From the IMG/VR virus record IMGVR_UViG_3300008258_000005, positions 1 to 62,854 of that record: a DNA stretch of 62,854 nucleotides. One strand, given 5' to 3'. Positions 1-62,854 of this stretch are shown one piece after another (positions within the stretch are counted from its first letter, which is position 1; each line of letters begins with the position of its first letter). A model generated the notes under the pieces. The model did not search any database, was not told the origin of the DNA, and was given only the letters and a program-made list of their open reading frames with translations. Made by a program: the position numbers and the translations under genes. Source of the DNA: a virus.

Positions 1-3000
1 GATTTCTTCCATCTTAACTAAAGTTTCTGCTCCTAAGACTTGCTCCACAATAGTAAACAAATCTACTACTGCTGTATTAACAGTCCTAAACTCTTTGTCT
101 ACAGACTCAATAATTTTTTCTTGGATAGTAAAATGCTCTGCAGTTCTAGCATTTGGGTCACCAGGCCTATATATTTTACTAGTACTTACTATTTGATTCT
201 TACTCTGTACTTCAGATTTTGCTTCCTCTGTTGTAGCTACTTCTACTTTAACTTCACTTACAATCTTTTGATTGTTTGCTAGTGTATCAATAACATTTGT
301 TTCAGCAGTAGGTTGTTCTGCAGGTAAACTAATCTTAGCCTCTACTTTTTTAGTCTTTGCTTTCTTAGTTACAGGAGCAGGAATGGCAGTAGTTCTTTCT
401 ATCTCTTCGGCAGTTCTTTCGTCAACCTGTGTTGCTACTATTGCTGGTACCTCAACTTCTGCTTCGGGACCTGTAAACTTAAGCTTTGCTAAGTCAAGGT
501 TTGCTTTGATTAAAAGTAACTCAAACATGTGAGTGTAGTCCTCTTCAAGCACAGGCTCACTGTTTGCAACCTTCTTCATTAACTCTAAGGTTTTTGCTTT
601 CTCTTCTACTGATACTTCGGCCGCCTCCATAATAGAGTACATCTTAGCCAAAGCAGAATCCAAGGAAGTAGAACCTAGAACTTCTCCTAATAGGTTTTGA
701 ATAACAACACCACGTTGGGCATTGTACTCTTCATCTGTAACAATATCTCCTGCTGCTTGACTTGCTGTTGCTGTAAGTCTACTCTTTGGCATAGTTTCCA
801 ACGCAGTAAGACCTTGTGCAAACTCTGGAGTTACATCTGATTGAATCAACTCTGGAACTTCAATGCTAACTTCTTTGCCAGTTTCCTCTGACTTCTCTTT
901 AGCAGTTACATTATTTCTTGTTTCTTCTACAGTTGGAGTTTCAGCAGCTTTTCTCTCTTCTTTAATTTTTTTAATCTCAGCTAACTTCTTGTCAATTTTT
1001 TCTTTATTGTCTGCTTTATATTCAAGATAAGATATCTTGTCGTAGAAAACACTCTGAGCTAAAGAAGTATCATCAGCCATAACTTGCCTAACAGCTTCTG
1101 CTTCCTCTGTTACTTTAGTAAGTAAGTCTTTAACCCACTCTGTGTAAGCTTCTGTCTGAGCAGCTGCATCAGTCATTCCCATTATCTCGCTAGGTGCTAC
1201 AGCGTCTATAGCAGTTCCAACTACCTTAGCAATAGTTTGCTTTCTTTCTAAAACATCATCGTATTGATTATTAAGTTCAGCAAGCATCTCAGCCAACTCA
1301 TCTTGCTGTTCTTCTGTTAAGTCCGCAATTCGCTTATCGTTGTCTATAGGATCTCTTTCTTGAGTACTGATTTCTTCAGTACCATCAGGTTGCATTTCTA
1401 TAGTGTCACCACTTTGTCCTGAGCTAGATACTGACTCTAAGTACATTGCAGTAACTCTTTCTGTATCTGCTTCAATTGCTTCTAACTGCTGATCAAATGA
1501 TCCATTAAAATAAGCAACTAAGTCTCCGCCTCTGTCTGGAGCCATGACAGCTTGTGCTAATACTCCTTGAAGTTCATCTTGTGATGTAATACTAGTAGGA
1601 GTAGTGGTGGGAGTTTTGTTCTCTATAGCGTCAACTAAAGGATTATAAGTGCCTCCTGCAATTGCATCTTGCTCGGCCTGCTCTCTTTCATCTTTAATCT
1701 TTTTGACGTTATCTCTGTACTGTCTAATACTTTCAACAAAGTAACCAGGTCTTCTACTTGCAACAACCGTCGCCGCATAGTCCTCAAGATTTGATCCTAA
1801 GTTTTCTATGTCTTCCGTTCTAGCAAAACGAGTTAACTGTAACTTACCATTAATACTATTGTCAAGAACTCCTTTTTTATCTTCATCTGTTAATTGACTG
1901 TAGAAATCAGACTTCTTTTTATACTGGTCTATTGTCTTAGCTGCCTCTTCAGACATAGCTATCAGCTCTTTCTTTTGGTCTTCAGTATAAGTCTGTTTGT
2001 CTAAGGAAGTAAGTTTCTCATCAATTGAGTTTTTCTTTAAGATGTTCTTAAAGTAATCAAACTGAAGATGTTGATCTTCCATTAAATCTGTTAGCTGCTC
2101 TAGTTTCTTATTGTCTAGATTCTTAAGATTACGAACTCCGTATTCTTTTTCTATTGCCTCTAACTCTTGTATCTTACCTAAAGCAGTAGCAGCTTTGTCG
2201 GCTGTTATCTTACCTGCCTTTAACTCTTGGTCTATTTTGTTTTTATAGTACTGAGCATTAAGCATGATGTCGTACATCTCACCATACTTTCTATTTTCAT
2301 TATGTGCCTTTATCTGTTTACCTGCTCCGATTGGAAACGTAAAGTAACTTCCTGAAAATGCTGTAATCAAACCATCAACTGTTAATTCTTTTGCAGGTTC
2401 TCCTTTTAAGTTTGCTAGCCCTTCGTTATCAGCAAAGAAGTTCATTAACTCTGCTGACACTTCTTCTATTCCTTCCTCAGTTCCACGAGCCAACATAAAC
2501 CTACCTACAGAAGCTCCCTTACCAGCTAGATTCAAAGATCTTGTAGCTAAGTAATCTAAAGTCGTAGGACTAAAAGCATCACCAAAAACATTGCCATATA
2601 AAGTTCTGTATTGCTGATAACTACCTACCCAGGCTTTGCCGAAGATACCTTTCTCCGCAAAATCATCTAAGTACTTCATATCAGGAAATATGTTCTCTGT
2701 AAGAACTTCTATTCCTGTAGATATACTCGCAATTGCATGTGCCTTAGTTCTAGCATTCTCTACGCCCTTCTCGTATAAGTCTCTATAAGTAGCGACAAAC
2801 TGTTGGGGGTAAACAATTGCAGTCATACTCATTGCGTTAGGTACTCTTGCACTCAACTGTTGTACTAATGGATTCTTACTAGCTGCTGTTACATTTTGAA
2901 ATGCTGCTCTATAACTACCAGTCTTTGCAAGTGTGCCTGTGAATTGTGCTGCTCTTGCACTACTCATCATTCCTTTTGCAGTTAGAGTCTTTAAATTCCT

Positions 3001-4938
3001 AGCCATTAATCGGCCAGCACCACCTGCAATGGCACCACCACCATACATTGACCCTACTATTAGAGGTAACATCTCACCTCCTTGGAATACTAATGCACTT
3101 GGGTTGTACTCTCTGTTACCTTCAGCATCTTCAAAAATAAAATCTGCAGTAGTTTGATATTGTCCTCTAGAGTTAACCTTATCAAAGTTTACTAATTCTT
3201 CAACTGTAACTGCGTTATTGAATCTACGTCCTTTTGTCTCTAGCCATTCCCAGCCTGTAGCACCTCCTAGTCCTTCAATTATGTTTCCTAAAAACTGCTG
3301 AGCTACTCCCTGTGCTACCTTTTGACCAGTACGTCCTACTATATAAGCTCCTTTAGCTACTCCATAATCCTGCTTAAAGTAAAACTTACTTAAAGCTTCT
3401 TTCTTTTCTTCTCTTTCTACATATGTACCTAAGAAGTTAGTAAGCTCTTTGTTTGTCTTAAATGCTTCTGGATTATGAATCTCACTAGTTTTGTCAATCA
3501 ACTTTTTATTAAAGTCAACACTTTGTTGCAGTACTGAGATTTCTTTCTGAATCTCCTGTAGTCTGTTTGGAGTTATAGTAGACGACTCAGCTTCTTTAAC
3601 AAGTTGTTCTTGTCTTTTTACCGCAGTAATAACTTTATTGGTCAACTCAGTAGTAATACCTTGACCTAATTGTAGGTGCGATTTGATTAAATCTCCTTTA
3701 AAGCCATCATACCTACTTTCATTAACTTCTCCTAAAGCACCAGTAGTCAATGGAGTGCCTTCTAGAAATCTCTGAAGAGCAATTTCATTTATTACCTTCT
3801 TACCCCCTGTTTCAATGTCCGCTTCAGTTAGTGCTCTATCAAGGTAGTTTTCGTTGTAGATGTCTTTAAGTACCTTAGTAAAGTCGCTACTAACAGTAGC
3901 CAATCCACCTGCTTTGTTTTTAAAAGAGTCTAGACTTTTTAAGAAATCTTCGTCTGTTTTAAAGTTAGTTCTTAACTGTTCTAACGCACCAACTGTTTCT
4001 TTACTCTTAATAGCAGTAACTCTCTTTTCGTAGGTATCCTCAAGAGAATTCTTAAGTTTGTTTAACTCAAGTTTCTTTGCAGTAATCTTACCTACTCTTT
4101 CTTGGCTATCCTTAATAGATTGTTGATCTCCACTTCGAATAGCTGACTGACTCCAATACTTAGACTGTTCCTCTAAATCTTTTAGTTGACCATCAATATC
4201 GGTATAAAGTAACTTCTTAGTTTTTACTAAATCAGGAATACTGGTAGATTTAAAGTAATTACTAGCACTAGTTTCAAAAGACTTTACTCTCTGTTTCTCT
4301 TGTTCTTTTACTTCGGCTTGTTTTTCAGGAGTCAACATACTAGTTAAATCTCCGACTAAGCTAGTCTCAGACACAGGCTTACTTAGGATAGAAGCAGTTC
4401 TTTGAGCTGCTACTTGAATCCCTTCATTTGCATTCTTTACTCCCCAACCATTATTCTTCAGTGAATTCTCTATATAAAGTAAATCATCTTTTACTTCAAT
4501 GTTCTTTTGTTGCTCTAACTCTTTCTGTGTAGGCATATACCTATCATCAAAAAAAGTTTTTAACTTCTTTTGTGAACCAGTTGCTACGGGTGCTTGAACC
4601 ATACCAGGTGCATTGGCTAGGTAAGAACCGTCTCCTGTGTTTCTTTTGTAGCCTTCTTTTATCATGTCATCCCACGTTTTACTAATAGTAGTAGAAGGGG
4701 TGGGATTAGTAACCTTTGCAGGAGTTGTAGAAGCTACCCCTGGCGTATTTATATTAGTGCTAGAGGCAGTACTAGGTAAACTAGTAAGCATACTAGACTT
4801 TAAACTTTCTTGAGTATAGAAGTTTATTCTAGTTTGTGCTGCTTGTAAATCTATATTACGGCCTTCTGCAAATGCCCTATCTGAACTAACGCCTTTTGAC
4901 ATCAGTCCAATTGCTTTGATTGTTCCTGGGGTGTACAT
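1..4938 (-). CDS. Giant internal virion (cargo/ejection) protein, C-terminus cut by window edge
   Basis: The reverse strand is open from an ATG at 4938 to base 1, giving 1646 codons with no stop, so the gene continues beyond the window. It is mostly hydrophilic and helical, with long charged coiled-coil stretches. Gly/Ala-rich hydrophobic patches lie near residues 530-560 and 615-640, and an acidic region follows about residue 1150. I see no enzymatic motif. Very large proteins downstream of the tail genes are typical of crAss-like phages, where they fill the tail barrel or capsid and some are ejected. It is the last gene visible in a late operon of similar proteins and starts 12 nt after the upstream stop. 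Cargo role is inference from position, size and composition. Confidence 0.75.
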   Translation of the reverse strand, partial: MYTPGTIKAIGLMSKGVSSDRAFAEGRNIDLQAAQTRINFYTQESLKSSMLTSLPSTASSTNINTPGVASTTPAKVTNPTPSTTISKTWDDMIKEGYKRNTGDGSYLANAPGMVQAPVATGSQKKLKTFFDDRYMPTQKELEQQKNIEVKDDLLYIENSLKNNGWGVKNANEGIQVAAQRTASILSKPVSETSLVGDLTSMLTPEKQAEVKEQEKQRVKSFETSASNYFKSTSIPDLVKTKKLLYTDIDGQLKDLEEQSKYWSQSAIRSGDQQSIKDSQERVGKITAKKLELNKLKNSLEDTYEKRVTAIKSKETVGALEQLRTNFKTDEDFLKSLDSFKNKAGGLATVSSDFTKVLKDIYNENYLDRALTEADIETGGKKVINEIALQRFLEGTPLTTGALGEVNESRYDGFKGDLIKSHLQLGQGITTELTNKVITAVKRQEQLVKEAESSTITPNRLQEIQKEISVLQQSVDFNKKLIDKTSEIHNPEAFKTNKELTNFLGTYVEREEKKEALSKFYFKQDYGVAKGAYIVGRTGQKVAQGVAQQFLGNIIEGLGGATGWEWLETKGRRFNNAVTVEELVNFDKVNSRGQYQTTADFIFEDAEGNREYNPSALVFQGGEMLPLIVGSMYGGGAIAGGAGRLMARNLKTLTAKGMMSSARAAQFTGTLAKTGSYRAAFQNVTAASKNPLVQQLSARVPNAMSMTAIVYPQQFVATYRDLYEKGVENARTKAHAIASISTGIEVLTENIFPDMKYLDDFAEKGIFGKAWVGSYQQYRTLYGNVFGDAFSPTTLDYLATRSLNLAGKGASVGRFMLARGTEEGIEEVSAELMNFFADNEGLANLKGEPAKELTVDGLITAFSGSYFTFPIGAGKQIKAHNENRKYGEMYDIMLNAQYYKNKIDQELKAGKITADKAATALGKIQELEAIEKEYGVRNLKNLDNKKLEQLTDLMEDQHLQFDYFKNILKKNSIDEKLTSLDKQTYTEDQKKELIAMSEEAAKTIDQYKKKSDFYSQLTDEDKKGVLDNSINGKLQLTRFARTEDIENLGSNLEDYAATVVASRRPGYFVESIRQYRDNVKKIKDEREQAEQDAIAGGTYNPLVDAIENKTPTTTPTSITSQDELQGVLAQAVMAPDRGGDLVAYFNGSFDQQLEAIEADTERVTAMYLESVSSSGQSGDTIEMQPDGTEEISTQERDPIDNDKRIADLTEEQQDELAEMLAELNNQYDDVLERKQTIAKVVGTAIDAVAPSEIMGMTDAAAQTEAYTEWVKDLLTKVTEEAEAVRQVMADDTSLAQSVFYDKISYLEYKADNKEKIDKKLAEIKKIKEERKAAETPTVEETRNNVTAKEKSEETGKEVSIEVPELIQSDVTPEFAQGLTALETMPKSRLTATASQAAGDIVTDEEYNAQRGVVIQNLLGEVLGSTSLDSALAKMYSIMEAAEVSVEEKAKTLELMKKVANSEPVLEEDYTHMFELLLIKANLDLAKLKFTGPEAEVEVPAIVATQVDERTAEEIERTTAIPAPVTKKAKTKKVEAKISLPAEQPTAETNVIDTLANNQKIVSEVKVEVATTEEAKSEVQSKNQIVSTSKIYRPGDPNARTAEHFTIQEKIIESVDKEFRTVNTAVVDLFTIVEQVLGAETLVKMEEI

Positions 4939-4949
4939 TTAGAATCTAA

Positions 4950-6638
4950 TTATTCGGTCTCTTTTCCTTCAAGTTTTTTCTTCATTGCTGCATTAGCTGA
5001 CGCTCTAGCTTGCTCTTCTGATTGACCTAACTTGATTGCTCTTTCGTAGTTTGTATTCCACTCTTTTTGTACTGTTTCTGATGGAGTGGCACCTCCGCTA
5101 CTTTTAGAACCTCCTAGGTCTTTACGAAACTGCATTGTCTCCAAAGTTAAACCAGAGTTAAAGATATCAGTTACAGGTCTAGTTAGGAAATCATCTATTG
5201 ATGTTTCCACTCTACCCAATCCCTGTGATCTGTTTAATGATACTTTATCTTTACTTCCTTTAGAACCTTCGTAAGTTCTGTAAACAGCTTGCAAAGTTCT
5301 TAACTCTCTTGCATAAAGTTCTACTTGAGTAGGACTAAGTTTTGCGGCATTCTCGTTATTTAAGTTATAAAGTTGATTGATAACCTGATCAATTTGTTCA
5401 GAAGGTTTCTTGCTTGTGTCTAGTTTAAAGTCCTTACTCATGTAATTGGTAACTCGTTTCAAACTATTCAAGCTTACTTGACTACCTACAGAATAGTTCT
5501 CTTGCTCAAACTCAAACTGTTTAGTCAATCTACTCTGTGCACCTTGGGCAGCAATCTCACCTAATCTGTTTCTGTGTTTCATGTTCTCCATGTACACTCT
5601 ATCTTCTTTCAACTCTACTTTAACTTCTTCTTTAGTCAAGTTACCTGCAATACCACTGATAAACCTGCTAGTGAAGAACGGAACATATTCACCCATATCA
5701 AAATCATCTGGGTTCATATTAATGTTTTCGTTAGCTGCAGTTATGTAATTCTCACTCTTTTGAATAATGCTTTCTACTTCTCTCAAGTTTGCTTTATCTT
5801 GGGCAGTCATCTTTTTTGGGTCTATAGACGTTAGCCTAGAACGTTCTTGCATTGCTTCTTTCTTAGCTTGGTCGTACATCAACTTCTCTTCTTTGTTGTG
5901 ACCTACCCAAGTTTGATAAAGAACATCGTTACCTAAACGATACATATTAGCTTGTGCGTGTATCTGAAGTTGGGCTTGCTGTGCAGGAGTTAAACTGTTT
6001 TGAAGACGAGCCATGATTTGCTCTCTAGTTTTTCTTTTAACATCAACCTGTTGAATATATCCTGCAGGACCTTCTTTAAATACAGTAGCAGTTTCAGCAG
6101 ATACCTTCTCTTCAATCTCACGTAACTCCTTTGTAATATCTGTGTACTCTACATAGGCTTTGTTCTTCTGCACTTTTTTACCAAGACCACCTTTCTCAAT
6201 GTGTTCTTGGATATCGTACATGTAAACTAAATCGTTATCTGCGTTTCTTTTTTCTTTAGCAACACCAGACAATTGCTTTTGGCGATTCTGATACTCTACT
6301 CCCCAATCAATACCTGCCTTAATGTACTCATCATTTTCAAAAGGTTTACCCAAGTTAATAACAGCCTCTACGTTATTCATGTTTGAGAAATCCAAACCTG
6401 CATTCTCCTGTACGTTCTTAACTAACTTATTTAACTCTTGGTCAAAGTAATTACGTTCGTCATCTGTCAATAACATACCACGGAGTTTTCCGTAGTTATC
6501 TAGATTCTGTTTGATTTGCTTTCGACCTTCGTCATACATCTCCTGCTTCTTCATTGCAACCTTTATAAGGTCGTCTGCAGGAAGAGCATTTACGTAATCG
6601 TTGGTGACAAATCTAGTATGTTGTGCTGAAATAGCCAT
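4950..6638 (-). CDS. Putative internal virion (cargo) protein
   Basis: This 562-residue protein is hydrophilic, rich in Lys, Glu, Gln and Asn, and predicted mostly helical, with no signal peptide or membrane segment. The N-terminus carries a short 'LPADDLIKVAMKKQEMYDEG' stretch of a style I associate with crAss-like internal proteins. The C-terminus is a Lys/Glu-rich helix. It sits between a 959-residue cargo-type protein and the giant gene, with 11-12 nt gaps, so the three are probably translated from one late transcript. Expected place is inside the particle. I do not recognise a catalytic domain, and the specific function is unknown. Confidence 0.75.
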   Translation of the reverse strand: MAISAQHTRFVTNDYVNALPADDLIKVAMKKQEMYDEGRKQIKQNLDNYGKLRGMLLTDDERNYFDQELNKLVKNVQENAGLDFSNMNNVEAVINLGKPFENDEYIKAGIDWGVEYQNRQKQLSGVAKEKRNADNDLVYMYDIQEHIEKGGLGKKVQKNKAYVEYTDITKELREIEEKVSAETATVFKEGPAGYIQQVDVKRKTREQIMARLQNSLTPAQQAQLQIHAQANMYRLGNDVLYQTWVGHNKEEKLMYDQAKKEAMQERSRLTSIDPKKMTAQDKANLREVESIIQKSENYITAANENINMNPDDFDMGEYVPFFTSRFISGIAGNLTKEEVKVELKEDRVYMENMKHRNRLGEIAAQGAQSRLTKQFEFEQENYSVGSQVSLNSLKRVTNYMSKDFKLDTSKKPSEQIDQVINQLYNLNNENAAKLSPTQVELYARELRTLQAVYRTYEGSKGSKDKVSLNRSQGLGRVETSIDDFLTRPVTDIFNSGLTLETMQFRKDLGGSKSSGGATPSETVQKEWNTNYERAIKLGQSEEQARASANAAMKKKLEGKETE

Positions 6639-6650
6639 AGGTTACTTATC

Positions 6651-9530
6651 TTATTTGGTTTTGGTATTTGTAGTCTTTTTAGCTTTATCTACTTCTGGGA
6701 TACCTGCGGTATTACTATACATACCTTCTAGTTGAGCTGCAAATTCTTTGTCAGCATCTTTCTTTACTGTCAAGGAACGAGTCTTAGGATCGTAGTCAAA
6801 GCTACGTACAAAGTTGTTATACCAGAATTGTTTACGTGCTTCTTCCTGTTTCCATACAGACCTCTTCTGACTAGCAGAGGCAATCAACGCTTGACGTTGT
6901 GCAGTAACTGCGTCATCTGCTTGTGCAATCAAAGTATTGTATACTCTATCCAAAGATTGCATATCGTAAACATCTTCTTGGAATCTACTTTGTGCGTTAT
7001 ACTGGTCAGCAGCTGCTCTTTGTTGTGCATCAAAGTTTTGCTTCTCAGAGAATACTCTCTGCTTAGCACCAAGTGTAGCAATCAAAGCTGTGTTTGGATC
7101 TCCTCCTGCATTCATAGCAGCTACATAAGAATTGTCAATATCTTGTAACTGAGGTTGAATGTTTAATGTTTGAGGCATCAAGTAAGGAGCATTATAGTCC
7201 ATAGGTGCATATGCAAACATCTGAGATGCTGCTACACCGTAAATCTCAGGAGCTAACTGAGGATAGTCAAAACCTTCAGGGTTGTACTTACCCATTGTAG
7301 CACCTTCAAGTTGTTTATTATAACCTTTTCCTGGATCTTTGCGTTTACGCTCTTCTCCTGGTTTCTCTTTAGGTTTCAAAGGTTCGTCCTCAAAGCCTAA
7401 CAATTGGCCCATAGCAGTATTACCGTGTCGTCTATCATCATCAGAGATAGGCATACCTAAAAACATTTGGTCTGCTAAACCTTCGGGGGCTACTTTAAAT
7501 CCTCTAAGACGGTCCTTGTCTTTACCTCTTTTTTTCTCTGCTTGTTTTACAGAAGCAATTGCTTTGTAAGCAGCTTGATACTTTTGTACAGCATCAAGGT
7601 TTAACTCAGGGTTATCTATCTTATACCTAGTCTGACCATTAGCATCTTTGTATGCTACTGGCTTATTCTTCAAAAAAGGCAAAGAGTTAGGACTAGTTCT
7701 ACCTGCCTTTACATCCTCAACAAACTGTGAAGATTCTATATAAGCTTTGTACTTCTCAGCAGCCTTTTGTCTTTGGATATCTGGATCGTATCCCTTGTCT
7801 AACTGGAAGTCAAACAACTCAGCCTCTTGGCCCATACCTTTATAGAAGTTACGGATAGCTGTTAGGTCTGAGTTTCCACCTTCTAGGATATTTACTAGTT
7901 CGTCGGCACTACTGATTTTTAAGCCTTCATTCTTTACAGTATTGTTGAATGCATCTGTTAACAATGGATTGAGTTCGTCTCCAAACTCATTCAATCTATT
8001 TCTTAATAAGTTAGTAGGGTCATTGCCATATTGCTCGGCTAATTGTTTACCTGCAAATTCTCCTTGGTTCTCAATAAAGATCTTCTTACCATTAGGTAAA
8101 GTTTTGTAGTATACAGAACTAGGGTCTGCTGCATTAGTCTTACTTTGAGTTCCTGTCTCGTCACTTAGTACTTGCTTATTCTGCTCAGTGGCTGTATTAA
8201 GACTAGGAGTAGCAGTAGCGCCTAAAGTGGCAGGGTTGTTTGGTTGATTCTGTGCAGCGTTGTAGAAAGAATAGTTATCTTCCATATTGCCAAGCATTCT
8301 AATACCTGTATCTGCATCTATTCTGCTGTTGGCTACTGCATTATCTACAGTGTCTTTTAGATTGTCTAAAAAGTCTTTTTGTCTTTTAGTCTCTGCTTCA
8401 GCTTCATCAGCTTTAGTACTTAAGTTCTCTTCATTCCAACTAGAGTAAGGCGTAGAAAAATCCCTCTTTGTCACCGCTTGTTCGGTATAGTTAGGATTGT
8501 TGAACATTCCTTGACCCATGTAGAACCCTTTTTGTTGTTCTGGAGTTAAAACTACTGGAGCATTAGGACCAAAAAACTTTGCGTTATTAATGCGAAATTG
8601 TTCTTGCTGTTGTGGTGTAAAGATTGCAGAAGGATTGCCCATACCAAACTGACCTTTTCTCATACCTTCAGGTTCCATTTCACCAGTAGAGTTGCCGTTT
8701 ATTCCTTGTTGAATCTGAAACAACTCTTGAAGTTTTTTCATGTTTCTATCAAACAAAACTTCTGCAGTACTTCTATCAACAGCTTTAGCGTGTGGGTTGT
8801 CTAGAATTTTTTTGTACTTAGTAATGTCGTATTTTTTAGCTTCATCGCTAAACGTCTTGTTTAACCCTGGAACTTTAAGATGGTCAGAGAATACAATAGT
8901 ACCTTCAGGCAATACAAAGTTTTCACCTCCTTGAGAATGCTTCTTTCCTCCTACTATGTATGTGTCCATGTTAGGCATCATAAACATCTCACCACGCTCT
9001 AACTCTGCTTCTTCTGCACCTGAATCTGTACCTGTGCGAATCTCTGCACCATGCTTAGCATAGATTACACCTTGGCTTCCTGGTCTTGCCATGTACTCAT
9101 ATTCATTAGGCATGTAACGAGGACGGTCATTTAAGTTTTGAATACGTTCGGTATTGTCTTGACGAGTTTGGATGTCATCGTAAATACCTTTAATAGCTGA
9201 GGTTGTACCTACAGCCATACGGGCATAATCTCTCCAATCTCTTTTGTAAGGTTCTGCTTCTGCCCCTACTATATTAATTTTTTCATCTCCTGCTTTCTCA
9301 GCTTTTGTATCAATAGTAACTGGGTTATACTCAGGGAGTTTAACGTTAGGTTCTGCCCCAGTACTCCAATCGTATGGAGTACCTTTACTAGGCAATGACT
9401 GAGATATATCTTTAGTAATATCAGGTATACCCAACATATCTGTTGGATTCTTAACCATAGGATCTGTTTGGTACTTCTTCTTAAAAAGTTCCGTCTTTAG
9501 ACCCTTAACTCTGTTTTTTCCAGTATTCAT
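6651..9530 (-). CDS. Putative internal virion protein with Gly-Gly/His 'cargo' domain
   Basis: This 959-residue protein has a low-complexity N-terminus. Residues about 145-215 form a compact domain containing 'YAKHGAEI', 'GGKKHSQGGENFVLPEGTIVFSD' broken over two strands, and 'VPGLNKTF'. I recall similar His-x-x-Gly-Gly, Leu-Pro-x-Gly and Phe-Ser-Asp patterns in structural proteins of Bacteroidota phages. The rest is Gln/Asn/Ala-rich and helical, ending in a Lys/Thr tail. A canonical promoter (-7 at 9592-9599) lies directly upstream, so this gene probably heads its own transcript with the next two genes. It is likely packaged in the virion, but there is no enzymatic signature. Confidence 0.75.
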   Translation of the reverse strand: MNTGKNRVKGLKTELFKKKYQTDPMVKNPTDMLGIPDITKDISQSLPSKGTPYDWSTGAEPNVKLPEYNPVTIDTKAEKAGDEKINIVGAEAEPYKRDWRDYARMAVGTTSAIKGIYDDIQTRQDNTERIQNLNDRPRYMPNEYEYMARPGSQGVIYAKHGAEIRTGTDSGAEEAELERGEMFMMPNMDTYIVGGKKHSQGGENFVLPEGTIVFSDHLKVPGLNKTFSDEAKKYDITKYKKILDNPHAKAVDRSTAEVLFDRNMKKLQELFQIQQGINGNSTGEMEPEGMRKGQFGMGNPSAIFTPQQQEQFRINNAKFFGPNAPVVLTPEQQKGFYMGQGMFNNPNYTEQAVTKRDFSTPYSSWNEENLSTKADEAEAETKRQKDFLDNLKDTVDNAVANSRIDADTGIRMLGNMEDNYSFYNAAQNQPNNPATLGATATPSLNTATEQNKQVLSDETGTQSKTNAADPSSVYYKTLPNGKKIFIENQGEFAGKQLAEQYGNDPTNLLRNRLNEFGDELNPLLTDAFNNTVKNEGLKISSADELVNILEGGNSDLTAIRNFYKGMGQEAELFDFQLDKGYDPDIQRQKAAEKYKAYIESSQFVEDVKAGRTSPNSLPFLKNKPVAYKDANGQTRYKIDNPELNLDAVQKYQAAYKAIASVKQAEKKRGKDKDRLRGFKVAPEGLADQMFLGMPISDDDRRHGNTAMGQLLGFEDEPLKPKEKPGEERKRKDPGKGYNKQLEGATMGKYNPEGFDYPQLAPEIYGVAASQMFAYAPMDYNAPYLMPQTLNIQPQLQDIDNSYVAAMNAGGDPNTALIATLGAKQRVFSEKQNFDAQQRAAADQYNAQSRFQEDVYDMQSLDRVYNTLIAQADDAVTAQRQALIASASQKRSVWKQEEARKQFWYNNFVRSFDYDPKTRSLTVKKDADKEFAAQLEGMYSNTAGIPEVDKAKKTTNTKTK

Positions 9531-9591
9531 TAACTTAAAATATTAATTAACTTTAGAAGTTAAGTATACTTGAACTTAAAAAGTTTAAATA

Positions 9592-9621
9592 CAAATATAC
9601 TCTATTGTCAAGAAAAATCAA
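9592..9621 (-). promoter_or_regulatory. Bacteroidota-type promoter (TTG-N19-TATATTTG)
   Basis: On the minus strand, TATATTTG (9599-9592) is preceded at exactly 19 nt by TTG (9621-9619). This fits the known Bacteroidota -33/-7 promoter (TTG/TTTG and TAnnTTTG). It lies 62 nt upstream of the 959-residue gene, in the only sizeable gap of this late cluster. Confidence 0.75.
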
Positions 9622-9628
9622 GCCTTAC

Positions 9629-9781
9629 TTAGCCTTGACCTCTGCTCGCCTTATGGTAGTTCTTGCTTTGCTTTAACTTAGAAGATTTAGTTTTAGCGTG
9701 AACTCCAGGACGACTAACTTTTCCTTTCTCTTTATACAAAGAAGAATTAGAAGTTACTTTGGTAGATTTTTTAGTTGCCAT
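9629..9781 (-). CDS. Small basic conserved phage protein (50 aa)
   Basis: A 50-residue ORF lies between the 548-residue gene (stop at 9783) and the promoter at 9592. It is strongly basic, with Lys, Ser and Arg making up nearly half the residues, and has the core 'KGKVSRPGVHAKTKSSKLKQ' and the C-terminus 'ASRGQG'. I recognise this style of tiny basic protein from many crAss-like and other phages, where its job is not established; binding packaged DNA is possible. The start ATG is adjacent to the upstream stop, supporting translational coupling. The ORF is short, but composition and context make it convincing. Confidence 0.8.
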   Translation of the reverse strand: MATKKSTKVTSNSSLYKEKGKVSRPGVHAKTKSSKLKQSKNYHKASRGQG

Positions 9782-9782
9782 A

Positions 9783-11429
9783 TTACCACTTTACTTTATT
9801 AGCCCAGTATGCAGCTGAAGATTTTCCTTTAGCTATATTCTTTGCGTGACGTGCTTTGAATGCTTTGTTTCTTGCAGAACCTTCAGGAGAGCCTGATACA
9901 CCTGCTTGACCAAAGCGAATTAACTTATAGTTTCCTCCAACTTTAGTAACTACTGCATGACTTTTACCACCACTAGTAGTTCTTTTTGGTTGATCCACTC
10001 CAGAAAATCCCATCTTCTTGTAACGGTCTGGGAACTGACCTCCCTTCTTCATGTAGTACATATCTTTAATAGTACCTCCATTCTTATGTGCTAGAAGAGG
10101 AGAAAGTAACATGTGTTGTCCTGCATGCTCAAGTTGATGTCCTACTCCATGTTTAGTAGCAGAACCAATAGCGTTACTTGCAGCACTTCCTACTCTGGTT
10201 TTACCAATAGCATTAGCTGTTCTACCTAGAGCATTTTTAGATACATTTCCTGCTTTACCTTTTAAAGCGGCAAGTGCTGCTGTTTTAGCAGCAACGCCAG
10301 TAGCTTCTTCATAGTTACCTGCAGACAATTCTCCAATTGCATCTGTTGTACCTGATAACAAGTTAGCTCCAATACTTAAAGGATTTACTAAATCTACGGC
10401 TGCTCCAACAGGAGATTGCATTGCTGCTTGTGCAGCTTGTTTAGTTTGTAGAATATTACTTGCTGCATTACCAGCACCAACTGCAGCAGCACCTTTTGCT
10501 GTAATATCAAACAAGTCGGTTACTACATTTCTATCGCTACTTGCATTTAAGTAAGTACCAAAACCTTCCATGTAGTCACCAATGTTTTGCATTGATACAT
10601 CACCTGACTTAATTTTATTAAATGCAGTTCTACTTTTCTCGGCACTAGTAGGTGCGTTAGATTTTATACGTGCTTGTTCGTCTGCTCTAACTTGACCGAT
10701 TACTTCATCCATTACTTGCTGAGAATCTGTCTTAGGAGCTGGACTACCTATACCTACTGCTCTTCCTGCTTTTCTTATGTTGCCTTTCATTCTATCAAAG
10801 AAAGAACGTTTTCTTCTGATGTCTACGGCTTCCATTCTTTCTATATCAGTAGGAACCTCCTCTTTGGGTGCCATAGCATATGCAGAGGCTTTAGAGAAAT
10901 TAAATCCTGCTGTACCTGCATTCATGTTAGGAACTCCCATTAAGTTCATAGCACCGTTCTGCATTTTGTATCCATATCTAGATGCAGTTTCTTTAGCTTG
11001 ACTTACGTTACCTTTAGCAGCAGCCATAAAACGAGCACGTGCAATGTCGGCTGGCATCTTACCACCAGACTGCATCTTGTTCATCATAGCTTCTTGAAGT
11101 ACTGATTGTCCTGCTGATGTTTGAGGCATTACTGCTCCCATCTGCATCATAGGTTTTTGCATTTGATTACCCATGATATCTACAACAGCAGAACCTGTCA
11201 TTCCACCTTCTTGCATGTTGGCTTTGATTTTAGCTTGAACATATCCTGGCAATGCTTTGAAGCCTGGGTTGTTAACACCACCTTCTTCCATTTTAGATTT
11301 AATCTTACGTTCTTGCTTAAGCATTTCTGCGGTAGGTTTCTTACCACTACCTCTATTCGCTCTAATGTTATCCCACAATCCTCGTTGAGAGTAGGAACCG
11401 TCAGCCCGTTTTATCATTTGCTTTTTCAT
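9783..11429 (-). CDS. Putative internal virion protein with conserved basic C-terminal domain
   Basis: This 548-residue protein has a basic N-terminus, then repeated short motifs (EEGGV, QEGGM, QSGGK, KNGGT, KKGGQ). A Gly/Ala-rich helical middle (about 280-430) could cross or disturb a membrane. The compact basic C-terminus (about 470-548) ends in 'RHAKNIAKGKSSAAYWANKVKW'-type sequence, split here only for reference; the Lys-Val-Lys-Trp end and Ala-Arg-His core are recurrent in virus and phage proteins. It overlaps the preceding gene's end by 4 nt. I infer a cargo or ejection protein able to touch membrane and DNA. No catalytic residues are recognisable. Confidence 0.75.
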   Translation of the reverse strand: MKKQMIKRADGSYSQRGLWDNIRANRGSGKKPTAEMLKQERKIKSKMEEGGVNNPGFKALPGYVQAKIKANMQEGGMTGSAVVDIMGNQMQKPMMQMGAVMPQTSAGQSVLQEAMMNKMQSGGKMPADIARARFMAAAKGNVSQAKETASRYGYKMQNGAMNLMGVPNMNAGTAGFNFSKASAYAMAPKEEVPTDIERMEAVDIRRKRSFFDRMKGNIRKAGRAVGIGSPAPKTDSQQVMDEVIGQVRADEQARIKSNAPTSAEKSRTAFNKIKSGDVSMQNIGDYMEGFGTYLNASSDRNVVTDLFDITAKGAAAVGAGNAASNILQTKQAAQAAMQSPVGAAVDLVNPLSIGANLLSGTTDAIGELSAGNYEEATGVAAKTAALAALKGKAGNVSKNALGRTANAIGKTRVGSAASNAIGSATKHGVGHQLEHAGQHMLLSPLLAHKNGGTIKDMYYMKKGGQFPDRYKKMGFSGVDQPKRTTSGGKSHAVVTKVGGNYKLIRFGQAGVSGSPEGSARNKAFKARHAKNIAKGKSSAAYWANKVKW

Positions 11430-12880
11430 TTTTTCTTATTCTTGTAGGCACTCTTTAAACTTGTTGGGCTACTGTTAGCTACAATAACACCATTTACTCC
11501 TGGTATAGACATGCCACCCATCTGCATGAGTTTAGCAGCCTTCATAAAATTGTCAAGATTGTATTCAACTTCTTCTTCGTCAAAGTCTTCTACCATCTTC
11601 TTGGCAATTTGTTTTCTATTCTTTTTATCTTTAACTCTTCTTAAGATATCTGCAATACCTTCTACCATCTCCTTGTCGTTCTCACGTTCGTCTTCCTCAT
11701 CTTCAACTTCGCCTCCTTCTTCAAAAAACTTATTATAAGTTAGACCTACATTAAAGTTTCCAGGTTCATTTCCAGACTGTCTATATCCTGCTCTTACATT
11801 TAGATTCTTAGCAAGTTTTGCTCTTGCTTCTGCAGTCATAGATTCCATACCTTTTGCTTGGCTTCCTGCAACACTTCCACTAAGAGTTAATCTGTCTTTA
11901 AGTAAAGCTAACTCAGCATCTCCGTTATAAGTATAGCCTGTTTCTGGATTATAACTTCCACTTAAGTTATAGTTTAAAGGCCCTACATCTCCTCTGATAC
12001 CTGCTCTCACATTGTATTGAGGATTCGTCTGCATATCCTTATAGTTAAGAGTCTTACCTGTTGGGTCTTTAGTTACTCCAAGATCTGAGATACTACCCTC
12101 GCCATATAAGTTAAGTGCTTCAGGAAGAACGTTAACGTCAAAAGCTAAGTTAGAGATAACTTCTTCGTCAGACATTTCTCTCTTATATTTAAGATTGCCT
12201 GCCTTACCTCTAAGTCTTACCTCCTGTTTCTCAGGAGTTAACCTTACAGAGCCTTTTGGAAAAGATTGACTGTAAGACAAACCGCCATATAAACTATCTA
12301 AAGTATTTTGTCCAAAAGGATTATAGTTACCTTCTGTAGTAATTTGACCTGTGTTTTTTGGTAATCCATAGTTAACAGAATAGTCTATTCCACTTTTGAA
12401 TGCATCACTTACTCTGCTTGATATATCTCCAGGCATACCCATCATATCTTCTTGACTCATGTTATTAAGTCTACGGGCATAATTAGTAGCGCCAGAAGAA
12501 AGACCTAACCACTCAGGAGTTGCTATGTTGCTAGGATTTGAACTTCTCACGTATGCATTGAATCTTGCTTGTTGCTCAGGAGTCATATCCTTAGAAGCAA
12601 CCTTTGCACCCATCTGCATTTTCTTTTCTAGTACTGCATTGTCTTTAGGAAACAAGTAGTCCTTACCTGGCTCCATTACTTGTGTGTCTCCAGACAAAAG
12701 TCCAATACCTAGAATTGGGGAATCAAAGTAATCTTTTTCTCCATCTGGACCCTTCATAGTAATCTCGTTTGAAGGAACTACAACGTCCCCGTCTTGATAC
12801 CACATACCAGTCTTACGTACTGGTAGTTTACCACCAGCAGCATACTTCTTTTTGTAGTGTTCAAATAGAGAAGACTTCAT
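11426..12880 (-). CDS. Putative internal virion protein with N-terminal AGG motif and beta-rich middle
   Basis: This 484-residue protein starts with 'HYKKKYAAGGKLPVRKTG', then an N-terminal domain (to about 100) with Gly-Pro and acidic turns like that of the 959-residue neighbour. The middle (about 180-400) has alternating polar and hydrophobic residues with regular Gly/Tyr/Leu patterning, resembling an outer-membrane-type beta-barrel. It ends with an acidic segment rich in Glu/Asp and a 'MQMGGMSIPG' stretch. The gene shares 4 nt with the downstream gene and 1 nt with the upstream one. The barrel reading suggests a possible outer-membrane conduit delivered at infection, but that is inference. 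Confidence 0.7.
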   Translation of the reverse strand: MKSSLFEHYKKKYAAGGKLPVRKTGMWYQDGDVVVPSNEITMKGPDGEKDYFDSPILGIGLLSGDTQVMEPGKDYLFPKDNAVLEKKMQMGAKVASKDMTPEQQARFNAYVRSSNPSNIATPEWLGLSSGATNYARRLNNMSQEDMMGMPGDISSRVSDAFKSGIDYSVNYGLPKNTGQITTEGNYNPFGQNTLDSLYGGLSYSQSFPKGSVRLTPEKQEVRLRGKAGNLKYKREMSDEEVISNLAFDVNVLPEALNLYGEGSISDLGVTKDPTGKTLNYKDMQTNPQYNVRAGIRGDVGPLNYNLSGSYNPETGYTYNGDAELALLKDRLTLSGSVAGSQAKGMESMTAEARAKLAKNLNVRAGYRQSGNEPGNFNVGLTYNKFFEEGGEVEDEEDERENDKEMVEGIADILRRVKDKKNRKQIAKKMVEDFDEEEVEYNLDNFMKAAKLMQMGGMSIPGVNGVIVANSSPTSLKSAYKNKKK

Positions 12881-13119
12881 TACTTTTTCATTTTAGATAA
12901 AGTTTTCGCTAGGTTAGCTCTTTTTACTGTAGTTGATGAAAACTTTCCTTTGTTAGCTAATACTTTTTCTCTGAATGCACTAGTAGACATACCTGCACGC
13001 TTCGCTTGTGCTGTAAATGATCCTGGCTTTTGAATAGCTTTTTGAATCCACTTACCACCTTTTTTCATCTCCATGCCTTTCTTGGCATAGTACATATCTT
13101 TTAAACTAGAGTTACCCAT
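12880..13119 (-). CDS. Small basic protein with KKGG motif (79 aa)
   Basis: This 79-residue basic protein begins 'MGNSSLKDMYYAKKG', followed by 'KKGGKW', and ends in Lys/Arg-rich helical sequence. The segment 'KDMYYAKKG' recurs almost exactly as 'KDMYYMKKGG' in the 548-residue neighbour, so the two share a module. It overlaps the next gene by one base. A -7-like element (TATATTTG, 13150-13143) lies just upstream, inside the end of the preceding gene, but without a -33 at the usual distance. Probably a minor virion or cargo-associated protein; function unknown. Confidence 0.75.
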   Translation of the reverse strand: MGNSSLKDMYYAKKGMEMKKGGKWIQKAIQKPGSFTAQAKRAGMSTSAFREKVLANKGKFSSTTVKRANLAKTLSKMKK

Positions 13120-13127
13120 ATTAATAA

Positions 13128-13505
13128 TTAAGTTAAGCTAAGCAAATATAATGTCTTATTAATCAAAGCGATTATTTCATCTAAAATATTCTGTACATCT
13201 GTCCTGTCCATACCTAGAACTCCGCGATGTTTCTTGACATATTCTTTAAACTGTTTTAGATGTGTTTCTGCATTTATGTAATCAGATGCAGGAATCTTAA
13301 TATTGACTCTTTTTCCGATACAGCCAAAGTAAGACTCAATCATGCTATCTAGAAGACCAAGTAGGCCATCATAGTATTTGTTTAAAGCTTCATGCTCTGA
13401 GTATGAAGTTGTTTGGAGATGTGCAAGGTGTATGATATCTCTCGATTGGAAAAATTGCCCTAAGTACACTTCAGGTCTCATAGAGCTAATTACTTCTGGT
13501 GTCAT
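13128..13505 (-). CDS. Four-helix protein, possibly Dps/ferritin-like
   Basis: This 125-residue all-helical protein has the pattern 'HLQTTSYSEHEALNKYYDGL' then 'LDSMIESYFG'. His, Glu-His and Asp/Glu residues are spaced as in four-helix Dps/ferritin-like proteins. Similar short proteins occur in crAss-like and giant-virus genomes. It follows the muzzle gene with a 4-nt overlap, so it is late and may be a virion component or a protector of DNA. Metal binding is inference. An ordinary helical chaperone is the main alternative. Confidence 0.65.
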   Translation of the reverse strand: MTPEVISSMRPEVYLGQFFQSRDIIHLAHLQTTSYSEHEALNKYYDGLLGLLDSMIESYFGCIGKRVNIKIPASDYINAETHLKQFKEYVKKHRGVLGMDRTDVQNILDEIIALINKTLYLLSLT

Positions 13506-16500
13506 ATTACTGAGTTAGTGGTTTGTGTTAGTTGTAGGTTATTGATGAATTTGTATCTGTTAAATTTATCTTGAATAAGACGAACCTTACAGAATGGTGC
13601 ACGAATCTTTTGCTTTCCTCCCAATCTAGTAGTTGTGATAATTGCTTTTGGATTTACTACTTTATCAATTGGATAGTCAGCGCTTAAATCGTCCCACTTA
13701 GTACTGAATAGTGTTTGGAAGTTTTCTTTGTTATTAGTAGCGTCCCAGAATCCGTTAAAGGTATTCTTATTGTCTCTCTTGCCTACTAATACTTCCATAC
13801 CAAATCTAGTTACTCTAGGATACAACAAACGTTGGCGAGCGTCATTAGGAAGTTGAGGTATTAGATTAACCAATCCTGATGTTTGCTCTTTGTTATAAAC
13901 AATAGCCTTAGTAAAGTTTGGAGTATTCTTATCGTTGTAAGAACCCAAAGAGTAATAGTCGTTTCTATTGTAGTACTTATGAATATCTTGATTGTAAGTA
14001 ATTGAATTAACTACGTGTGTGTTAGGTAGATTATTTACAGTATATTCAATAATGTAAGGATAGAAACGATTGTAATAAGTTTGGTAAGTGAGTGGAGACA
14101 AGTTGTGGTTCCATGTTCCAGTCTGTGTTGTTGTTTGGAAATGGTCTATAAAAGATATGTAAGCGTTTGGCAAGAAAGAGTGGAATGAAATCCATGCTTT
14201 AAGAAGAACGCTATAAGAGATTGTAAATGAATGATTCTCAAAGTAAGTCAAATCTGCAAATGCAATCTCAGTATCATTGTAATAGAACTTCTTGTTCTCG
14301 TAAGTAACAAAACCTCTGTATTGTTCTTTAACTCTGAAGTCCAGTTTAGTTAAGAACACACGGTGGAAACGTTCATCCCATCCCAATGCAATACCAATAC
14401 CTTTGAAGTTATTGTCTACAGGGAAGTCAGGGAAGTCCTTAAGAATCTTAAATGGTAGATTTTCTTTAAACCATTGCATAGAACCTCTTAAAGAAATTTC
14501 ATCTACACCTCCACTAGTTACTTGGTATACGTGACCTCTACGTGCGTCTACCCAGAACCCACCATGAGTTGTTTTAATAAACGCTTTGTGTTGGCTTCCC
14601 AAGTATCCAATGTCTGCAGTAGACATTTCCAAAGGCTTGCTTTTAAACATACTGGCATCACCAATCTCCATTGCAATAGGATTAGTGCTGTCGAGTGTAA
14701 TGATAGCGTTGTATACTTTAGTGTTATTCTCAAAACGAGCATACACTTTGCTATTCTCCACACCATTCAAAGCAATTAACTTACCATGAGTTTTAGGAAA
14801 GTCATAGTAGTTACCTCTTCTGTAGTTTAACCAAGGATCTCCTTTGCCGTATTTACCTGCTGGATCTGAGTATACTACTCGGTTATACAAATCAGTTTCG
14901 CAATACAACTCTGGCCAATCTTCATTATATACAAAGTTTGGATTGATTACGTTCTGAGCAGAATAAGTAGGATTGTAGTGGTAAAAGTTATCGTACTTAA
15001 TTGGTACGTTTACTTCTTGTAACCACTGGTCAGGAATCTCTCCTAGTTCTTTTGCTCCGTAGAAGTTTTCCTCACGGTCATTTCTGCCATGACGGAAATC
15101 TACGTTTACATCAGACTCAACAAAAAAGATAGGAAGTCCATAAGAAAACAGATACACCATTCCCTTGTAGTAGAAATATGTTCCCCCTACACCTACTCCT
15201 AACCAAGTATTGTCAAACGTCTCATCCTTATCTAGGAATATGTAAGGTTTAGTAGACGCTAACAAATCATTGACTATATCAAGCACAAGAATTTTTCCTG
15301 CAGTTGTAGCTAAAGCAGTAGTTGTTTCTCCAAATGCAATACCATCACCAAATGCAGAATTAAGAAGAGCTGCAGCTGCAACAATTGCTATAGCAGCAAC
15401 CATAAGATCAATCCTACTTTGTAAAACTGCTTCTACGTCTTGAGCTGCAGCATTGAATCCATAGAAATGACTTGGATATCCTAAGTTGGGGAATAGGTAA
15501 TAGTTAAATGGAATGTCGTCTGGCTTACCTGCAAGATTCTGACGGAAGAAAGCATGCTTACGTTTGAGGGCAAATGCGTTAATAAACGTGTCACCACCAA
15601 ATGCAGGGTAGTAAGTTTGTACTACTTGACCTAAACCATTATTCGGATTTATTTCAATATCAACAGAGTACCCTGTAGATAGGTAACGCAAATTAGTTAG
15701 TGGTCCATATTGGTTTGGACGATAAACTTTTACTGAACCGTAGTATGCTCTAGTAGTTCTACTATCATCTATATCAGTTGGATTAGACTTGTTGTGTTCA
15801 GATGCTAGGTATCTAGAGTTGTCTAAAAGAGTAGGGTGGTGATGATCGAAAGAACTATTCAGTGAAAGATATACACTTGACTCTCTGTATCTGTTGTGGA
15901 ATGGTTTTTCTCCTTGCCCAAAGTTTAGGATTTCACTAGGAGCGTAATTACCAAATTTAACAGACCTACGTTTATGTCCTGAGTTTGGAATAGTTAAGTA
16001 TCCGTTATACTTAGCGACACCATTATACTGCCAAGCAAGGTTTACTTTAGGAGTAAATCTTTCTATCAACTGAGCAAACATTTCCTTGTCTTGGAAGTAG
16101 TTCTCAGTCATGATACGATAGTCTTTGATGTTGAGTATCATAGACAGTAGATTAGATATAGTCTGTACTTTATCCGTGTACAACTTAATCTTACTATGTT
16201 CTTCTACTTCTACAAAGTGTCCCAATACAGAACCAATCTCAAGTGTCTCTAACTTAAGTTCTGAACCGATTTTAGGATATGAGAAGTGTGTGTCAGGAGA
16301 ATGGAATGTAAATCTATTATGCTTGTAGTTAATAATGTTGTTGTCTACAAAACCATTGTGTGCAAACTCTCCTAGGTCTCCGCTAAAAGCACGTCTTCTA
16401 TCTTGACGTTTGTACCAATCTGCAGATGTTCTCAAGTAAGGATCTGTTACAGAACTACTTCCTCTCCAGTTAATATCGTTGAAAGGATAGTTAGGATAGT

Positions 16501-19099
16501 AGTATTCTTTACTACCGTCATCTGTGGTATAGTGTCCTACGTCATAAAGAAGTCCTTTTGCTACTACAGATTTATGTCCTACACGAGAAGCAAACACTAA
16601 CTCAAATCCGCAGATAAGGTCTTTGGCATAGAAAGGGTTAGCAGGATCTCCAGGATTAGCAATAGTTAAAGTGTTGAGTAGATTGTTGAATGCATCTGCG
16701 TCTACTCTTACTCCTATAGGATAGATATTAGATTGGTTATCAAAAGCAGGAAAAACATTACCCGTACTAAATAAACCATCATGAATGTGAGATATCAAAG
16801 AATCAGGAAACTTGTGAAAACGAATCGGTTGTCCTGCCAAAGGATTACCATAAGCATCAGTATCCCAAATCTCTTCATTACATGGATAGAGTTCTTTTGA
16901 TTCCCAATAAGCAAACTCTCCACGTTTGTCGTTAAAAATTGCACAAGAGAATTGTTTCTCTAGTTCAGTAGGATTGTTTGATACAAATACCTGACCGTTA
17001 CCTGCTGTGTTGTATACTTCCCACTTTTCTTTAGGTGCTGCTACATCAGAACAGTCTCCTTCTTCTATAAAGTAATCGGTACTAGAAGTAGGAACCGAAG
17101 TGGTATCTCCAAGTGCAGCGTTCTTTGCTCTGCCAGGAATATGGAATACTTCAGTATACTTACCTGTCTTTAGTTTAAACTTAATACCGAAAGCATATAC
17201 CTCGTCCCTTTGATAAGTACGGAACATGTGTACTATCTCAGGATTAGAGTAGTCCCACTTGTCTCCGTGGGGCATCTTTACTGTTTCCCACTGCAATTTA
17301 AGTTTGTTTGCAAAAGGCTGGAAGTTATACTGATACTCTCTTTCCAAATCTGCAATCATCAAGATATCATTCTGATTCTCAATGATACCTGCATTCTTAT
17401 AGTGCGGAGTTCTAATCAAAGGAGAAATAGAACTAAAGGTAGATTTGTATTCTCCTGTGTAAACAATAGAATCCATCAAGTACTGTTTTTGTACTCTATA
17501 GTTGCCAATCAAATGATAGTTTGTAGTGGCCCCTTGGATTGTCTCCGCTACTACTAAATTAAAATAGTCAAAGATATTAACCTTATGGTCTATCTGAACT
17601 GTAATAGAATAGTTAGTAACGTAGTCAGTAAGGTTGGTAAGTTTCTTTTCAAAAATTGGAATAGGCTGACTAAAGTCAAAGTAATCAGTTAACTCAGCCC
17701 CTTCTTCATCTGTATATGCAATAGCAAACTGATAGTTACCTGCTTTAAGTTGACCTCCATTAGAAACATTGGTTGGAGTTACTTTAGGATGGCAGGTATC
17801 AGGAAAAATATTTAACTCTTTACAAGTCTTCTTTGTTACAAGTTTCTTGCCTCCACAATCTTGTGACTCACCACAGGAATCTCTATTTAGAGGAAACTCC
17901 AATGATAAGTATCTAGGAGGATTATTCTTCTGTACAAAGTATACTCTAGTTTCACACTGATCTACTCTATAAGTCGCATAAATAGGATAGTCAATATCGA
18001 AGTTCAAACAGCAATTCTCAGGAGAAGGATTCAAACAAGGATTGCAGTTTCCTGTAGAGTAAACTTGTTCTACTGCAACTACTACATCAACACCAGGTTT
18101 TCCTCTTTGGATTACTCTCCAAGAGTCCTTAATCATGTTAAATGAACCGTACCCTTCAAATGTATTTTCAGGTACTTCTATGCCTCTAACTATACCATTA
18201 CAGTCTGTATATTCAATTACTACTTGACCTGTAGATCCTCCAGAAGGTATTGATGGATTTACTGTTTGCAAGGTAACAGTATAACAATCTTGACAACAAT
18301 CTTGACAACACTCATCAATTAACACAGGTTCGTAATCGCAACAAGTCTTTTCTACAACTGTAGCTTCACAGGGAAATGTATCATACAACAACGGTTGAGG
18401 ATGCTGCATTGGGGTCACATTACTTGAAGTGCCTAGTTCATTAATGTAGTCTATAGTTGCTACAGAATCATAGCATATCATAGATACTACTTTAGACAAA
18501 TAAGTAGGACTCATGTTGGCATCAAAACTGGTATAACCTAAGTCGGCATACCACTCTTGTGTTGTTTTAAATACGAGGCTACTTGTATTGCCACTTACTC
18601 TATTTCCATTACAGTCTACATAGTGAAATGCATAGTTATTTACGTAGTTACCAGAACCATCATCTATAGTCTCGTTAATAATACCATAGAAACAAGTAGT
18701 TGAGTTTGCTGTAACTGTAGTTGTTGCTTTGACAACTGTGTCTTTAATTACTTTACCGCCTACACAACCACAGTCAGTTTCTATTGAATCTAACTCAACA
18801 CAATCTAAACCGTTATTTGTAATTACTCCTATCTCTCCTTTTCCATCTGGACCTACTAAGAACACAACTACTTTATTCTGTTCTATTATATTTAGTAGGC
18901 CGTTAATTTTGTATCCGTTCTTAAACGAGCTAAAATCCACACAAACTTGGTTGGACATCTCGTTTGTATAGGTAAATGTATTACCATCATGGGACATGAT
19001 ATTTGCGTTCAATGCCCATGTCAACTGGCTACCTTCTACTTGCCAGTTTAAAGAGTCTAGGTTAAGACCTTTGGTATTTTGATTACCTTTAATTTCCAT
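13502..19099 (-). CDS. Tail muzzle / stabilisation protein (1865 aa)
   Basis: A single 1865-residue ORF, the largest complete gene here. The start 'MEIKGNQNTKGLNLDSLNWQ' resembles the N-terminus of the large tail protein of crAss-like phages, and the body is beta-rich with many Tyr/Asn/Phe, typical of tail hub proteins. A dense cysteine cluster (six-plus Cys within about 30 residues) lies near residues 245-275, with more near 345-370 and 420-450. A short Ala/Ile-rich hydrophobic stretch occurs near 1225-1245. It follows the 277-residue ring protein with a one-base overlap, the same context as the 'muzzle' or 'stabilization' protein in characterised crAss-like phages. Identity by order and length is strong; detailed function is inferred. 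Confidence 0.8.
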   Translation of the reverse strand: MEIKGNQNTKGLNLDSLNWQVEGSQLTWALNANIMSHDGNTFTYTNEMSNQVCVDFSSFKNGYKINGLLNIIEQNKVVVFLVGPDGKGEIGVITNNGLDCVELDSIETDCGCVGGKVIKDTVVKATTTVTANSTTCFYGIINETIDDGSGNYVNNYAFHYVDCNGNRVSGNTSSLVFKTTQEWYADLGYTSFDANMSPTYLSKVVSMICYDSVATIDYINELGTSSNVTPMQHPQPLLYDTFPCEATVVEKTCCDYEPVLIDECCQDCCQDCYTVTLQTVNPSIPSGGSTGQVVIEYTDCNGIVRGIEVPENTFEGYGSFNMIKDSWRVIQRGKPGVDVVVAVEQVYSTGNCNPCLNPSPENCCLNFDIDYPIYATYRVDQCETRVYFVQKNNPPRYLSLEFPLNRDSCGESQDCGGKKLVTKKTCKELNIFPDTCHPKVTPTNVSNGGQLKAGNYQFAIAYTDEEGAELTDYFDFSQPIPIFEKKLTNLTDYVTNYSITVQIDHKVNIFDYFNLVVAETIQGATTNYHLIGNYRVQKQYLMDSIVYTGEYKSTFSSISPLIRTPHYKNAGIIENQNDILMIADLEREYQYNFQPFANKLKLQWETVKMPHGDKWDYSNPEIVHMFRTYQRDEVYAFGIKFKLKTGKYTEVFHIPGRAKNAALGDTTSVPTSSTDYFIEEGDCSDVAAPKEKWEVYNTAGNGQVFVSNNPTELEKQFSCAIFNDKRGEFAYWESKELYPCNEEIWDTDAYGNPLAGQPIRFHKFPDSLISHIHDGLFSTGNVFPAFDNQSNIYPIGVRVDADAFNNLLNTLTIANPGDPANPFYAKDLICGFELVFASRVGHKSVVAKGLLYDVGHYTTDDGSKEYYYPNYPFNDINWRGSSSVTDPYLRTSADWYKRQDRRRAFSGDLGEFAHNGFVDNNIINYKHNRFTFHSPDTHFSYPKIGSELKLETLEIGSVLGHFVEVEEHSKIKLYTDKVQTISNLLSMILNIKDYRIMTENYFQDKEMFAQLIERFTPKVNLAWQYNGVAKYNGYLTIPNSGHKRRSVKFGNYAPSEILNFGQGEKPFHNRYRESSVYLSLNSSFDHHHPTLLDNSRYLASEHNKSNPTDIDDSRTTRAYYGSVKVYRPNQYGPLTNLRYLSTGYSVDIEINPNNGLGQVVQTYYPAFGGDTFINAFALKRKHAFFRQNLAGKPDDIPFNYYLFPNLGYPSHFYGFNAAAQDVEAVLQSRIDLMVAAIAIVAAAALLNSAFGDGIAFGETTTALATTAGKILVLDIVNDLLASTKPYIFLDKDETFDNTWLGVGVGGTYFYYKGMVYLFSYGLPIFFVESDVNVDFRHGRNDREENFYGAKELGEIPDQWLQEVNVPIKYDNFYHYNPTYSAQNVINPNFVYNEDWPELYCETDLYNRVVYSDPAGKYGKGDPWLNYRRGNYYDFPKTHGKLIALNGVENSKVYARFENNTKVYNAIITLDSTNPIAMEIGDASMFKSKPLEMSTADIGYLGSQHKAFIKTTHGGFWVDARRGHVYQVTSGGVDEISLRGSMQWFKENLPFKILKDFPDFPVDNNFKGIGIALGWDERFHRVFLTKLDFRVKEQYRGFVTYENKKFYYNDTEIAFADLTYFENHSFTISYSVLLKAWISFHSFLPNAYISFIDHFQTTTQTGTWNHNLSPLTYQTYYNRFYPYIIEYTVNNLPNTHVVNSITYNQDIHKYYNRNDYYSLGSYNDKNTPNFTKAIVYNKEQTSGLVNLIPQLPNDARQRLLYPRVTRFGMEVLVGKRDNKNTFNGFWDATNNKENFQTLFSTKWDDLSADYPIDKVVNPKAIITTTRLGGKQKIRAPFCKVRLIQDKFNRYKFINNLQLTQTTNSVI

Positions 19100-19932
19100 T
19101 ATCTAATGTGGAATTTACTAAAACGATTACGAGTACGTACAATTGAGTCTGCTATCTGTTGCTTAGATTTAGTCATTAGATAGTTAAATGCAGCTTGAAG
19201 TTTCTCTAACTGCTCTCTTTTGTAGTAGGTTAATTTATCAGTTACTTGTTTTGTGGACTCATCCATTACTGAATGCCACATTTGTTCAAAGAATTTATAC
19301 TTTAAGTAAGCTTTAATATACTCTTCTACTTCCAAAATTTCTGGAATCATTGGAATACCGTAGTCATCTACAGGTCTTGAAAAGTATTTAAGATATACAC
19401 AACCCTCTTGGAAGGTGGCACTTGCTTTCTTATGTTGATTAATTTTAATGATATCAGTACTAGATGCTTTTAAGTTAGGACATCCATCCACACACAAAGA
19501 AGTAGAGTCAGCATAAACTCTAACCCATCTAGGTTGTTTAAGAGAGATTCTAAAGCCAGGCATGGGTACTGTAATTGCTTCGTACATTTCTATGCTAGTA
19601 GCATCAGTAACACAGCCATCAGCTTGTATACTTTTATACCAAGAACCTGTCAGAGAGTTCACTGCATTGTCCCAGTAAACATCTGATGAATACGAAAGAG
19701 CATAGTCTAATAAATAAAAATCATAAGGCAACTCTGACTTATAATCCTCAAAACGAATAACTGCCTCTTCAGGCTTAAGAGCAAGTACCTTAAGTTTTCT
19801 CAGGGCTTGATCTATAAACGAAGGTATTAAAACCTCACTTACAGCACCAGCTTCAAAGTAAGTCTTTAACTCTTGCTTAACTTCAGCAATCAAAGGCTCA
19901 GAGGTTATATAGTTAATGTTATCGTATTTCAT
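19099..19932 (-). CDS. Ring/tail-tube adaptor protein
   Basis: This 277-residue protein has a helical N-terminus, a beta-rich middle and a helical C-terminus ending in basic 'RTRNRFSKFHIR'. Position and length match the ring protein that stacks below the portal next to the muzzle in crAss-like phages. It overlaps the 146-residue IHF-like gene by 14 nt and the muzzle gene by 1 nt, so all three are likely produced together from the promoter near 21.0 kb. No enzymatic motif. Alternative: another ring of the same stack. Confidence 0.65.
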   Translation of the reverse strand: MKYDNINYITSEPLIAEVKQELKTYFEAGAVSEVLIPSFIDQALRKLKVLALKPEEAVIRFEDYKSELPYDFYLLDYALSYSSDVYWDNAVNSLTGSWYKSIQADGCVTDATSIEMYEAITVPMPGFRISLKQPRWVRVYADSTSLCVDGCPNLKASSTDIIKINQHKKASATFQEGCVYLKYFSRPVDDYGIPMIPEILEVEEYIKAYLKYKFFEQMWHSVMDESTKQVTDKLTYYKREQLEKLQAAFNYLMTKSKQQIADSIVRTRNRFSKFHIR

Positions 19933-20359
19933 TGTTTTTAATTTTTTGACCTAACATTACTTGGTTAGGTTTGCTTAACCTAAAATTATAAAAACCAAAG
20001 TAAGGATACTTTCTTTCGTACAAGTAAAAGAAAATTCTATACATCATACCATCTGTATGGTAGTTTTTAAATGTTGTGTACACTCCATCTTTGTGATAAC
20101 GTCCCCAGTCTATCTTCTTTAATAATTTAGTAGGAGTTACCTTGATGAGTGACAGTAGTCCAATCTTAGGAAATCTAATTTTGTATCTACCTGTCATTAC
20201 TTTTTCAAGAACTTTCTCGTTTACTTTTAGAATAATGTTTCGGAACTTGTCATAGGAAATGTCAGAGCGACCTGTCTCCTTTACAAACTTCTTATAAGCC
20301 TGTATTGAAGAAGGATTGACATCCGACTTCAAAGAGAGTTTTTCCTTAGATTGCGTCAT
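19919..20359 (-). CDS. IHF/HU-fold-like tail or DNA-binding protein
   Basis: The ATG at 20359 gives 146 residues beginning 'MTQSKEKLSLKSD'; an earlier ATG at 20371 would add 'MIIR' and deepen the overlap with the upstream gene. Residues about 25-80 read like an IHF/HU-type fold: a helix 'YDKFRNIILKVNEKVLEKVM', then beta strands with 'RFPKIGLLSLIK' where HU family members have a Gly-Leu-Gly turn. IHF-like proteins are a known crAss-like hallmark and occur between ring proteins. The C-terminus is basic and aromatic. It may stabilise the tail or bind DNA. Confidence 0.65.
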   Translation of the reverse strand: MTQSKEKLSLKSDVNPSSIQAYKKFVKETGRSDISYDKFRNIILKVNEKVLEKVMTGRYKIRFPKIGLLSLIKVTPTKLLKKIDWGRYHKDGVYTTFKNYHTDGMMYRIFFYLYERKYPYFGFYNFRLSKPNQVMLGQKIKNNEIR

Positions 20360-20975
20360 CCTTATTATCACTAAATGGTTCTTGAGGAAGTTTATGGAAG
20401 TTAACTAAACTTTGGTTAGTCATTTCTAATAAACTATCCAACAAGTACTCAGGGAATTTAAAATCTTGCTCATACATACTTGAACAAGGTTTAGGATTTA
20501 AAGGTTCTGTAAAGTAAGCGTACATATTGACTGCCTCTACATCTGGATTCAACACATACAAGTAGCCGTTTCTTATTGTGTAATAAGAACGGTTAGTCTT
20601 AACTCTAAGTCTAGTGTGGTTAATAAAATCCCTGATAGTAGTAGGGAAGAGTTCTTCTGAGTTAGATGTATTGAATACCCCTTGAATAAAATAAGAATAT
20701 AGCCCTTCTTCTATTTTAGGCAGCTTTTTCTTACTACGACGAATGTCACAATTCAAATCACACTCAGCACCTGGGGCTAGTATTAACTCAATGCATTCAT
20801 ACGCACTGTATACATTGTCTGAATTTAATAACTTACGAAGATTAATTTCTCTTCTAAGAATTGCACTTGCCTTAGTTTTTAAGGTATTGTAAATAAATCT
20901 ATCAGACATGAAATCATCATCGCTAATGAACTTATTAGAAATCCTAACTCTGGATATTACATCTGATATTGTCAT
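20346..20975 (-). CDS. Tail tubular / head-to-tail adaptor protein (P22 gp4-like position)
   Basis: This 209-residue protein begins 'MTISDVISRVRISNKF' and is mixed alpha/beta with paired cysteines (Cys-Asp-Leu-Asn-Cys) near residue 75. Length, position at the head of the ring-IHF-ring-muzzle operon and helical ends fit the P22 gp4-like tail tubular proteins annotated in crAss-like genomes. A canonical-type promoter and the terminator of the preceding gene lie in the 144-nt gap upstream, so this is probably the first gene of its own transcript. Family assignment is by context rather than a clear motif. Confidence 0.6.
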   Translation of the reverse strand: MTISDVISRVRISNKFISDDDFMSDRFIYNTLKTKASAILRREINLRKLLNSDNVYSAYECIELILAPGAECDLNCDIRRSKKKLPKIEEGLYSYFIQGVFNTSNSEELFPTTIRDFINHTRLRVKTNRSYYTIRNGYLYVLNPDVEAVNMYAYFTEPLNPKPCSSMYEQDFKFPEYLLDSLLEMTNQSLVNFHKLPQEPFSDNKDDAI

Positions 20976-21000
20976 AATTTACTTGAAGTTAGTTTTTGTA

Positions 21001-21031
21001 CAAATATAATTTAAACTGTTACTAATGTCAA
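21001..21031 (-). promoter_or_regulatory. Bacteroidota-type promoter for the tail operon
   Basis: TATATTTG (21008-21001) is preceded by TTGAC (TTG at 21031-21029) at 20 nt, one more than the other copies. It sits 26 nt upstream of the 209-residue gene and directly downstream of the terminator of the 641-residue gene. Confidence 0.7.
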
Positions 21032-21047
21032 TTACTTTTAATTAAAC

Positions 21048-21073
21048 CAAAAGAGCCTAGTTGCCTAGGCTCT
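21048..21073 (-). terminator. Intrinsic terminator after the 641-residue fibre-like gene
   Basis: A 9-bp perfect stem AGAGCCTAG/CTAGGCTCT with a 4-nt loop is followed on the minus strand by TTTTGG. It ends the unit read through 21120 and precedes the promoter at 21001. Confidence 0.75.
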
Positions 21074-21119
21074 ATTCGGGGTTTTGACAGACAACCAACC
21101 CTAGTAAACTGTCAAGATC

Positions 21120-23045
21120 TTATGGTAGGATACTATAGGAGTGTGCTCCTAACAATATTTCTACCTTACTACCAGCAGTAGCAAGCACTAAACTTGCTGC
21201 AGGGTATGTAGGATAAGGAATTATATTTACAGTACCTGCTATGTCAATGGTAATTCTTGCATCAAAAGAACCATCAGGATCATTGTATGGAGCAGTTCCC
21301 TTTTTAAATGCTCTTGAGTAGAAACTGATAGGCCCTGTTATAGGTCTAAATCCAGCAGGCACAGTTGCGATAGGTACAGGTGTACCAAAAGCTAATGTAA
21401 GTCCACTTGTCACCACCAACTCAATACTACCTGCTAAAGTCACAATACTACCTTGTTTAGTTACTTGAGCGTATCCAGTACCAGGACTAGTTGGGTAAGC
21501 TGCAGGGAATGTGTTGTTTGCTCCAGTTACTGCTATTGCAGTAAGGTTTGCTCTAGTAGCTGTCAAACCAGTAACACTCAAATCGTAGTTTACGTTACCT
21601 GCAGTTGTAGTTGGAGTAATTGCCACTGTGCCGTCAGTACTTGACATAGTAACCAATGCGTTAATATTTTTATTAACCCAGTTAGTTCCGTTATAGTAAA
21701 GTACATCAGGATTCACAGGAGTGGTTACTATTACATCTCCAAGAGAATTGATGGAACAAGTAGAAAGTGAACTACAAGAGAAAGCAGCAGTAGGAGCCAA
21801 AGACACAATCTTGGAACCACAACCTGCTGTAGTTAGTACAAAGTCTGCAGAGTATGCAGTTTTCTCAGCATTCAATACGGCTACAATTCTTTGTAATTGA
21901 GTTTGAATTGTAGTTGCAGTGTTAGCGTAACTATATGGTGCAGAACCAAAACAACCTACCCAGTTAAGAGCAACACTATCAGTCTTAATATAAGAAGGAA
22001 TAGCGTTAACGGTTGTGTCTACTGCACATACCTTAGTGGTAAGATAACCAATAGTAGCATGAGCAGAATCAGTTGCTGTACCTCCCAAGGCAGTCAAACA
22101 GTTTGCACTGTTATTAAATTTCGTGGTACTACCCAAGAAAGTAGTTATAGTACTTACGGTTGAGTTAGTTGAAGTAATTGCCGCATTCAATCCCGTGGTG
22201 ATTGAGCACATATTGTCTACTACCCAATCAAACCAAGTACCAATAGGGGCAGTTGATGAGGGGATAGTAGTCATTGTACAACTACCTGGAACTGTTACTC
22301 CAGTGATGGTAATACCTCCTGTTCCTCCTGCAATAGCACAAAGTTTGTTACCATACTCAGTTAAGATTGCTCCTAGAGTAGAAACACCAGAAGTTAATCC
22401 TGTTACACAACCAGGCACAGTAAAGGTTGGAGTCTCTACTGCTTTTAAACGTGTGTTTAACGCACACAACGCAGCAGAAGAAGATTCAGCAAATCCTTGT
22501 GCAGTAGTAATAGACGCACCTACTGACTCTAAGTTACCTCCTTGACGAAGACAAGCATAGTTAAATCCACTGTATAAAAGACCAGTTGGAGTTAAGTTAC
22601 AGATACGATCATGCAAATTCTTGATAGCCGCATCCATTGTATAGGTGCTATCAATAATAGCTGATAGTGTAGTTACTACAATTGAAATGTTATTCGCAGG
22701 AGCCGTACCACCTACAGCTGTACCAGCAATGGTAAGAGTTTCTCCTATTGCATATCCGCTACCTTTATTTACAATAGAGATTGTGTATGATGTAGAAGAT
22801 GGTCCTCTAGTTACACTAAAAGTAGCACCTGAACCAGAACCGCCAGTAGCACCAACTACCACGGTAACTTCAGAAACTATAGCAACAGCAGTACCCGAAT
22901 AGGTAAAGGTATTAATTGGACCTAGAGAACAATACAAACCTGTGCCTGAGTAAGTAACGCACTTTCCAAAATTTGTGGAAAGGCATCCAATTTCAGCACA
23001 TGGTTCTATTGTGTTGGTTCCGTAGCAGTCAAGACAAGTACTCAT
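21120..23045 (-). CDS. Cys-containing fibre-like virion protein (641 aa)
   Basis: This 641-residue, Thr/Ser/Ala/Gly-rich, beta-repetitive protein has low charge, as in phage fibres. The N-terminus is cysteine-rich ('CLDCYGTNTIEPCAEIGC') and contains 'GKCVTYSGTG', matching 'SKCVKYTGTP' in the neighbouring 187-residue protein. The two N-termini therefore look homologous and may be the attachment module. The middle has repeating Cys-x-Leu-Thr blocks; the last 120 residues look like a compact beta head. A head-fibre or tail-fibre role is likely. It ends at an intrinsic terminator. Confidence 0.65.
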   Translation of the reverse strand: MSTCLDCYGTNTIEPCAEIGCLSTNFGKCVTYSGTGLYCSLGPINTFTYSGTAVAIVSEVTVVVGATGGSGSGATFSVTRGPSSTSYTISIVNKGSGYAIGETLTIAGTAVGGTAPANNISIVVTTLSAIIDSTYTMDAAIKNLHDRICNLTPTGLLYSGFNYACLRQGGNLESVGASITTAQGFAESSSAALCALNTRLKAVETPTFTVPGCVTGLTSGVSTLGAILTEYGNKLCAIAGGTGGITITGVTVPGSCTMTTIPSSTAPIGTWFDWVVDNMCSITTGLNAAITSTNSTVSTITTFLGSTTKFNNSANCLTALGGTATDSAHATIGYLTTKVCAVDTTVNAIPSYIKTDSVALNWVGCFGSAPYSYANTATTIQTQLQRIVAVLNAEKTAYSADFVLTTAGCGSKIVSLAPTAAFSCSSLSTCSINSLGDVIVTTPVNPDVLYYNGTNWVNKNINALVTMSSTDGTVAITPTTTAGNVNYDLSVTGLTATRANLTAIAVTGANNTFPAAYPTSPGTGYAQVTKQGSIVTLAGSIELVVTSGLTLAFGTPVPIATVPAGFRPITGPISFYSRAFKKGTAPYNDPDGSFDARITIDIAGTVNIIPYPTYPAASLVLATAGSKVEILLGAHSYSILP

Positions 23046-23056
23046 TATATTTTAGA

Positions 23057-23620
23057 TTATGGATTTGGGCAACAGTCACAAAGTTTAGTTATCATAGCTT
23101 GAAGTAAACCACGTAAAGTAGTAATACCACCAGCAGGTACACAAGGTTCCGTTAAAACGCATTGTCCGTTTATACTTAACCATGTTTTAAAATCTTGGTC
23201 TAAAGGCAAATCAAGCCAGAATACATTACCACTATCTGTAGTAACATTCTCATTCTTCAAGTAATTAACTTGTTTTTGTAAAGCACATACAACATTCAAC
23301 AGTTGTACAACTACCTCACTTTGAACATACCTAGTATCATTAACTTCATATGTAGTAAGAGAACCAGTATTAACCAAATTAAGACCACAAGATGAGTTAG
23401 CACCATCAAGCGCAGTTTTGCTAATACCGATTTTTCCAATAATGTCTTTAAGATTATCATCAAATAAATGAATAACGTCATTCAGATAAGGAGTACAAGT
23501 AAACTCTTTATCAATAGGACCATCCGTAGTAGGAGTTCCAGTATACTTAACACACTTTGAAGGAATAATCTCTCCACAGTTGTTAGGTTCGCAGCAAGGT
23601 TTGTATGCTTTGTTTGCCAT
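23057..23620 (-). CDS. Cysteine-rich virion protein (187 aa)
   Basis: This 187-residue protein has cysteines at both ends: 'PCCEPNNCGEIIPSKC' near the start and 'CDCCPNP' at the very end. The segment 'CVKYTGTP' is shared with the 641-residue neighbour. A short central helix (about 100-125) could trimerise. It lies 11 nt from the 641-residue gene and 12 nt from the preceding small gene. Likely a small fibre or fibre-base protein; the cysteines may form disulfides or bind metal. No known family is recognised. Confidence 0.65.
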   Translation of the reverse strand: MANKAYKPCCEPNNCGEIIPSKCVKYTGTPTTDGPIDKEFTCTPYLNDVIHLFDDNLKDIIGKIGISKTALDGANSSCGLNLVNTGSLTTYEVNDTRYVQSEVVVQLLNVVCALQKQVNYLKNENVTTDSGNVFWLDLPLDQDFKTWLSINGQCVLTEPCVPAGGITTLRGLLQAMITKLCDCCPNP

Positions 23621-23632
23621 TATTTTTCGTAG

Positions 23633-23821
23633 TTATAGTTTAATTTTAAGGTTGTTTGTGTCTACACAATCTAAGCAATGTGCTAGTTTCAAGAAACGCA
23701 TATACTTCCTAGATTTTTTGTAGTATGGTTTTGTTAAGTACTTGATATGCTGCATTTCTTTTACTGCCGCCTTAGCAAGTTTTTCTTTAACAGTCAAGTT
23801 CAAATCGTCTAAGTAAGTCAT
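23633..23821 (-). CDS. Small helical protein (62 aa), function unknown
   Basis: The ATG at 23821 ('MTYLDDLNLTV') gives 62 residues and a 35-nt overlap with the upstream gene. An ATG at 23902 would add 27 residues but overlap it by 116 nt, so I prefer the shorter form. The protein is basic and helical with a Cys-Leu-Asp-Cys pair near the end. It is wedged between two virion-type genes and is likely late expressed. Function unknown. Confidence 0.5.
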   Translation of the reverse strand: MTYLDDLNLTVKEKLAKAAVKEMQHIKYLTKPYYKKSRKYMRFLKLAHCLDCVDTNNLKIKL

Positions 23822-24296
23822 CTGCTTTTCTGTATAATTCAATTGCTTTTTCGGGGTTACATAAATCTGCGTTAGCTTCTCCTCCCCGTAGCAGAAACTC
23901 AATCTTATCTAGATAGTAAAGGATTTTTTCATCCTCACAATCTTGTGCATACTTAGCCCATTGTACAGCAAGTCTACAATCAATCCTACAAGTGCGTAGG
24001 TGATATCTAGTACATACTCCTGTGTCAGGGCAAGTAGTTAAGTTCAAAGTATATAAACCATCTGGCAATTCTACAAAATCTGCCGTTGCATTGGTAGTGA
24101 ATCCAAAAGTGTATGAATTGTATACGTTTACTTCATTTAAAGTAAAAGCAAATTCAAATGGAATATCATAACCAGGTGCAGTGATTTGAATGTTTGCCTC
24201 GTCTAAAGTTTCAGGATAGTACGAGGTATCTAGGATTGATAAGTAAGCACAATCCTTAGCTTTTAAAACTTCTATATTTCTTTGTAAGTTAGCCAT
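23787..24296 (-). CDS. Virion-associated protein, beta domain plus helical C-terminus (169 aa)
   Basis: Residues 1-105 look like a small beta-sandwich; residues about 105-169 are two or three helices with 'EKAIELYRKADDLLRRFELDC'-type amphipathic sequence (21 residues, the last being the terminal Cys). Several cysteines (Cys-Pro-Asp-Thr-Gly-Val-Cys, Thr-Cys-Arg-Ile-Asp-Cys) occur between them. Proteins with this two-part layout occur near capsid genes of Bacteroidota phages. It begins right after the terminator at 24308-24331. The role is unknown; a fibre-anchoring or decoration protein is plausible. Confidence 0.6.
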   Translation of the reverse strand: MANLQRNIEVLKAKDCAYLSILDTSYYPETLDEANIQITAPGYDIPFEFAFTLNEVNVYNSYTFGFTTNATADFVELPDGLYTLNLTTCPDTGVCTRYHLRTCRIDCRLAVQWAKYAQDCEDEKILYYLDKIEFLLRGGEANADLCNPEKAIELYRKADDLLRRFELDC

Positions 24297-24307
24297 TTAA
24301 TTCATTT

Positions 24308-24331
24308 TAAAAGGGGAGATTTCTCTCCCCT
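24308..24331 (-). terminator. Intrinsic terminator after the 149-residue gene
   Basis: An 8-bp stem AGGGGAGA/TCTCCCCT with a GAAA loop (minus strand) is followed by TTTTAAAA. It lies six bases after the 149-residue gene's stop. Confidence 0.8.
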
Positions 24332-24336
24332 GTTAA

Positions 24337-24786
24337 TTACATAATTGCAAATCCAACGATTACAACTCCAGTATTCGCAACAACACCTCCAAGAGATACT
24401 GTGCAAGAACCTGCAACAATACCATCAACTTGTACGGCCAATAGACCAGTACCAGTAGTGTCGTTAACTGTAGCCATAATTACAGAATCAGCTTTAATAA
24501 AACTATTGTTAAGTGTAAAAGAGGACATTGCACCTGCAGCAATAGTAGCACTTACAGTTGTAATCTCACCAGCAGGCTGGTTCAATGTAACTGCAGTAGT
24601 AATACTACCTGACTGTGTTACAGTTCCTTTGCTTAACGTTACATACTTAACGCAGCAAGTAGGGCTCTTTAAAAGGTTAACAACAAACTTCTCTAAAGAA
24701 GCTCCTGGGATAGCACCTGCAGCAATGTCTTTGTTATTAACAGTGGTCATGTAGGTGCCGAGTTTAAGAATAATATCTTTTGCCAT
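24337..24786 (-). CDS. Putative capsid decoration-type protein (149 aa)
   Basis: This 149-residue, beta-rich, low-charge protein is dominated by Thr, Val, Ala, Ser and Gly, with a regular strand-turn pattern from residue 55 to the end. It has its own strong terminators on both sides (24811-24835 and 24308-24331), as expected of a highly made structural protein. It follows the 472-residue gene in the capsid cluster. I infer a head decoration or auxiliary capsid protein. No signature residues are known to me. Confidence 0.6.
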   Translation of the reverse strand: MAKDIILKLGTYMTTVNNKDIAAGAIPGASLEKFVVNLLKSPTCCVKYVTLSKGTVTQSGSITTAVTLNQPAGEITTVSATIAAGAMSSFTLNNSFIKADSVIMATVNDTTGTGLLAVQVDGIVAGSCTVSLGGVVANTGVVIVGFAIM

Positions 24787-24810
24787 GATTTTTTATTTTT
24801 TAAAAGTTAG

Positions 24811-24835
24811 AAAAAGGGGGGAGTTCAGTCCCCCC
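24811..24835 (-). terminator. Strong intrinsic terminator after the 472-residue gene
   Basis: A G6/C6 stem with an 8-nt loop is followed on the minus strand by TTTTTC. It stands 14 nt after the stop of the 472-residue gene and suggests control of the level of the downstream gene. Confidence 0.85.
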
Positions 24836-24848
24836 ATTATTCGTCTAA

Positions 24849-26267
24849 TTAGGCAGCGAAATAGTTAAAGAAGGCAAGAATGTTTGCAGAAACACTACCT
24901 GCACTACTAATAACACTATTAGCAGCTTCGTTAGTTGTGTCTACCATAATCAATACCTCATGGCTATTTACTGATTTCTTTTCAAATCCTACTGGAGAAT
25001 CATCCAAGAATTTAACAGAAAGTACGTTGTACAACAAAGTGCTGTTTACATACAAGAACTGGTTTACATCCTCGTTGTAGATAGGATTCCAGTAGTACAC
25101 AGACTCAGCTACGTTAGGCAAGTTGTTACGGAAGAAGTGACGCTCCAATTCAGCCATAGCAGAACCAGCACCAATTGCATACTTAACATCTTGAGTTTTA
25201 GTAACATACCAAGGACCAGTCAAGTCGTTGATATCGAAGTCTTGGGTAGTGAAAGGACCTTTAGCCGCAACTACTTGGAAACGAACCAAGTTGAATACGT
25301 AAGGAACAGCATCAGGAACACAAGCGTTTCCGAAAGCATCCAATGCTTTACCTTCCAATTTAACACCACAAGCAGTTACTGAACCAGCACTTGACTTAAC
25401 TGACTCCCAAGCTACACCTAAGTAAGTAGGCATATCAGCTACGTTTGCAATCAAAGGAGTTGCAATTTCGTACAAGATGTTACCCAATGCATCAGCATCA
25501 GTGTCACCATCAGTATCAGTAGTTGTGATAGCAATAGTACCGTAAGTAGCAGATGGGTAGTAAGCTTGCAAAGCAGTCAACACAGCGTTTTCTGCAGTAG
25601 AGTTACCAGCATCAGGCAAAGTCAAAGTGTACTTGTAAGAAGGTGCAGAACCTTTGAATACGTGAGTAGCATTTACGTACTTGCTCAACAAAGGATTAGC
25701 ATTGATCTTACTAGCTACAGAAGCCATAATATCATAGCAATCCAATGCATCACAACCACCACCGCACTCTGAGCAGTTTACAGTTTTAACACGAACTGAC
25801 TCTTGAATCATTGGTTGGAATACACCTTTAGACCAGTACTCATCGATTTTGATGGTTACAACGTATTCCTCATCACAAGAAAAACTAGGTGATTTGAAAT
25901 CGTTAACCTCATCATAACCAAGATAAGTAATTTGTTGTTTAGCAGCACTTGCATCAGCAGGCACGTAAGAAACTTGAGTCAACTTACCTTTTCTGATTAC
26001 AGGAGACTTAAAGCTACCAAACTTATTGGCAGGGTAAGAAGTACCTGTACCCATAGCCAACACAATCTCTTTGAAAGGTTGTGTAGTAGAAGGAGTTGGA
26101 GCACCAGTAGTGTAGTTAACAGATTGAAAGCCTACCAACTGATCGGTGTTAGCGACATAGGTAGGAGTAAATACGCCGAAGATACGAGCACCTAGTGCAT
26201 CGAATCCGTTTCCAGTTGTAGTGTATTTGTTAGTCGGAACAAATACTTGGGTGAAATCGTAGTTCAT
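24849..26267 (-). CDS. Abundant virion protein, probably auxiliary capsid or tail protein (472 aa)
   Basis: This 472-residue protein has a balanced composition, many aromatic residues and a cysteine cluster 'CSECGGGCDALDC' near residue 170. Like the capsid gene, it prefers C-ending codons (tac, aac, ttc, gac) more than most neighbours, and it ends in a strong terminator. Both suggest high expression. It lies two genes downstream of the major capsid gene. I cannot assign a family: auxiliary capsid, tail tube or sheath-like are possible. Because a clear HK97-type candidate exists at 28036-29565, I do not call this the major capsid protein. Confidence 0.6.
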   Translation of the reverse strand: MNYDFTQVFVPTNKYTTTGNGFDALGARIFGVFTPTYVANTDQLVGFQSVNYTTGAPTPSTTQPFKEIVLAMGTGTSYPANKFGSFKSPVIRKGKLTQVSYVPADASAAKQQITYLGYDEVNDFKSPSFSCDEEYVVTIKIDEYWSKGVFQPMIQESVRVKTVNCSECGGGCDALDCYDIMASVASKINANPLLSKYVNATHVFKGSAPSYKYTLTLPDAGNSTAENAVLTALQAYYPSATYGTIAITTTDTDGDTDADALGNILYEIATPLIANVADMPTYLGVAWESVKSSAGSVTACGVKLEGKALDAFGNACVPDAVPYVFNLVRFQVVAAKGPFTTQDFDINDLTGPWYVTKTQDVKYAIGAGSAMAELERHFFRNNLPNVAESVYYWNPIYNEDVNQFLYVNSTLLYNVLSVKFLDDSPVGFEKKSVNSHEVLIMVDTTNEAANSVISSAGSVSANILAFFNYFAA

Positions 26268-26284
26268 TTTTTTATATTATTAGT

Positions 26285-27001
26285 TTATTCTGAGTTTTTA
26301 ACACTTCTGTCCTCTGCAAAAGCTGCTTGGCCTTGGTTGTCTACTGATTGTGCGGCAAACTTAATAGCTAAATTCAGAATATCTGATTTAGCATAGTAAG
26401 GAAGTTCACAGTCCATATTTACTGAATCCAATCCATCTAAGTTGATGTAGCCTTCTGAATCTATTGGCTTTGGATATCTTAAGTAAGTAAGGTAAAGATT
26501 CTCAATTTCAAAACTTTCGTCAGTGTATACAGTGATGTTATCTTGGCCGATTGTTGCAAATGTGTTTCTCCATTCAAAGGAGGGGCTGAAGTTTGCATCA
26601 AAGTATAATGTTGACAGATCGTTTTGTCTAATTAAATCTACTGTTAAACCTGCTTTACAATCTTCTTTCCTTGCACCTACATGCGACATTACATACATCA
26701 TGTAGTTAGGGAGAGATTTCAAACTGGCTTTGTAGCCTTTATAAAGAACGTCTGTTGTTTTTACTAGTGTCAAAGAAACATCGTCAACTTTCAATACTTG
26801 CAAGTCTTCAATTCTCTTTCTTGTCCCTTCGTATCCGTGTCTGAAAATGTTGTTTTCTCCTACTTTAGATTCTACCCAAGATAATTGAGCCTGATTTAAG
26901 AAAACCAAAATATCTTCTAGAGGGACTTGCACGTTGTCTTGCCTGTCCATCTTATTTAAGCTTAACTTAAACTCGTATATCAACTCTTGTACTGGTATCA
27001 T
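26285..27001 (-). CDS. Head-to-tail adaptor / ring protein
   Basis: This 238-residue protein begins 'MIPVQELIYEFKLSLNKMD', with the following helix 'LEDILVFLNQAQLSWVESK'. An N-terminal helical pair of this kind, then a beta middle and a helical end, is the layout of portal-adjacent adaptor proteins in crAss-like phages. It lies two genes after the capsid gene with 9-17 nt gaps. It probably forms a dodecameric ring under the portal. The assignment is by architecture and position. Confidence 0.65.
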   Translation of the reverse strand: MIPVQELIYEFKLSLNKMDRQDNVQVPLEDILVFLNQAQLSWVESKVGENNIFRHGYEGTRKRIEDLQVLKVDDVSLTLVKTTDVLYKGYKASLKSLPNYMMYVMSHVGARKEDCKAGLTVDLIRQNDLSTLYFDANFSPSFEWRNTFATIGQDNITVYTDESFEIENLYLTYLRYPKPIDSEGYINLDGLDSVNMDCELPYYAKSDILNLAIKFAAQSVDNQGQAAFAEDRSVKNSE

Positions 27002-27010
27002 CTTCGGTTA

Positions 27011-27952
27011 TTAGATAACGGATAGTTTCATTTTGTTTTTTACTTTGTCTTTAAAGGCATCGTAAATGTCGGAGTTCTTAGGGTCAGCCAAAGTTAATTC
27101 TAACTCTTCTACTGATCTAGCCCATACGTGCTCTCCTTCATAAACTACAGAACCTTTAACTCTTATAACGTTGTAGTCAATCAACTCACGGATTAGAGAC
27201 TTGATAGCCAAGGTCTCTTCACTGTACTTAGTGATTTTCGTAAACGCAGCGATTGGGTCTTGGTCAAGAGCAGTAGCAGGAATACGCAAATACTCGTCTA
27301 GAGCATTGTATACTTCTTCCTCACTTGCATCTCCAGCCAATCCTAAACCTAAAAGCTTTTGAATCTTCTTACGTTTAACTGCAGTCATTCTATCTAACTC
27401 TGCAATCGCACTGTTAATTCGCTTTTTACGTTCAAAAGCGGATTTAGATTCTACTTCACCATCGTGTACATAAAAACGTACAATAGATCCGTCAGCTTTT
27501 CCAGTTTCAATATCGTCTATACTGTGAGCAACCATATCCGTTTCAAGTAACCAAAAGAAGTTAATTGCATCACGGGGATTCTCCAAGTTAAAGATATTGT
27601 CTCCATCTTCTAGGGTGTACCCATTCTCTTTTATTTCGTCATAGAACGTACTAGTAGGGTCAAGAGATTCATCTAAAATAGATTCGTAGTAAGTTTTTAA
27701 AGTCTTAATACGGTTCATCTCTTGCTCTCTTACTTCAGGGTCTTCGATTGCTCGCAACTTCATTGCGTTTTCATCTAGTCCTGTTCGTATTACTCCACGT
27801 GAATCAACACGAGGGTAAAACTTTTTTGATGTACCTGGGATGAAATTAAATCCCTCCCTGTACAGTGATCCTTCTAAACTCCTAGAGTTTGCAGGTTCTT
27901 TGCGGTAAGGTTTAATAACCTTTGTTCCGCGTGCGATTTCTTGTCCTTTCAT
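27011..27952 (-). CDS. Conserved crAss-like protein downstream of capsid gene (313 aa)
   Basis: This 313-residue charged, helical protein has a basic N-terminus and central 'ERKKRINSAIAELDRM' coiled coil. No signal, membrane segment or enzymatic motif. In crAss-like genomes an uncharacterised protein of about this size follows the major capsid gene. It is separated from the capsid gene by 83 nt that hold a GC-rich stem, which may reduce its level relative to capsid. Suggested role: minor head protein. Confidence 0.6.
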   Translation of the reverse strand: MKGQEIARGTKVIKPYRKEPANSRSLEGSLYREGFNFIPGTSKKFYPRVDSRGVIRTGLDENAMKLRAIEDPEVREQEMNRIKTLKTYYESILDESLDPTSTFYDEIKENGYTLEDGDNIFNLENPRDAINFFWLLETDMVAHSIDDIETGKADGSIVRFYVHDGEVESKSAFERKKRINSAIAELDRMTAVKRKKIQKLLGLGLAGDASEEEVYNALDEYLRIPATALDQDPIAAFTKITKYSEETLAIKSLIRELIDYNVIRVKGSVVYEGEHVWARSVEELELTLADPKNSDIYDAFKDKVKNKMKLSVI

Positions 27953-27993
27953 TATTTTGGTTGATTGTTTTGGTTAATCTAATATCTTTATCA

Positions 27994-28017
27994 GGGGAGA
28001 GTCCGAGAACCCTCCCC
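27994..28017 (-). terminator. GC-rich hairpin after the major capsid gene
   Basis: GGGGAG/CTCCCC stem with a 12-nt loop lies 18 nt after the capsid stop on the minus strand. There is no strong U-tract, so it may be a leaky terminator or an mRNA-protecting hairpin. Confidence 0.5.
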
Positions 28018-28035
28018 CTCTAAAGACCGCCTAGA

Positions 28036-29565
28036 TTAGAGGCGTGGGTATTCTTTAATGATTACAGTTCTGGTTGGATCTTCCAAGAAGACACCACAGA
28101 AGTCTTTCATGATGTAAGTGCTATAAGGATCTTTGTTAGCAATTACGGTTTGTTGGCTTCCGAATCCTACTGAACCTGGGATGTACTGGTAGTACATGTT
28201 AGGACGAGTAGACAACTTAACCTCACGGATACCTGAATCTTCTTGACCAGATACGTCAAGTACGATAAAGATTGGAGGAGTTTTCTTATTAGGTCCCAAT
28301 TCCAAGAAAGTAGCATGCATGTTCAACTGTTCCAATTCTACGAACTCAACAGGACCAGTTTCGGTAGTCATGTAGTGGTCAAATTGGAAAGCATAACCTT
28401 GCTTCAAGCGATCTTTACCATCCATGAACTTATCAGCGTTAACCATAAAGTTCGCACTGTTGAAGTCTTTTTTGATAGCAGAAGAAGCCAACTCCATACC
28501 TGCACGGTTGGTGTAAACTTTTACTTTACGATCAGCAATCAATACACGGTTGTAGAACAAGTCACCAATTGCAGTACGAATCAAGTTCAAAGAGAATTGA
28601 CCACGATCGTATTGGATAATGTTACCCAAGTGCAATTGCTGCCACAAACCTTGCTTCATACGAGTAGAGCGACCTCTTTCGTCTTTAGCTTGACCTTGGC
28701 GACCCCACATCAACATGTTTGCTTTCATGCGCATCATTTCCATACGCAACAAACGAGATACAGTTGGTTCCCAACCTACGATCTTTGTCTTCTCTGCTTC
28801 AGCAGTAGGATCAGTCAAAGTGTAGTAAGTCAAGTCCATAGGATTACCAGTAGCGTCAGTTTGCATACCAAGTTTAGTAGCATCAGCCCAGTCAGTGATA
28901 GTGTGTTCAACACCATATTGACTCAATACGTCAGCCATAACTTCCAAGTGACCATCGAACAATCCCAAGCTAGAGAATGAAGTGGTGTACTCACCCAATA
29001 CGTTACCTACTTTGAAGTACTCAGTACCTACAACCAAGAAACGTTGGTTAACGAAGTCAGTGCTACTAGCGGCAACGGCACGGCAACGGTATTTGAAACC
29101 ATTTTGGTAACGCTCAGGCTCAGATACGATTTGTACCAAAGTCTCTTGCTCATAACGGTGTGCGCTGATGATATCGTTTACAACAAAACCTTGTTTGTCA
29201 AATACGATTTCGAACTCTTGACCATCAATACCAGGTTTTGCAACAGTTGTAGCAAAGTTGGCAATGATTTTTGGAAGTTCAGCACGCTTCTTGATTTTGT
29301 AAGTGAAGACACCATTAGGGTCGTTAACCATAAATGGCTTACCGTTCTTCATCACAAGATCCAACAAATCGTTAGAATACAAGCGAGTGTCAGTGAACAG
29401 ACGCAACATAACTTTGTCATACTGGTCTGGTTTAGTTTTCAACATTGACTCGACAAAGTTTTTGTCGGTCAACTTACCCAAACTATTCTTAGAATAGTAA
29501 GAGCTGGTAACGTGCGCATTAGCTATAACGCGACCGTTAACTCTGGTAATGGATTGATTAGGCAT
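28036..29565 (-). CDS. Major capsid protein (HK97-type, crAss-like)
   Basis: This 509-residue protein directly follows the acidic scaffold gene and lies two genes after the portal. Length matches the roughly 490-510 residues of crAss-like major capsid proteins. Features include a charged N-arm, a long helix rich in Arg/Met ('SRLLRMEMMRMKANMLMWGR', near 270-290), a central beta region and a basic-rich P-domain. Codon use favours C-ending codons, fitting very high expression. No internal stop or delta domain is obvious; the scaffold is a separate gene. I am confident of the role from order and length, though no fold search was run. Confidence 0.85.
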   Translation of the reverse strand: MPNQSITRVNGRVIANAHVTSSYYSKNSLGKLTDKNFVESMLKTKPDQYDKVMLRLFTDTRLYSNDLLDLVMKNGKPFMVNDPNGVFTYKIKKRAELPKIIANFATTVAKPGIDGQEFEIVFDKQGFVVNDIISAHRYEQETLVQIVSEPERYQNGFKYRCRAVAASSTDFVNQRFLVVGTEYFKVGNVLGEYTTSFSSLGLFDGHLEVMADVLSQYGVEHTITDWADATKLGMQTDATGNPMDLTYYTLTDPTAEAEKTKIVGWEPTVSRLLRMEMMRMKANMLMWGRQGQAKDERGRSTRMKQGLWQQLHLGNIIQYDRGQFSLNLIRTAIGDLFYNRVLIADRKVKVYTNRAGMELASSAIKKDFNSANFMVNADKFMDGKDRLKQGYAFQFDHYMTTETGPVEFVELEQLNMHATFLELGPNKKTPPIFIVLDVSGQEDSGIREVKLSTRPNMYYQYIPGSVGFGSQQTVIANKDPYSTYIMKDFCGVFLEDPTRTVIIKEYPRL

Positions 29566-29594
29566 TTTATTTTTAGTTTATGTGTGCTTATATT

Positions 29595-30806
29595 TTATCT
29601 ACCGAAGAAATTACTAAAGAGTTGGGTCTCTTTTCTAGGTTCTCCTTTAGGTCCTTTTTTAGACTTTTTTTGCAGTTCTTGGAAAATTGAGTTAGTCTCC
29701 TCACTTACACCTTTCTTCTTAACTGGAGCTAGGTCTAAGTTAGATTGAACTAACCTTGCTACTGCTAGAAACTTTTGAGGATCTTCTTGACGCATCTTTG
29801 CCAAGGTAAACTCAAACTCGCTAATCTTTTGACCGTTAGGTAACTGATAACTTTTGTTAGTTACATAGTCAAATAAGTTAGCTGCTTCATTCTGATTGAT
29901 AGGGAAGCCGTTAATATCTCCTGTCTTGATTGCACCTTCCAAAGTTTTAATGTAAGATTCTTGTCTTGCATTTTCTCTTTCTTGTGCTTCTCTTTGTTTC
30001 TGAGCACTTTGTTCTGCTAACACTTCTCTCTCTTGTCTACTACGTTCAAGTAATTTTACGTAGTACTTTTCTGAGAAGTTCTCAAGTTTATTAGTCTTGA
30101 CAGCATATTCAAGTTGTTCATCAATCTCATCTTGGTCTAAACCAGTGCGAGAAAGATACTCACGGAAGATAGCTTCTTGGTTCTGAGGATTAGTCAAGTC
30201 AACATTTTCAAGTGCAACTTGTTCGTTGAACTTAGAAAGGTATTGTTGTACAGGGACTTTATTAATGAAAAGGTCTTTCACCAATTCAAGTCCTTCTGGA
30301 CCATAAGCCTCAGTAGCAATTTCCTCTAGTTGTTTCCACGCTTTGTTCTCAACGGTAGCAGACATCATTTCAAGGAAACTTTCTTCAGTCCATTCTACTT
30401 GGTCAGGATCAATTTCCTCACCTAAATCAAAATGTCCTGACTTCAGCAATCCTTTACCAAAAGCTTCGTAGTAGTTAATGTCGTCAGAATCATCTTCTAA
30501 GTCATCATCTTCTAGCTCTTGGTTGCCTGCAGACTTGTTGTCATCGTCTTCTTCTTCCTCTTCTTCTTCATTAGGAGTAGAGGCTGGAGGAGTGGCAGGA
30601 GTTGCAGGAGCCGTTGGTTTTTTACCTTGTCCTCCCATAGGAAGGTCATCGTCTTCTAAGTCCATCTTCTCGCCACCCAAAATATCAGGGGCAAGATTAG
30701 CGTTGGGATCAAACTGGGGATCCTCTAGGGGATCATCAGTAGCAAAATTTTCAAAGAACTCTAGGTTGTCTAAACCTAATTGGTCGTCGTTTGGGTTGTT
30801 ATTCAT
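29595..30806 (-). CDS. Capsid scaffolding protein
   Basis: This 403-residue protein has an extremely acidic N-terminal third: runs of Glu and Asp (residues about 75-110), Pro/Ala-rich linkers, then a Gln/Glu/Arg coiled coil (about 250-290) and a basic C-terminus ending in 'LFSNFFGR'. An acidic, helical protein with a basic capsid-binding tail directly before the capsid gene is the classic scaffold arrangement. The protease that might remove it is not evident in the neighbourhood. A promoter lies 30 nt upstream, so scaffold and capsid likely share a strong transcript. Confidence 0.8.
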   Translation of the reverse strand: MNNNPNDDQLGLDNLEFFENFATDDPLEDPQFDPNANLAPDILGGEKMDLEDDDLPMGGQGKKPTAPATPATPPASTPNEEEEEEEDDDNKSAGNQELEDDDLEDDSDDINYYEAFGKGLLKSGHFDLGEEIDPDQVEWTEESFLEMMSATVENKAWKQLEEIATEAYGPEGLELVKDLFINKVPVQQYLSKFNEQVALENVDLTNPQNQEAIFREYLSRTGLDQDEIDEQLEYAVKTNKLENFSEKYYVKLLERSRQEREVLAEQSAQKQREAQERENARQESYIKTLEGAIKTGDINGFPINQNEAANLFDYVTNKSYQLPNGQKISEFEFTLAKMRQEDPQKFLAVARLVQSNLDLAPVKKKGVSEETNSIFQELQKKSKKGPKGEPRKETQLFSNFFGR

Positions 30807-30835
30807 GACAATTAGTTGGTTGGTTTGTCTGTTTT

Positions 30836-30865
30836 CAAAGTTAACCTATTAAAAAATTAACACAA
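30836..30865 (-). promoter_or_regulatory. Bacteroidota-type promoter for scaffold and capsid
   Basis: TAACTTTG (30843-30836) is preceded at exactly 19 nt by TTG (30865-30863) on the minus strand. An 8-bp inverted repeat AACCTATT/AATAGGTT (about 30844-30871) overlaps the spacer and could be an operator or the tail of the portal transcript. Confidence 0.7.
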
Positions 30866-30910
30866 TAGGTTAAAAAAAGTGAGTGTGTAAATATAGATAA
30901 AGTGAAATTC

Positions 30911-33361
30911 TTATTTCTTCTTATCGTATTTATTCTTGTTTTGCTTAGCTATTTGCAGCTTAGTATCGATGTCTTTTTCCTTTAAATCTAACTCTCTACT
31001 CTTAAGACTAACTTGGTCAGCATTCTTAAGTTGCTCAAATCGCATCTTAGATTGTTCCTTAGCCAAGTTAGCTTGTTGTATCAATAGAGGAGTCAAATCT
31101 TTGTCTTGTGAGAAAGAAGATTCGTTAGCAATACCACGCAGACGCTCTACGTCAAGTCTGTTCTGACGGTCGAGTTCTTTGTTCATATCCTCACGTTGTG
31201 CATCTTGTTGTTTTTGTTCAGCATCTGCAGCAAGTTTAGTTTGGAATTGTTGTTGTTGCATTTCCATCTGTTGTTGCTGTTGTGCCATTTGCTGTTGTTG
31301 CAATTGAGCTTTACGTTCTTGTACGCCTTCTAATACGTGACGAAGTGAACGTTCTGAGGCAGCGGTGTACAGGTCAAAAATCTCAATCAACTCTGCACCA
31401 TTCTGAAGTGCGGGTTGAGCCAACGAACGCAACTGTTCAAGTGTTACTCTATCCTCAGCGTATGATGTCACAAATACAAACAACTCACGGAGTAACTCAT
31501 TCTTAGTTATACGTAAGAATACAGTTTCCAATTCTGAGTTTAAGTAGTTCAAAGTAGAGGTAGGCTTTTGCAATTCTGTATACTGAGCCATCTCCAACAT
31601 TGTTTGATATACTTGTTGCATTACGTTATCATGCCAAGCAAACCATGTTTCTGTTTGAGAGAATGATTGAGTAAGTCCTTCTTTAGTAGCAGTAGCCGTC
31701 TCAGAGGGAGTTACTGAACCTAGACGCTGGCGAGTTACACCAATAAGTTCGTATGCCTCTGTACGGAGAGCTTGTGCCAATTGGATACGAGATTGAATTT
31801 CTGCAGTTCTAGTCAAGTCTACACGAGACATTTGGTTGAACTGAACAGCTCCACCAGTATTCTCTGGAGATGTATCAATAAACAAAGTACCACGATTCTT
31901 GGCATTCCAAAGCATTGTCTCAATTGGATCTTGAGAATCTTTCTTAGGCACTACTTTTAAGTCACCCAAGAATACCACACCAATCTCTTTCTCAAGTAAC
32001 TCCCACAACTGGTTCATACAAATGTTGTAAAGAACTTGGTAAGGCTTAAGAAGATCAAGCAAGGATTTGCCTTGCGTATTACGAGTAGTGTTTACAATAC
32101 CTACAATTGGAGGAGTTTGGCTATACTCTAGAGGCTCTACATCAATGTAGATGTCAGCACCAATCTTAATACCCTTCCACCATTCGTTAATCCACAACTC
32201 ATCTAGAGCAATATCGCCCATAGTTTTATCGTACTTGTAGTCTTCACTTACAAATTGTTCTTGAAGGTATCCTTGTTCGTCTATGTACTGACGCTTATAT
32301 ATCTTCTTTTTAGACTGCCAGTAACAAGTAACTACTGTGTAGGCGTGTTGAGAGTTGAACGAGAATACGTTGTGGTCAATACCTCCATTGGCAAAGTCAC
32401 CCACGTTCTCAAATGTCAACTGCCACAATGGGTCATTAGGGTCTGGAAGTGCAGGAGACAATGGAGAATATTCGTTGTTACGAAGATTCTGTAAAGAACG
32501 ACTATTCAAGTGCTTAACTTCTTCACCAGAAAGATTATATCTCTCTACTATTTCAGACATAGAAAGAACTTCAATAGTACCTAAAGCCCAACAATCAGTA
32601 GTATACATAGCATTACGATTAGCTAAGTACCATACGTTAGATGGGTTTTCTACTTTGTAGTTAAATCCGATTCTTGAATTGTCTGGGTAGAAGTGGTGAA
32701 ACTCTTGTCCTGTAATCAAGAAATCTAAGAAACCTTGACTAGACTTTTCTTTTAAACGGAAACTATACTTAAGTGCATTAAGTACTTTGTTGCCCCACTC
32801 TTCGGCAGTAGAAGTGTAGTCCAAGATTTTGTTTTGAATCTCAGCCATCATCTCTTCTTGAATCTGCTGTAACTGTTCTTCAGGTACTCCTTCTAAACGA
32901 GCCATCATTTTATTCATGAAGAACTCTTTAATTAAGTCAGTACGGAAGTCAATGTTCTCATCTACACTCGCATCGTCAACAGCTTTGACCTTATACTTAA
33001 ATGGTCTGTTAATTAACTCACCCTTTAATTGATTGATAGGTGGGTTGACTATTGGATAATGCTTAAGATGCTGAGGAATTTCTGGCTCTTGATCAGGAGT
33101 ATCTGAAAGGTAACTAATAATTTCTTGTATCTGGGGCTCATTGGTGTAATCATCAAAGTTAAACTCTCCGTTAAATAGACGGTAGTTTTTTCTGAATTTT
33201 ATGTTTTGTCGGTACTGGGCAAATGCAATATTTGCAAAGTAGTCAAGGGTAGATTTAATCCACTGAGGCTTTTGTTTCTTGGCTGCAGAAACAAATTGCT
33301 CTGGATAAAAGTATGCGTGATTCAGTGCATCAGTGTACTCTTTGAGTGCTTCTATGATCAT
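30911..33361 (-). CDS. Portal protein
   Basis: This 816-residue protein lies between terminase and scaffold genes, the standard portal position, and its length is typical of crAss-like portals. The N-terminal half is mixed alpha/beta with many Tyr/Trp; the C-terminal part (about 650-780) is a long Gln/Glu/Lys-rich coiled coil with poly-Gln stretches, consistent with the barrel helix and crown seen in podophage portals. It would form the dodecameric DNA channel at one capsid vertex. A 99-nt gap separates it from terminase. Alternative identity is unlikely. Confidence 0.88.
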   Translation of the reverse strand: MIIEALKEYTDALNHAYFYPEQFVSAAKKQKPQWIKSTLDYFANIAFAQYRQNIKFRKNYRLFNGEFNFDDYTNEPQIQEIISYLSDTPDQEPEIPQHLKHYPIVNPPINQLKGELINRPFKYKVKAVDDASVDENIDFRTDLIKEFFMNKMMARLEGVPEEQLQQIQEEMMAEIQNKILDYTSTAEEWGNKVLNALKYSFRLKEKSSQGFLDFLITGQEFHHFYPDNSRIGFNYKVENPSNVWYLANRNAMYTTDCWALGTIEVLSMSEIVERYNLSGEEVKHLNSRSLQNLRNNEYSPLSPALPDPNDPLWQLTFENVGDFANGGIDHNVFSFNSQHAYTVVTCYWQSKKKIYKRQYIDEQGYLQEQFVSEDYKYDKTMGDIALDELWINEWWKGIKIGADIYIDVEPLEYSQTPPIVGIVNTTRNTQGKSLLDLLKPYQVLYNICMNQLWELLEKEIGVVFLGDLKVVPKKDSQDPIETMLWNAKNRGTLFIDTSPENTGGAVQFNQMSRVDLTRTAEIQSRIQLAQALRTEAYELIGVTRQRLGSVTPSETATATKEGLTQSFSQTETWFAWHDNVMQQVYQTMLEMAQYTELQKPTSTLNYLNSELETVFLRITKNELLRELFVFVTSYAEDRVTLEQLRSLAQPALQNGAELIEIFDLYTAASERSLRHVLEGVQERKAQLQQQQMAQQQQQMEMQQQQFQTKLAADAEQKQQDAQREDMNKELDRQNRLDVERLRGIANESSFSQDKDLTPLLIQQANLAKEQSKMRFEQLKNADQVSLKSRELDLKEKDIDTKLQIAKQNKNKYDKKK

Positions 33362-33460
33362 AACAATGGATGTTAATGTATTAACTTATAAAGTATAACT
33401 AGCGGTAAAAATAATACCAAATCTTAATTTTGATACCCAAAATTTTAAAATAAGTGTAGT

Positions 33461-35461
33461 TTAATACCTAAAAGGGCTTCTTGTTGTCCTGAAAAGTTGT
33501 TTTGATTTCATGGATTTAAAGTACTCTTGCATGCGAGAATCCTGTGTAGAAGATACTATTACTGATTTGCTGTTTAAGGATTTTGCCATAGCAAGAGTAA
33601 GGCCAAAAGAAATAACTCGGTCGACGTTTAATTTGGGAGTAAACTTAATTAATTCTTTAAGCAGTAGAGGGTCAAGTATTCTAGTAACTCCTAATCTTTC
33701 TTTTACGACGTTACCCTCTGCATCTGTCTCTCTTTCTATAACTTCTGTGATGTATTCTATAATCAGTGAGTTCAAGTAATCTTTAATATCACTGGTCATA
33801 TGTATTCCATACTCACGATTTACTGCACTACTAGGGTGGATGTCATTTAAGAATGAGGGTGTGCGTTCTAAGAAAAAAGCAGATTCGTTCTTTTCAATAC
33901 AATGCTGAATGAATCCCATATCCATGTTTTCACAAAGTGTCTTAGCGTTATAGTACTTCAATAACATCTTTGTCATCTCATACCACTGTTCAATCTTTTT
34001 AGGACGACCTGTGTACGCTGCTACTACTATGTTCTGCCACCCTTCCCCTGCAATATCATGCACACGTTTGTAAATATAAGTAGAGCCTAAAGAGGTTGAG
34101 TATTTAGCTTGTGACTGTTTATATGGGTCAGTTCCTGCCGTATAAAGACCATAGGGTGCCCCTAGTATAGGATACTCCCAAATCTGAACTGCACCTTCTA
34201 AGTTATCTGTTGGTTTAGAAGGAAAGTTTTGAACTGGTTTCTTATCTGTAAACTTATGACCAATGCTTCCATCTGACTTCTGCACTAGTTCTACGTAATC
34301 TGGATTTGCATCTAGTGATGTAATCTTTTGCAATTGTTCCTGAAGAAGATCCACAGGAAAGATGTTTTGCGAAAGTTCTAGGAAACATTCTTCGTGTGTC
34401 AGAGGATAATACATTACCTCCTTCAAGTATGCTTCTAGACCACTAGATTTCTTAATTTGTTCTCTAGACTTTAAGATTAATTCTTTTCCTTTGTCTTCAT
34501 CAGATACCCAAATTGTTATATCGTCTAATTCCGATGGTTCCGCATTCTCTAAGTAAAGTCCAAGAGATTTTGGTTCTTTTGGTACCTTCAAAGATTTAGT
34601 TCCTGGGATAAACAAACCATAGGATTTGCCAGAGTCAAGTGACTCTACAGGAAGAAAATTGTATGCTTCAGGGTTATTGAAAAGCTCTTCCAAATCCCCT
34701 GCCTTTGTCATATCTCCCGAAGTCCCAATGACAAAAGGAGAACAACGCCATCCATATGGACTGTCAAAACAAGGAGTAGTTGCCGCCAAACAATTGAGAA
34801 TCTTTCCTTTTCCTCCTTCTTCCAACATAAAAGAAGATAGAGTAAGACCAGCAGCTGCTTCCGTATTGTTGCCTTCGTCAAAGTTTCGGATGTGAAATTT
34901 AGACCATTCATGTCTTACGTTTTGTTTGTCTTTGTATCCAAGAGTTACTTGTCTCTTCCAATCATCTTCAATACGGGGAAACTTAAAGTATTCTGGAAGA
35001 TTACGTAAACCTAAGTCTACGTACTCTGTTATAATTTTTAAGTCAGGCCCATTCAAAGCAGAGATAAGATTGTCGCTACCTTTTTGGGTTACTGCTTTAT
35101 GGGTCATATACGAGGAAGTCAATACTGACTTAGAGATACGTCGTGAACCTACCATCACAACTCCCTTCTTTCCGTCAGGATGATTTTCTGCTCTATTGAT
35201 AGTTTCATCGACAGCCAAGTAAGTATCCCATAACTGAGGGCGATCTAACTTACGAACTTGTCTTTTGCCTACCATTGTATCTACATAAATAGACCAGTAA
35301 TTTAAATGCCAATAGATAAAAGGAGAAAAGTGAAACCCATTAATGGTAATACCCTCTGTAATCTTTTTATCTTCTGCTTCCCAAAAAGAAACATATTCTG
35401 ACGATTCCTTATCAGGAACAGACTTCATATTGACAAAAAACTCTGGACTATCTAAATGCAT
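33461..35461 (-). CDS. Terminase large subunit
   Basis: This 666-residue packaging motor has an ATPase domain with 'GSRRISKSVLTSS' as the (deviant) Walker A near residue 105, 'SSFMLEEGGKGK' as Walker B near 210, and a coupling 'GTSGD' near 248. The C-terminal nuclease part shows acidic residues in 'YTAGTDPYKQ' (about 435), 'ENMDMGF' (about 515) and 'NVDRVISFGLTLAMAK' (about 615), as expected for the RNase-H-like fold. It cuts and pumps phage DNA into the procapsid through the portal. It starts one base from the 105-residue gene's stop. The identification is firm. Confidence 0.93.
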   Translation of the reverse strand: MHLDSPEFFVNMKSVPDKESSEYVSFWEAEDKKITEGITINGFHFSPFIYWHLNYWSIYVDTMVGKRQVRKLDRPQLWDTYLAVDETINRAENHPDGKKGVVMVGSRRISKSVLTSSYMTHKAVTQKGSDNLISALNGPDLKIITEYVDLGLRNLPEYFKFPRIEDDWKRQVTLGYKDKQNVRHEWSKFHIRNFDEGNNTEAAAGLTLSSFMLEEGGKGKILNCLAATTPCFDSPYGWRCSPFVIGTSGDMTKAGDLEELFNNPEAYNFLPVESLDSGKSYGLFIPGTKSLKVPKEPKSLGLYLENAEPSELDDITIWVSDEDKGKELILKSREQIKKSSGLEAYLKEVMYYPLTHEECFLELSQNIFPVDLLQEQLQKITSLDANPDYVELVQKSDGSIGHKFTDKKPVQNFPSKPTDNLEGAVQIWEYPILGAPYGLYTAGTDPYKQSQAKYSTSLGSTYIYKRVHDIAGEGWQNIVVAAYTGRPKKIEQWYEMTKMLLKYYNAKTLCENMDMGFIQHCIEKNESAFFLERTPSFLNDIHPSSAVNREYGIHMTSDIKDYLNSLIIEYITEVIERETDAEGNVVKERLGVTRILDPLLLKELIKFTPKLNVDRVISFGLTLAMAKSLNSKSVIVSSTQDSRMQEYFKSMKSKQLFRTTRSPFRY

Positions 35462-35462
35462 A

Positions 35463-35780
35463 TTACATAAATTTACTCATCTTGCCATTAACTTCTTGAG
35501 AACCACGTATCTCAAGTTTGGCTTCTTCTTTCTCACGAAGTTTATCTACCACATCTAAAAGAGCAAGATACTCTTTCATGGTATCACGTATTGATTTAAT
35601 CTGTTGTTCAATAGAAGCAATTACCATAGGAATAGAACCACCTTTAGAAGTTGGTTTCCATTCTACTCGGTCTTTTAAAGAATGTAGTGGATTTGAATCC
35701 ACATACTGTCTCCATTCTCTAAGTTTCTCCTCTGCCCACTCTAGTTCAGCTGAGATGTAAGATTGTTTTTTCTGTGCCAT
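35463..35780 (-). CDS. Coiled-coil protein before terminase, candidate small terminase subunit
   Basis: This 105-residue helical protein has charged N-terminal and C-terminal coiled coils and a basic tail. It sits one base upstream of the large terminase, where small terminase subunits are usually found. No helix-turn-helix is clear, so the small-terminase reading rests on position only. An unrelated conserved crAss-like protein is equally possible. Confidence 0.6.
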   Translation of the reverse strand: MAQKKQSYISAELEWAEEKLREWRQYVDSNPLHSLKDRVEWKPTSKGGSIPMVIASIEQQIKSIRDTMKEYLALLDVVDKLREKEEAKLEIRGSQEVNGKMSKFM

Positions 35781-35781
35781 A

Positions 35782-35985
35782 CTAAAGCGATTCGTATTTT
35801 TCTATAAACTCGTCTTCAGGCATGACTGCAAAGTCTTCCAGTACACGAGCATAAAAATCTTCATTCCTTCCTGTTTTACCATAGGAGTAACCTGCTTTCC
35901 AAAAGACTTTAGTTACTAGAAATAACTTGTCTTGGAAAGTAGGTTTACTCTCAGGTTTTAAACGGTTGGTTGGTTGTTTTGTCAT
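35782..35985 (-). CDS. Small conserved protein (67 aa)
   Basis: This 67-residue protein has a basic, disordered N-terminus and a helical C-terminus with 'FYARVLEDFAVMPEDEFIEK'. It lies one base before the coiled-coil gene and three bases after the Cys-motif gene, in an evident operon with terminase. No family recognised; expected to be late expressed. Confidence 0.6.
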   Translation of the reverse strand: MTKQPTNRLKPESKPTFQDKLFLVTKVFWKAGYSYGKTGRNEDFYARVLEDFAVMPEDEFIEKYESL

Positions 35986-35988
35986 TGG

Positions 35989-36147
35989 TTAAGCTTTAAT
36001 CTCTTGTAGCTTACTATCTGCTGGCATATAGTAAACTTCAACTCCGCACTTAGTGCCTTTGTTTCCTCCGCAACCGTTAAGGATACGGAAAGCTTTCTTA
36101 AGGTTTTCTACCTTGTTAGCTCTTGATTTGATTGATGGTTTTTTCAT
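35989..36147 (-). CDS. Small basic Cys-motif protein (52 aa)
   Basis: The ATG at 36147 ('MKKPSIKSRANKVENLKKAF') gives 52 residues and does not overlap the upstream gene. An ORF from 36216 would add 23 residues and overlap it by 58 nt, so I chose the shorter start. The protein is basic with 'NGCGGNKGTKCG', possibly a metal- or disulfide-binding knuckle. Function unknown. Confidence 0.55.
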   Translation of the reverse strand: MKKPSIKSRANKVENLKKAFRILNGCGGNKGTKCGVEVYYMPADSKLQEIKA

Positions 36148-36158
36148 ATTAGTAGGTG

Positions 36159-36533
36159 TTAAGGTTTTTTGGTCCACTTTAGTTCTTGTTTCTTTTCTGG
36201 ATGTCTTTGGTTCCAAGTTTCTATTCCACAGTTACAACTCAAACAAGATGTTTTAAATTCAATTACACAACCACATAACGCACAGTGTGATTCGGTTCTT
36301 CCAGTAGCGTATGGGACACCCGTGAGTGCCATGTACTCTGGAGATACTCTAGCATTAGTAGAGTTGAAGGGACAAGCGTTACATATGTCCATTCGGTTTG
36401 AGATACGGTTCTGATCATCTTCATTAAGTAAATTGAATTCTTTCAATGTCTTGTTGCTGATCCCCTCGATTATCTTGTCCGCGTTCTTTACTCCCTGCTT
36501 CAGCAGCTTCATGTAGTCTGCAAATGGATTCAT
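36159..36533 (-). CDS. Zinc-ribbon-like conserved phage protein
   Basis: This 124-residue protein has a helical N-terminus and then a cysteine array: 'ICNACPFNS', 'HCALCGCVIEFKTSCLSCNCG'-type pattern (about residues 52-105) giving four Cys pairs, suitable for zinc. I recognise the 'CPFNS' and 'Cys-Gly-Cys ... Lys-Thr' pattern as recurrent in Bacteroidota phage proteins of unknown role. Its first 110 nt overlap the end of the 186-residue gene; the N-terminal helix 'LLKQGVKNADKIIEGISN' looks native, so the overlap seems real. Nucleic-acid binding is a reasonable guess. Confidence 0.65.
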   Translation of the reverse strand: MNPFADYMKLLKQGVKNADKIIEGISNKTLKEFNLLNEDDQNRISNRMDICNACPFNSTNARVSPEYMALTGVPYATGRTESHCALCGCVIEFKTSCLSCNCGIETWNQRHPEKKQELKWTKKP

Positions 36534-36984
36534 ATAGTTTTTCTAATCTGTCTTGGTTAAAGTTAACTAGCCTTTGTCTTTGTTTGTGATACATAGGCTT
36601 ATCAAATATAGGTTCATTTATAAGAATGTCCATCTTCTTCAAACCCTCTTCGTATAGTTTTTTGTAGTTCTCGTAGATAACAGTCATAAAGTTTGCTCTA
36701 CTTTTGGTGTGGTATTTTGGGAACTTTACCATAAACCCAGCCATGTCTATGTACCTTACAATATTATAGTATAGGATATTTGGTATGCATGCAGGATTAG
36801 CTCTTAAGCGTCCTAAGCCTTTGAGGTAGACTTGTTTGGTCTCGGTCTTCTTTAGGGATTCTACGATTTCTCCTAAATACCAAGAATAAACTTCATCTAC
36901 CTCTGAGCTAGTGCACTTTAACTCTTTGGCTGCCGTACTATACAATCCAAATACCTTGAGTTCTATTTGAAGGTCTTTTCTCAT
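36424..36984 (-). CDS. IHF/HU-like DNA-binding protein
   Basis: This 186-residue protein's first 60 residues follow the IHF/HU pattern: helix 'VDEVYSWYLGEIVESLKK', then 'VYLKGLGRLRAN', where the Gly-Leu-Gly turn marks the start of the beta arm. Crassvirales encode IHF-like subunits, and this lies just ahead of the terminase genes. The remainder is basic and helical. It overlaps the wHTH gene by 4 nt. It could bend DNA for packaging or serve as a head-tail component. The last 35 residues are polar and overlap the next gene. Confidence 0.65.
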   Translation of the reverse strand: MRKDLQIELKVFGLYSTAAKELKCTSSEVDEVYSWYLGEIVESLKKTETKQVYLKGLGRLRANPACIPNILYYNIVRYIDMAGFMVKFPKYHTKSRANFMTVIYENYKKLYEEGLKKMDILINEPIFDKPMYHKQRQRLVNFNQDRLEKLYESICRLHEAAEAGSKERGQDNRGDQQQDIERIQFT

Positions 36985-37361
36985 GCAGGAGTCTGTTCCG
37001 TTATGTTACTTTCTGACAATACAGTTTTTCTTATTTTAGTTTTAGGCTCTAGAGTAAAATAAATGGTTAATGCTGATTGGTTGTCGTTTTCTGGTTTCAA
37101 TTTAGGATTCAAGTTGTTCTTCAACAATAACTGTTGTTTTCTTAACTTGGTGATTGTGTTAGAAATTACTTGGATGCTTGTGTTAAACTTTTCCGCAATC
37201 TCTTTCTTAGTCTCAGAGGTCAATGCTTTTCTGTAACTAGAGTATGCTAAAATTGTTACTGATAAATCAGATAAGCGATAACCTGCTAGCCTCAGCAAGA
37301 CATCAATGTAATCCCTGTGAATTAAAATAGGGTCAGGGTACTTTCGCAAAAGTTTTTTCAT
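36981..37361 (-). CDS. Winged helix-turn-helix regulator-like protein
   Basis: This 126-residue basic protein has 'KKEIAEKFNTSIQVISNTIT' (about 55-75), a clear helix-turn-helix, followed by 'KLRKQQLL' and a short wing. It resembles replication-initiator or MarR-like winged helices found in many phages. It is the first gene behind the promoter at 37392-37421, so it could tune the terminase-portal transcript. DNA binding is well supported; target unknown. Confidence 0.65.
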   Translation of the reverse strand: MKKLLRKYPDPILIHRDYIDVLLRLAGYRLSDLSVTILAYSSYRKALTSETKKEIAEKFNTSIQVISNTITKLRKQQLLLKNNLNPKLKPENDNQSALTIYFTLEPKTKIRKTVLSESNITEQTPA

Positions 37362-37391
37362 AATATGGTTGGTTGTCTGTTACAACTAATG

Positions 37392-37421
37392 CAAATATAC
37401 TATCCTAATATAAAAAGTCAA
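37392..37421 (-). promoter_or_regulatory. Bacteroidota-type promoter for the packaging operon
   Basis: TATATTTG (37399-37392) is preceded at exactly 19 nt by TTG of TTGAC (37421-37419). It is 31 nt ahead of the wHTH gene and should drive the regulator, IHF-like and terminase genes. Confidence 0.8.
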
Positions 37422-37510
37422 GTCTAAAGTTATAACTAAGTAAGTTAAGCTAAAAACTTAACAACTAAAGTTAAGATAAGATTATAACTGGAAACCCCAG
37501 TAAATACGGG

Positions 37511-37951
37511 CTACAACTCCTTAACTAAATCTATTAAGCACTTCTCTACTGCCCTAGAGTATGCTTTTTTGTTGTGAGGAATGTCCTCTACAGTTAGGAA
37601 CATAGCATTGACATAAACGGTCTTTACGTTCCTAGAATAATGTGTAATGTTATTAGCTGTGATGGACATATTGACTACATAGTCCCTCTTTAAAAACTGC
37701 AACCCTGCAATGTTAATTAGTCTTTGAGGCATAGCAATTGTGTTAATTGCAAGGTCAACTCCAATGCCTGTATCGCACAGCGAATACTTGGCAGAGATAA
37801 GTTGTTCAGCCGTTGCCACTATACCAAAGTCTACAGGCCTACCTGCAATAGTTCTTAGTTGTGTGTGGTTTCTAACGGTGTCAATTTTGTAGCATTGTGC
37901 ATTCAACGAACCTGCAAATGCTAGGATTAAGAGTATGATTAGTTTTTTCAT
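37511..37951 (-). CDS. Exported protein of unknown function (146 aa)
   Basis: This 146-residue protein begins with a signal peptide 'MKKLIILLILAFAGSLNAQC', cleaved after Asn-Ala-Gln or retained as lipoprotein at the Cys. The mature part is beta-rich with a helical C-terminus. It is the last gene of the envelope block, one base after the dockerin-like gene. No family recognised; a periplasmic partner of the CsgG-like or T9SS-linked proteins is possible. Confidence 0.65.
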   Translation of the reverse strand: MKKLIILLILAFAGSLNAQCYKIDTVRNHTQLRTIAGRPVDFGIVATAEQLISAKYSLCDTGIGVDLAINTIAMPQRLINIAGLQFLKRDYVVNMSITANNITHYSRNVKTVYVNAMFLTVEDIPHNKKAYSRAVEKCLIDLVKEL

Positions 37952-37952
37952 G

Positions 37953-39155
37953 TTAGTATGTTACTTGTCCTGCATAACCAGGTGCTATTAGGTAAAGACT
38001 TAAACTTCCTCCAGAAGTAAGAGTAGAAGTAGTATAAGTACTGACTCCAGGATAAGTTCCTCTTACATTTGTTGTGGCAGCTTTGATAGCATCATATTGT
38101 GCTGTTGTAAAGATACGGACATCAGGTGCTATTCTCCACTTAGAAAATCTTCCAGCCTTTCTTGCCGCTACGTAGTATTTATCTGCTACAGTTATTTTAG
38201 AGTCATCGTTTACGTCAAACATCTGAAAAGTCAACCCAGTCTTAACCACTTTATTGAGGATGAGGTCTGATATTGCTTGGATGTCTGAGTTTGTGTAGGC
38301 TTGAATCCTAGTTGGAGCATCGACTTGAATAGTGAATTGATTACCTGCTACTGTAGTTCTTGAGAAAGAGTAGTATCCCGATGAGTTAGTATATGCAGTA
38401 GCGTCAAGTACATTAGAACTTGTTGTAGTGGTTGAGGTTGTGTTTATCTCCCAACTAGTGCCAGAAAAAGAACCAGTAGTAACGAGAGTACTTGCCATCC
38501 AAGCACTACCTGTAGATATACCCATTATTTCTTGGTTGGAACCGTCTGCGGTGAATGTTCTCCAAACCACTATCTGCTTTGAGGCTTGGTTTTTAATAAA
38601 GTATAAATCCCAAACATAATTGATTCCCGTTTGGTTGTACTTACAGTTACCCTCGTATCTTACTCTAAACACATCACCGTAAGTTCCATCAGTGTAACTT
38701 TCAGTTGATACATAAGAAACGTTGTTATCTGTTGAGCCATTATCCACCGACCCAATATGGATAGTAGGTTGATTAGGACTAGTAGCATTTCCGTTGTATC
38801 CAGTACTAGAACTTGTTCCAAAAGTAAACCAAGAGTTAGCGTTAACGTGGCCTGAAGAATAGCTAGTTCCTGCGTAAGAAGGACTAAAGCCAGAAGGAAA
38901 TGTAATAGCCACAGACTTTTCATCTGTGTTAGCAGTTGAGTGAAGTACTGAAGTTCCTCGTCCTCTATCTGAAGGAATACCTGAAGTTATCTTAGCAAAA
39001 GTACCTGACTTAGTAGTAGCACCTGCTGTACTCTTGTATATTTTTACGGGAACGTTAGAGGCGCCCGAACCGTTTGCATTGTACAAGTATCCAGAATAAG
39101 TAAATTGAGCCTTCAGAGGACTTGCAAACAAGAGTAGAATGACTAGCCATCTCAT
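37953..39155 (-). CDS. Exported beta protein with dockerin-like segment
   Basis: This 400-residue protein has a signal peptide 'MRWLVILLLFASPLKAQ', then beta-rich Ser/Thr/Gly sequence with a possible lectin or Ig-like core. Near residue 310 the dockerin-like calcium loop 'FDVNDDSKITVADKYYVAAR' is followed by 'FSKWRIAPDVRIFTTAQYDAI'. The same combination, 'MDVNGTSGDISIADVYSVYGR' with 'FFTVAEYNAI', is in the 629-residue neighbour, so the two share a paralogous module. It lacks a T9SS tail. It overlaps the upstream gene by 4 nt. Likely secreted or surface protein made late. Confidence 0.7.
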   Translation of the reverse strand: MRWLVILLLFASPLKAQFTYSGYLYNANGSGASNVPVKIYKSTAGATTKSGTFAKITSGIPSDRGRGTSVLHSTANTDEKSVAITFPSGFSPSYAGTSYSSGHVNANSWFTFGTSSSTGYNGNATSPNQPTIHIGSVDNGSTDNNVSYVSTESYTDGTYGDVFRVRYEGNCKYNQTGINYVWDLYFIKNQASKQIVVWRTFTADGSNQEIMGISTGSAWMASTLVTTGSFSGTSWEINTTSTTTTSSNVLDATAYTNSSGYYSFSRTTVAGNQFTIQVDAPTRIQAYTNSDIQAISDLILNKVVKTGLTFQMFDVNDDSKITVADKYYVAARKAGRFSKWRIAPDVRIFTTAQYDAIKAATTNVRGTYPGVSTYTTSTLTSGGSLSLYLIAPGYAGQVTY

Positions 39156-40504
39156 ATCTTTAACTTACCTCCCATTAAGATTTGATAATTGACGACATCC
39201 TGATTGGCGATGTACGTGCCTCCTCCTGTAAGTCCGAACTTAAAAGTTTTTGTAAGTGAGTAGTTGATGTTTAGAAAAGGAACTATAATTGGTTGAGATT
39301 CAAATAAAGATTCTGTGTAATACTTTGTATAAGGAGCGTAAACACTAGCGGCAATAATAGTAGCATCTATGTGTTTAGTAAGTTGTCCCTTATACATAAA
39401 ACCGCCTATCAGTAGGGTAGATATAACTTCTTCTTGAAATAACTCGCCATACGATGCAGCGGCTCCGTAGAGCGCTGTAAAGTTCTTCAGCGAGTTTACC
39501 CTTACAAACAACAAAGAACCGTTGTAAGACTTTGGCATGAGGTTAATTCCTGCGGAAAGAACATTGATATGTTTGTTGCCTTTCTTGGACATTGTTGCCC
39601 TAGCGTCTTGTGCTTTATCTTGCACTGTTTGGACTCCAACTATATCTCCTGTAACTAGAATAGCTGGTTTTTGAGTTTCTACTTTCCCTTTAGCAGCGGC
39701 TTTTGCAGACGAACTTCCACCTGCTTGTTGGGTTTCACTCTTTTGTTCTTCTATCTTTTCAGGAGTTTTTTCTTCAGGTTTCTTATCACCTGCGGTGCCT
39801 GAACCACCACCTCCACCAGAACCATTACCACCACCACTAGAAGAAGAACTAGAGCCACTCCCAGAGTTACCCCCAGCATCATTAGAGCCATTAGAATTAT
39901 TACCTGAGTTGCTTCCATTGCCTACTTGTCCTTCCGACGACGTATTGGACCCTTGTCCAGATGACTGGTCACTGTTACTAGAATTATTCCCAGAATTATC
40001 AGTAGTACTATTGTTTCCATTACTACCAACTTTGTTATTCGAGCTTCCATTTTTAGAGTCATTTTTTACATTTGTGCCAGAAGATGTTGTACTTCCTACT
40101 GAAGTACTTGATCCTAGCGAAGTCGAAGATAAATCTAAACTCGTTAAAGAGTTAAGATTCATCACATTATTTACTAAAGAAGTTATAGTTGCTGTGCTTG
40201 TAGTTGTAGTAGTTGTTGCAAAAACTCCTTGACATGGGGTTGTTGTTTTGTAATTGGCATAAGTATAATTTAACCAAGCGTCAAATGTACCGTCCTGCAA
40301 TTCTGTGTAACTGAAGTTTTTTACTTGTCCGTAGTAACTTATTACTATCGGAGAGTTCATATCAGCAAGAATGAACTTTAATTCTTTTGTACACGGATCT
40401 GTGTACGAGTAAGTAAAGGACTGAGCTTTTAAACTCAGTCCTATACTCAATAGTAAGATTAATATGTTAGCTCTTAAAGACACCGTTTCTAATAAGGTTT
40501 TCAA
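39152..40504 (-). CDS. Exported protein with Ser/Gly/Asn linker and barrel-like C-terminus
   Basis: This 450-residue protein has a signal peptide (residues 1-28, 'LLSIGLSLKAQ'), a small beta domain to about 95, then about 150 residues of Ser/Gly/Asn/Thr low complexity, a charged Glu/Lys/Gln patch, and a C-terminal domain (about 310-450) whose alternating hydrophobic pattern and closing 'ILMGGKLKI' resemble an outer-membrane barrel end. It overlaps the CsgG-like gene by 38 nt. It might anchor to the outer membrane and span the cell surface. No known family recognised. Confidence 0.65.
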   Translation of the reverse strand: MKTLLETVSLRANILILLLSIGLSLKAQSFTYSYTDPCTKELKFILADMNSPIVISYYGQVKNFSYTELQDGTFDAWLNYTYANYKTTTPCQGVFATTTTTTSTATITSLVNNVMNLNSLTSLDLSSTSLGSSTSVGSTTSSGTNVKNDSKNGSSNNKVGSNGNNSTTDNSGNNSSNSDQSSGQGSNTSSEGQVGNGSNSGNNSNGSNDAGGNSGSGSSSSSSGGGNGSGGGGGSGTAGDKKPEEKTPEKIEEQKSETQQAGGSSSAKAAAKGKVETQKPAILVTGDIVGVQTVQDKAQDARATMSKKGNKHINVLSAGINLMPKSYNGSLLFVRVNSLKNFTALYGAAASYGELFQEEVISTLLIGGFMYKGQLTKHIDATIIAASVYAPYTKYYTESLFESQPIIVPFLNINYSLTKTFKFGLTGGGTYIANQDVVNYQILMGGKLKI

Positions 40505-41156
40505 TCACTTTGGTAGTTGCTGTTTCAAGCGACTTTCGTGTTGCCTTACCTACGGTACTTTGAGAAAACTTCATATCGTCTAGAGATTTTAAGAACGACT
40601 CTCCTACTTTTATAGATTCGCCTTCACCAGAACCAATGTAGATTTGTCCTGTTTTAGCGTCTACAAATCGAACTTGCAAACGGATAAAAGTAGTTACCAC
40701 TACTTTAGCTTTTCCACCTTGTACAGTCTCGTCCTCGTCTACTGCAAAATCAGCAACGGTTACATAAACAAAGTAGTGGGCAGCTTTAATTTTTCCTTTG
40801 CCGTCAATAGGTTCTTCAAAGACTCCTTTTTTAGAAGCTTTGAATTGAGTTACCATCCTTTCCTTGATTTCACCCTTCTCTTCAGTAAATACAAAACGAT
40901 TTGTTTCATCTAAATAATCTAATACGGATTCTGCAAAACCTAAACCTACATTTTTCTCTTGAAGACTTGGGTACATAGCCAACACTTTAGTCATGTCCAT
41001 GCTAATTACTTGTACGTTCTTCTTAATAGAATCAGTATATCCAGACACGCTAGAAATATCTTTTTTCTCAATAACCTCATCCTCGGTTGTGGTCTTCATA
41101 GAACCACAACCATAGATAAGGATTATTAACAGTAGGCTACCAAGGATCTTCTTCAT
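40467..41156 (-). CDS. CsgG-like outer-membrane lipoprotein
   Basis: This 229-residue protein has a lipoprotein signal 'MKKILGSLLLIILIYGCGS' (Cys17). The mature part follows the CsgG pattern: an early 'LGFAESVLDYLDETNRFVF', then 'YFVYVTVADF', then 'LQVRFVDAKTGQIYIGSGEG', then a terminal helix 'TRKSLETATTKVIENLI'. CsgG proteins form nonameric outer-membrane pores that export curli subunits. Here it overlaps the 107-residue membrane-protein gene by 20 nt and the Ser/Gly-rich exported gene by 38 nt. No curli subunit is seen. It might act as a late outer-membrane pore. The fold is inferred by eye. Confidence 0.65.
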   Translation of the reverse strand: MKKILGSLLLIILIYGCGSMKTTTEDEVIEKKDISSVSGYTDSIKKNVQVISMDMTKVLAMYPSLQEKNVGLGFAESVLDYLDETNRFVFTEEKGEIKERMVTQFKASKKGVFEEPIDGKGKIKAAHYFVYVTVADFAVDEDETVQGGKAKVVVTTFIRLQVRFVDAKTGQIYIGSGEGESIKVGESFLKSLDDMKFSQSTVGKATRKSLETATTKVIENLIRNGVFKS

Positions 41157-41460
41157 CTGCTTGGGGTTTAGATGCAGGAGCAGCAGGGGCAGGAGTAGAT
41201 GCAGCAGGTGCTACCTTTTCCTTAATGATGACGGTATTACCGCCACCAGTGTTTGCCTGTTGCTTCTGTTCGTTGTTCGTAGTGATGTTAATCACAGGTG
41301 CGGGAGCAGCTACAGCTGCTGGAGTTTCTGGTTTTTCATCTTCGCCACCACCTAAGTGAGTAGCAAACCAAGCACCACCTGCAGTTACCGCTGTGGTAAT
41401 TGCTCCGATGATTGCCTTCTTTACACCAGACATTCCGCCTTCTTCTTGTTCTTCTGACAT
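41137..41460 (-). CDS. Small membrane protein with Ala/Pro-rich tail
   Basis: The ATG at 41460 ('MSEEQEEGGMSG') gives 107 residues; a longer ORF from 41508 would overlap the upstream gene. A single hydrophobic segment 'AIIGAITTAVTAGGAWFATHL' (about 15-35; 21 residues) is followed by Pro/Ala/Asn-rich linkers and an acidic end 'DEEDPW'. One membrane helix plus a flexible periplasmic tail recalls inner-membrane spanins or a small anchor. It sits between a membrane protein and the CsgG-like gene. Lysis role is inference. Confidence 0.6.
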   Translation of the reverse strand: MSEEQEEGGMSGVKKAIIGAITTAVTAGGAWFATHLGGGEDEKPETPAAVAAPAPVINITTNNEQKQQANTGGGNTVIIKEKVAPAASTPAPAAPASKPQADEEDPW

Positions 41461-41464
41461 AATA

Positions 41465-41815
41465 TTATGGATTAGTTGTGTTTGACAAAGATACACCATC
41501 CTCCTCATCCACCTTCTGTATTAACATTTTGTCTCTATCTTCAGAGTTGAACCAGTAGTCAACTACTTTGTTCAAGTTACCTACAAAAGCTCCTAAGAGG
41601 ATAAGTAACATTTCTTTCCAGTCTTCTCCAATAGAAGCTCCTACAAAGACAGCAGCATTAATACCAACTATGATTAAGGTAAACAACCCCAATACAATAG
41701 CTGTAATTTTCCAACGATTGGCTTGCATTTGTTGCAACATGTAGTAGAAACGATTGTTGTCTGCTACTGCTACGGGTTCTGCTTGGCCAAAACCTAATTT
41801 TTCTTTTAGTTTCAT
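41465..41815 (-). CDS. Two-helix membrane protein, holin candidate (116 aa)
   Basis: This 116-residue protein has two membrane segments: about 36-58 ('ITAIVLGLFTLIIVGINAAV') and 67-82 ('MLLILLGAFVGNLNKVVDY'). The ends are polar and acidic. Its size and topology fit holins or small phage membrane proteins found in Bacteroidota phage lysis regions. It overlaps the T9SS gene's end by 4 nt. A second holin-like gene is at 44800-45054; which acts as the true holin is not decidable here. Confidence 0.6.
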   Translation of the reverse strand: MKLKEKLGFGQAEPVAVADNNRFYYMLQQMQANRWKITAIVLGLFTLIIVGINAAVFVGASIGEDWKEMLLILLGAFVGNLNKVVDYWFNSEDRDKMLIQKVDEEDGVSLSNTTNP

Positions 41816-43701
41816 ATGATTAATAGTTTAGAATCTAGGAATTGTTTTTCTGTTTTAAGAGTTAAGATATAAACTCCGTCAGGTAATCTTTCTAAATCTA
41901 CACTATACTTATAGTTTCCTACAGGCATGTGCTTGTCTAGAATATTTTGGACTAACTGACCTACCTCATTGTACAAAGACAAGTTTACATCAGACTCTTC
42001 GGCTATCTTGAATTGTACTTGGATAGCACCTTCTGAAGGATTTGGAAATGCTATTAGGTCACTTACTTGGTTGATAGATACCAATCCTTTTCTACGAACC
42101 TCAACAATGCCCATAGTAGGTCTAATGTTCATATCCTTAGCCTTGTTATCACCTACGTACTTTTCTGCTGTCCAGATGGCTGCTGTAGCCCAAGAATCCT
42201 GTGGTTTCTTAGCAATGAACTGAAGAGTAAATACTTGTTCTCCGTCTTTTAACAGATTGTCATTTGTAAGGTCAGCTCCTCCCCAAGACACAACTCCATT
42301 AGAAGGGTTTGTGTAGGCAGTCCACTTCATGATTTTTTCTGTTACTTCAATCTGTTTGAAAGACAAGTAAGCAGTATCATATTTAAGGTCTAACTGAAGA
42401 GCAGTAAGGTCTTTACCGTTAGTTAAAACTTTAACTGGTACGCTCACCAAATTGCCATCCTCTACTTTTACTTTGGGCATATTGATTTCTACTGTCTCCA
42501 AAGAAGGATCATCATAGCTTACTGTTTTGTCAATGATGTAGTTCTTAGCATTTGCTTGGTTAACAATTTTAATAGGAGTCAAACGAGCCATTTTAAATCC
42601 TGTAGAGTTTGCGTCTCCTTTAACTGCTACGTAGTAAGTAATAGAGTCTTTACCGTCAATAGAATAGTTGAAGTTGTTAACAGTTGCGTAAGTAGAGGTT
42701 GGATTAGCAGTAGCACCGTTGATAGCATTATACTCAGCTACTGTAAAGAACATTACGTCTTTTTTAGAGTTGGGCCAAGAAGAGAATCTTCCTGCCAAAC
42801 GTCCGTATACAGAGTAAACGTCAGCAATAGAAATGTCTCCGCTAGTTCCGTTTACATCCATAGTGTAGTAGTCAAATCCTGTTGGAGTATATTGTGCAAG
42901 GATTGCTTGGTTAATCTTTTGTGCATCAGCAGTAGAGAATACGTTACCAGGAGTCATTGTATCGCCTTTAACAACCATTCTTACATCCCAGTAGGTAGTA
43001 TCAATAAATTTCTTAAATACTACGTGGCCCAATGAGTTAGTTGATTTTGACTCTACATGTGTCCAAGAACCTGTAGGAGCTTTCTTTTCTAAAGATACCC
43101 AAAGATTCTTAGCATCAGAACCCGTAACGTTTTTAAACTTAGCAGCAAAGCGAAGAACCTTTTGGTTGAAACGACCACCATAAGAGTAGACAACCAAAGT
43201 GGTATCGTTACCCCAGTTAGTAGCAGCTCTATTTGCAAATGATTTCACACCTGCAACTTTCAAAGTCTTGATAGAATCTAAGTTGTTAAATATAGCTTCG
43301 GCAGCGTGAGTAAAAGTTAAATCAAATGTAGCACCGTCAGAATAGTTAAAAGTAGAACTAGAACCTGTGTAAGCTAGAGTTACAGTTAAAAATCCTTGTA
43401 AATTACTATCTACATACTGAAGATACTGATCTGAAGTAGAAATCTTCAAAGAAGGTACAACACCAGTAAATGCAGTGTTATCGTAAAATACACGAAACTG
43501 CATACCTGTAATTTTTTCACTAGTAGAAGTGTTGTAGAAATGTAACGGAGCAACAGTTTTACCTACAGTAGTTGTAGCTACTTGATAACCTGAGTCGATA
43601 ACAACCCAATGCCCAGTTCCAGGAGAAGTGTTTGCACTTTGTGCAAATAAGTTAGTAGTGAGGATAAACAATCCCAACGCAAACAAAAGTATTTTTTTCA
43701 T
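41812..43701 (-). CDS. Secreted protein with cohesin-like, dockerin-like and T9SS sorting domains
   Basis: This 629-residue protein has a signal peptide 'MKKILLFALGLFILTTNLFAQ', a cohesin-like beta-sandwich (about 30-130), a middle domain, a dockerin-like loop 'MDVNGTSGDISIADVYSVY' (about 275), a second cohesin-like sandwich (about 400-520) and a type A T9SS sorting domain: 'IAFPNPSEGAIQV', 'LYNEVGQLV', 'LPDGVYILTLK'. Such tails send proteins through the host's outer-membrane T9SS and attach them to the surface. Presence in a phage late operon is unusual. It overlaps both neighbours by 4 nt. The sorting domain is clear, the adhesive function inferred. Confidence 0.8.
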   Translation of the reverse strand: MKKILLFALGLFILTTNLFAQSANTSPGTGHWVVIDSGYQVATTTVGKTVAPLHFYNTSTSEKITGMQFRVFYDNTAFTGVVPSLKISTSDQYLQYVDSNLQGFLTVTLAYTGSSSTFNYSDGATFDLTFTHAAEAIFNNLDSIKTLKVAGVKSFANRAATNWGNDTTLVVYSYGGRFNQKVLRFAAKFKNVTGSDAKNLWVSLEKKAPTGSWTHVESKSTNSLGHVVFKKFIDTTYWDVRMVVKGDTMTPGNVFSTADAQKINQAILAQYTPTGFDYYTMDVNGTSGDISIADVYSVYGRLAGRFSSWPNSKKDVMFFTVAEYNAINGATANPTSTYATVNNFNYSIDGKDSITYYVAVKGDANSTGFKMARLTPIKIVNQANAKNYIIDKTVSYDDPSLETVEINMPKVKVEDGNLVSVPVKVLTNGKDLTALQLDLKYDTAYLSFKQIEVTEKIMKWTAYTNPSNGVVSWGGADLTNDNLLKDGEQVFTLQFIAKKPQDSWATAAIWTAEKYVGDNKAKDMNIRPTMGIVEVRRKGLVSINQVSDLIAFPNPSEGAIQVQFKIAEESDVNLSLYNEVGQLVQNILDKHMPVGNYKYSVDLERLPDGVYILTLKTEKQFLDSKLLII

Positions 43702-44153
43702 GGTTTATATTTTTGCAATTTTTCATAAAGGTTTGCCAGTAACCAAGGCTCGGGGGTTGGGATGTTTTTAATAAAGGATAATTCATACAAATAGCACTTA
43801 TACTCTTCTTCCTTTTCACTCATGACTGCATCTTGTAAAACAAATACTAAATGCATACTTTCGTGAACTAACACAGCCGCTAAGTTATTGATAGACTTTA
43901 ACTTAATGTCTGCGTCTGCTACTAGTATGGTATAGTCTCCTTCGACTACACCTGTGGAAGAAAAAGAACTTTTCCAAAAATCAACTCTTTGACATACATC
44001 TGTAAAGACTTTGTACTTTTCAGGGTCAATGGTCTTTATAAGTTGTATGGCTGAGTCAATCTTTAAATCCCAACCATCTCCTGCCTTAGCAATAGTTTGT
44101 GCTTTGCAGGAGATAGTCAAGAATATTAAAAGACTAACGAGTAGTCTTTTCAT
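43698..44153 (-). CDS. Exported HExxH putative metallopeptidase (lipoprotein)
   Basis: This 151-residue protein has a lipoprotein-type signal 'MKRLLVSLLIFLTISCKAQ' (Cys16). In the mature part 'AVLVHESMHLVF' gives a zinc-binding HESMH (HExxH) motif near residue 100, followed by Glu residues that could supply the third ligand. It would act in the periplasm or outer membrane. It joins the YkuD-like gene by one base and the T9SS gene by 4 nt. Degrading host surface or envelope proteins is a plausible role. No specific family recognised. Confidence 0.65.
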   Translation of the reverse strand: MKRLLVSLLIFLTISCKAQTIAKAGDGWDLKIDSAIQLIKTIDPEKYKVFTDVCQRVDFWKSSFSSTGVVEGDYTILVADADIKLKSINNLAAVLVHESMHLVFVLQDAVMSEKEEEYKCYLYELSFIKNIPTPEPWLLANLYEKLQKYKP

Positions 44154-44791
44154 TATTTTTTCTTAGCAGCTCTTTTAGCTTCGCCTTTTACTTTGTCAGC
44201 AACAATAAAGTCACCAGACTCAATCAAGGTGTAAGTGAAAGAGTTACCATGAATGCCACGAGCTTGTTTACAGATTTCCATAAATTGGTTAAAATCTTTC
44301 TCACGCTTAAACACTTGGCATCCTTCGCTCCAGTTTTCTACAAAAGTAGAATCTGCACCAGCTTTGTGGATGTTGATACCGTAGATACCCTCAGTGATGG
44401 TATTCTCATCGTAAGTCATGTCTTTGTTAGCATCACGATAAACCTTCACTGGTTTAGCTTGCTTCAAAGCTTCGTACTTACCTTGGTGTAGACCAATACC
44501 GTGTGAACCTCTGTACTGACCTGGAACTAGTCTTGCTACTCCACCAGCATTGTGAAATTCTCTAACACCTTTAGTACCTGGATCTGTGGTAGCCATCCAT
44601 TGGTGAAATACCCATTTGCCTCCTACTTTGTAAGCAACAGTCATAGTGTCATCAAACAAGTTAGTAACATCGTTACCAGTAGAAGAGTTACGTACTCCGA
44701 TGATATTTACATCGTAGTCTTTTGTGCCATCAAAGTAAGCATAGCCCTTGGCTTTTACTGCGGCTTCAATTTGTTCTCTTGTATAGTTCAT
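44153..44791 (-). CDS. YkuD-like peptidoglycan-active protein, candidate lysin
   Basis: This 212-residue protein has no signal peptide. 'GINIHKAG', then a short stretch, then 'WSEGCQVFKR' (about residues 145-175) reproduces the His and the Ser-x-Gly-Cys of L,D-transpeptidase (YkuD) active sites. Upstream, 'HGIGLHQGKYEAL' supplies a further His. In Bacteroidota phages proteins of this type lie by holin genes and are thought to attack cell wall. It lies 8 nt after the holin-like gene. The tail is Lys-rich. Endolysin activity is inference. Confidence 0.7.
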   Translation of the reverse strand: MNYTREQIEAAVKAKGYAYFDGTKDYDVNIIGVRNSSTGNDVTNLFDDTMTVAYKVGGKWVFHQWMATTDPGTKGVREFHNAGGVARLVPGQYRGSHGIGLHQGKYEALKQAKPVKVYRDANKDMTYDENTITEGIYGINIHKAGADSTFVENWSEGCQVFKREKDFNQFMEICKQARGIHGNSFTYTLIESGDFIVADKVKGEAKRAAKKK

Positions 44792-44799
44792 AAGATTAA

Positions 44800-45054
44800 T
44801 TATTCAGCTGAAGTAGAGTTAGATTCAGGTTTTTTCATGATCTTCTCAACAGAAGTCAAACCCAAACAACCAAAAGCCAACAAAGCTACAGCATCTACCA
44901 AAGGAGTAGAAGGAGCAAAGTGTGCTTCGGTAAAAGAATTGGCGTACAAAGTAGCGCACAAAGTCAATGTGCAAAATAAGCCGCACAAACGTTTCATGGA
45001 GACGTTACCCTTTTCGTCTTTGAAAAGTCCTCCAATAAAGTTTACAAATTTCAT
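44800..45054 (-). CDS. Holin-like protein (84 aa)
   Basis: This 84-residue protein has two hydrophobic segments: 'LCGLFCTLTLCATLYANSF' (about 23-41) and 'LVDAVALLAFGCLGLTSVE' (about 52-70), with a charged start 'MKFVNFIGGLFKDEKG' and a polar C-terminus. I recognise this pattern from Bacteroidota phages next to lysins. It lies upstream of the YkuD-like gene (8 nt) and directly after the promoter at 45077-45106, so it heads the lysis and envelope transcript. Pore formation is inferred. Confidence 0.7.
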   Translation of the reverse strand: MKFVNFIGGLFKDEKGNVSMKRLCGLFCTLTLCATLYANSFTEAHFAPSTPLVDAVALLAFGCLGLTSVEKIMKKPESNSTSAE

Positions 45055-45076
45055 AGGTCAATAGTTTGTTTGACAA

Positions 45077-45106
45077 CAAAAATAAACTATTGAAAAAATA
45101 AGTCAA
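45077..45106 (-). promoter_or_regulatory. Bacteroidota-type promoter for the lysis/envelope operon
   Basis: TATTTTTG (45084-45077) is preceded at exactly 19 nt by TTG of TTGAC (45106-45104). It lies 22 nt ahead of the holin-like gene. A short inverted pair ATAGTTT/AAACTAT flanks the -7. Confidence 0.7.
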
Positions 45107-45129
45107 GTACTTTTACTACTTACTTTAAA

Positions 45130-46896
45130 TTAATCTAATCTTAGAAAAGCTTCTAGCTGTTCTCCAACACTTTGAGGAGTAGCTACGTTCTTTAGTCTCA
45201 TTCCTATACTGTTCTCTACTGTAATGTTTGATACTAGATAATCCCAAACAGAAGCAGCGGTCAATACTGCGTTTCCAAAAGTATTATCTACAGGAATTCC
45301 AAAGGTTACTTGGTTTGCACTAGGCATTCTCAAAGTCCCAGTCAATGTACCTAAAGCGTAGGTAGTACCAAACCGCACATCAGAAACTGCTAAGTTATCT
45401 ACTAAAGTTGCAGGAGATACTAAACGAGTAGCAGGTGCAATAGCGCCAGGTTGTATTGCACCATTGGTTGTCTCGTCTCTAAATTCAAAATAAGAACTTG
45501 TACTAGGTATTAAATGCATTCTTACAACTTGGTAAGGAAAGAATCCATACTCATTACATACAAAAGGTCCTGTTAATAGGTTTATAGCAGTACTACTTGA
45601 AGAGACAAAACCGACAGAGTTTCTTCCTGCATAGATAGCTCCTACTTGATTTATGTAAGAGGCGGTAGTACAGTTTATTGCTGGAAAATTATTTGTGCTA
45701 GGAGAGTTTCCTGAAAAAAGATTACCTGTAATATAGACAGTTGCAATCCCTACTATTTGTATTCCCCAATCATTCACTCCTTGGTTTTCACCACCATATA
45801 CGTTTCCAGTAATATTAAGATTGCCTATATTAAAATAAATTCCGTAACCATTGTTGTTAAATCCTTCGCTTCCATAAATATTTCCTGTAACATTCAATGT
45901 GCCTCCTGCACCAAACCAAATACTTGCTACTGGTCCGTTAGTATTAGTTCCAAGTACATTGCCAATGACATTTAATGTACAACTTACGTCTGTTAAAATA
46001 CCGTTTGAATTTCCACCATATACTCTTCCTGTCACGTTAACAACTGCTCCTGCTGTTGTTGTAATATGTAGGATCCTGCTAGTACCATTCGTTGAACCTG
46101 GTTCTAAATTTCCTGTAATACTTAACGTACCTCCTCCTGTTACCTTTATTGTAGAAATAGCTGAAGCAGATGTCGGTCTTAGTATATTTCCAGTACCACA
46201 ATTTATTGTTGCCGTGCCACTACTTGAAAAAGTAATTAAGTCAGTAGACCCAGCAGATAGTCCTGTTTCCCCTGTAGTAGTTACTGTGATTCCACTATTT
46301 AAAATAAATCCACCGCCAGCTACTGCTGCAGTAGTTGATAAATACTCATACAAATAAGTTTCCCTCATTTGTAAAGTAGCAGTGGTATTTATTAAAAACC
46401 TGTATTTTATGTAAGCAACACTATTGCCTATAAGAGGACTGGTAAATGTGTTTACACCTGCAAGTACAGCAGTATATAAAGTAATCCAAGCAGAACCATC
46501 CCAACTTTGGAAAGAGATATTAGTTGTGATACTTCCTCCCAAAACAAAAGTAAACATGTCAATTGCTTTTGGTGAAGTAAATTCATATCCAAAAAAGTCA
46601 CCTGGATTCGCATTGGTAAAACTGTTTTGTGAGACTGACCCATTAAAAGCAATGTAAGCACTTGTTCCTCCTAACCCTGTGACAATACCACTTGGTGTTG
46701 TATTAGAAGTCATTAAAGGAACAGCTGTAATTAGACTTTGTGCTGTGTTTGTTAAAGTATCAACATTAATATTTTGATCTATTGTAACTGTGAAGTTATT
46801 TGACGCTACTATATCTCCTGGGCCAGGAAGAACTCCTCCATTCCACGTTGCTGGGTTTGACCAGTTACCAGATGCTATTGCTGCTCTTAGTGCCAT
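45130..46896 (-). CDS. Beta-helix fibre protein, paralogue B (588 aa)
   Basis: This 588-residue protein begins 'MALRAAIASGNWSNPATWN' followed by 'GGVLPGPGDIVASNNF', nearly identical to the next gene's N-terminus. A discoidin-like segment (about 90-190) is followed by a right-handed-beta-helix-like middle (about 200-460) with Asn/Thr/Gly/Ile-Val repeats ('ITGNVYGG', 'VTGNIYGS'). The C-terminal about 100 residues are conserved with the paralogue. These features fit a receptor-binding fibre. It joins the paralogue by one base (46896). Confidence 0.75.
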   Translation of the reverse strand: MALRAAIASGNWSNPATWNGGVLPGPGDIVASNNFTVTIDQNINVDTLTNTAQSLITAVPLMTSNTTPSGIVTGLGGTSAYIAFNGSVSQNSFTNANPGDFFGYEFTSPKAIDMFTFVLGGSITTNISFQSWDGSAWITLYTAVLAGVNTFTSPLIGNSVAYIKYRFLINTTATLQMRETYLYEYLSTTAAVAGGGFILNSGITVTTTGETGLSAGSTDLITFSSSGTATINCGTGNILRPTSASAISTIKVTGGGTLSITGNLEPGSTNGTSRILHITTTAGAVVNVTGRVYGGNSNGILTDVSCTLNVIGNVLGTNTNGPVASIWFGAGGTLNVTGNIYGSEGFNNNGYGIYFNIGNLNITGNVYGGENQGVNDWGIQIVGIATVYITGNLFSGNSPSTNNFPAINCTTASYINQVGAIYAGRNSVGFVSSSSTAINLLTGPFVCNEYGFFPYQVVRMHLIPSTSSYFEFRDETTNGAIQPGAIAPATRLVSPATLVDNLAVSDVRFGTTYALGTLTGTLRMPSANQVTFGIPVDNTFGNAVLTAASVWDYLVSNITVENSIGMRLKNVATPQSVGEQLEAFLRLD

Positions 46897-48686
46897 TACT
46901 CGTTATTATTTAATGTGGTTTGAATTTGTGCTCCAGTAGTTTCTACTGTAGCAGCGTTTTTAACTCTTCTTCCTATACTATTTAAGGTATTGATGGAAGT
47001 TAGTGGGACAGCCCATATAGCGTTAGGGTCAAGGACTGCTGTTCCTACTGTGTTGTCTACAGGTACATTGTTGGCTACGTTAGACGGAGAAGGTACTATC
47101 ATTGTGCCTGTTTGAGAACCTAATGAATAAACTGTTCCTTGTCGTACATTTGCAGGAATAGGAGAGTCTGCTACTGTATCTGGACTTACCAATCTAGTAG
47201 CAGGAGCAGGAGCAGCTGGAGGTAAAGCTCCATTTGTACTGTTATTTCTAAACTCAAAATAAGAACCCATTGTTCTCCTGTAGTGCATACGAGATACATA
47301 AAGAGGTTGACCTCCTGTAGGAGAAGAAATAAAAGGCCCTGTTAAAATATTAATAGCTGAGGCATTAAGTGATATAAAAATTTGTGATGTAGAAGTTGTT
47401 ACGCTGGAACTTATAGCTCCAATATGATTTACATAAGAAGCTACGTTAGAATAAAAAGCAGGAGCGCTTTGTGTACCTTCTAAGGTAATATTTCCTGTAA
47501 TATTACAAGTACAAACAGCTGCTAGTAGGATGCCGTAACCAGGTTGTCCAGGATTATATCCTCCATAAACATTACCTGTAACATTTAAAGTTCCTGTACT
47601 AGCCATATTAATTCCTCCTGCTCTGTTAGCTCCACTAGGATAAAGATTCCCTACAACAGTAATAGTATTATTTAAACCAGAAGCTGAAATAGCATAGGCA
47701 TCATTATCTCCTCCTCCAAACAAATTACCTACTACATTAAGTGTTATATTATTACCTACTACATGTACAGCATATCCTCCCTGTCCTCCTGCTAATAAAG
47801 CTCCTGTTATATTTACAGTGCCTGCACTTACAAGTCTTAGTCTTGAATTATTTGTTGCCCAAACCTGCAAGTAATTTAAATTAGCAGTAATATTTACATT
47901 CCCACCTCCCGTAACCTCAATACAGCCCCGATTCGTAGCAGATACACTACTGATACCCCCAACTCCTGCACTTATAGTTAATGTAGTACTTGAATTTCCA
48001 GAGTAAGTTAAACAAGTTACCGTTCCTGCTGAAATACTATAGACACTACTTGTAAAAGTTAAAGTTCTAGTTGCGTCTACAATAAATCCTCCTCCTGCTG
48101 TTGCAGCTACAGACAAGGCATCGTACAAATAAAACTCAGTTATTTGAGCTCCTGTATTAGTGCCAGAAAGTACTATTCTATACTTAAGATATGCAGTTGT
48201 ATTTACAAAATATGGACTGGTAAAACTACCATTTGCTGTATGAGTTCCAATAACAATCCAAGTAGAACCATTCCATGCTTCTAAGCTATAACTAACAGTA
48301 TTTGAACCTCCATTAAAAGATACACCGAATCTTCCTATTTTTTTAGCAGTAGCAAATTCGTATGCAATCCAATCCCCTGTAACTGGTCCTGGATAATAAC
48401 AAAGACCAAAACTACGATCAAAAGACAAATAAGCAGAAAAACTTGCAAAACCTCCTGTACCATTATTAGAAGCAATACCACTAGGTGCGGTATTAGAAGT
48501 CATTAAAGGAACTTCGGTTCCTACCGTAGTTGCCGCATTTGTAATTGAATCTACGTTAATATTCTGGTCAATAGTAACTGTAAAGCCGTTAGAAGCAACA
48601 ACATCTCCAGGTTCAGGAAGTACTCCCCCGTTCCAAATAGCTGGATTACTCCAGTTACCAGATGCTATTGCAGCCCTTTGTGCCAT
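46896..48686 (-). CDS. Beta-helix fibre protein, paralogue A (596 aa)
   Basis: This 596-residue protein shares the N-terminal 'AAIASGNWSNPA' block, a discoidin-like segment, beta-helix repeats ('VVGNLFGG', 'VTGNVYGG') and C-terminal part with the adjacent 588-residue protein. The ends match better than the middle, as expected when paralogues diverge in receptor specificity. The 'GNWSNPATWNGG' motif is common in phage and environmental bacterial proteins. It sits one base after the 98-residue gene. Role inferred: tail fibre or tailspike. Confidence 0.75.
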   Translation of the reverse strand: MAQRAAIASGNWSNPAIWNGGVLPEPGDVVASNGFTVTIDQNINVDSITNAATTVGTEVPLMTSNTAPSGIASNNGTGGFASFSAYLSFDRSFGLCYYPGPVTGDWIAYEFATAKKIGRFGVSFNGGSNTVSYSLEAWNGSTWIVIGTHTANGSFTSPYFVNTTAYLKYRIVLSGTNTGAQITEFYLYDALSVAATAGGGFIVDATRTLTFTSSVYSISAGTVTCLTYSGNSSTTLTISAGVGGISSVSATNRGCIEVTGGGNVNITANLNYLQVWATNNSRLRLVSAGTVNITGALLAGGQGGYAVHVVGNNITLNVVGNLFGGGDNDAYAISASGLNNTITVVGNLYPSGANRAGGINMASTGTLNVTGNVYGGYNPGQPGYGILLAAVCTCNITGNITLEGTQSAPAFYSNVASYVNHIGAISSSVTTSTSQIFISLNASAINILTGPFISSPTGGQPLYVSRMHYRRTMGSYFEFRNNSTNGALPPAAPAPATRLVSPDTVADSPIPANVRQGTVYSLGSQTGTMIVPSPSNVANNVPVDNTVGTAVLDPNAIWAVPLTSINTLNSIGRRVKNAATVETTGAQIQTTLNNNE

Positions 48687-48982
48687 TAAAGTCCTTTATC
48701 AGTAATAAACTCTTGAAGACCTGTCATGATCTTTCCTACCGCAGATGCGATTTCAGGGTCAGACTCAGCTTCTTTAAAAACATCAAAGTAAGAAACAGCC
48801 TTAGCGTAGTCAGGAAGTTGTTCGATGTTTCCTCCCAAGTCTCTGTAAGGAGTCAAACGCATAGCAACTGATGCTCCGATGATTCCTCCTTCTTGAACAA
48901 GTGGAGATATGGCTAAGTTAACTAGAAGTAGAGGATACTCTACCCCGTCTACAATGGTTGGTTTGGTTGATATGATTGCCAT
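48686..48982 (-). CDS. Small protein of the fibre cluster (98 aa)
   Basis: This 98-residue protein begins 'MAIISTKPTIVDGVEYPLLL' and is mixed alpha/beta with an acidic helical C-terminus. It is translationally linked to the two large fibre genes (shared base at 48686). It may be a fibre chaperone or a short tail component. No family recognised. Confidence 0.6.
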   Translation of the reverse strand: MAIISTKPTIVDGVEYPLLLVNLAISPLVQEGGIIGASVAMRLTPYRDLGGNIEQLPDYAKAVSYFDVFKEAESDPEIASAVGKIMTGLQEFITDKGL

Positions 48983-49001
48983 AAGTTTCTAATTTTATAA
49001 T

Positions 49002-50303
49002 TTATGAATATGTATGTGTTAATCTGCCACTCCAAGACACACTCAATGCTTGGGTGATTAGTACGTTACCATCTGTTAGGACTTGAATTCTTGTTATTTT
49101 CCAAACGTTTGCTCCTTCAGAACTTAACTGAGGTGCTCTTCCTACGTAAGAATACACTCCTTGATAATCGTGTCGTACAGTTGCCGTCACAGCAGAGTTG
49201 ACCCACTTTGTTCCGTTATAAGATAAGCTTTGTCCTATCTGTAAACTAGTAAGTTGAACGTCAGAAAGATTAGCGATTTGAGAAATCAATCCTGTCAACT
49301 GAGAACCATCAATTGCAGGAAGCTTTCCTGATCCGTCTAATCTAACTAATTGGTTTACTCCATTAAACGTATTTCCTTGTTGGGTTACGTTTGCCGATAG
49401 TCTCGCATCTGGAAGTAATCCACTTGTTATGTTTGAAGCAACAGTAGCATTTACGTTAGGTACGTTATCCAATCCTACCTGTGCCTTAGTAACGTTGTGA
49501 GGATTAGACGTATTTGCTATGTGTGCGTTTGTTGTGTTTTTAGCAGAACTAACTTGAGTCTGTAGTTTACCAAAACCCTGTAATACAGTATCAGTTCCTT
49601 CTACCTGAGCATCGGCTCCACTGCTAAATCCCGTAAGGACAGTAGTGCGAACTCTAGCTGGAGTAAAGTATTGGTTAGTGCCTTCAGCTAAATTGGTTGT
49701 TGTTTTGGTAGCTAACGAAGCATCAAACTTTGTTTCTGTATAATAGAAATTACTAACTCCCTGAGTTATAGTATCAGTAGTGAGTATAACATCTCCTGTT
49801 AACGTGTTTACACTTCTTACATTACCCGTACTATTAATGGTCAATGTCCCCAATCCTGGGTTATAGTTCAGAGTAACATTGGCACCTGCTTTTAACAAGT
49901 CTGCTACTCTAGCATCAATTCTTGGATTGGTAATGTATTTATTAGTAGTGCCCTCAGGGATATCGTCTGTATTCAAACTTACAAATCCTGTTTTGGTATT
50001 GACGCTTCTTACATCTCCTAGTGCACTGATTGTAATGGTCTCGGCTGTATCGTTGATTGCAAAAGAAACACCAGTACCAGCTTGAATCATTTGGAAGACC
50101 TTAGCTTTAACTCTACTGTTTGTAAAGTAAAGATTTCCTCCTTCAGGCAATGCATCAGTAGTCTTTCCCAAGAAAGCAGCAGAGGTAACTGTACCCACAT
50201 CAGCAATTGACGTAATACCAGCCTTCAACACAACTACTTTATCAGTACTTGCTAAAGACCCTGCTTGAGGTAATTGGGATACTCTTGTTTCTTTGGTTGC
50301 CAT
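49002..50303 (-). CDS. Tail-fibre protein with three N-terminal repeats (433 aa)
   Basis: This 433-residue protein begins 'MATKETRVSQLPQAGSLAST', a start common to phage fibre attachment modules. Three repeats of about 60 residues follow, each with 'EGxxNxYxT' and a 'TxTIxxxG' strand ('GGNLYFTNSRV', 'GTTNKYITNPRI', 'GTNQYFTPARV'). A later 'NPHNVTKAQVGLDNVPN' stretch is a well-known tail-fibre repeat, then a shorter 'QLTGLISQIANLSDV' section. The C-terminal 60 residues are a small beta tip. Likely an adhesive side fibre. It meets the next gene at one base. Confidence 0.78.
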   Translation of the reverse strand: MATKETRVSQLPQAGSLASTDKVVVLKAGITSIADVGTVTSAAFLGKTTDALPEGGNLYFTNSRVKAKVFQMIQAGTGVSFAINDTAETITISALGDVRSVNTKTGFVSLNTDDIPEGTTNKYITNPRIDARVADLLKAGANVTLNYNPGLGTLTINSTGNVRSVNTLTGDVILTTDTITQGVSNFYYTETKFDASLATKTTTNLAEGTNQYFTPARVRTTVLTGFSSGADAQVEGTDTVLQGFGKLQTQVSSAKNTTNAHIANTSNPHNVTKAQVGLDNVPNVNATVASNITSGLLPDARLSANVTQQGNTFNGVNQLVRLDGSGKLPAIDGSQLTGLISQIANLSDVQLTSLQIGQSLSYNGTKWVNSAVTATVRHDYQGVYSYVGRAPQLSSEGANVWKITRIQVLTDGNVLITQALSVSWSGRLTHTYS

Positions 50304-50641
50304 TATATCAAAAGCCTTTCGTCATTTTCTGTGACTAAGTATCCATTCTCGTCTATGCCGTCATAAAGCAGATAGGCTACTGTTCTGTATGGATCGCTAA
50401 AGTACATACTGCCATTCGGCATTGTAGAACTAATTCCAATATACGTTGTATAGTTCCCATCAACCGACTCAATGTACAATTCCTTTCCACTCAAACTAAC
50501 CCCATCCAGTAAGTGAACCTTAGCTCTAATTACATTAAAGTCATAAGGACTCATCATTACATTCTCGCTTCTCTTACTTTTTATAAGACTAACCAGCTCA
50601 CCAGCATAGCCATTACCCATTAAGTGAAGCCTTTCTCTCAT
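50303..50641 (-). CDS. First gene of the late fibre operon, unknown (112 aa)
   Basis: This 112-residue protein starts 'MRERLHLMGNGYAGELVSLI' and is mixed alpha/beta with a beta-rich C-terminal half. It is the first gene on the minus side of the divergent region and lies 18 nt after the -7 of the promoter at 50660. It overlaps the fibre gene by one base. Possibly a fibre-assembly or virion protein. No family recognised. Confidence 0.6.
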   Translation of the reverse strand: MRERLHLMGNGYAGELVSLIKSKRSENVMMSPYDFNVIRAKVHLLDGVSLSGKELYIESVDGNYTTYIGISSTMPNGSMYFSDPYRTVAYLLYDGIDENGYLVTENDERLLI

Positions 50642-50976
50642 AGTTAAAGATACTTACTACAAATATATCACTTTACAGATTAAAGTCAAGAGGTAAAACC
50701 AACAAGGCACACTACCCCTTAATAAGGAAAACTCAACTACTAGTAGGACCCAAGGATTTAACTACAGTTTACTTGGTATGTCACCCTAACCCCCTGTAGT
50801 CCCCCAAAGGTAAGTAGAAAATCAAGAGAAAGGAAAGAAGAAGTTATTCACACCTAAGGATAGAGGGAACCCCGCAGGGAACCGCATTTTACCGATAAAA
50901 TAAGACCACTTCTACTTCCATCGTAACTACCCTATAAAGAAATCCACCAAATAAATATTTACTAACTTTGTATACA
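50642..50976. other. Divergent intergenic region between late and early halves
   Basis: This 335-nt gap separates all minus-strand genes from all plus-strand genes. It holds the minus promoter at 50660-50689, a near-tandem 'GGGAACCCCGCAGGGAACCGC' (50866-50887 area), and a small inverted repeat ATTTTA/TAAAAT near 50886-50901. A TAACTTTG lies at 50963-50970, only 6 nt before the plus ATG, with no TTG at 19 nt. I see no ORF of note. Confidence 0.7.
50660..50689 (-). promoter_or_regulatory. Bacteroidota-type promoter for the fibre operon
   Basis: TATATTTG (50667-50660) is preceded at exactly 19 nt by TTG of TTGAC (50689-50687). It is 18 nt from the first minus-strand gene and drives transcription leftwards. 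Confidence 0.8.
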
Positions 50977-51594
50977 ATGCAACTAAACTCCAACATCCCA
51001 CACTTTAAGGCTCTAGTCAAACGTTCTTACTTTACTAAAAACTCTGAAGATTTAGAATACGACAACGTATATGCCTTTGCCATACAGAGTGTAGCAGGTA
51101 AAATCCTTACCTTTCACGTTATTACAGACTACGGAATGCTTAGATCTAGAGTACCTATAAGTGAACTCTACTTAAAAGAAACTGAAAATGACATTCCCTA
51201 TCACTTCAAACAACTGTGGGACTGCTTTAGTGAAAACGTAAGCATAGTTCATTATGATTTCCTAAGCGAGCATAGATGCCAGGTAATCCTTAAAGACAAA
51301 AGTTTGATTTGGGCCAATTACCTGTTCACAGTAGACTGGTACAATAACCCATACAGTGATGAGCCTTCCGACTATAAGGCAGGGCATATACTAGTAGCAG
51401 ATGAGGGATACCTACTATGCATGCCCAATAACCGCATATTCTGGAAAGATTCTAACTGGGTAACTAAACCCTTCCCTGTAAGTCCTACTGCTATAAAAGT
51501 AGACACAGAACACCCAAGTGTAGAGAACCAATCAGACAGATGGGTATCAGAAGATACCGATAGCTACTACTACGATGTAGTTCCTGGTAACTAA
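50977..51594 (+). CDS. Conserved phage/Bacteroidota protein of unknown function (205 aa)
   Basis: I chose the ATG at 50977 over an in-frame TTG at 50968, because family members I recall start near 'NSNIPHFKALVKRSYFT'. The protein is beta-rich, with 'YDNVYAFAIQSVAGKILTFHV', 'QLWDCFSENV' and 'YLFTVDWYNNPYS' as conserved-looking blocks. I recognise this as a protein type seen repeatedly in Bacteroidota phages and mobile elements, without known function. It is the first plus-strand gene. Its ATG lies 6 nt after TAACTTTG, so a leaderless message is conceivable. Confidence 0.75.
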   Translation: MQLNSNIPHFKALVKRSYFTKNSEDLEYDNVYAFAIQSVAGKILTFHVITDYGMLRSRVPISELYLKETENDIPYHFKQLWDCFSENVSIVHYDFLSEHRCQVILKDKSLIWANYLFTVDWYNNPYSDEPSDYKAGHILVADEGYLLCMPNNRIFWKDSNWVTKPFPVSPTAIKVDTEHPSVENQSDRWVSEDTDSYYYDVVPGN

Positions 51595-51774
51595 TCTTAC
51601 CTATTTCGGTCCCAAGCACCTCAACAGCCAAATCACCCCCAAAATTTTCAACCCCCACAATTTTAGGATGTCTATACGAGGGTGGGGGATGTTAGATTAG
51701 ATCCCCCCATCTTCCGATAGAGTGTCGGGGTACCCCCCGTCATTTCAGAGGAGTTTATTCTGTTCTATCCTGCT

Positions 51775-52089
51775 ATGATAGATAAATTTAAAAAGTTAGT
51801 TGCTGTCGCGGAAGAGATGGCAACTTCGTGGAACGAGATGGGTCTTGATGTCAGTGGGATGGAAGTTCAGGTGGAAGGACACGGAGGCATCGTGCGAGTT
51901 GGGACATGGAGAGAGTATGCTGTATATCATCCAGACGAGAACCAACACATGCCTGAGTACTGTATGGATTACACTACCTACTACTATACTTGGATAGATG
52001 GTGGGTGGATGAAGGACGAGCCAATGATAGTAGAAGCAGCAAGTCCATTCGAGGCAAGAGAAGAAGAGGTCGACGAGCTGCCGTTCTAG
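51775..52089 (+). CDS. Small acidic protein with SSB-like C-terminal tip (104 aa)
   Basis: This 104-residue protein has a helical start 'MIDKFKKLVAVAEEM', an aromatic beta middle (Tyr-Tyr-Tyr, Trp) and the acidic end 'EEEVDELPF'. An acidic stretch ending in hydrophobic-Pro-Phe is the signature of single-stranded-DNA-binding protein tails that recruit replication proteins. The body does not look like an OB fold. It may be a decoy or a partner of the host SSB network. The upstream 180-nt gap ends in the pyrimidine element. Confidence 0.65.
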   Translation: MIDKFKKLVAVAEEMATSWNEMGLDVSGMEVQVEGHGGIVRVGTWREYAVYHPDENQHMPEYCMDYTTYYYTWIDGGWMKDEPMIVEAASPFEAREEEVDELPF

Positions 52090-52099
52090 AGAGAGAGAG

Positions 52100-52135
52100 C
52101 CTGCCCTTCGGGGCAGGTTTATTCTGTTCCATAGT
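52100..52135 (+). terminator. Hairpin (UUCG loop) joined to pyrimidine tract before the next ATG
   Basis: CCTGCCC-TTCG-GGGCAGG is followed by TTTATTCTGTTCCATAGT and ATG at 52136. A terminator and the next gene's start region share the same bases. Confidence 0.8.
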
Positions 52136-52318
52136 ATGAAGATAACAATCACGCAAGTAGCGTACAATGATGAGACATTGGTCTACACAGAAGGAATGAC
52201 TTACAATGAGTTCTGCGAGAAGAACCCTAAACTAGAGACAAGAGTAGAATGGGATGAAACAACATCCGATGCTATGGATGCCTACTATTATTGTAAGTCA
52301 AAAGCAATAGGACATTAG
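52136..52318 (+). CDS. Small protein (60 aa), function unknown
   Basis: This 60-residue protein begins 'MKITITQVAYNDETLVYTEG' and is acidic with a helical C-terminus. The hairpin after it overlaps its own stop codon (stem 52305-52326), so terminator and coding end are fused. No family recognised. It is one of the tiny genes separated by hairpin/pyrimidine cassettes. Confidence 0.65.
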   Translation: MKITITQVAYNDETLVYTEGMTYNEFCEKNPKLETRVEWDETTSDAMDAYYYCKSKAIGH

Positions 52319-52344
52319 TCCTATTGTTTTTTCTTTCTTATTCT
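52305..52344 (+). terminator. Hairpin overlapping a stop codon, then pyrimidine tract
   Basis: CAATAGGAC-ATTA-GTCCTATTG (9 bp) includes the preceding TAG and is followed by TTTTTTCTTTCTTATTCT and ATG at 52345. Confidence 0.8.
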
Positions 52345-52575
52345 ATGAATAGAATAATAAAGAGTACATTGATTGCCATTGCGGCAATCAGTGGTTTGGT
52401 TTGGGTAGTAGCAAGTGGCTTCATGACTGTGTATTTCAGAGCAGGAATGGTCGCGGATTGGGGCGAAGAGTTCACCAAGGTCGTAGAGTGGGTCTTCGCC
52501 TTCGGATGGATGGTGCCAATTGCAGTGCTGACCTGGATTGATATGGCACACACAAAGAGAAGAAGAACCGTCTAA
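52345..52575 (+). CDS. Two-segment membrane protein (76 aa)
   Basis: The ATG at 52345 ('MNRIIKSTLIAIAAISGLVW') follows the pyrimidine tract as in neighbouring genes; an in-frame TTG at 52324 is inside the hairpin and is rejected. Two hydrophobic segments (about 5-27 and 48-66) are joined by an acidic loop, with a basic end 'HTKRRRTV'. Probably an inner-membrane protein made early. Function unknown. Confidence 0.65.
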   Translation: MNRIIKSTLIAIAAISGLVWVVASGFMTVYFRAGMVADWGEEFTKVVEWVFAFGWMVPIAVLTWIDMAHTKRRRTV

Positions 52576-52602
52576 CGACGGTTTATTCTTTCTCATAGTG
52601 CT
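52566..52602 (+). terminator. Hairpin overlapping a stop codon, then pyrimidine tract
   Basis: AACCGTC-TAAC-GACGGTT spans the stop TAA and continues into TTTATTCTTTCTCATAGTGCT and ATG at 52603. Confidence 0.8.
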
Positions 52603-52776
52603 ATGAGTAAATACAGAGAGATTCCAAGCTTGTTCCTGATAGGATTGGGCTTGATGGCTGCATGGGTTGCCTTGACAGCGTGTCCTATTGGTAGTCCTAT
52701 TCAGTACTTCAGTGCATGTATTGCACTAGGTTACTGGGCACTTGCACTATTGAGTTGGCCTCGAAAGAAAGCCTAG
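52603..52776 (+). CDS. Small membrane protein (57 aa)
   Basis: The ORF of 57 residues begins 'MSKYREIPSLFLIGLGLMAA', with two hydrophobic segments (about 9-27 and 33-51) and a basic end 'WPRKKA'. The ATG follows the same pyrimidine element as its neighbours. A terminator follows directly. Function unknown; membrane location is clear from sequence. Confidence 0.65.
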   Translation: MSKYREIPSLFLIGLGLMAAWVALTACPIGSPIQYFSACIALGYWALALLSWPRKKA

Positions 52777-52779
52777 AAG

Positions 52780-52810
52780 AAAGCCCTCACGGGCTTTTTT
52801 TCTTTCTTAT
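52780..52810 (+). terminator. Hairpin plus U-tract
   Basis: AAAGCCC-TCAC-GGGCTTT is followed by TTTTTCTTTCTTAT. No long ORF starts downstream; a structured non-coding stretch follows instead. Confidence 0.8.
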
Positions 52811-52938
52811 AGTAGTAGGGATATCCTACTATTATGTACTCATCTGCCAAAGTGCGGTGAACGTAAAGCTAGTTCACGTAAGACCACAACATGGGGTAGC
52901 GCCCTTACAACTACCCTGCATATCAGGGTAGTTTTTTC
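52811..52938 (+). ncRNA. Candidate structured RNA between two terminators
   Basis: Between terminator hairpins there is no ORF longer than 8 codons, but three hairpins: AGTAGTAGG/CCTACTATT (52811-52833), GTGAAC/GTTCAC (52857-52877) and ACTACCCTG/CAGGGTAGT (52910-52932). The last is followed by a T-tract and ends the unit. The first ATG (52834) reads only 'MYSSAKVR'. A small RNA is the best reading; sequence family unknown. Confidence 0.4.
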
Positions 52939-52949
52939 TTTTCTATTGT
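52910..52949 (+). terminator. Hairpin then pyrimidine tract before lipoprotein gene
   Basis: ACTACCCTG-CATAT-CAGGGTAGT (9 bp) is followed by TTTTTCTTTTCTATTGT and ATG at 52950. Confidence 0.8.
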
Positions 52950-53069
52950 ATGAGATATCTAATAGTAGCAGTGGTGATTGTGGGACTGATGTCCTGCGCA
53001 TCAGGTCGTGGTCACAGTTGTAGCAAGTCAAACAAGAATTACTGGCACAACGAGTTCAACAAATTCTAA
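52950..53069 (+). CDS. Tiny lipoprotein (39 aa)
   Basis: A 39-residue ORF starts 'MRYLIVAVVIVGLMSCASG'. The hydrophobic core followed by Leu-Met-Ser-Cys fits a lipobox with Cys16 as the lipidated residue. The mature peptide of about 24 residues is polar with one more Cys and a terminal 'YWHNEFNKF'. The ATG sits after the standard pyrimidine element. An outer-envelope role such as blocking superinfection is conceivable but unsupported. Confidence 0.6.
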   Translation: MRYLIVAVVIVGLMSCASGRGHSCSKSNKNYWHNEFNKF

Positions 53070-53073
53070 CATC

Positions 53074-53092
53074 AGGGGCGAAAGCCCCTTTT
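53074..53092 (+). terminator. GAAA-loop hairpin terminator
   Basis: AGGGGC-GAAA-GCCCCT followed by TTT. It ends the tiny lipoprotein gene. Confidence 0.75.
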
Positions 53093-53113
53093 AACTTGGA
53101 TTGGGCTGCACTG

Positions 53114-53132
53114 TAATCTTAAGAACTAACTA
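53114..53132 (+). repeat. 19-nt repeat 'AATCTTAMGNNCTAA', copy 1
   Basis: TAATCTTAAGAACTAACTA. One of five intergenic plus-strand copies with the consensus NNATCTTAMGNNCTAAYYA (others at 54384, 54472, 55403, 55814). It lies 28 nt before the ATG at 53161. Confidence 0.55.
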
Positions 53133-53160
53133 CGATAGAGAGTTTTTTCTTTCTCATTGT

Positions 53161-53349
53161 ATGGAGAAATATGAATATGTATTCGATGCGTTGGAGTCTA
53201 TCGTGGTAGATATCCAATTAGAACTTAATGAGTCAGAGAATGACTCACACAAAGCGTTGGCTCGACTTGAACGGTCGTTCCTATCCAATGTAGTAGATCT
53301 ACTGCATGAGGCTAGGAAATACCGTGAGTTGATAGAGAAAGGGTCGTAA
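53161..53349 (+). CDS. Helical acidic protein (62 aa)
   Basis: The ATG at 53161 ('MEKYEYVFDALESIVVDIQL') gives 62 residues; an upstream TTG at 53101 would run through the repeat motif and is rejected. The protein is a single long helix-rich chain. It is preceded by the pyrimidine element (53143-53160) without a hairpin, which shows the element is not just a terminator tail. Function unknown. Confidence 0.65.
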   Translation: MEKYEYVFDALESIVVDIQLELNESENDSHKALARLERSFLSNVVDLLHEARKYRELIEKGS

Positions 53350-53371
53350 GACCTTTTTTCTTTCCTATTAT
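53337..53371 (+). terminator. Hairpin overlapping a stop codon, then pyrimidine tract
   Basis: AAAGGGTC-GTAA-GACCTTTT spans the stop TAA; TTTTTTCTTTCCTATTAT leads to ATG at 53372. Confidence 0.75.
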
Positions 53372-53650
53372 ATGGAATCAAAAATAATGTTAGAACTACG
53401 GCTACAGATTGTGGAAGACATTCTGGGTAAGTTAGGTAGACAATTAGCAAAGGTAGAAAAGGAAACTTACAGGATTGAGGTGGAAAACAGAAGAAGGGAA
53501 AGAGTAGGTAAAAATCCACTCATCGGACTAAATCAAGAAGAGAAAGAAAGAAACGAAAGACAAAGTAAAGCATTAAGGATGGTGATGGCAACAGTAAGAA
53601 TAGAATGGACTACTCTTACTAACCAACTAAAAAAGTTTAAGGAAGTCTAA
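53372..53650 (+). CDS. Basic coiled-coil protein (92 aa)
   Basis: This 92-residue highly charged helical protein begins 'MESKIMLELRLQIVEDILGK' and ends 'TNQLKKFKEV'. The central Arg/Lys/Glu-rich stretch is a likely coiled coil. Early-type position among small genes. It could oligomerise or bind nucleic acid. No family recognised. Confidence 0.65.
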   Translation: MESKIMLELRLQIVEDILGKLGRQLAKVEKETYRIEVENRRRERVGKNPLIGLNQEEKERNERQSKALRMVMATVRIEWTTLTNQLKKFKEV

Positions 53651-53678
53651 CGACTTCTTTTTTCTTTTCCCTACTGCT
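53642..53678 (+). terminator. Hairpin overlapping a stop codon, then pyrimidine tract
   Basis: GAAGTC-TAAC-GACTTC includes the stop TAA; TTTTTTCTTTTCCCTACTGCT leads to ATG at 53679. Confidence 0.8.
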
Positions 53679-54026
53679 ATGAGAGCCAACTCACCCGAAG
53701 CTAAATCGTTGATTAACGACATGCTTCAAAAACACGCAGAGAATCTAGAAATGGAAATGCGCTACACTATCGAACGTCAATTAGATTTCTACAAATTGAC
53801 CAAAGAAAGAACCGTGTCTAAAATGCTCGGCAACCTTCAGTCAGAGTTCACACTCACTCAACAGTTCAAATACCAAGAAAGCATCGGTGCTACCTTGCGT
53901 GAAATGGAGAGAACATATCTCGAGTACTTCGGTAAGCCTTGGGATTACGTGGAACCTGAAGTAGCAGTAGAACCTGAAGAGAGTGACAAGCCTAAAGGCA
54001 AACGGGGTAGACCACGTAAAGACTAA
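53679..54026 (+). CDS. Helical protein with AT-hook-like tail (115 aa)
   Basis: This 115-residue protein is helical through about residue 90, then has an acidic Pro/Glu linker and the basic end 'KPKGKRGRPRKD'. Arg-Gly-Arg-Pro is the core of the AT-hook, which enters the minor groove of AT-rich DNA. It is flanked by cassettes on both sides. It may organise phage or host DNA, or act on replication near the possible origin at 55.3-55.8 kb. DNA binding is inferred from the tail only. Confidence 0.65.
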   Translation: MRANSPEAKSLINDMLQKHAENLEMEMRYTIERQLDFYKLTKERTVSKMLGNLQSEFTLTQQFKYQESIGATLREMERTYLEYFGKPWDYVEPEVAVEPEESDKPKGKRGRPRKD

Positions 54027-54030
54027 CAAT

Positions 54031-54064
54031 AACCCCCTTCGGGGGGTTTATTCTTTCTTATCCT
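54031..54064 (+). terminator. UUCG-loop hairpin then pyrimidine tract
   Basis: AACCCCC-TTCG-GGGGGTT is followed by TATTCTTTCTTATCCT and ATG at 54065. Confidence 0.8.
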
Positions 54065-54352
54065 ATGAGAACATTATTCGTAATCCTATTCTTGTCCATG
54101 GCTTGTACAGCATGTGGACAACAAGTCAATGATTCATTGAAGATGACATCAGATGACTCAACCTTCGTAAGTAATGTCGTAAAAGACATGCATCCCATAT
54201 CCTACACAGCAACTAAAACTCACCACGGTGTAGTTCTAGTAATGGTCTTTGACAAGTACACTCTAATAGAGACACTTGTTGACGGCTTTGTGGAAGATCT
54301 AGCGGAACTAACACCTAAAGGTCTCATAGTGTATCCAAGGGAGTCTGACTGA
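54065..54352 (+). CDS. Lipoprotein (95 aa), function unknown
   Basis: This 95-residue protein starts 'MRTLFVILFLSMACTACGQQ', a lipoprotein signal with Cys17 likely lipidated. The mature domain is a small beta/alpha unit. The ATG follows a hairpin/pyrimidine cassette. A terminator at 54337 overlaps its end. It is the second small lipoprotein of this early-type region. Confidence 0.65.
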   Translation: MRTLFVILFLSMACTACGQQVNDSLKMTSDDSTFVSNVVKDMHPISYTATKTHHGVVLVMVFDKYTLIETLVDGFVEDLAELTPKGLIVYPRESD

Positions 54353-54359
54353 CTCCTTT
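54337..54359 (+). terminator. Hairpin terminator overlapping a stop codon
   Basis: AAGGGAGTC-TGACT-GACTCCTTT (9 bp) includes the stop TGA. No cassette directly follows. Confidence 0.7.
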
Positions 54360-54383
54360 GGTACTCTAGGACATCCTACACTA

Positions 54384-54402
54384 CCATCTTAAGTCCTAAT
54401 CA
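54384..54402 (+). repeat. 19-nt repeat, copy 2
   Basis: CCATCTTAAGTCCTAATCA. It lies inside possible outer pairs GGAC (about 54369) and GTCC (about 54405). Confidence 0.55.
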
Positions 54403-54471
54403 CCGTCCTCCGTTTTTTCTTTTCCTTCCTACTATTACCACCTCTTCTCTAAAAAAGATAAGCCTACACTA

Positions 54472-54490
54472 CAATCTTACGTCCTAATTA
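54472..54490 (+). repeat. 19-nt repeat, copy 3
   Basis: CAATCTTACGTCCTAATTA, inside possible outer pairs AGCC/GGCT. Confidence 0.55.
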
Positions 54491-54670
54491 CGGCTTAACA
54501 GGTACAAGTTTGTGTAAGTTTGTAAGCCAAACGTTAAACAAAAAGTTAAACAAAACAGGGCTAGTCAAAAAATTCCCCGTGTTGAGACAAATAAAAGTTA
54601 AACAAAGCCAATAAGACCTCGCTTCGCTCGGTCATTTGCGTTTAACGGTCTTACGCCTAACGGCCGATAT

Positions 54671-54720
54671 CCCCCCTACGGGGGTTTTTTCTTTTCCTTT
54701 TTGCCTAATTACTATTCAGT
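54671..54720 (+). terminator. Hairpin then long pyrimidine tract before the SSB-like gene
   Basis: A C5/G5 stem with a TAC loop is followed by TTTTTTCTTTTCCTTTTTGCC and a TAATTACTATTCAGT spacer, then ATG at 54721. No gene ends just upstream, so the hairpin belongs to the cassette or to the leader. Confidence 0.7.
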
Positions 54721-55302
54721 ATGAGCACAGTTAACGCTTATTCGGCTTGGGTTAACGGAAAAGGTTCCGTTAGCGTTCTATGTGGCGTAGAATCCGACTC
54801 ACTATCCGCCTTCTCACTCGGTTTGCAATCTCGTTTATTGCGTACCGCTATTCACACATTCTCTATGGATGTATTCGAAAAAGCCTTTGGCATTAAAGCC
54901 GACGAAATTTCGCATACCTCTTCTAGCGAACCCTACAAATTCCAAGACAACGGCATCAGCCCTGTAAACTTGGAATCTGTTTTCGGTCGTGCTGTGCGTA
55001 TCCAAATCATTGAAACTGCTGACTTTAACGAAGCCGTTAGTTACAAAATCATCAATGAAAAGGACGCTAACGGTAACTACATTGTTCGTGAATCTGCCTT
55101 CAAATTGGACAGAGAAACCAAACAGCGTGTTACTGACGGACACGGCAACTTTGTGTATCGTAAGTGCTTCTTGCGCCCTGATACCAAGGACTACGCTGAC
55201 AAAGTAATGGTTGTCGCACAGCGTACTACAGCGGACCTCTCTTCACTTACAGAGAATGTTCCCGCAGAAGAAACTGCGAATGCGGACGATGTTCCCTTCT
55301 AA
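54721..55302 (+). CDS. Putative single-stranded DNA-binding protein
   Basis: This 193-residue protein has a beta-rich middle and the acidic C-terminus 'ETANADDVPF'. The Asp-Asp-x-Pro-Phe end is the diagnostic tip of SSB proteins, which recruits replication and repair enzymes. Codon use is richer in C-ending codons than in neighbouring genes, suggesting high expression. It lies next to the putative origin region. The OB fold is not obvious by eye, so the assignment rests mainly on the tail. Confidence 0.65.
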   Translation: MSTVNAYSAWVNGKGSVSVLCGVESDSLSAFSLGLQSRLLRTAIHTFSMDVFEKAFGIKADEISHTSSSEPYKFQDNGISPVNLESVFGRAVRIQIIETADFNEAVSYKIINEKDANGNYIVRESAFKLDRETKQRVTDGHGNFVYRKCFLRPDTKDYADKVMVVAQRTTADLSSLTENVPAEETANADDVPF

Positions 55303-55314
55303 CAGTTAACCAAG

Positions 55315-55335
55315 AGCACCCTTCGGGGTGCTTTT
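55315..55335 (+). terminator. UUCG-loop terminator after the SSB-like gene
   Basis: AGCACCC-TTCG-GGGTGCT followed by TTTGTTTT. 12 nt after the stop. Confidence 0.85.
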
Positions 55336-55340
55336 GTTTT

Positions 55341-55371
55341 CCCCTATATAGAGAGAGACAATAACAGTAGG
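55341..55371. repeat. Left arm of long inverted repeat
   Basis: CCCCTATATAG, GAGAGAGACAA and TAACAGTAGG in order. Its reverse complement matches the right arm at 55737-55762 apart from a short CT insertion and a few changes. Confidence 0.7.
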
Positions 55372-55402
55372 AACCAAAGAGAGTAAAAAAGCAACTGCTC
55401 TA

Positions 55403-55421
55403 ACATCTTACGTTCTAATCA
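55403..55421 (+). repeat. 19-nt repeat, copy 4
   Basis: ACATCTTACGTTCTAATCA, within the putative origin. Confidence 0.55.
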
Positions 55422-55446
55422 TAAGCCACTTATTTGAAGCTAATTC

Positions 55447-55620
55447 ATGCAATTTATCGCTATTTTACACCAAATAAAGTGCCTGAGAATTGCATATTTG
55501 TGCACTAAACTACAGCAAAAAGCAAAGAATTGATTCTCATAACTAATTGATAATGAATGCATTAGAGAGATGGGGACTCATCCCCCCATAGTTTTATCTC
55601 TTCACTCTAAATTGCATTAG
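55447..55620. repeat. Four iteron-like AAWTGCAT elements
   Basis: ATGCAATTTA (55447-55456, reverse), GAATTGCATATT (55487-55498), GAATGCATTAG (55555-55565) and AAATTGCATTAG (55609-55620). The core AAWTGCAT or its complement recurs four times in 174 nt. Confidence 0.45.
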
Positions 55621-55736
55621 GTTAAGATAACTGACAACGACTTAATATAGATAAACTACAGATAGGGTTATATACGGTTCTATAGGACATTACTATACCT
55701 CTCTCTATATCTACGGGTATTACTCTCTCTCTCTCT

Positions 55737-55762
55737 CTACTGTTAGTTGTTCTATATAGGGG
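55737..55762. repeat. Right arm of long inverted repeat
   Basis: CTACTGTTAG, TTGTT and CTATATAGGGG in order. See the left arm at 55341-55371; outer separation is about 420 nt. Confidence 0.7.
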
Positions 55763-55813
55763 AGTAGGGTAACAGTAGCCATGGTGTGCGATTAATCAAT
55801 TTAAGCGGCTATA

Positions 55814-55832
55814 CAATCTTACGGGCTAACTA
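55814..55832 (+). repeat. 19-nt repeat, copy 5
   Basis: CAATCTTACGGGCTAACTA, 57 nt before the ATG at 55890. Confidence 0.55.
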
Positions 55833-55889
55833 ATCTCTTCCTTATAGGCCTTTCTTTTTTCTTTCCTATCCTACTAATATTAGAAACCT

Positions 55890-56162
55890 ATGTCAGAACA
55901 AAATGAAAACCCAGAAGAGTTTCAACTAGACAGTGTATTTGAAACTATTAAACAACTAGACCTTAACGGTGAAAGAGAAGGATTGATTGCTATTGGTTAT
56001 GTAGACCTTGGTGAGCAAACATCTGTTCGTGCGACTATCCAAGGAAAAAAAGGTCAACTTGTACAAACATTAGCTGCAGCTTTAGATAGCGACAGAGACT
56101 TAAGGGACCTTTTCCAAAAAGCCATGCTGTACTCTATGGCTAAGCAAGTTGGTCAGGATTAA
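55890..56162 (+). CDS. Acidic small protein (90 aa), function unknown
   Basis: This 90-residue protein begins 'MSEQNENPEEFQLDSVFETI', with a central strand 'EGLIAIGYVDLG' and a helical end 'LFQKAMLYSMAKQVGQD'. The ATG follows the pyrimidine element and a TACTAATATTAGAAACCT spacer like that before the 126-residue gene at 56967. A short hairpin follows the stop. No family recognised. Confidence 0.7.
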   Translation: MSEQNENPEEFQLDSVFETIKQLDLNGEREGLIAIGYVDLGEQTSVRATIQGKKGQLVQTLAAALDSDRDLRDLFQKAMLYSMAKQVGQD

Positions 56163-56280
56163 CTACAAAGAATTATCTTTGTGCTGAACCCCTTTTGGGA
56201 TAGTATCCCTTAACCGAAAGTTCCCACCTGCATACCGTTAAGAAGCTACGCTCTTAGATCTGCTCGTGGGACTTTTTCAT
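56163..56280 (+). other. Non-coding hairpin-rich stretch after the 90-residue gene
   Basis: Contains ACAAAGA-ATTA-TCTTTGT (56165-56182), GGGAT-AGT-ATCCC (about 56198-56210), and a larger fold GTTCCCAC.../GTGGGAC (about 56220-56272) with an inner TAAGA/TCTTA stem, ending in TTTTT. It could be the terminator of the preceding gene or a small RNA. Confidence 0.4.
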
Positions 56281-56405
56281 AGTCAGGTGGCGGAATGGTA
56301 AACGCTACCCAGATAACAGCCGAAAGGTGGGGATTAATCAGAATAGTTATTCTGCAAAGCACTAACGAAACAGATTAATTACAGGTTCGATTCCTGTCCT
56401 GACTA
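56281..56405 (+). tRNA. tRNA-like RNA with abnormal anticodon arm and extended variable region
   Basis: Acceptor stem AGTCAGG/CCTGACT (7 bp, 56281-56287 with 56398-56404), D-arm 'GGCGGAATGGTAAACGC' as in tRNA-Leu types, and a perfect T-arm ACAGG-TTCGATT-CCTGT (56381-56397). Between them are 125 nt in total rather than about 85. No 5-bp/7-nt anticodon arm forms; the best stem CTACC/GGTGG encloses a 16-nt loop. A further stem-loop (ATTAATC/GATTAAT with CAGAATA/TATTCTG inside) fills the variable region. Anticodon not assignable. It may contain an intron, be degraded, or be a tRNA mimic. Confidence 0.5.
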
Positions 56406-56418
56406 CTAATAAGACACT

Positions 56419-56450
56419 AGAAGGATTCTAAGTAATCCTTCTTTTTTCTT
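56419..56450 (+). terminator. Hairpin then pyrimidine tract after the tRNA-like RNA
   Basis: AGAAGGATT-CTAAGT-AATCCTTCT is followed by TTTTTCTTTTCC. 13 nt after the tRNA-like end. Confidence 0.8.
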
Positions 56451-56459
56451 TTCCTTTAT

Positions 56460-56511
56460 ACTCTGACTTTACTGGTTATCTGGTAATGTTCTCATAGCGT
56501 CAGAGTTTTTG
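56460..56511 (+). ncRNA. Candidate short stem-closed RNA
   Basis: ACTCTGAC pairs with GTCAGAGT (8 bp, 56460-56467 with 56499-56506), followed by TTTTT. The 31-nt interior has a TTAC/GTAA pair. It could be a stand-alone small RNA ending in its own terminator. Confidence 0.35.
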
Positions 56512-56555
56512 AAGTTCATATATCTGTTTCCCTTAGCAATAGGGGAAACATTTAT

Positions 56556-56630
56556 GGCCCGTTCGTCTAGCGGTTAGGACAATAGGATTTCATCCTAGAA
56601 ACAGAGGTTCAACTCCTCTACGGGCTACCA
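56556..56630 (+). tRNA. tRNA-Glu (anticodon TTC)
   Basis: A complete cloverleaf: acceptor GGCCCGT/ACGGGCT, D-stem GTCT/GGAC, anticodon loop ATTTCAT with TTC, T-arm AGAGG-TTCAACT-CCTCT, and encoded CCA. It reads Glu codons GAA/GAG. First-position closing of the anticodon stem is mismatched (A-G), a small irregularity. Confidence 0.9.
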
Positions 56631-56824
56631 AACAAACTCTCTTACAGAATATAGGTTAGCACTATTGAAAGAAGACTTGACTTATGGGAAGTAGCTACCC
56701 ATAAGCATTAATGACTCAAGGATAGCTGTAATGGATCCTGCTCTGATGTGCACGTCAACAGGTTATGGGGAACAAACCATAAGTAAAATCCACAACTACG
56801 GTAATCGTAGAAGAGAGTTTGTTT
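56630..56824 (+). ncRNA. Candidate structured RNA of about 195 nt closed by a 14-bp perfect stem
   Basis: AAACAAACTCTCTT (56630-56643) pairs perfectly with AAGAGAGTTTGTTT (56811-56824). Inside are CTTATGGG/CCCATAAG, TTATGG/CCATAA and CTACG/CGTAG hairpins. No ORF spans it. The left arm begins at the last base of tRNA-Glu, so it is likely co-transcribed. It does not match tmRNA, RNase P or group I core motifs that I know. Family unknown. Confidence 0.55.
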
Positions 56825-56841
56825 TAGTTATTAAGAAGAAC

Positions 56842-56905
56842 CACATGGGATTGTCTAGTCTTATGTGGTTTTCATAGATAGTCAGTCTTAACCGACTGAC
56901 TATTT
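56842..56905 (+). terminator. Two successive hairpins ending the RNA cluster
   Basis: AACCACAT/ATGTGGTT followed by TT, then ATAGTCAGTC-TTAACC-GACTGACTAT (10 bp, 56878-56903) followed by TTTTCTTTTC. Confidence 0.75.
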
Positions 56906-56966
56906 TCTTTTCTTATTCCTCCCTTCGGTCGGATTTTTTCTTTCCCTTTCTACTAATATCTGACCT

Positions 56967-57347
56967 ATGAGAAAAAGATTATCTAAAACAGTTGACGGTA
57001 AAACTTACGAGAGAGTTGATACCAGTCGTTTCTTCAGAGTTAAAGCGCGTTCTATTAAGAAAGCACTAGACAAACTTGAATTCATCCACACACGGGAAGT
57101 TCGTGACATGTTCAGAAGTTTAACAGTCGATACCATATTGGCTGATAAGCGTGAAGCACGTGTTAACCTTACCTATAGGTTAGCAGTAGAGCAGGAAGTA
57201 ACAATTCCTGTGAAAACTACTGTTCCTACTAGTTATAGAGAAACAGGTGATTTGGGATTTGGGTATCCCAAGTTCACACCCTGTAACTTTATAGAGCAAC
57301 TACGTATGGTTAGAGAAATAATACCTACTGTGGGATGGATTGATTAG
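56967..57347 (+). CDS. Basic protein of unknown function (126 aa)
   Basis: This 126-residue basic protein begins 'MRKRLSKTVDGKTYERVDTS' with a helical basic N-terminus and a beta-rich C-terminus. Its leader repeats the TTTTTTCTTTCCC and TACTAATAT..GACCT spacer seen before the 90-residue gene at 55890. Candidate nucleic-acid-binding protein. No family recognised. Confidence 0.7.
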   Translation: MRKRLSKTVDGKTYERVDTSRFFRVKARSIKKALDKLEFIHTREVRDMFRSLTVDTILADKREARVNLTYRLAVEQEVTIPVKTTVPTSYRETGDLGFGYPKFTPCNFIEQLRMVREIIPTVGWID

Positions 57348-57352
57348 CCATG

Positions 57353-57382
57353 AAGCCTCTTGAGAAATCAGGAGGCTTTTTT
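57353..57382 (+). terminator. Intrinsic terminator
   Basis: AAGCCTC/GAGGCTT with a 12-nt loop followed by TTTTT. It ends the last of the small-gene cassettes; the next gene is preceded by an A-rich, not pyrimidine-rich, leader. Confidence 0.8.
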
Positions 57383-57407
57383 TAACTGAACTTAACAAAA
57401 AAAATAT

Positions 57408-58295
57408 ATGAAAACATTTCCAGAGAACATCGCCAATACAGCTAAAATGCTTAAGGCGGTACTAGACACATCCGAAACTAGTAAGTTTCTAACAACTGAC
57501 GAAAAGATTCAACTAGAGTATGAACAATTGATTGGTAAAGACATCAATTATCCTCTTAAGAATCTTAAATTTATCTCTTCTGATGTTCCTCTCTATCAAT
57601 TTGAGAGTCTAAACAGAGAAGTTGCTGCCTCACAAGCCAACAAATTAAGCAAGTCTATGCTTAAGATGGGTAATCTAAGAGCCATCGTTGTAGTTAAGCT
57701 GAAGTATAAGTCAAAAACTGCTCATTACTACATCTTAGATGGTCAGCATTTGTACACTGCACTCTTGAGTTTAAAAGTTACAGAGATACCTGTTGTAGAA
57801 ATCTGTATTGATTCTTTGCCTTCTTTGGTAGAGAAAATTGCTTTGCTTAACTCCTCTTCTAAGGCATGGCAGTTGAAAGATTACATCGTAGCTTGGTCAA
57901 ACATACACAGTGACTACGTAACTCTACTAGAACTACAGAAAAAGTATGACCTAGAGTATAGCATGATTGCTGCTATCTGTGCAGGTTTAGACTTAAAAGC
58001 AGGTACTCCAGGGGCTAACAGCATCAAAACAGGTAAGTTTAGAATCAAAAACTTAGCATCAAGTGAACAAAAGATGTCTGATATCAACGAAATATTAAAC
58101 CAACTGCCACGTATGGATCGTGCAGCTAATAGATATTTTGTTATGTCACTCGTAAACTTGTTCCATGAGGTTAATTACACTAGAACTCATCATAGAAAAC
58201 TGATGCGTTTTGTTATAGCTAATAAGGACACCTTAAGGTTTGCATTAAACAATGTAACTGAACTTAAGCAATTCCTATTAAAAGCTTTTGATTAA
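57408..58295 (+). CDS. ParB/sulfiredoxin-fold protein
   Basis: This 295-residue protein has 'HYYILDGQHLYTALLSLKVTEIPVVEI' split over two strands (about 102-130), which matches the ParB-type nuclease/CTPase fold: Asp-Gly-Gln-His for the usual Asp-Gly-x-His/Arg. 'ALLNSSSKAWQLKDYIVAWS' follows, as in phage ParB-like proteins. The C-terminal half is helical. Its leader is AACAAAAAAAATAT, the A-rich type common in Bacteroidota. It may bind or nick DNA in replication or partition; which is uncertain. Confidence 0.7.
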   Translation: MKTFPENIANTAKMLKAVLDTSETSKFLTTDEKIQLEYEQLIGKDINYPLKNLKFISSDVPLYQFESLNREVAASQANKLSKSMLKMGNLRAIVVVKLKYKSKTAHYYILDGQHLYTALLSLKVTEIPVVEICIDSLPSLVEKIALLNSSSKAWQLKDYIVAWSNIHSDYVTLLELQKKYDLEYSMIAAICAGLDLKAGTPGANSIKTGKFRIKNLASSEQKMSDINEILNQLPRMDRAANRYFVMSLVNLFHEVNYTRTHHRKLMRFVIANKDTLRFALNNVTELKQFLLKAFD

Positions 58296-58302
58296 ACCTA
58301 CA

Positions 58303-58331
58303 GGGAAGTCATTGTACTTCCCTTTTTTTCT
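58303..58331 (+). terminator. Hairpin plus pyrimidine tract
   Basis: GGGAAGT-CATTGT-ACTTCCC is followed by TTTTTTTCTTTTCCC. The next ATG (58382) is 50 nt further on. Confidence 0.85.
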
Positions 58332-58381
58332 TTTCCCTTTAATATACTATATTAGTAATCTAAAACATTAAAAATAGTACT

Positions 58382-58906
58382 ATGAAAAACACATATTTTA
58401 AACTAACTGATGACCTTAAGTTAAAGAAAGTCAGTAATCTCGGCATTGTAGCTAAATTTTCCTTGCTACTAAATTTTGTATTTGTAATTATTATTTGTGT
58501 ATTAATTGCAAAAGAACCAAGCATTCGTAAAATACATACACACACTACCGACACAATCACTATCGGAGATGTATCAATGACTGACAGTTCTATTCTAAAA
58601 GAACTGGTAAAACACAAGTGTGTCTTACCTTCTATTGCCATAGCTCAAGCTAGAATTGAGTCAGGCAACTACAAATCACAGGTTTGTAAGCAAAACAAAA
58701 ATCTGTTTGGTATCAAGTGGCACAAGTGTGAGTTTGTAGCAGGAGAGCATCTTAACCATGCAAGTTATAAGTCCTTTAAAGATAACATTAGATGTTATAT
58801 TCACATACAAAATCGTTATCTTCGTAATATAGATGGTAGATACGCTGAAGCAGGTAATTACGTAGCTATCTTAAAAGGAATGACCAAACATGAGTCAGGA
58901 AATTAG
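58382..58906 (+). CDS. Membrane-anchored GH73-type glucosaminidase
   Basis: This 174-residue protein has one membrane helix near residues 27-44 ('FSLLLNFVFVIIICVLIA') and then a lysozyme-like domain: 'LPSIAIAQARIESGNYKS', whose Glu is the expected catalytic acid, followed by 'NLFGIKWHK' and 'YKSFKDNIRCYIHI', the usual GH73 sequence pattern. It would cleave glycan strands in the periplasm while tethered to the inner membrane. It overlaps the helicase gene by 17 nt. Position among early-type genes is unusual for a lysin. Confidence 0.8.
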   Translation: MKNTYFKLTDDLKLKKVSNLGIVAKFSLLLNFVFVIIICVLIAKEPSIRKIHTHTTDTITIGDVSMTDSSILKELVKHKCVLPSIAIAQARIESGNYKSQVCKQNKNLFGIKWHKCEFVAGEHLNHASYKSFKDNIRCYIHIQNRYLRNIDGRYAEAGNYVAILKGMTKHESGN

Positions 58907-60017
58907 AGAAAGAATTCAGAAAGAAGCACTAGATGCAGTCTTGTCATCAAGAAGGGCAGGACTGCATGTTAGTATGGGTGTAGGTAAGACTTATATAGGT
59001 CTACAGTACATCAACAAATTTGGTGGTAAGGTATTAGTAGCGGCTCCCAAGCTTACAATCTTTGAGTCGTGGAAGAACGATGCAGCAAAGTTTGGATTAG
59101 AGTACTTGTTACAAAGTATAACCTTTACAAGTTATATCTCCTTAACAAAACATAATCCAAAAGATTATGACATTGTAATTCTAGACGAAGCACACAATAC
59201 CAAGAGTTCTCACGATGAGTTCTTAGGTAACTTTACAGGAAGAATACTAGGACTTACAGGTACACCTCCAAAGTACACCTATGGAGAGAAAGGACAGATG
59301 ATGGAGCAGTACTATCCCATTAAGTATACTTATGGTGTAGACGAGGCTGTAGGTGAAGAGATTCTAAACGACTATAGAATCTTTGTTCATACATTACCTT
59401 TAGGTACAGCAAACAACATACAAGTAGGGAAGGGAAATAAAACTTTTCTTACAAGTGAAGCTAAGAACTATAGCTGGTTGCAGAGTCAGATTCAATCTGC
59501 AGTAAGCGACAAGCAAGTGTTTATGAAGCGTATCTTCCTTCTAAATGCCCTTAAACAGTTCAAGACTAAGTTGTTCTTTACCGATTTCATATCTAAACGA
59601 GTACCTCCCACTGAAAAGTGCTTACTATTTGCCAATACTACAGAACAAGCTGATGCTATCTGTCAGTATTCTCACCACTCCAAGAACTCTAAAACAGTTA
59701 ATGAGATTAACCTACAGAAGTTTGCTAGTGGTGAAGTAACTAGATTAAGTGCAGTAGAACAACTCAGTGAGGGTGTTACTGTACCTAATCTAAAACACAT
59801 TGTTATCATGCACTCTTATGGTAACGAGAAGAAAGCTTCCCAGAAAATCGGCCGTGCACTTCGTCTAAACAAAGATGAAGTAGCAGCAGTACATGTATTG
59901 TGCTTCAAGAACACGGTAGACGAAACCTGGGTAGCAAAATCATTAGAGGACTTTGACATAAGTAAAATAAAATGGATAGATTGGACATTGCAAGGCAACC
60001 AATTCGTGAAGTTGTAA
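58890..60017 (+). CDS. SF2 helicase (SNF2/UvsW-like)
   Basis: This 375-residue protein has Walker A 'VSMGVGKTYIGL' (about 30), Walker B 'IVILDEAHNT' (about 94), motif III 'LTGTP' (about 118) and motif VI 'QKIGRALRLN' (about 320). Two RecA-like halves are present. It should use ATP to move on or remodel DNA, probably branched DNA in phage replication. The gene overlaps the glucosaminidase by 17 nt and the radical SAM gene by 46 nt. Confidence 0.88.
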   Translation: MSQEIRERIQKEALDAVLSSRRAGLHVSMGVGKTYIGLQYINKFGGKVLVAAPKLTIFESWKNDAAKFGLEYLLQSITFTSYISLTKHNPKDYDIVILDEAHNTKSSHDEFLGNFTGRILGLTGTPPKYTYGEKGQMMEQYYPIKYTYGVDEAVGEEILNDYRIFVHTLPLGTANNIQVGKGNKTFLTSEAKNYSWLQSQIQSAVSDKQVFMKRIFLLNALKQFKTKLFFTDFISKRVPPTEKCLLFANTTEQADAICQYSHHSKNSKTVNEINLQKFASGEVTRLSAVEQLSEGVTVPNLKHIVIMHSYGNEKKASQKIGRALRLNKDEVAAVHVLCFKNTVDETWVAKSLEDFDISKIKWIDWTLQGNQFVKL

Positions 60018-60853
60018 GAAAAACATTTGACATACGGCCTAGCGGAAGATCGACTGACTTCATTAGTCCTTCTTTCGGCTATGGCTGTTTGTTCAACTGT
60101 TCCTACTGCTACATGAAAAGACACCAGCCTGATGGATTAACAGTGGCAACCAATATCAATGATATACTAACAGAGATAAACAACCACTGCACTTTTGCCG
60201 TAGTAGATAAGCCTAACCAAACACATGATGAGTATATAACGTATGACATCTCTTGTAATGAAGATTTTGCGTTACATCTTAGGTATTATCCTTGGCAGTA
60301 CATTCTACAGTTCTTCAAAGAACATCCTAAAGCTATGGCTTCATTTGCTACCAAGTATGTAAACAATAAACTACTTGAGTTCAACCCTGAAGGTAAAGTT
60401 AGAGTTAGGTTTTCTTTGATGCCTCAGTACTATGCAGATCTTTTAGAGCCAAATACCAGTCCTATACTTGATCGGATAAAAGCGATAGACCGATTTATAG
60501 AAGCAGGTTATGACGTTCACATCAACTTTTCTCCAATTATAGTACACGATAGATGGTTAGAACACTACGAGTATCTATTCAAACAAGTAGAAGAGCATGT
60601 AAAGTACAAAGATTTAGTTAAAGCTGAGGTTATCTTCCTCACACACAATGAGGGTAAACATCAGCACAACCTTATGTATGGAACTAAAGGAGAGTATCTC
60701 TTGTGGCAACCTGAGATACAAGAAAACAAGATAAGTCAATACGGAGGTAAGAACATTCGTTACCGACACGACTTAAAGGCTAAGTACATCAAACAATGGA
60801 CTGAGTTACACGACCAGTTCATTCCTTGGAACACAATAAGATACATATTCTAA
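59972..60853 (+). CDS. Radical SAM protein of the spore photoproduct lyase family
   Basis: This 293-residue protein has 'GYGCLFNCSYCYMKRHQPDG' (about 30-50), whose Cys-x3-Cys-x2-Cys would bind the 4Fe-4S cluster used to cleave S-adenosylmethionine. Downstream 'RVRFSLMPQ', 'RIKAIDRFIEAGY' and 'INFSPIIV' match the spore photoproduct lyase type. SPL reverses a thymine lesion in spores; here the substrate is unknown and may be a DNA lesion or modification. It overlaps the helicase gene by 46 nt; a slightly later start is possible but no better ATG is near. Confidence 0.75.
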   Translation: MDRLDIARQPIREVVRKTFDIRPSGRSTDFISPSFGYGCLFNCSYCYMKRHQPDGLTVATNINDILTEINNHCTFAVVDKPNQTHDEYITYDISCNEDFALHLRYYPWQYILQFFKEHPKAMASFATKYVNNKLLEFNPEGKVRVRFSLMPQYYADLLEPNTSPILDRIKAIDRFIEAGYDVHINFSPIIVHDRWLEHYEYLFKQVEEHVKYKDLVKAEVIFLTHNEGKHQHNLMYGTKGEYLLWQPEIQENKISQYGGKNIRYRHDLKAKYIKQWTELHDQFIPWNTIRYIF

Positions 60854-61254
60854 TGGATTTATTAGTAACACACCCAGTAAAGAAGTCTGATTTAGGCTTC
60901 CACGGTAATCTTTTTGGTGGTAAACTCCTTGCATGGGTAGACGCAGCATTAGCCGCCTATGCAATGGAGAAATGCCATACTCAAAACATGATTACAATTT
61001 CACTAGATCAGTGCGTATTCAAGAAACCAGCCAAAGAGAAACACCTGGTTAAGATTTACGCCCAAATGATTAAAATAGGTAACACTTCAGCTACTTTTCG
61101 AGTAGAAGCAAGAGCATACAATGTATTTAGAGAAGACGAAGTTATTCTTTTGCAGACCTGTATGACTTTTGTAAGAGTAGATGAAGAAGGAGAGCCTATT
61201 CCTATTTCTAAGCAAGTAAAAGAAACCTTTAACCCACCAGATTCAAAACTATGA
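60853..61254 (+). CDS. Acyl-CoA thioesterase (hotdog, YciA-like)
   Basis: The ATG at 60853 overlaps the preceding TAA by one base and gives 133 residues; a longer ORF from 60826 would overlap more. 'HGNLFGGKLLAWVDAALAAYA' is the hotdog-fold thioesterase signature, with the Asp as candidate catalytic residue, followed by 'ISLDQCVFKKPA' and 'GNTSATFRVEARA'. It would hydrolyse acyl-CoA in the cytoplasm. Phage-borne thioesterases are uncommon; it may alter fatty acid or lipid metabolism. It shares ATGA with the next gene. Confidence 0.8.
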   Translation: MDLLVTHPVKKSDLGFHGNLFGGKLLAWVDAALAAYAMEKCHTQNMITISLDQCVFKKPAKEKHLVKIYAQMIKIGNTSATFRVEARAYNVFREDEVILLQTCMTFVRVDEEGEPIPISKQVKETFNPPDSKL

Positions 61255-61580
61255 ACGAGGAATTAGAATTTTTCGACCACGATGTTACAGCCAATGTAAC
61301 TACACTTCTTACAAAGTATCCAAAAACTAAAGATGATGACATGTTTTTGGTAGCTACCTACTACTATAAGTATTACCCTAATCTAGCTAAACGTTCAGCA
61401 CTAGACTTCATAAAAGCTATGGCAGAAGGTAGATTGGTTTCCTCTGATTTAATTACCCGCACAAGAAGAAAGTTGCAGGAGCATAACCCAGAACTAAGAG
61501 GAACCAAGTGGAAGGAAAGACACCAGAAACAAAGTGAAGTTAAGTCAGACTTAAGAAAAGTAGATCAATTTAGTAGATGA
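61251..61580 (+). CDS. Conserved phage protein of unknown function (109 aa)
   Basis: This 109-residue acidic-to-basic helical protein contains 'TKDDDMFLVATYYYKYYPNL' and 'RTRRKLQEHNPELRGTKWKE', a pattern I recognise from many phages of diverse hosts, without known function. It begins inside the thioesterase stop (ATGA). The family is often near DNA metabolism genes. Confidence 0.75.
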   Translation: MNEELEFFDHDVTANVTTLLTKYPKTKDDDMFLVATYYYKYYPNLAKRSALDFIKAMAEGRLVSSDLITRTRRKLQEHNPELRGTKWKERHQKQSEVKSDLRKVDQFSR

Positions 61581-61734
61581 CATTCTTAGTCTAGTTCAAC
61601 AAGAGTTCTTAGCTGACTTTAAGAAATGCTCTTCTGCTATAGTAAGAGTTAACGAAAGCCACTGCACTACTGATATATATAAGTTTACAATGAGTGGTTC
61701 TACTAACGCTATTAATGTAATGTCTAAACCATGA
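61564..61734 (+). CDS. Open frame without ATG, possibly small gene (about 50 aa)
   Basis: From the TAG at 61561-61563 to TGA at 61732-61734 the frame is open: 56 codons reading 'INLVDDILSLVQQEFLADFKK...'. It looks protein-like and its stop overlaps the next gene's ATG (ATGA), as for the other genes here. No ATG, GTG or TTG start is in frame at the beginning; an ATT/ATC start or a frameshift from the previous gene (whose end lies at 61580) would be needed. It might also be a decayed gene. Confidence 0.35.
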   Translation: MNLVDDILSLVQQEFLADFKKCSSAIVRVNESHCTTDIYKFTMSGSTNAINVMSKP

Positions 61735-62015
61735 AACTTAAACTAAGACTAATAGCAATCTTTGTAATTGTAATCCTATTCTCATTCATTCCAGAGACAT
61801 TCCCAGACTTCTTCGGAGACTGGGTTTGTCAAGGGGGTAAAATTGTTGGGGTCAAAAAAGGATATTATGAAATACAAGGATGTTCCTATGGAGAAGCTCT
61901 AGAACACATGCCTACTACACATTGGGGCTTCAGACATTGGATGTGGACACTGTGTGGCGTAACGCTGTTCGTTTGGAATGTAGTAGAACTAATTGATAAG
62001 AAATACAGACTATGA
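61731..62015 (+). CDS. Membrane protein (94 aa)
   Basis: This 94-residue protein has hydrophobic segments at about 5-20 ('LRLIAIFVIVILFSF') and about 67-84 ('WMWTLCGVTLFVWNV'), with a Cys/Gly-rich loop between. It joins the next gene by ATGA overlap. Small phage membrane proteins of this shape are common; function unknown. Confidence 0.65.
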   Translation: MKLKLRLIAIFVIVILFSFIPETFPDFFGDWVCQGGKIVGVKKGYYEIQGCSYGEALEHMPTTHWGFRHWMWTLCGVTLFVWNVVELIDKKYRL

Positions 62016-62368
62016 CAAACAATAAACAACAAACACCACACGGGTTTTGTGAAACCCCAGAACAAAAATGTACAATGAATTATTGTGATGAAAACGGATG
62101 TCAAAATAGAAAAAGAACTTTGGCAGAACCTATTGAGATGACAGATAATAAAGAACAAACGGCAGTACAACTAATTATTCAAGCCTTGGACATTGAATGC
62201 AAATCAAGAGGAATGAATGTAAATTGGGATATGTATTTAGAAACGGAGAAAGAAAGAATTGAAACTGCATACAACAAAGGAACAGTTCATGGAATTGATT
62301 ATCCTGAAAGTGCACTACCATTAACTGGTGAACAATACTACGAAAAAACATACGGAGGTAACAAATGA
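62012..62368 (+). CDS. Conserved small phage protein (118 aa)
   Basis: This 118-residue protein has a Cys-rich N-terminal part and then 'TAVQLIIQALDIE', 'EKERIETAYNKG' and a terminal 'YYEKTYGGNK'. The C-terminal half is of a type I have seen in many Bacteroidota phages. An internal ATG ('MTDNKEQTAVQ') could give a shorter form. The end 'GGNK' contains GGAGG, which lies upstream of the next ATG like a Shine-Dalgarno site. Confidence 0.65.
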   Translation: MTNNKQQTPHGFCETPEQKCTMNYCDENGCQNRKRTLAEPIEMTDNKEQTAVQLIIQALDIECKSRGMNVNWDMYLETEKERIETAYNKGTVHGIDYPESALPLTGEQYYEKTYGGNK

Positions 62369-62601
62369 AACTATACACAGAAGAACAGGTTAAAGAGATA
62401 TATTTTAAAGGGGTACATAATGGTAGACTTCATATTGAGGGGAAATGTAGTGATGAAGTTGAATTGTTAATCCCCATCGAACTACCAAGTGATGAGGAGA
62501 TAAAAAAAGAATTTGATGTAGATGAATTTGACCCTTATGATTTAGCATACTTGGGTGGTGCTATTTGGATGCGTAATAAAATACAAGGAGGTGAGCAATG
62601 A
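62365..62601 (+). CDS. Conserved small phage protein (78 aa)
   Basis: This 78-residue protein has 'IPIELPSDEEIKKEF' and 'YLGGAIWMRNKIQGGEQ', patterns frequent in Bacteroidota phages. The C-terminal Gly-Gly is encoded by GGAGGT, which doubles as an SD sequence for the next gene. It overlaps both neighbours by 4 nt. Function unknown. Confidence 0.65.
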   Translation: MKLYTEEQVKEIYFKGVHNGRLHIEGKCSDEVELLIPIELPSDEEIKKEFDVDEFDPYDLAYLGGAIWMRNKIQGGEQ

Positions 62602-62854
62602 ACGACAAAATAAAAAAACTCCTTGAAAATGCCGAGCAATCTGATGCAATAGCAATAAACAAATGGCGTATTGAAAACCGAGAACAACGAAGAGAACAAA
62701 GAAAAAAAGAACTTAAAGAACTTATGGAAAAAGAAAAAACAATGAGCAACAATAAACAGAGTAGCGTAGAGTGGTTGGTTGAACAAATCAAAAAAGACAT
62801 CAATTTGAGATTGAGAGGATTTGATATTGACAAAGCACTTGAACAAGCCGAAGC
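62598..62854 (+). CDS. Helical protein, cut by window end
   Basis: The ORF starts at ATG 62598, 7 nt after AGGAGG, and is open to the end of the window (about 85 residues). The first 45 residues are Lys/Arg/Glu-rich helix. A second ATG begins 'MSNNKQSSVEWLVEQIKKD', a common phage motif, and could be the true or alternative start. Incomplete, so length and function are open. Confidence 0.6.
   Translation, partial: MNDKIKKLLENAEQSDAIAINKWRIENREQRREQRKKELKELMEKEKTMSNNKQSSVEWLVEQIKKDINLRLRGFDIDKALEQAE

Follow-up and report, generated by a model that had tools for sequence, protein, structure and literature searches.

Why would a tailed phage carry a run of genes for exported proteins, one of them ending in a T9SS sorting tail? 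The run lies on the minus strand of a 62,854-nt viral sequence (IMG/VR record IMGVR_UViG_3300008258_000005; the whole stretch is called the window here), which we assign to a tailed phage from its TerL, portal and major head protein. As a sequence-only reading of this DNA had described, the cluster is real: all named ORFs lie at the positions given in Table 1, and ten near-contiguous genes follow one another with gaps of +8, -1, -4, -4, +4, -20, -38, -4 and +1 nt. Signal peptides were called by a hydropathy threshold of 1.5 together with judgement by eye. Signal-peptide-like hydrophobic starts occur in six proteins (146, 400, 450, 229, 629 and 151 aa), as had been claimed, although only five of them pass the threshold and the 400-aa protein (maximum 1.26) is called by eye. 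We interpret the genes as a lectin-display module on the infected cell that would most likely mask glycan receptors around lysis, and we give this reading a probability of about 0.4.

Table 1. Features of the cluster in the window, by position
Feature	Position (nt)	Strand	Basis or remarks
146-aa secreted core protein, probable paralogue of the 229-aa protein	37511..37951	-	hhalign, alignments
400-aa adhesin-like core protein	37953..39155	-	predicted signal peptide, unnamed 'W' middle domain, Ig, dockerin-like
450-aa secreted core protein	39152..40504	-	alignments; no family match
229-aa core protein, periplasmic or outer-membrane	40467..41156	-	CsgG/LptE/PelC fold group
107-aa core protein	41137..41460	-	conserved MSEE start; Pro/Ala/Glu-rich tail, conserved acidic-W motif at end
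116-aa small membrane protein, frequent companion	41465..41815	-	hydrophobic segment
629-aa scaffold	41812..43701	-	predicted signal peptide, weak N-terminal cohesin, Ig/transthyretin-like, dockerin-like, cohesin, T9SS type A tail
151-aa secreted HExxH predicted metallopeptidase	43698..44153	-	motif; lipobox-like cysteine in window
212-aa endolysin-like enzyme, a lysis gene associated with the core	44153..44791	-	phrog_33083, phrog_3000
84-aa small membrane protein, associated, not core	44800..45054	-	holin-like by topology only; hydrophobic segment
Promoter-like site TTGACT-N-TATTTTTG (TAnnTTTG)	45077..45106	-	intergenic sequence, Bacteroidota-type, just 5' of first gene

The 629-aa protein, which we call the scaffold, carries a genuine sorting tail. 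Residues 552–628 score 44.2 bits against Por_Secre_tail (Pfam cut-off 27), with TIGR04183 at 35 bits (cut-off 23), so the type A T9SS domain proposed from the letters holds; residues 405–526 form a cohesin (42.9 bits; Pfam cut-off 24.1), and a dockerin-like domain spans about 250–345. Profile matches in the PDB were to T9SS tails (8glk, E 9e-5; 8glj, E 0.028) and to a Clostridium cohesin (6kg8, E 6e-5), and the N terminus has a hydrophobic segment above the hydropathy threshold with a FAQ-like cleavage site judged by eye. Among 15 diverse family members, the window's included, the tail was found in all 15 and the cohesin in 14 (E up to 0.01). Each of ten long phage records (122–308 kb) has one T9SS tail (E up to 0.01), over cut-off in all ten; cohesins (E up to 0.01) are confined to the scaffold, where one is over cut-off in every record, and each record has two dockerin-like domains, one on the scaffold and one on the lectin-type protein (E up to 0.01). 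A second, N-terminal cohesin is over cut-off in one of these records, below it in seven and not listed in two, and comparing the N-terminal with the C-terminal cohesin by hhalign gave 0.8% and thus no support. AlphaFold2 on an alignment of window-side relatives produced a poor model (pLDDT 44). A genuine type A tail on a phage protein makes use of host secretion the natural reading, and the phage would exploit the host T9SS through it.

The dockerin-like domain is shared with the 400-aa lectin-type protein, the two copies being homologous (P 4.8e-30, 43% identity). Dockerin_1 matched weakly, in 4/15 scaffolds (best E 0.00023) and 7/18 dockerin-like domains (best E 0.0012); the scores shown (17.0 bits in locus L020, 15.1 and 15.2 bits) are all under the cut-off of 22.9, and the best dockerin match in the PDB reached an E of only 0.34. 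By eye, the domain has one clear DxNxDxxxxxxD calcium loop and a degenerate first repeat. Of the cohesin/dockerin protein announced earlier, then, the cohesin stands over its cut-off, whereas the dockerin part has weak matches, with every score shown under the Dockerin_1 cut-off.

What varies in the 400-aa family is the middle domain. Among 116 proteins from 115 loci (genes under 300 aa left out), this domain is a C-type lectin, PA14, GEVED, laminin-G or an unnamed 'W' type, the last being the window's own. Lectin_C, PA14, GEVED and Laminin_G_3 all exceed their Pfam cut-offs, with Lectin_C (PF00059) at 65.7, 63.7 and 57.3 bits in loci L004, L012 and L082 (cut-off 22.6); the window's W domain matched no named family in Pfam, Lectin_C included. 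On a scaffold tree of 100 loci (scaffold sequences under 560 aa dropped, first of the two L171 lectin genes used), the type changes at least 33 times, and shuffling the types on the same tree gave 51.7 changes (200 shuffles, minimum 44), so that types partly follow the tree. Scaffold pairs more than 93% identical differ in type in 19 of 65 cases, and lectin exchange is frequent in this family. Both the swappable domain and the dockerin-like domain common to the 400-aa protein and the scaffold had escaped the sequence-only reading.

The gene set recurs in other phages. The 217 loci with the 229-aa gene comprise 141 distinct ones, judged on up to 850 nt at this gene: 83 are window-side, 57 are immuto-side and one is a MAG contig, with near-identical phages counted separately and the viral scans covering the best 80 of 98, 169 and 113 relatives. 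The labels window-side and immuto-side record which query brought a locus in, whatever its place on the tree; L177 came from the immuto query and clusters with the window-side loci. All six core genes were complete in 77/77 non-identical viral loci that extend 5.5 kb or more to each side. Every locus was found with the 629-aa or 229-aa protein as bait, so what this count establishes is that the other genes accompany the bait. Its reappearance in diverged phages takes the cluster beyond chance. A search of cellular genome contigs with the 229-aa profile, which reaches fairly close relatives, returned a single contig from a Sphingomonadaceae MAG, which we read as a phage contig binned wrongly.

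The core set is also carried by a cultured phage, Flavobacterium phage immuto, whose host is Flavobacterium. In immuto phages the scaffold exists as two proteins that are secreted separately: the first stops after the dockerin-like domain and the second comprises cohesin plus tail, as expected if the halves dock. The immuto module has replication genes for neighbours and lacks an endolysin gene up to 3 kb away. This split form in a cultured phage had also been overlooked. The available portion of a paper on the same host strain (PMC7077304) does not name the immuto phages.

Two further genes of the cluster are associated with lysis by annotation or topology. The 212-aa protein had been called a YkuD-like enzyme, and by eye it has a Cys-containing motif of the kind known from such enzymes. 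It matched no YkuD family in searches that included Pfam and NCBIfam, and PHROGs places it instead in the endolysin family phrog_33083 (E 4e-12) and in the unnamed phrog_3000 (E 5e-37). The 84-aa protein has no Pfam or PHROG name, and its relatives, many of them short, occur in 38/83 window-side and 8/57 immuto-side loci. Other loci have an endolysin of a different family near the module, GH19 with PG_binding_1. Of the 64 loci that extend 7.9 kb or more to each side, 53 (35/35 plus 18/29) have, by a raw count, an endolysin gene no more than 3 kb from the module, and holin-like and endolysin genes occur near it on both family sides. Lysis genes adjoining the module in diverged phages are an addition to what was noted before. 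In the window, the module adjoins a tail-protein-like gene (588 aa, phrog_17517) and precedes the terminase gene by about 2 kb; from these neighbouring genes, late timing is plausible there.

How might these parts work together? Under lectin display with receptor masking, the module would probably be late and lysis-timed. The scaffold would be exported by Sec, pass through the host T9SS by its sorting tail and become fixed at the cell surface, where its cohesin or cohesins would hold a dockerin-bearing partner, the 400-aa lectin-type protein; the scaffold's own dockerin might recruit further scaffold copies. Since the 400-aa protein has no sorting tail, it would either leave bound to the scaffold or cross with the aid of four accessory proteins, namely the 229-aa and 146-aa proteins, the 450-aa protein as a putative barrel and the 107-aa protein as a putative inner-membrane tether. 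Displayed lectins would bind host-type surface glycans in cis, and their most likely use would be to mask the receptors of the phage itself and of its rivals, on the infected cell and on lysis debris, so that superinfection is excluded and progeny are not trapped on debris. The proposal that the phage redirects host secretion thus gains its footing from the T9SS tail, and of the purposes attached to it, shielding from superinfection stays among the likely ones. We further entertain, tentatively, a cohesin-T9SS carrier that would take tail-less, dockerin-tagged lectins through the host T9SS as cargo on cargo, assisted by a trans-envelope complex of the 107-, 229-, 146- and 450-aa proteins, with lectin cassettes exchanged while the scaffold stays constant, so as to mask or recruit host-relevant glycans.

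At the level of sequence, display is supported by the domain anatomy, the tail, the cohesin, the homologous dockerin-like domains, the fixed gene set, the split immuto scaffold, lectin exchange, endolysin nearness and the Flavobacterium host. Against it stand the weak dockerin matches, the partial agreement of lectin types with the tree and a middle domain in the window that belongs to no named family. Masking needs no four-protein accessory set and so leaves those genes unexplained, and the place of the immuto module argues against strict lysis timing.

An identical display anatomy would serve if the lectins acted in trans, gluing the cell to neighbours or particles so that progeny meet hosts at once, and the frequent exchange of lectin types suits this use as well. 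Such capture has been proposed for pelagiphage curli genes in the accessible parts of PMC7029224 and PMC9599517. If the nearness of endolysin genes reflects lysis timing, however, little time is left for adhesion, and the authors of PMC9004378, in its accessible part, observed no clumping in the different system they studied; we consider adhesion unlikely.

The accessory genes raise another alternative. One small membrane protein had been given 123 residues; its true start is at the conserved MSEE, giving 107 aa. It has a single membrane segment by eye, with a hydropathy maximum of 1.39, under the threshold of 1.5. In the window its gene shares 20 nt with the 229-aa gene; its place is between the scaffold and 229-aa genes in 17/17 loci inspected. 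The neighbouring 116-aa protein has relatives in 69/83 window-side and 17/57 immuto-side loci. The 450-aa protein, for which we sought a known family and found none, consists of an N-terminal domain with two invariant Cys, a Ser/Asn/Gly-rich linker and a beta-rich C-terminal domain that, by eye only, looks like a putative outer-membrane barrel. The 151-aa protein had been called an HExxH lipoprotein: the motif is kept in 90/90 copies of at least 130 aa, whereas the lipobox-like cysteine of the window is not conserved. Its gene is present in 36/41 and 20/36 loci, did not turn up in the loci fetched for the immuto group, and encodes a protein with no named family over cut-off in searches that included Pfam and NCBIfam.

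These genes could instead form an outer-membrane lysis stage, in which the 107-aa and 229-aa proteins would be an inner/outer spanin pair, the 450-aa, 146-aa and HExxH proteins would help breach the membrane and the lectins would be secondary. The overlap and fixed order of the 107-aa gene, the long Pro-rich tail of its by-eye single-pass product, the holin-like and endolysin genes on both family sides and the invariant metallopeptidase motif all speak for this. Spanins, however, need neither a T9SS-anchored scaffold nor exchangeable lectins, the 229-aa protein has no lipid-anchor cysteine in 31/57 immuto-side members (by a heuristic), the 107-aa segment falls short of the hydropathy threshold and the fetched immuto-group loci yielded no HExxH gene. 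We judge this reading improbable.

The 229-aa protein had itself been likened to CsgG, as a pore that would open the outer membrane or export partners. Searches of the window's protein against Pfam, PHROGs and NCBIfam, with E up to 1, gave no CsgG match. Among relatives, CsgG (PF03783) appears at the 229-aa gene in 1/12 records (11.2 bits against a cut-off of 20.8, E 0.0027) and in 1/14 family members (E 0.024), and profile comparison with CsgG by hhalign gave probability 62 (P 7e-5); four other hhalign comparisons around this question were all under 1%. With an AlphaFold2 model of pLDDT 51, from an alignment of window-side relatives, CsgG chains filled the first eight Foldseek rows at TM about 0.3, none at E 0.001, whereas VIA-align, among the families listed, placed Cj1090c (Z 8.0) above LptE (6.3) and CsgG (5.9), with RAD52 and LptE tying with CsgG. 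The stretch matched by eye to the second membrane hairpin of CsgG is about 11 residues shorter by hand count, and the lipid-anchor cysteine, present in the window and in 80/83 window-side members, is not conserved on the immuto side. The 146-aa protein is probably paralogous to the 229-aa one (hhalign probability 92, P 6.6e-7, the signal peptide lying inside the aligned stretch), and its want of any link to CsgG speaks against the 229-aa protein being CsgG. With its matches all below curated cut-offs or short of significance, we relate the 229-aa protein to a CsgG/LptE/PelC-type fold, with a weak link to CsgG itself, and regard a CsgG-type pore as very unlikely. An origin of the 146-aa protein from CsgG or CsgE (hhalign against CsgG and one CsgE sequence; CsgE <1) and of the 450-aa protein from CsgF or CsgG (hhalign against three CsgF sequences, probability <1) was not supported.

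Tailed virions assemble in the cytoplasm, whereas the lectin-type proteins and the scaffold all have export-signal-like starts. Lectins are usual on virions (PMC7824862, in its accessible part) and the window's module lies close to tail-protein-like and terminase genes, but decoration of released particles with lectins and scaffold as an aid to adsorption is highly doubtful, since no further dockerin-like domain was found in the ten long records, so that no virion protein was seen offering a matching domain, and the immuto module lies among replication genes.

In a literature search that was thin on subscription-only papers, we recognized no paper describing this module. Cellulosomes join a cohesin-bearing scaffoldin to dockerin-bearing partners with exchangeable functional domains, and the module resembles them in its cohesin scaffold, dockerin-like partners and exchangeable domains; it differs in being phage-borne, with one or two cohesins, lectins in place of enzymes, a T9SS tail as anchor and a weak dockerin match. 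In proposed function it resembles T5 Llp, a late phage envelope protein that masks the receptor, excludes superinfection and protects progeny from debris. Llp, however, is a single small lipoprotein and the receptor it blocks is a protein, whereas the module would place lectins on a scaffold. The accessible part of Bellas et al. 2020 (PMC7468147) describes T9SS type A tails on Cryophage proteins that include a PA14-domain protein and are highly variable between phage variants, and proposes use of the host T9SS; the cargo there is single genes (endoglucanase, GH39, PA14), whereas here a fixed six-gene set has its only detected tail on a cohesin scaffold and a separate, tail-less dockerin-like lectin protein. 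The curli genes (CsgF/CsgG/CsgA-B) of pelagiphages and Melnitz are likewise a multi-gene envelope secretion set with a CsgG-family protein in marine phages, for which aggregation, exclusion and lysis have been proposed (accessible parts of PMC7029224, PMC9599517 and PMC9004378). In our module, by contrast, the 146-aa and 450-aa proteins show no link to CsgE or CsgF, the 229-aa protein is distantly CsgG-like, and a T9SS tail with a cohesin and dockerin-like lectin protein is found instead. For crAss-like BACON proteins, T9SS sorting domains occur near, and once fused to, carbohydrate-binding-type domains, and the accessible part of that report (PMC6949934) describes no cohesin/dockerin pair or conserved envelope set.

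If the carrier reading with cargo on cargo is correct, the module would be, as far as is known, the first cellulosome-like modular assembly in viruses and a piggy-back route for T9SS. Lectin display would bring cohesin-dockerin assembly into the viral toolkit and make concrete how Bacteroidota phages remodel the host surface in infection. The module would offer a natural test of protein-complex export by T9SS; with immuto phages isolated on Flavobacterium, carrying the whole core set and a split scaffold, docking is testable with two natural proteins. Its lectin cassettes are candidates for binding glycans on Bacteroidota surfaces. The unrelated endolysin genes near the module in diverged phages bear on outer-membrane handling at lysis, which to our knowledge is poorly understood for phages of Bacteroidota.

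A promoter-like site also precedes the cluster, which the sequence-only reading had placed behind one promoter. The Bacteroidota pattern TTTG-N17-23-TAnnTTTG was rejected (2 matches against 3.3 expected). The pattern TTGAC-N-TAnnTTTG, picked after viewing the intergenic sequences, is enriched, with five sites on both strands of the window, one of them on the strand opposite the others, against 0.56 expected, and five were reached in 1/100 shuffles.

The 629-aa protein, which we treat as the scaffold of the module, carries a Por_Secre_tail domain at residues 552–628 (44.2 bits, cut-off 27), confirmed as a T9SS tail by a TIGR04183 match, and a Cohesin domain at residues 405–526 (42.9 bits, cut-off 24.1); profile comparison with PDB entries matched it to T9SS tails and to a cohesin from Clostridium. 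Among 15 diverse family members including the window's, the tail was found in 15, the cohesin in 14 and Dockerin_1 in 4. Scaffold residues ~185–345 form a tandem of Ig/transthyretin-like and dockerin-like domains, and the same tandem makes up the C-terminus of the 400-aa lectin-type protein, the dockerin-like parts of the two aligning at P 4.8e-30 with 43% identity and the Ig parts at P 5.2e-8. By eye, a single calcium loop is well preserved in the dockerin-like domain; Dockerin_1 matches 7 of 18 such domains (best E 0.0012), and the scores displayed with the cut-off (17.0 and 15.1) fall under its 22.9. In the group of the cultured phage immuto (host Flavobacterium sp. LMO8), the scaffold is split into two genes, gp014, which stops shortly past the dockerin-like domain, and gp015, which holds cohesin and tail, both with signal-peptide-like starts. 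Domain searches of ten long records (122–308 kb, immuto included; E up to 0.01) found in every genome one T9SS tail and two dockerin-like domains, one on the scaffold and one on the lectin protein, with cohesins confined to the scaffold (two matches in eight records, one in two). We infer that scaffold and lectin protein may pair through cohesin and dockerin, a pairing consistent with these domain counts, with the two-gene scaffold of the immuto group and with a lectin protein that has no tail of its own.

The 62.9-kb window also encodes tailed-phage terminase, portal and head genes, and its module occupies ten nearly contiguous minus-strand genes running from 45054 down to 37511, with successive gaps of +8, -1, -4, -4, +4, -20, -38, -4 and +1 nt. 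Checking of coordinates and gaps bore out the gene cluster described in the sequence-only reading, with small corrections; the 107-aa gene it called exists, with a start placed too early. Relatives were encoded on 98 viral contigs for the 629-aa query, 169 for the 229-aa profile and 113 for immuto gp017; the best 80 of each scan were retained. There are 141 non-identical loci with the 229-aa gene. All six core genes (629, 107, 229, 450, 400 and 146) were present in each of the 77 loci with at least 5.5 kb on each side (41/41 from the window queries, 36/36 from the immuto query), a co-occurrence that holds for the other genes given the 629- or 229-aa bait. The gene for the 151-aa HExxH protein was found in 36 of the 41 and 20 of the 36, often on the opposite strand, and module gene order varies among loci. 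In the immuto annotation, each module product is labelled a hypothetical protein, a lectin C-type protein or a cohesin domain protein. One locus (L147), in which the lectin gene is in two fragments, comes from a contig assigned to a Sphingomonadaceae MAG and is probably a mis-binned phage contig.

The 400-aa family exchanges the domain placed between its signal peptide and the Ig/dockerin-like tandem. Types over their cut-offs in named relatives are Lectin_C, PA14, GEVED and Laminin_G_3 with Lectin_C; the window's own is an unnamed type. Clustering the middle domains of 116 proteins gave five groups and two singletons, and four groups (Lectin_C, unnamed, GEVED and PA14) are found in immuto-type phages with a split scaffold as well as elsewhere on the scaffold tree. 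This tree has 100 scaffolds, and along it domain type changes at least 33 times, against a mean of 51.7 and a minimum of 44 in 200 sets of shuffled labels, indicating that the type is partly inherited but often replaced; even between scaffolds more than 93% identical, it differs in 19 of 65 pairs. One related locus (L171:3494-5770) has two lectin-dockerin genes in tandem, with different middle-domain types, adjoining one split scaffold.

The core has an endolysin-like gene no more than 3 kb away in 35/35 loci fetched by the window queries and 18/29 fetched by the immuto query (flanks at least 7.9 kb); these raw counts of nearness may reflect a shared function or shared timing alone. In the remaining immuto-side loci the endolysin is farther away in two, and two queries found none in nine, including immuto, whose annotated endolysin is ~5.7 kb from the module. 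The nearby endolysins belong to two different families, one phrog_33083-like and the other GH19 joined to a peptidoglycan-binding domain. In 15 immuto-side loci a holin-like cluster, family 4 (one member checked by Pfam), is also near; the module thus often accompanies lysis functions of whatever origin. In immuto, the module comes after replication and nucleotide genes. A secreted-looking DNA/RNA non-specific endonuclease occurs at L082:9935-10513 and in relatives such as L161:4141-4755 (Endonuclease_NS, 81.8 bits in the latter), and 12 immuto-side loci have a gene of this type close to the module.

Among the accessory proteins, the 107-aa protein, encoded between scaffold and 229-aa gene in 17/17 loci inspected, appears by eye to be a single-pass protein whose long tail is rich in Pro, Ala and Glu and closes on a conserved acidic-Trp motif; its hydropathy maximum (1.39) is below the threshold applied. 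The sequence-only reading had taken the 229-aa protein for a CsgG-like pore. At this gene, a single record out of 12 gives a CsgG match, of 11.2 bits where the family cut-off is 20.8, and one of 14 family members matches at E 0.024, so membership is under cut-off and a CsgG-type pore is not supported. Of the interpretation offered with it, the predicted T9SS use and the possible exclusion role stand. Against an 11-sequence CsgG profile, hhalign gave probability 62 (P 7e-5). AlphaFold2 modelled the protein poorly (pLDDT 51); CsgG fills the first eight Foldseek rows for this model, none significant at E 0.001, and a second structural comparison gave Z 8.0 for Cj1090c, 6.3 for RAD52 and LptE, and 5.9 for CsgG and PelC, where differences below 1 are ties and Z below 8 possibly reflects just a common arrangement. 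These weak CsgG signals and model comparisons lend moderate support to placing the protein in the CsgG/LptE/PelC fold group. By hand count, the stretch that visually corresponds to the second membrane hairpin of CsgG, at what we take to be its position, is ~11 residues shorter, and a heuristic finds the lipid-anchor cysteine missing in 31/57 immuto-side and 3/83 window-side members. The 146- and 229-aa proteins are probably paralogues of each other (probability 92, P 6.6e-7, signal peptides within the aligned stretch); hhalign comparisons of the 146- and 450-aa proteins with CsgG, CsgF or CsgE all stayed below 1%, giving the 146-aa protein no link to CsgG. Family searches found no family for the 450-aa protein, whose C-terminal part we read from the alignment as a putative outer-membrane barrel. 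The window's copy (39152-40504) lacks an in-frame 111-bp stretch of this domain that is present in the otherwise near-identical L050:13198-14661, a difference that could be a genuine deletion or could stem from assembly. All 90 copies of the 151-aa protein that reach 130 aa retain the HExxH motif, and the lipobox-like cysteine is not conserved.

What emerges is a putative lectin-display module, conserved across several lineages, that can be tested in a phage in culture. The scaffold would be exported via the T9SS and would retain the lectins by cohesin–dockerin pairing, displaying them at the surface, where they could mask the glycan receptors of the infected cell and of the debris it leaves; this purpose fits lectins that are often exchanged and adjoin lysis genes. 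T5 Llp is the model for this manner of masking. Displayed lectins might instead serve sibling capture, tying the infected cell to neighbouring cells or particles, and a further rival is rupture of the outer membrane by the putative 107-aa tether with the 229-aa protein. Decoration of the virion is least likely, as the module proteins have export-type starts and the ten long records yielded no further dockerin-like domain. Phage T9SS cargo, variable and including a PA14 gene, is reported for Cryophage (PMC7468147), T9SS domains lie near BACON proteins in crAss-like phages (PMC6949934), and curli genes, CsgG among them, have been described in phages (PMC7029224, PMC9599517, PMC9004378). In the literature searched we met no phage lectin set built on cohesin and dockerin; overviews of jumbo phages (PMC7824862) and gut phages (PMC8008677) name lectins, and neither cohesin nor dockerin, in the sections consulted.

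The promoter-like pattern TTGAC-N-TAnnTTTG, picked post hoc after the intergenic sequences had been read, has five sites in the window, of which four are minus-strand; the expected total is 0.56, and 1 of 100 shuffles reached five. Its -7 element is of the Bacteroidota type. The 9531-9782 gap holds a similar TTGAC...TATATTTG sequence with shorter spacing.

Promoter-like repeats and RNA features of the window
Feature	Position	Strand	Remark
TTGAC-N-TAnnTTTG intergenic repeat	50660-50689	-	ahead of a gene block
TTGAC-N-TAnnTTTG promoter-like site, intergenic repeat	45106-45077	-	ahead of a gene block; upstream of first module gene
TTGAC-N-TAnnTTTG intergenic repeat	37392-37421	-	ahead of a gene block
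TTGAC-N-TAnnTTTG intergenic repeat	21001-21031	-	ahead of a gene block
tRNA match	56281-56405		near freshwater-1 RNA
tRNA match	56556-56627		near freshwater-1 RNA
freshwater-1 RNA (RF02979)	56727-56788	+	79.7 bits, gathering 72; two tRNA matches adjoin

The first tRNA match is unusually long at 125 nt and absent from the ARAGORN list. Beside the module, 45130-46896 and 46896-48686 encode a tandem pair of similar-looking 588/596-aa proteins, the first tail-protein-like (phrog_17517); both are only ~50% identical in the related locus L004, whose module genes, except the 400-aa one, are 90–100% identical.
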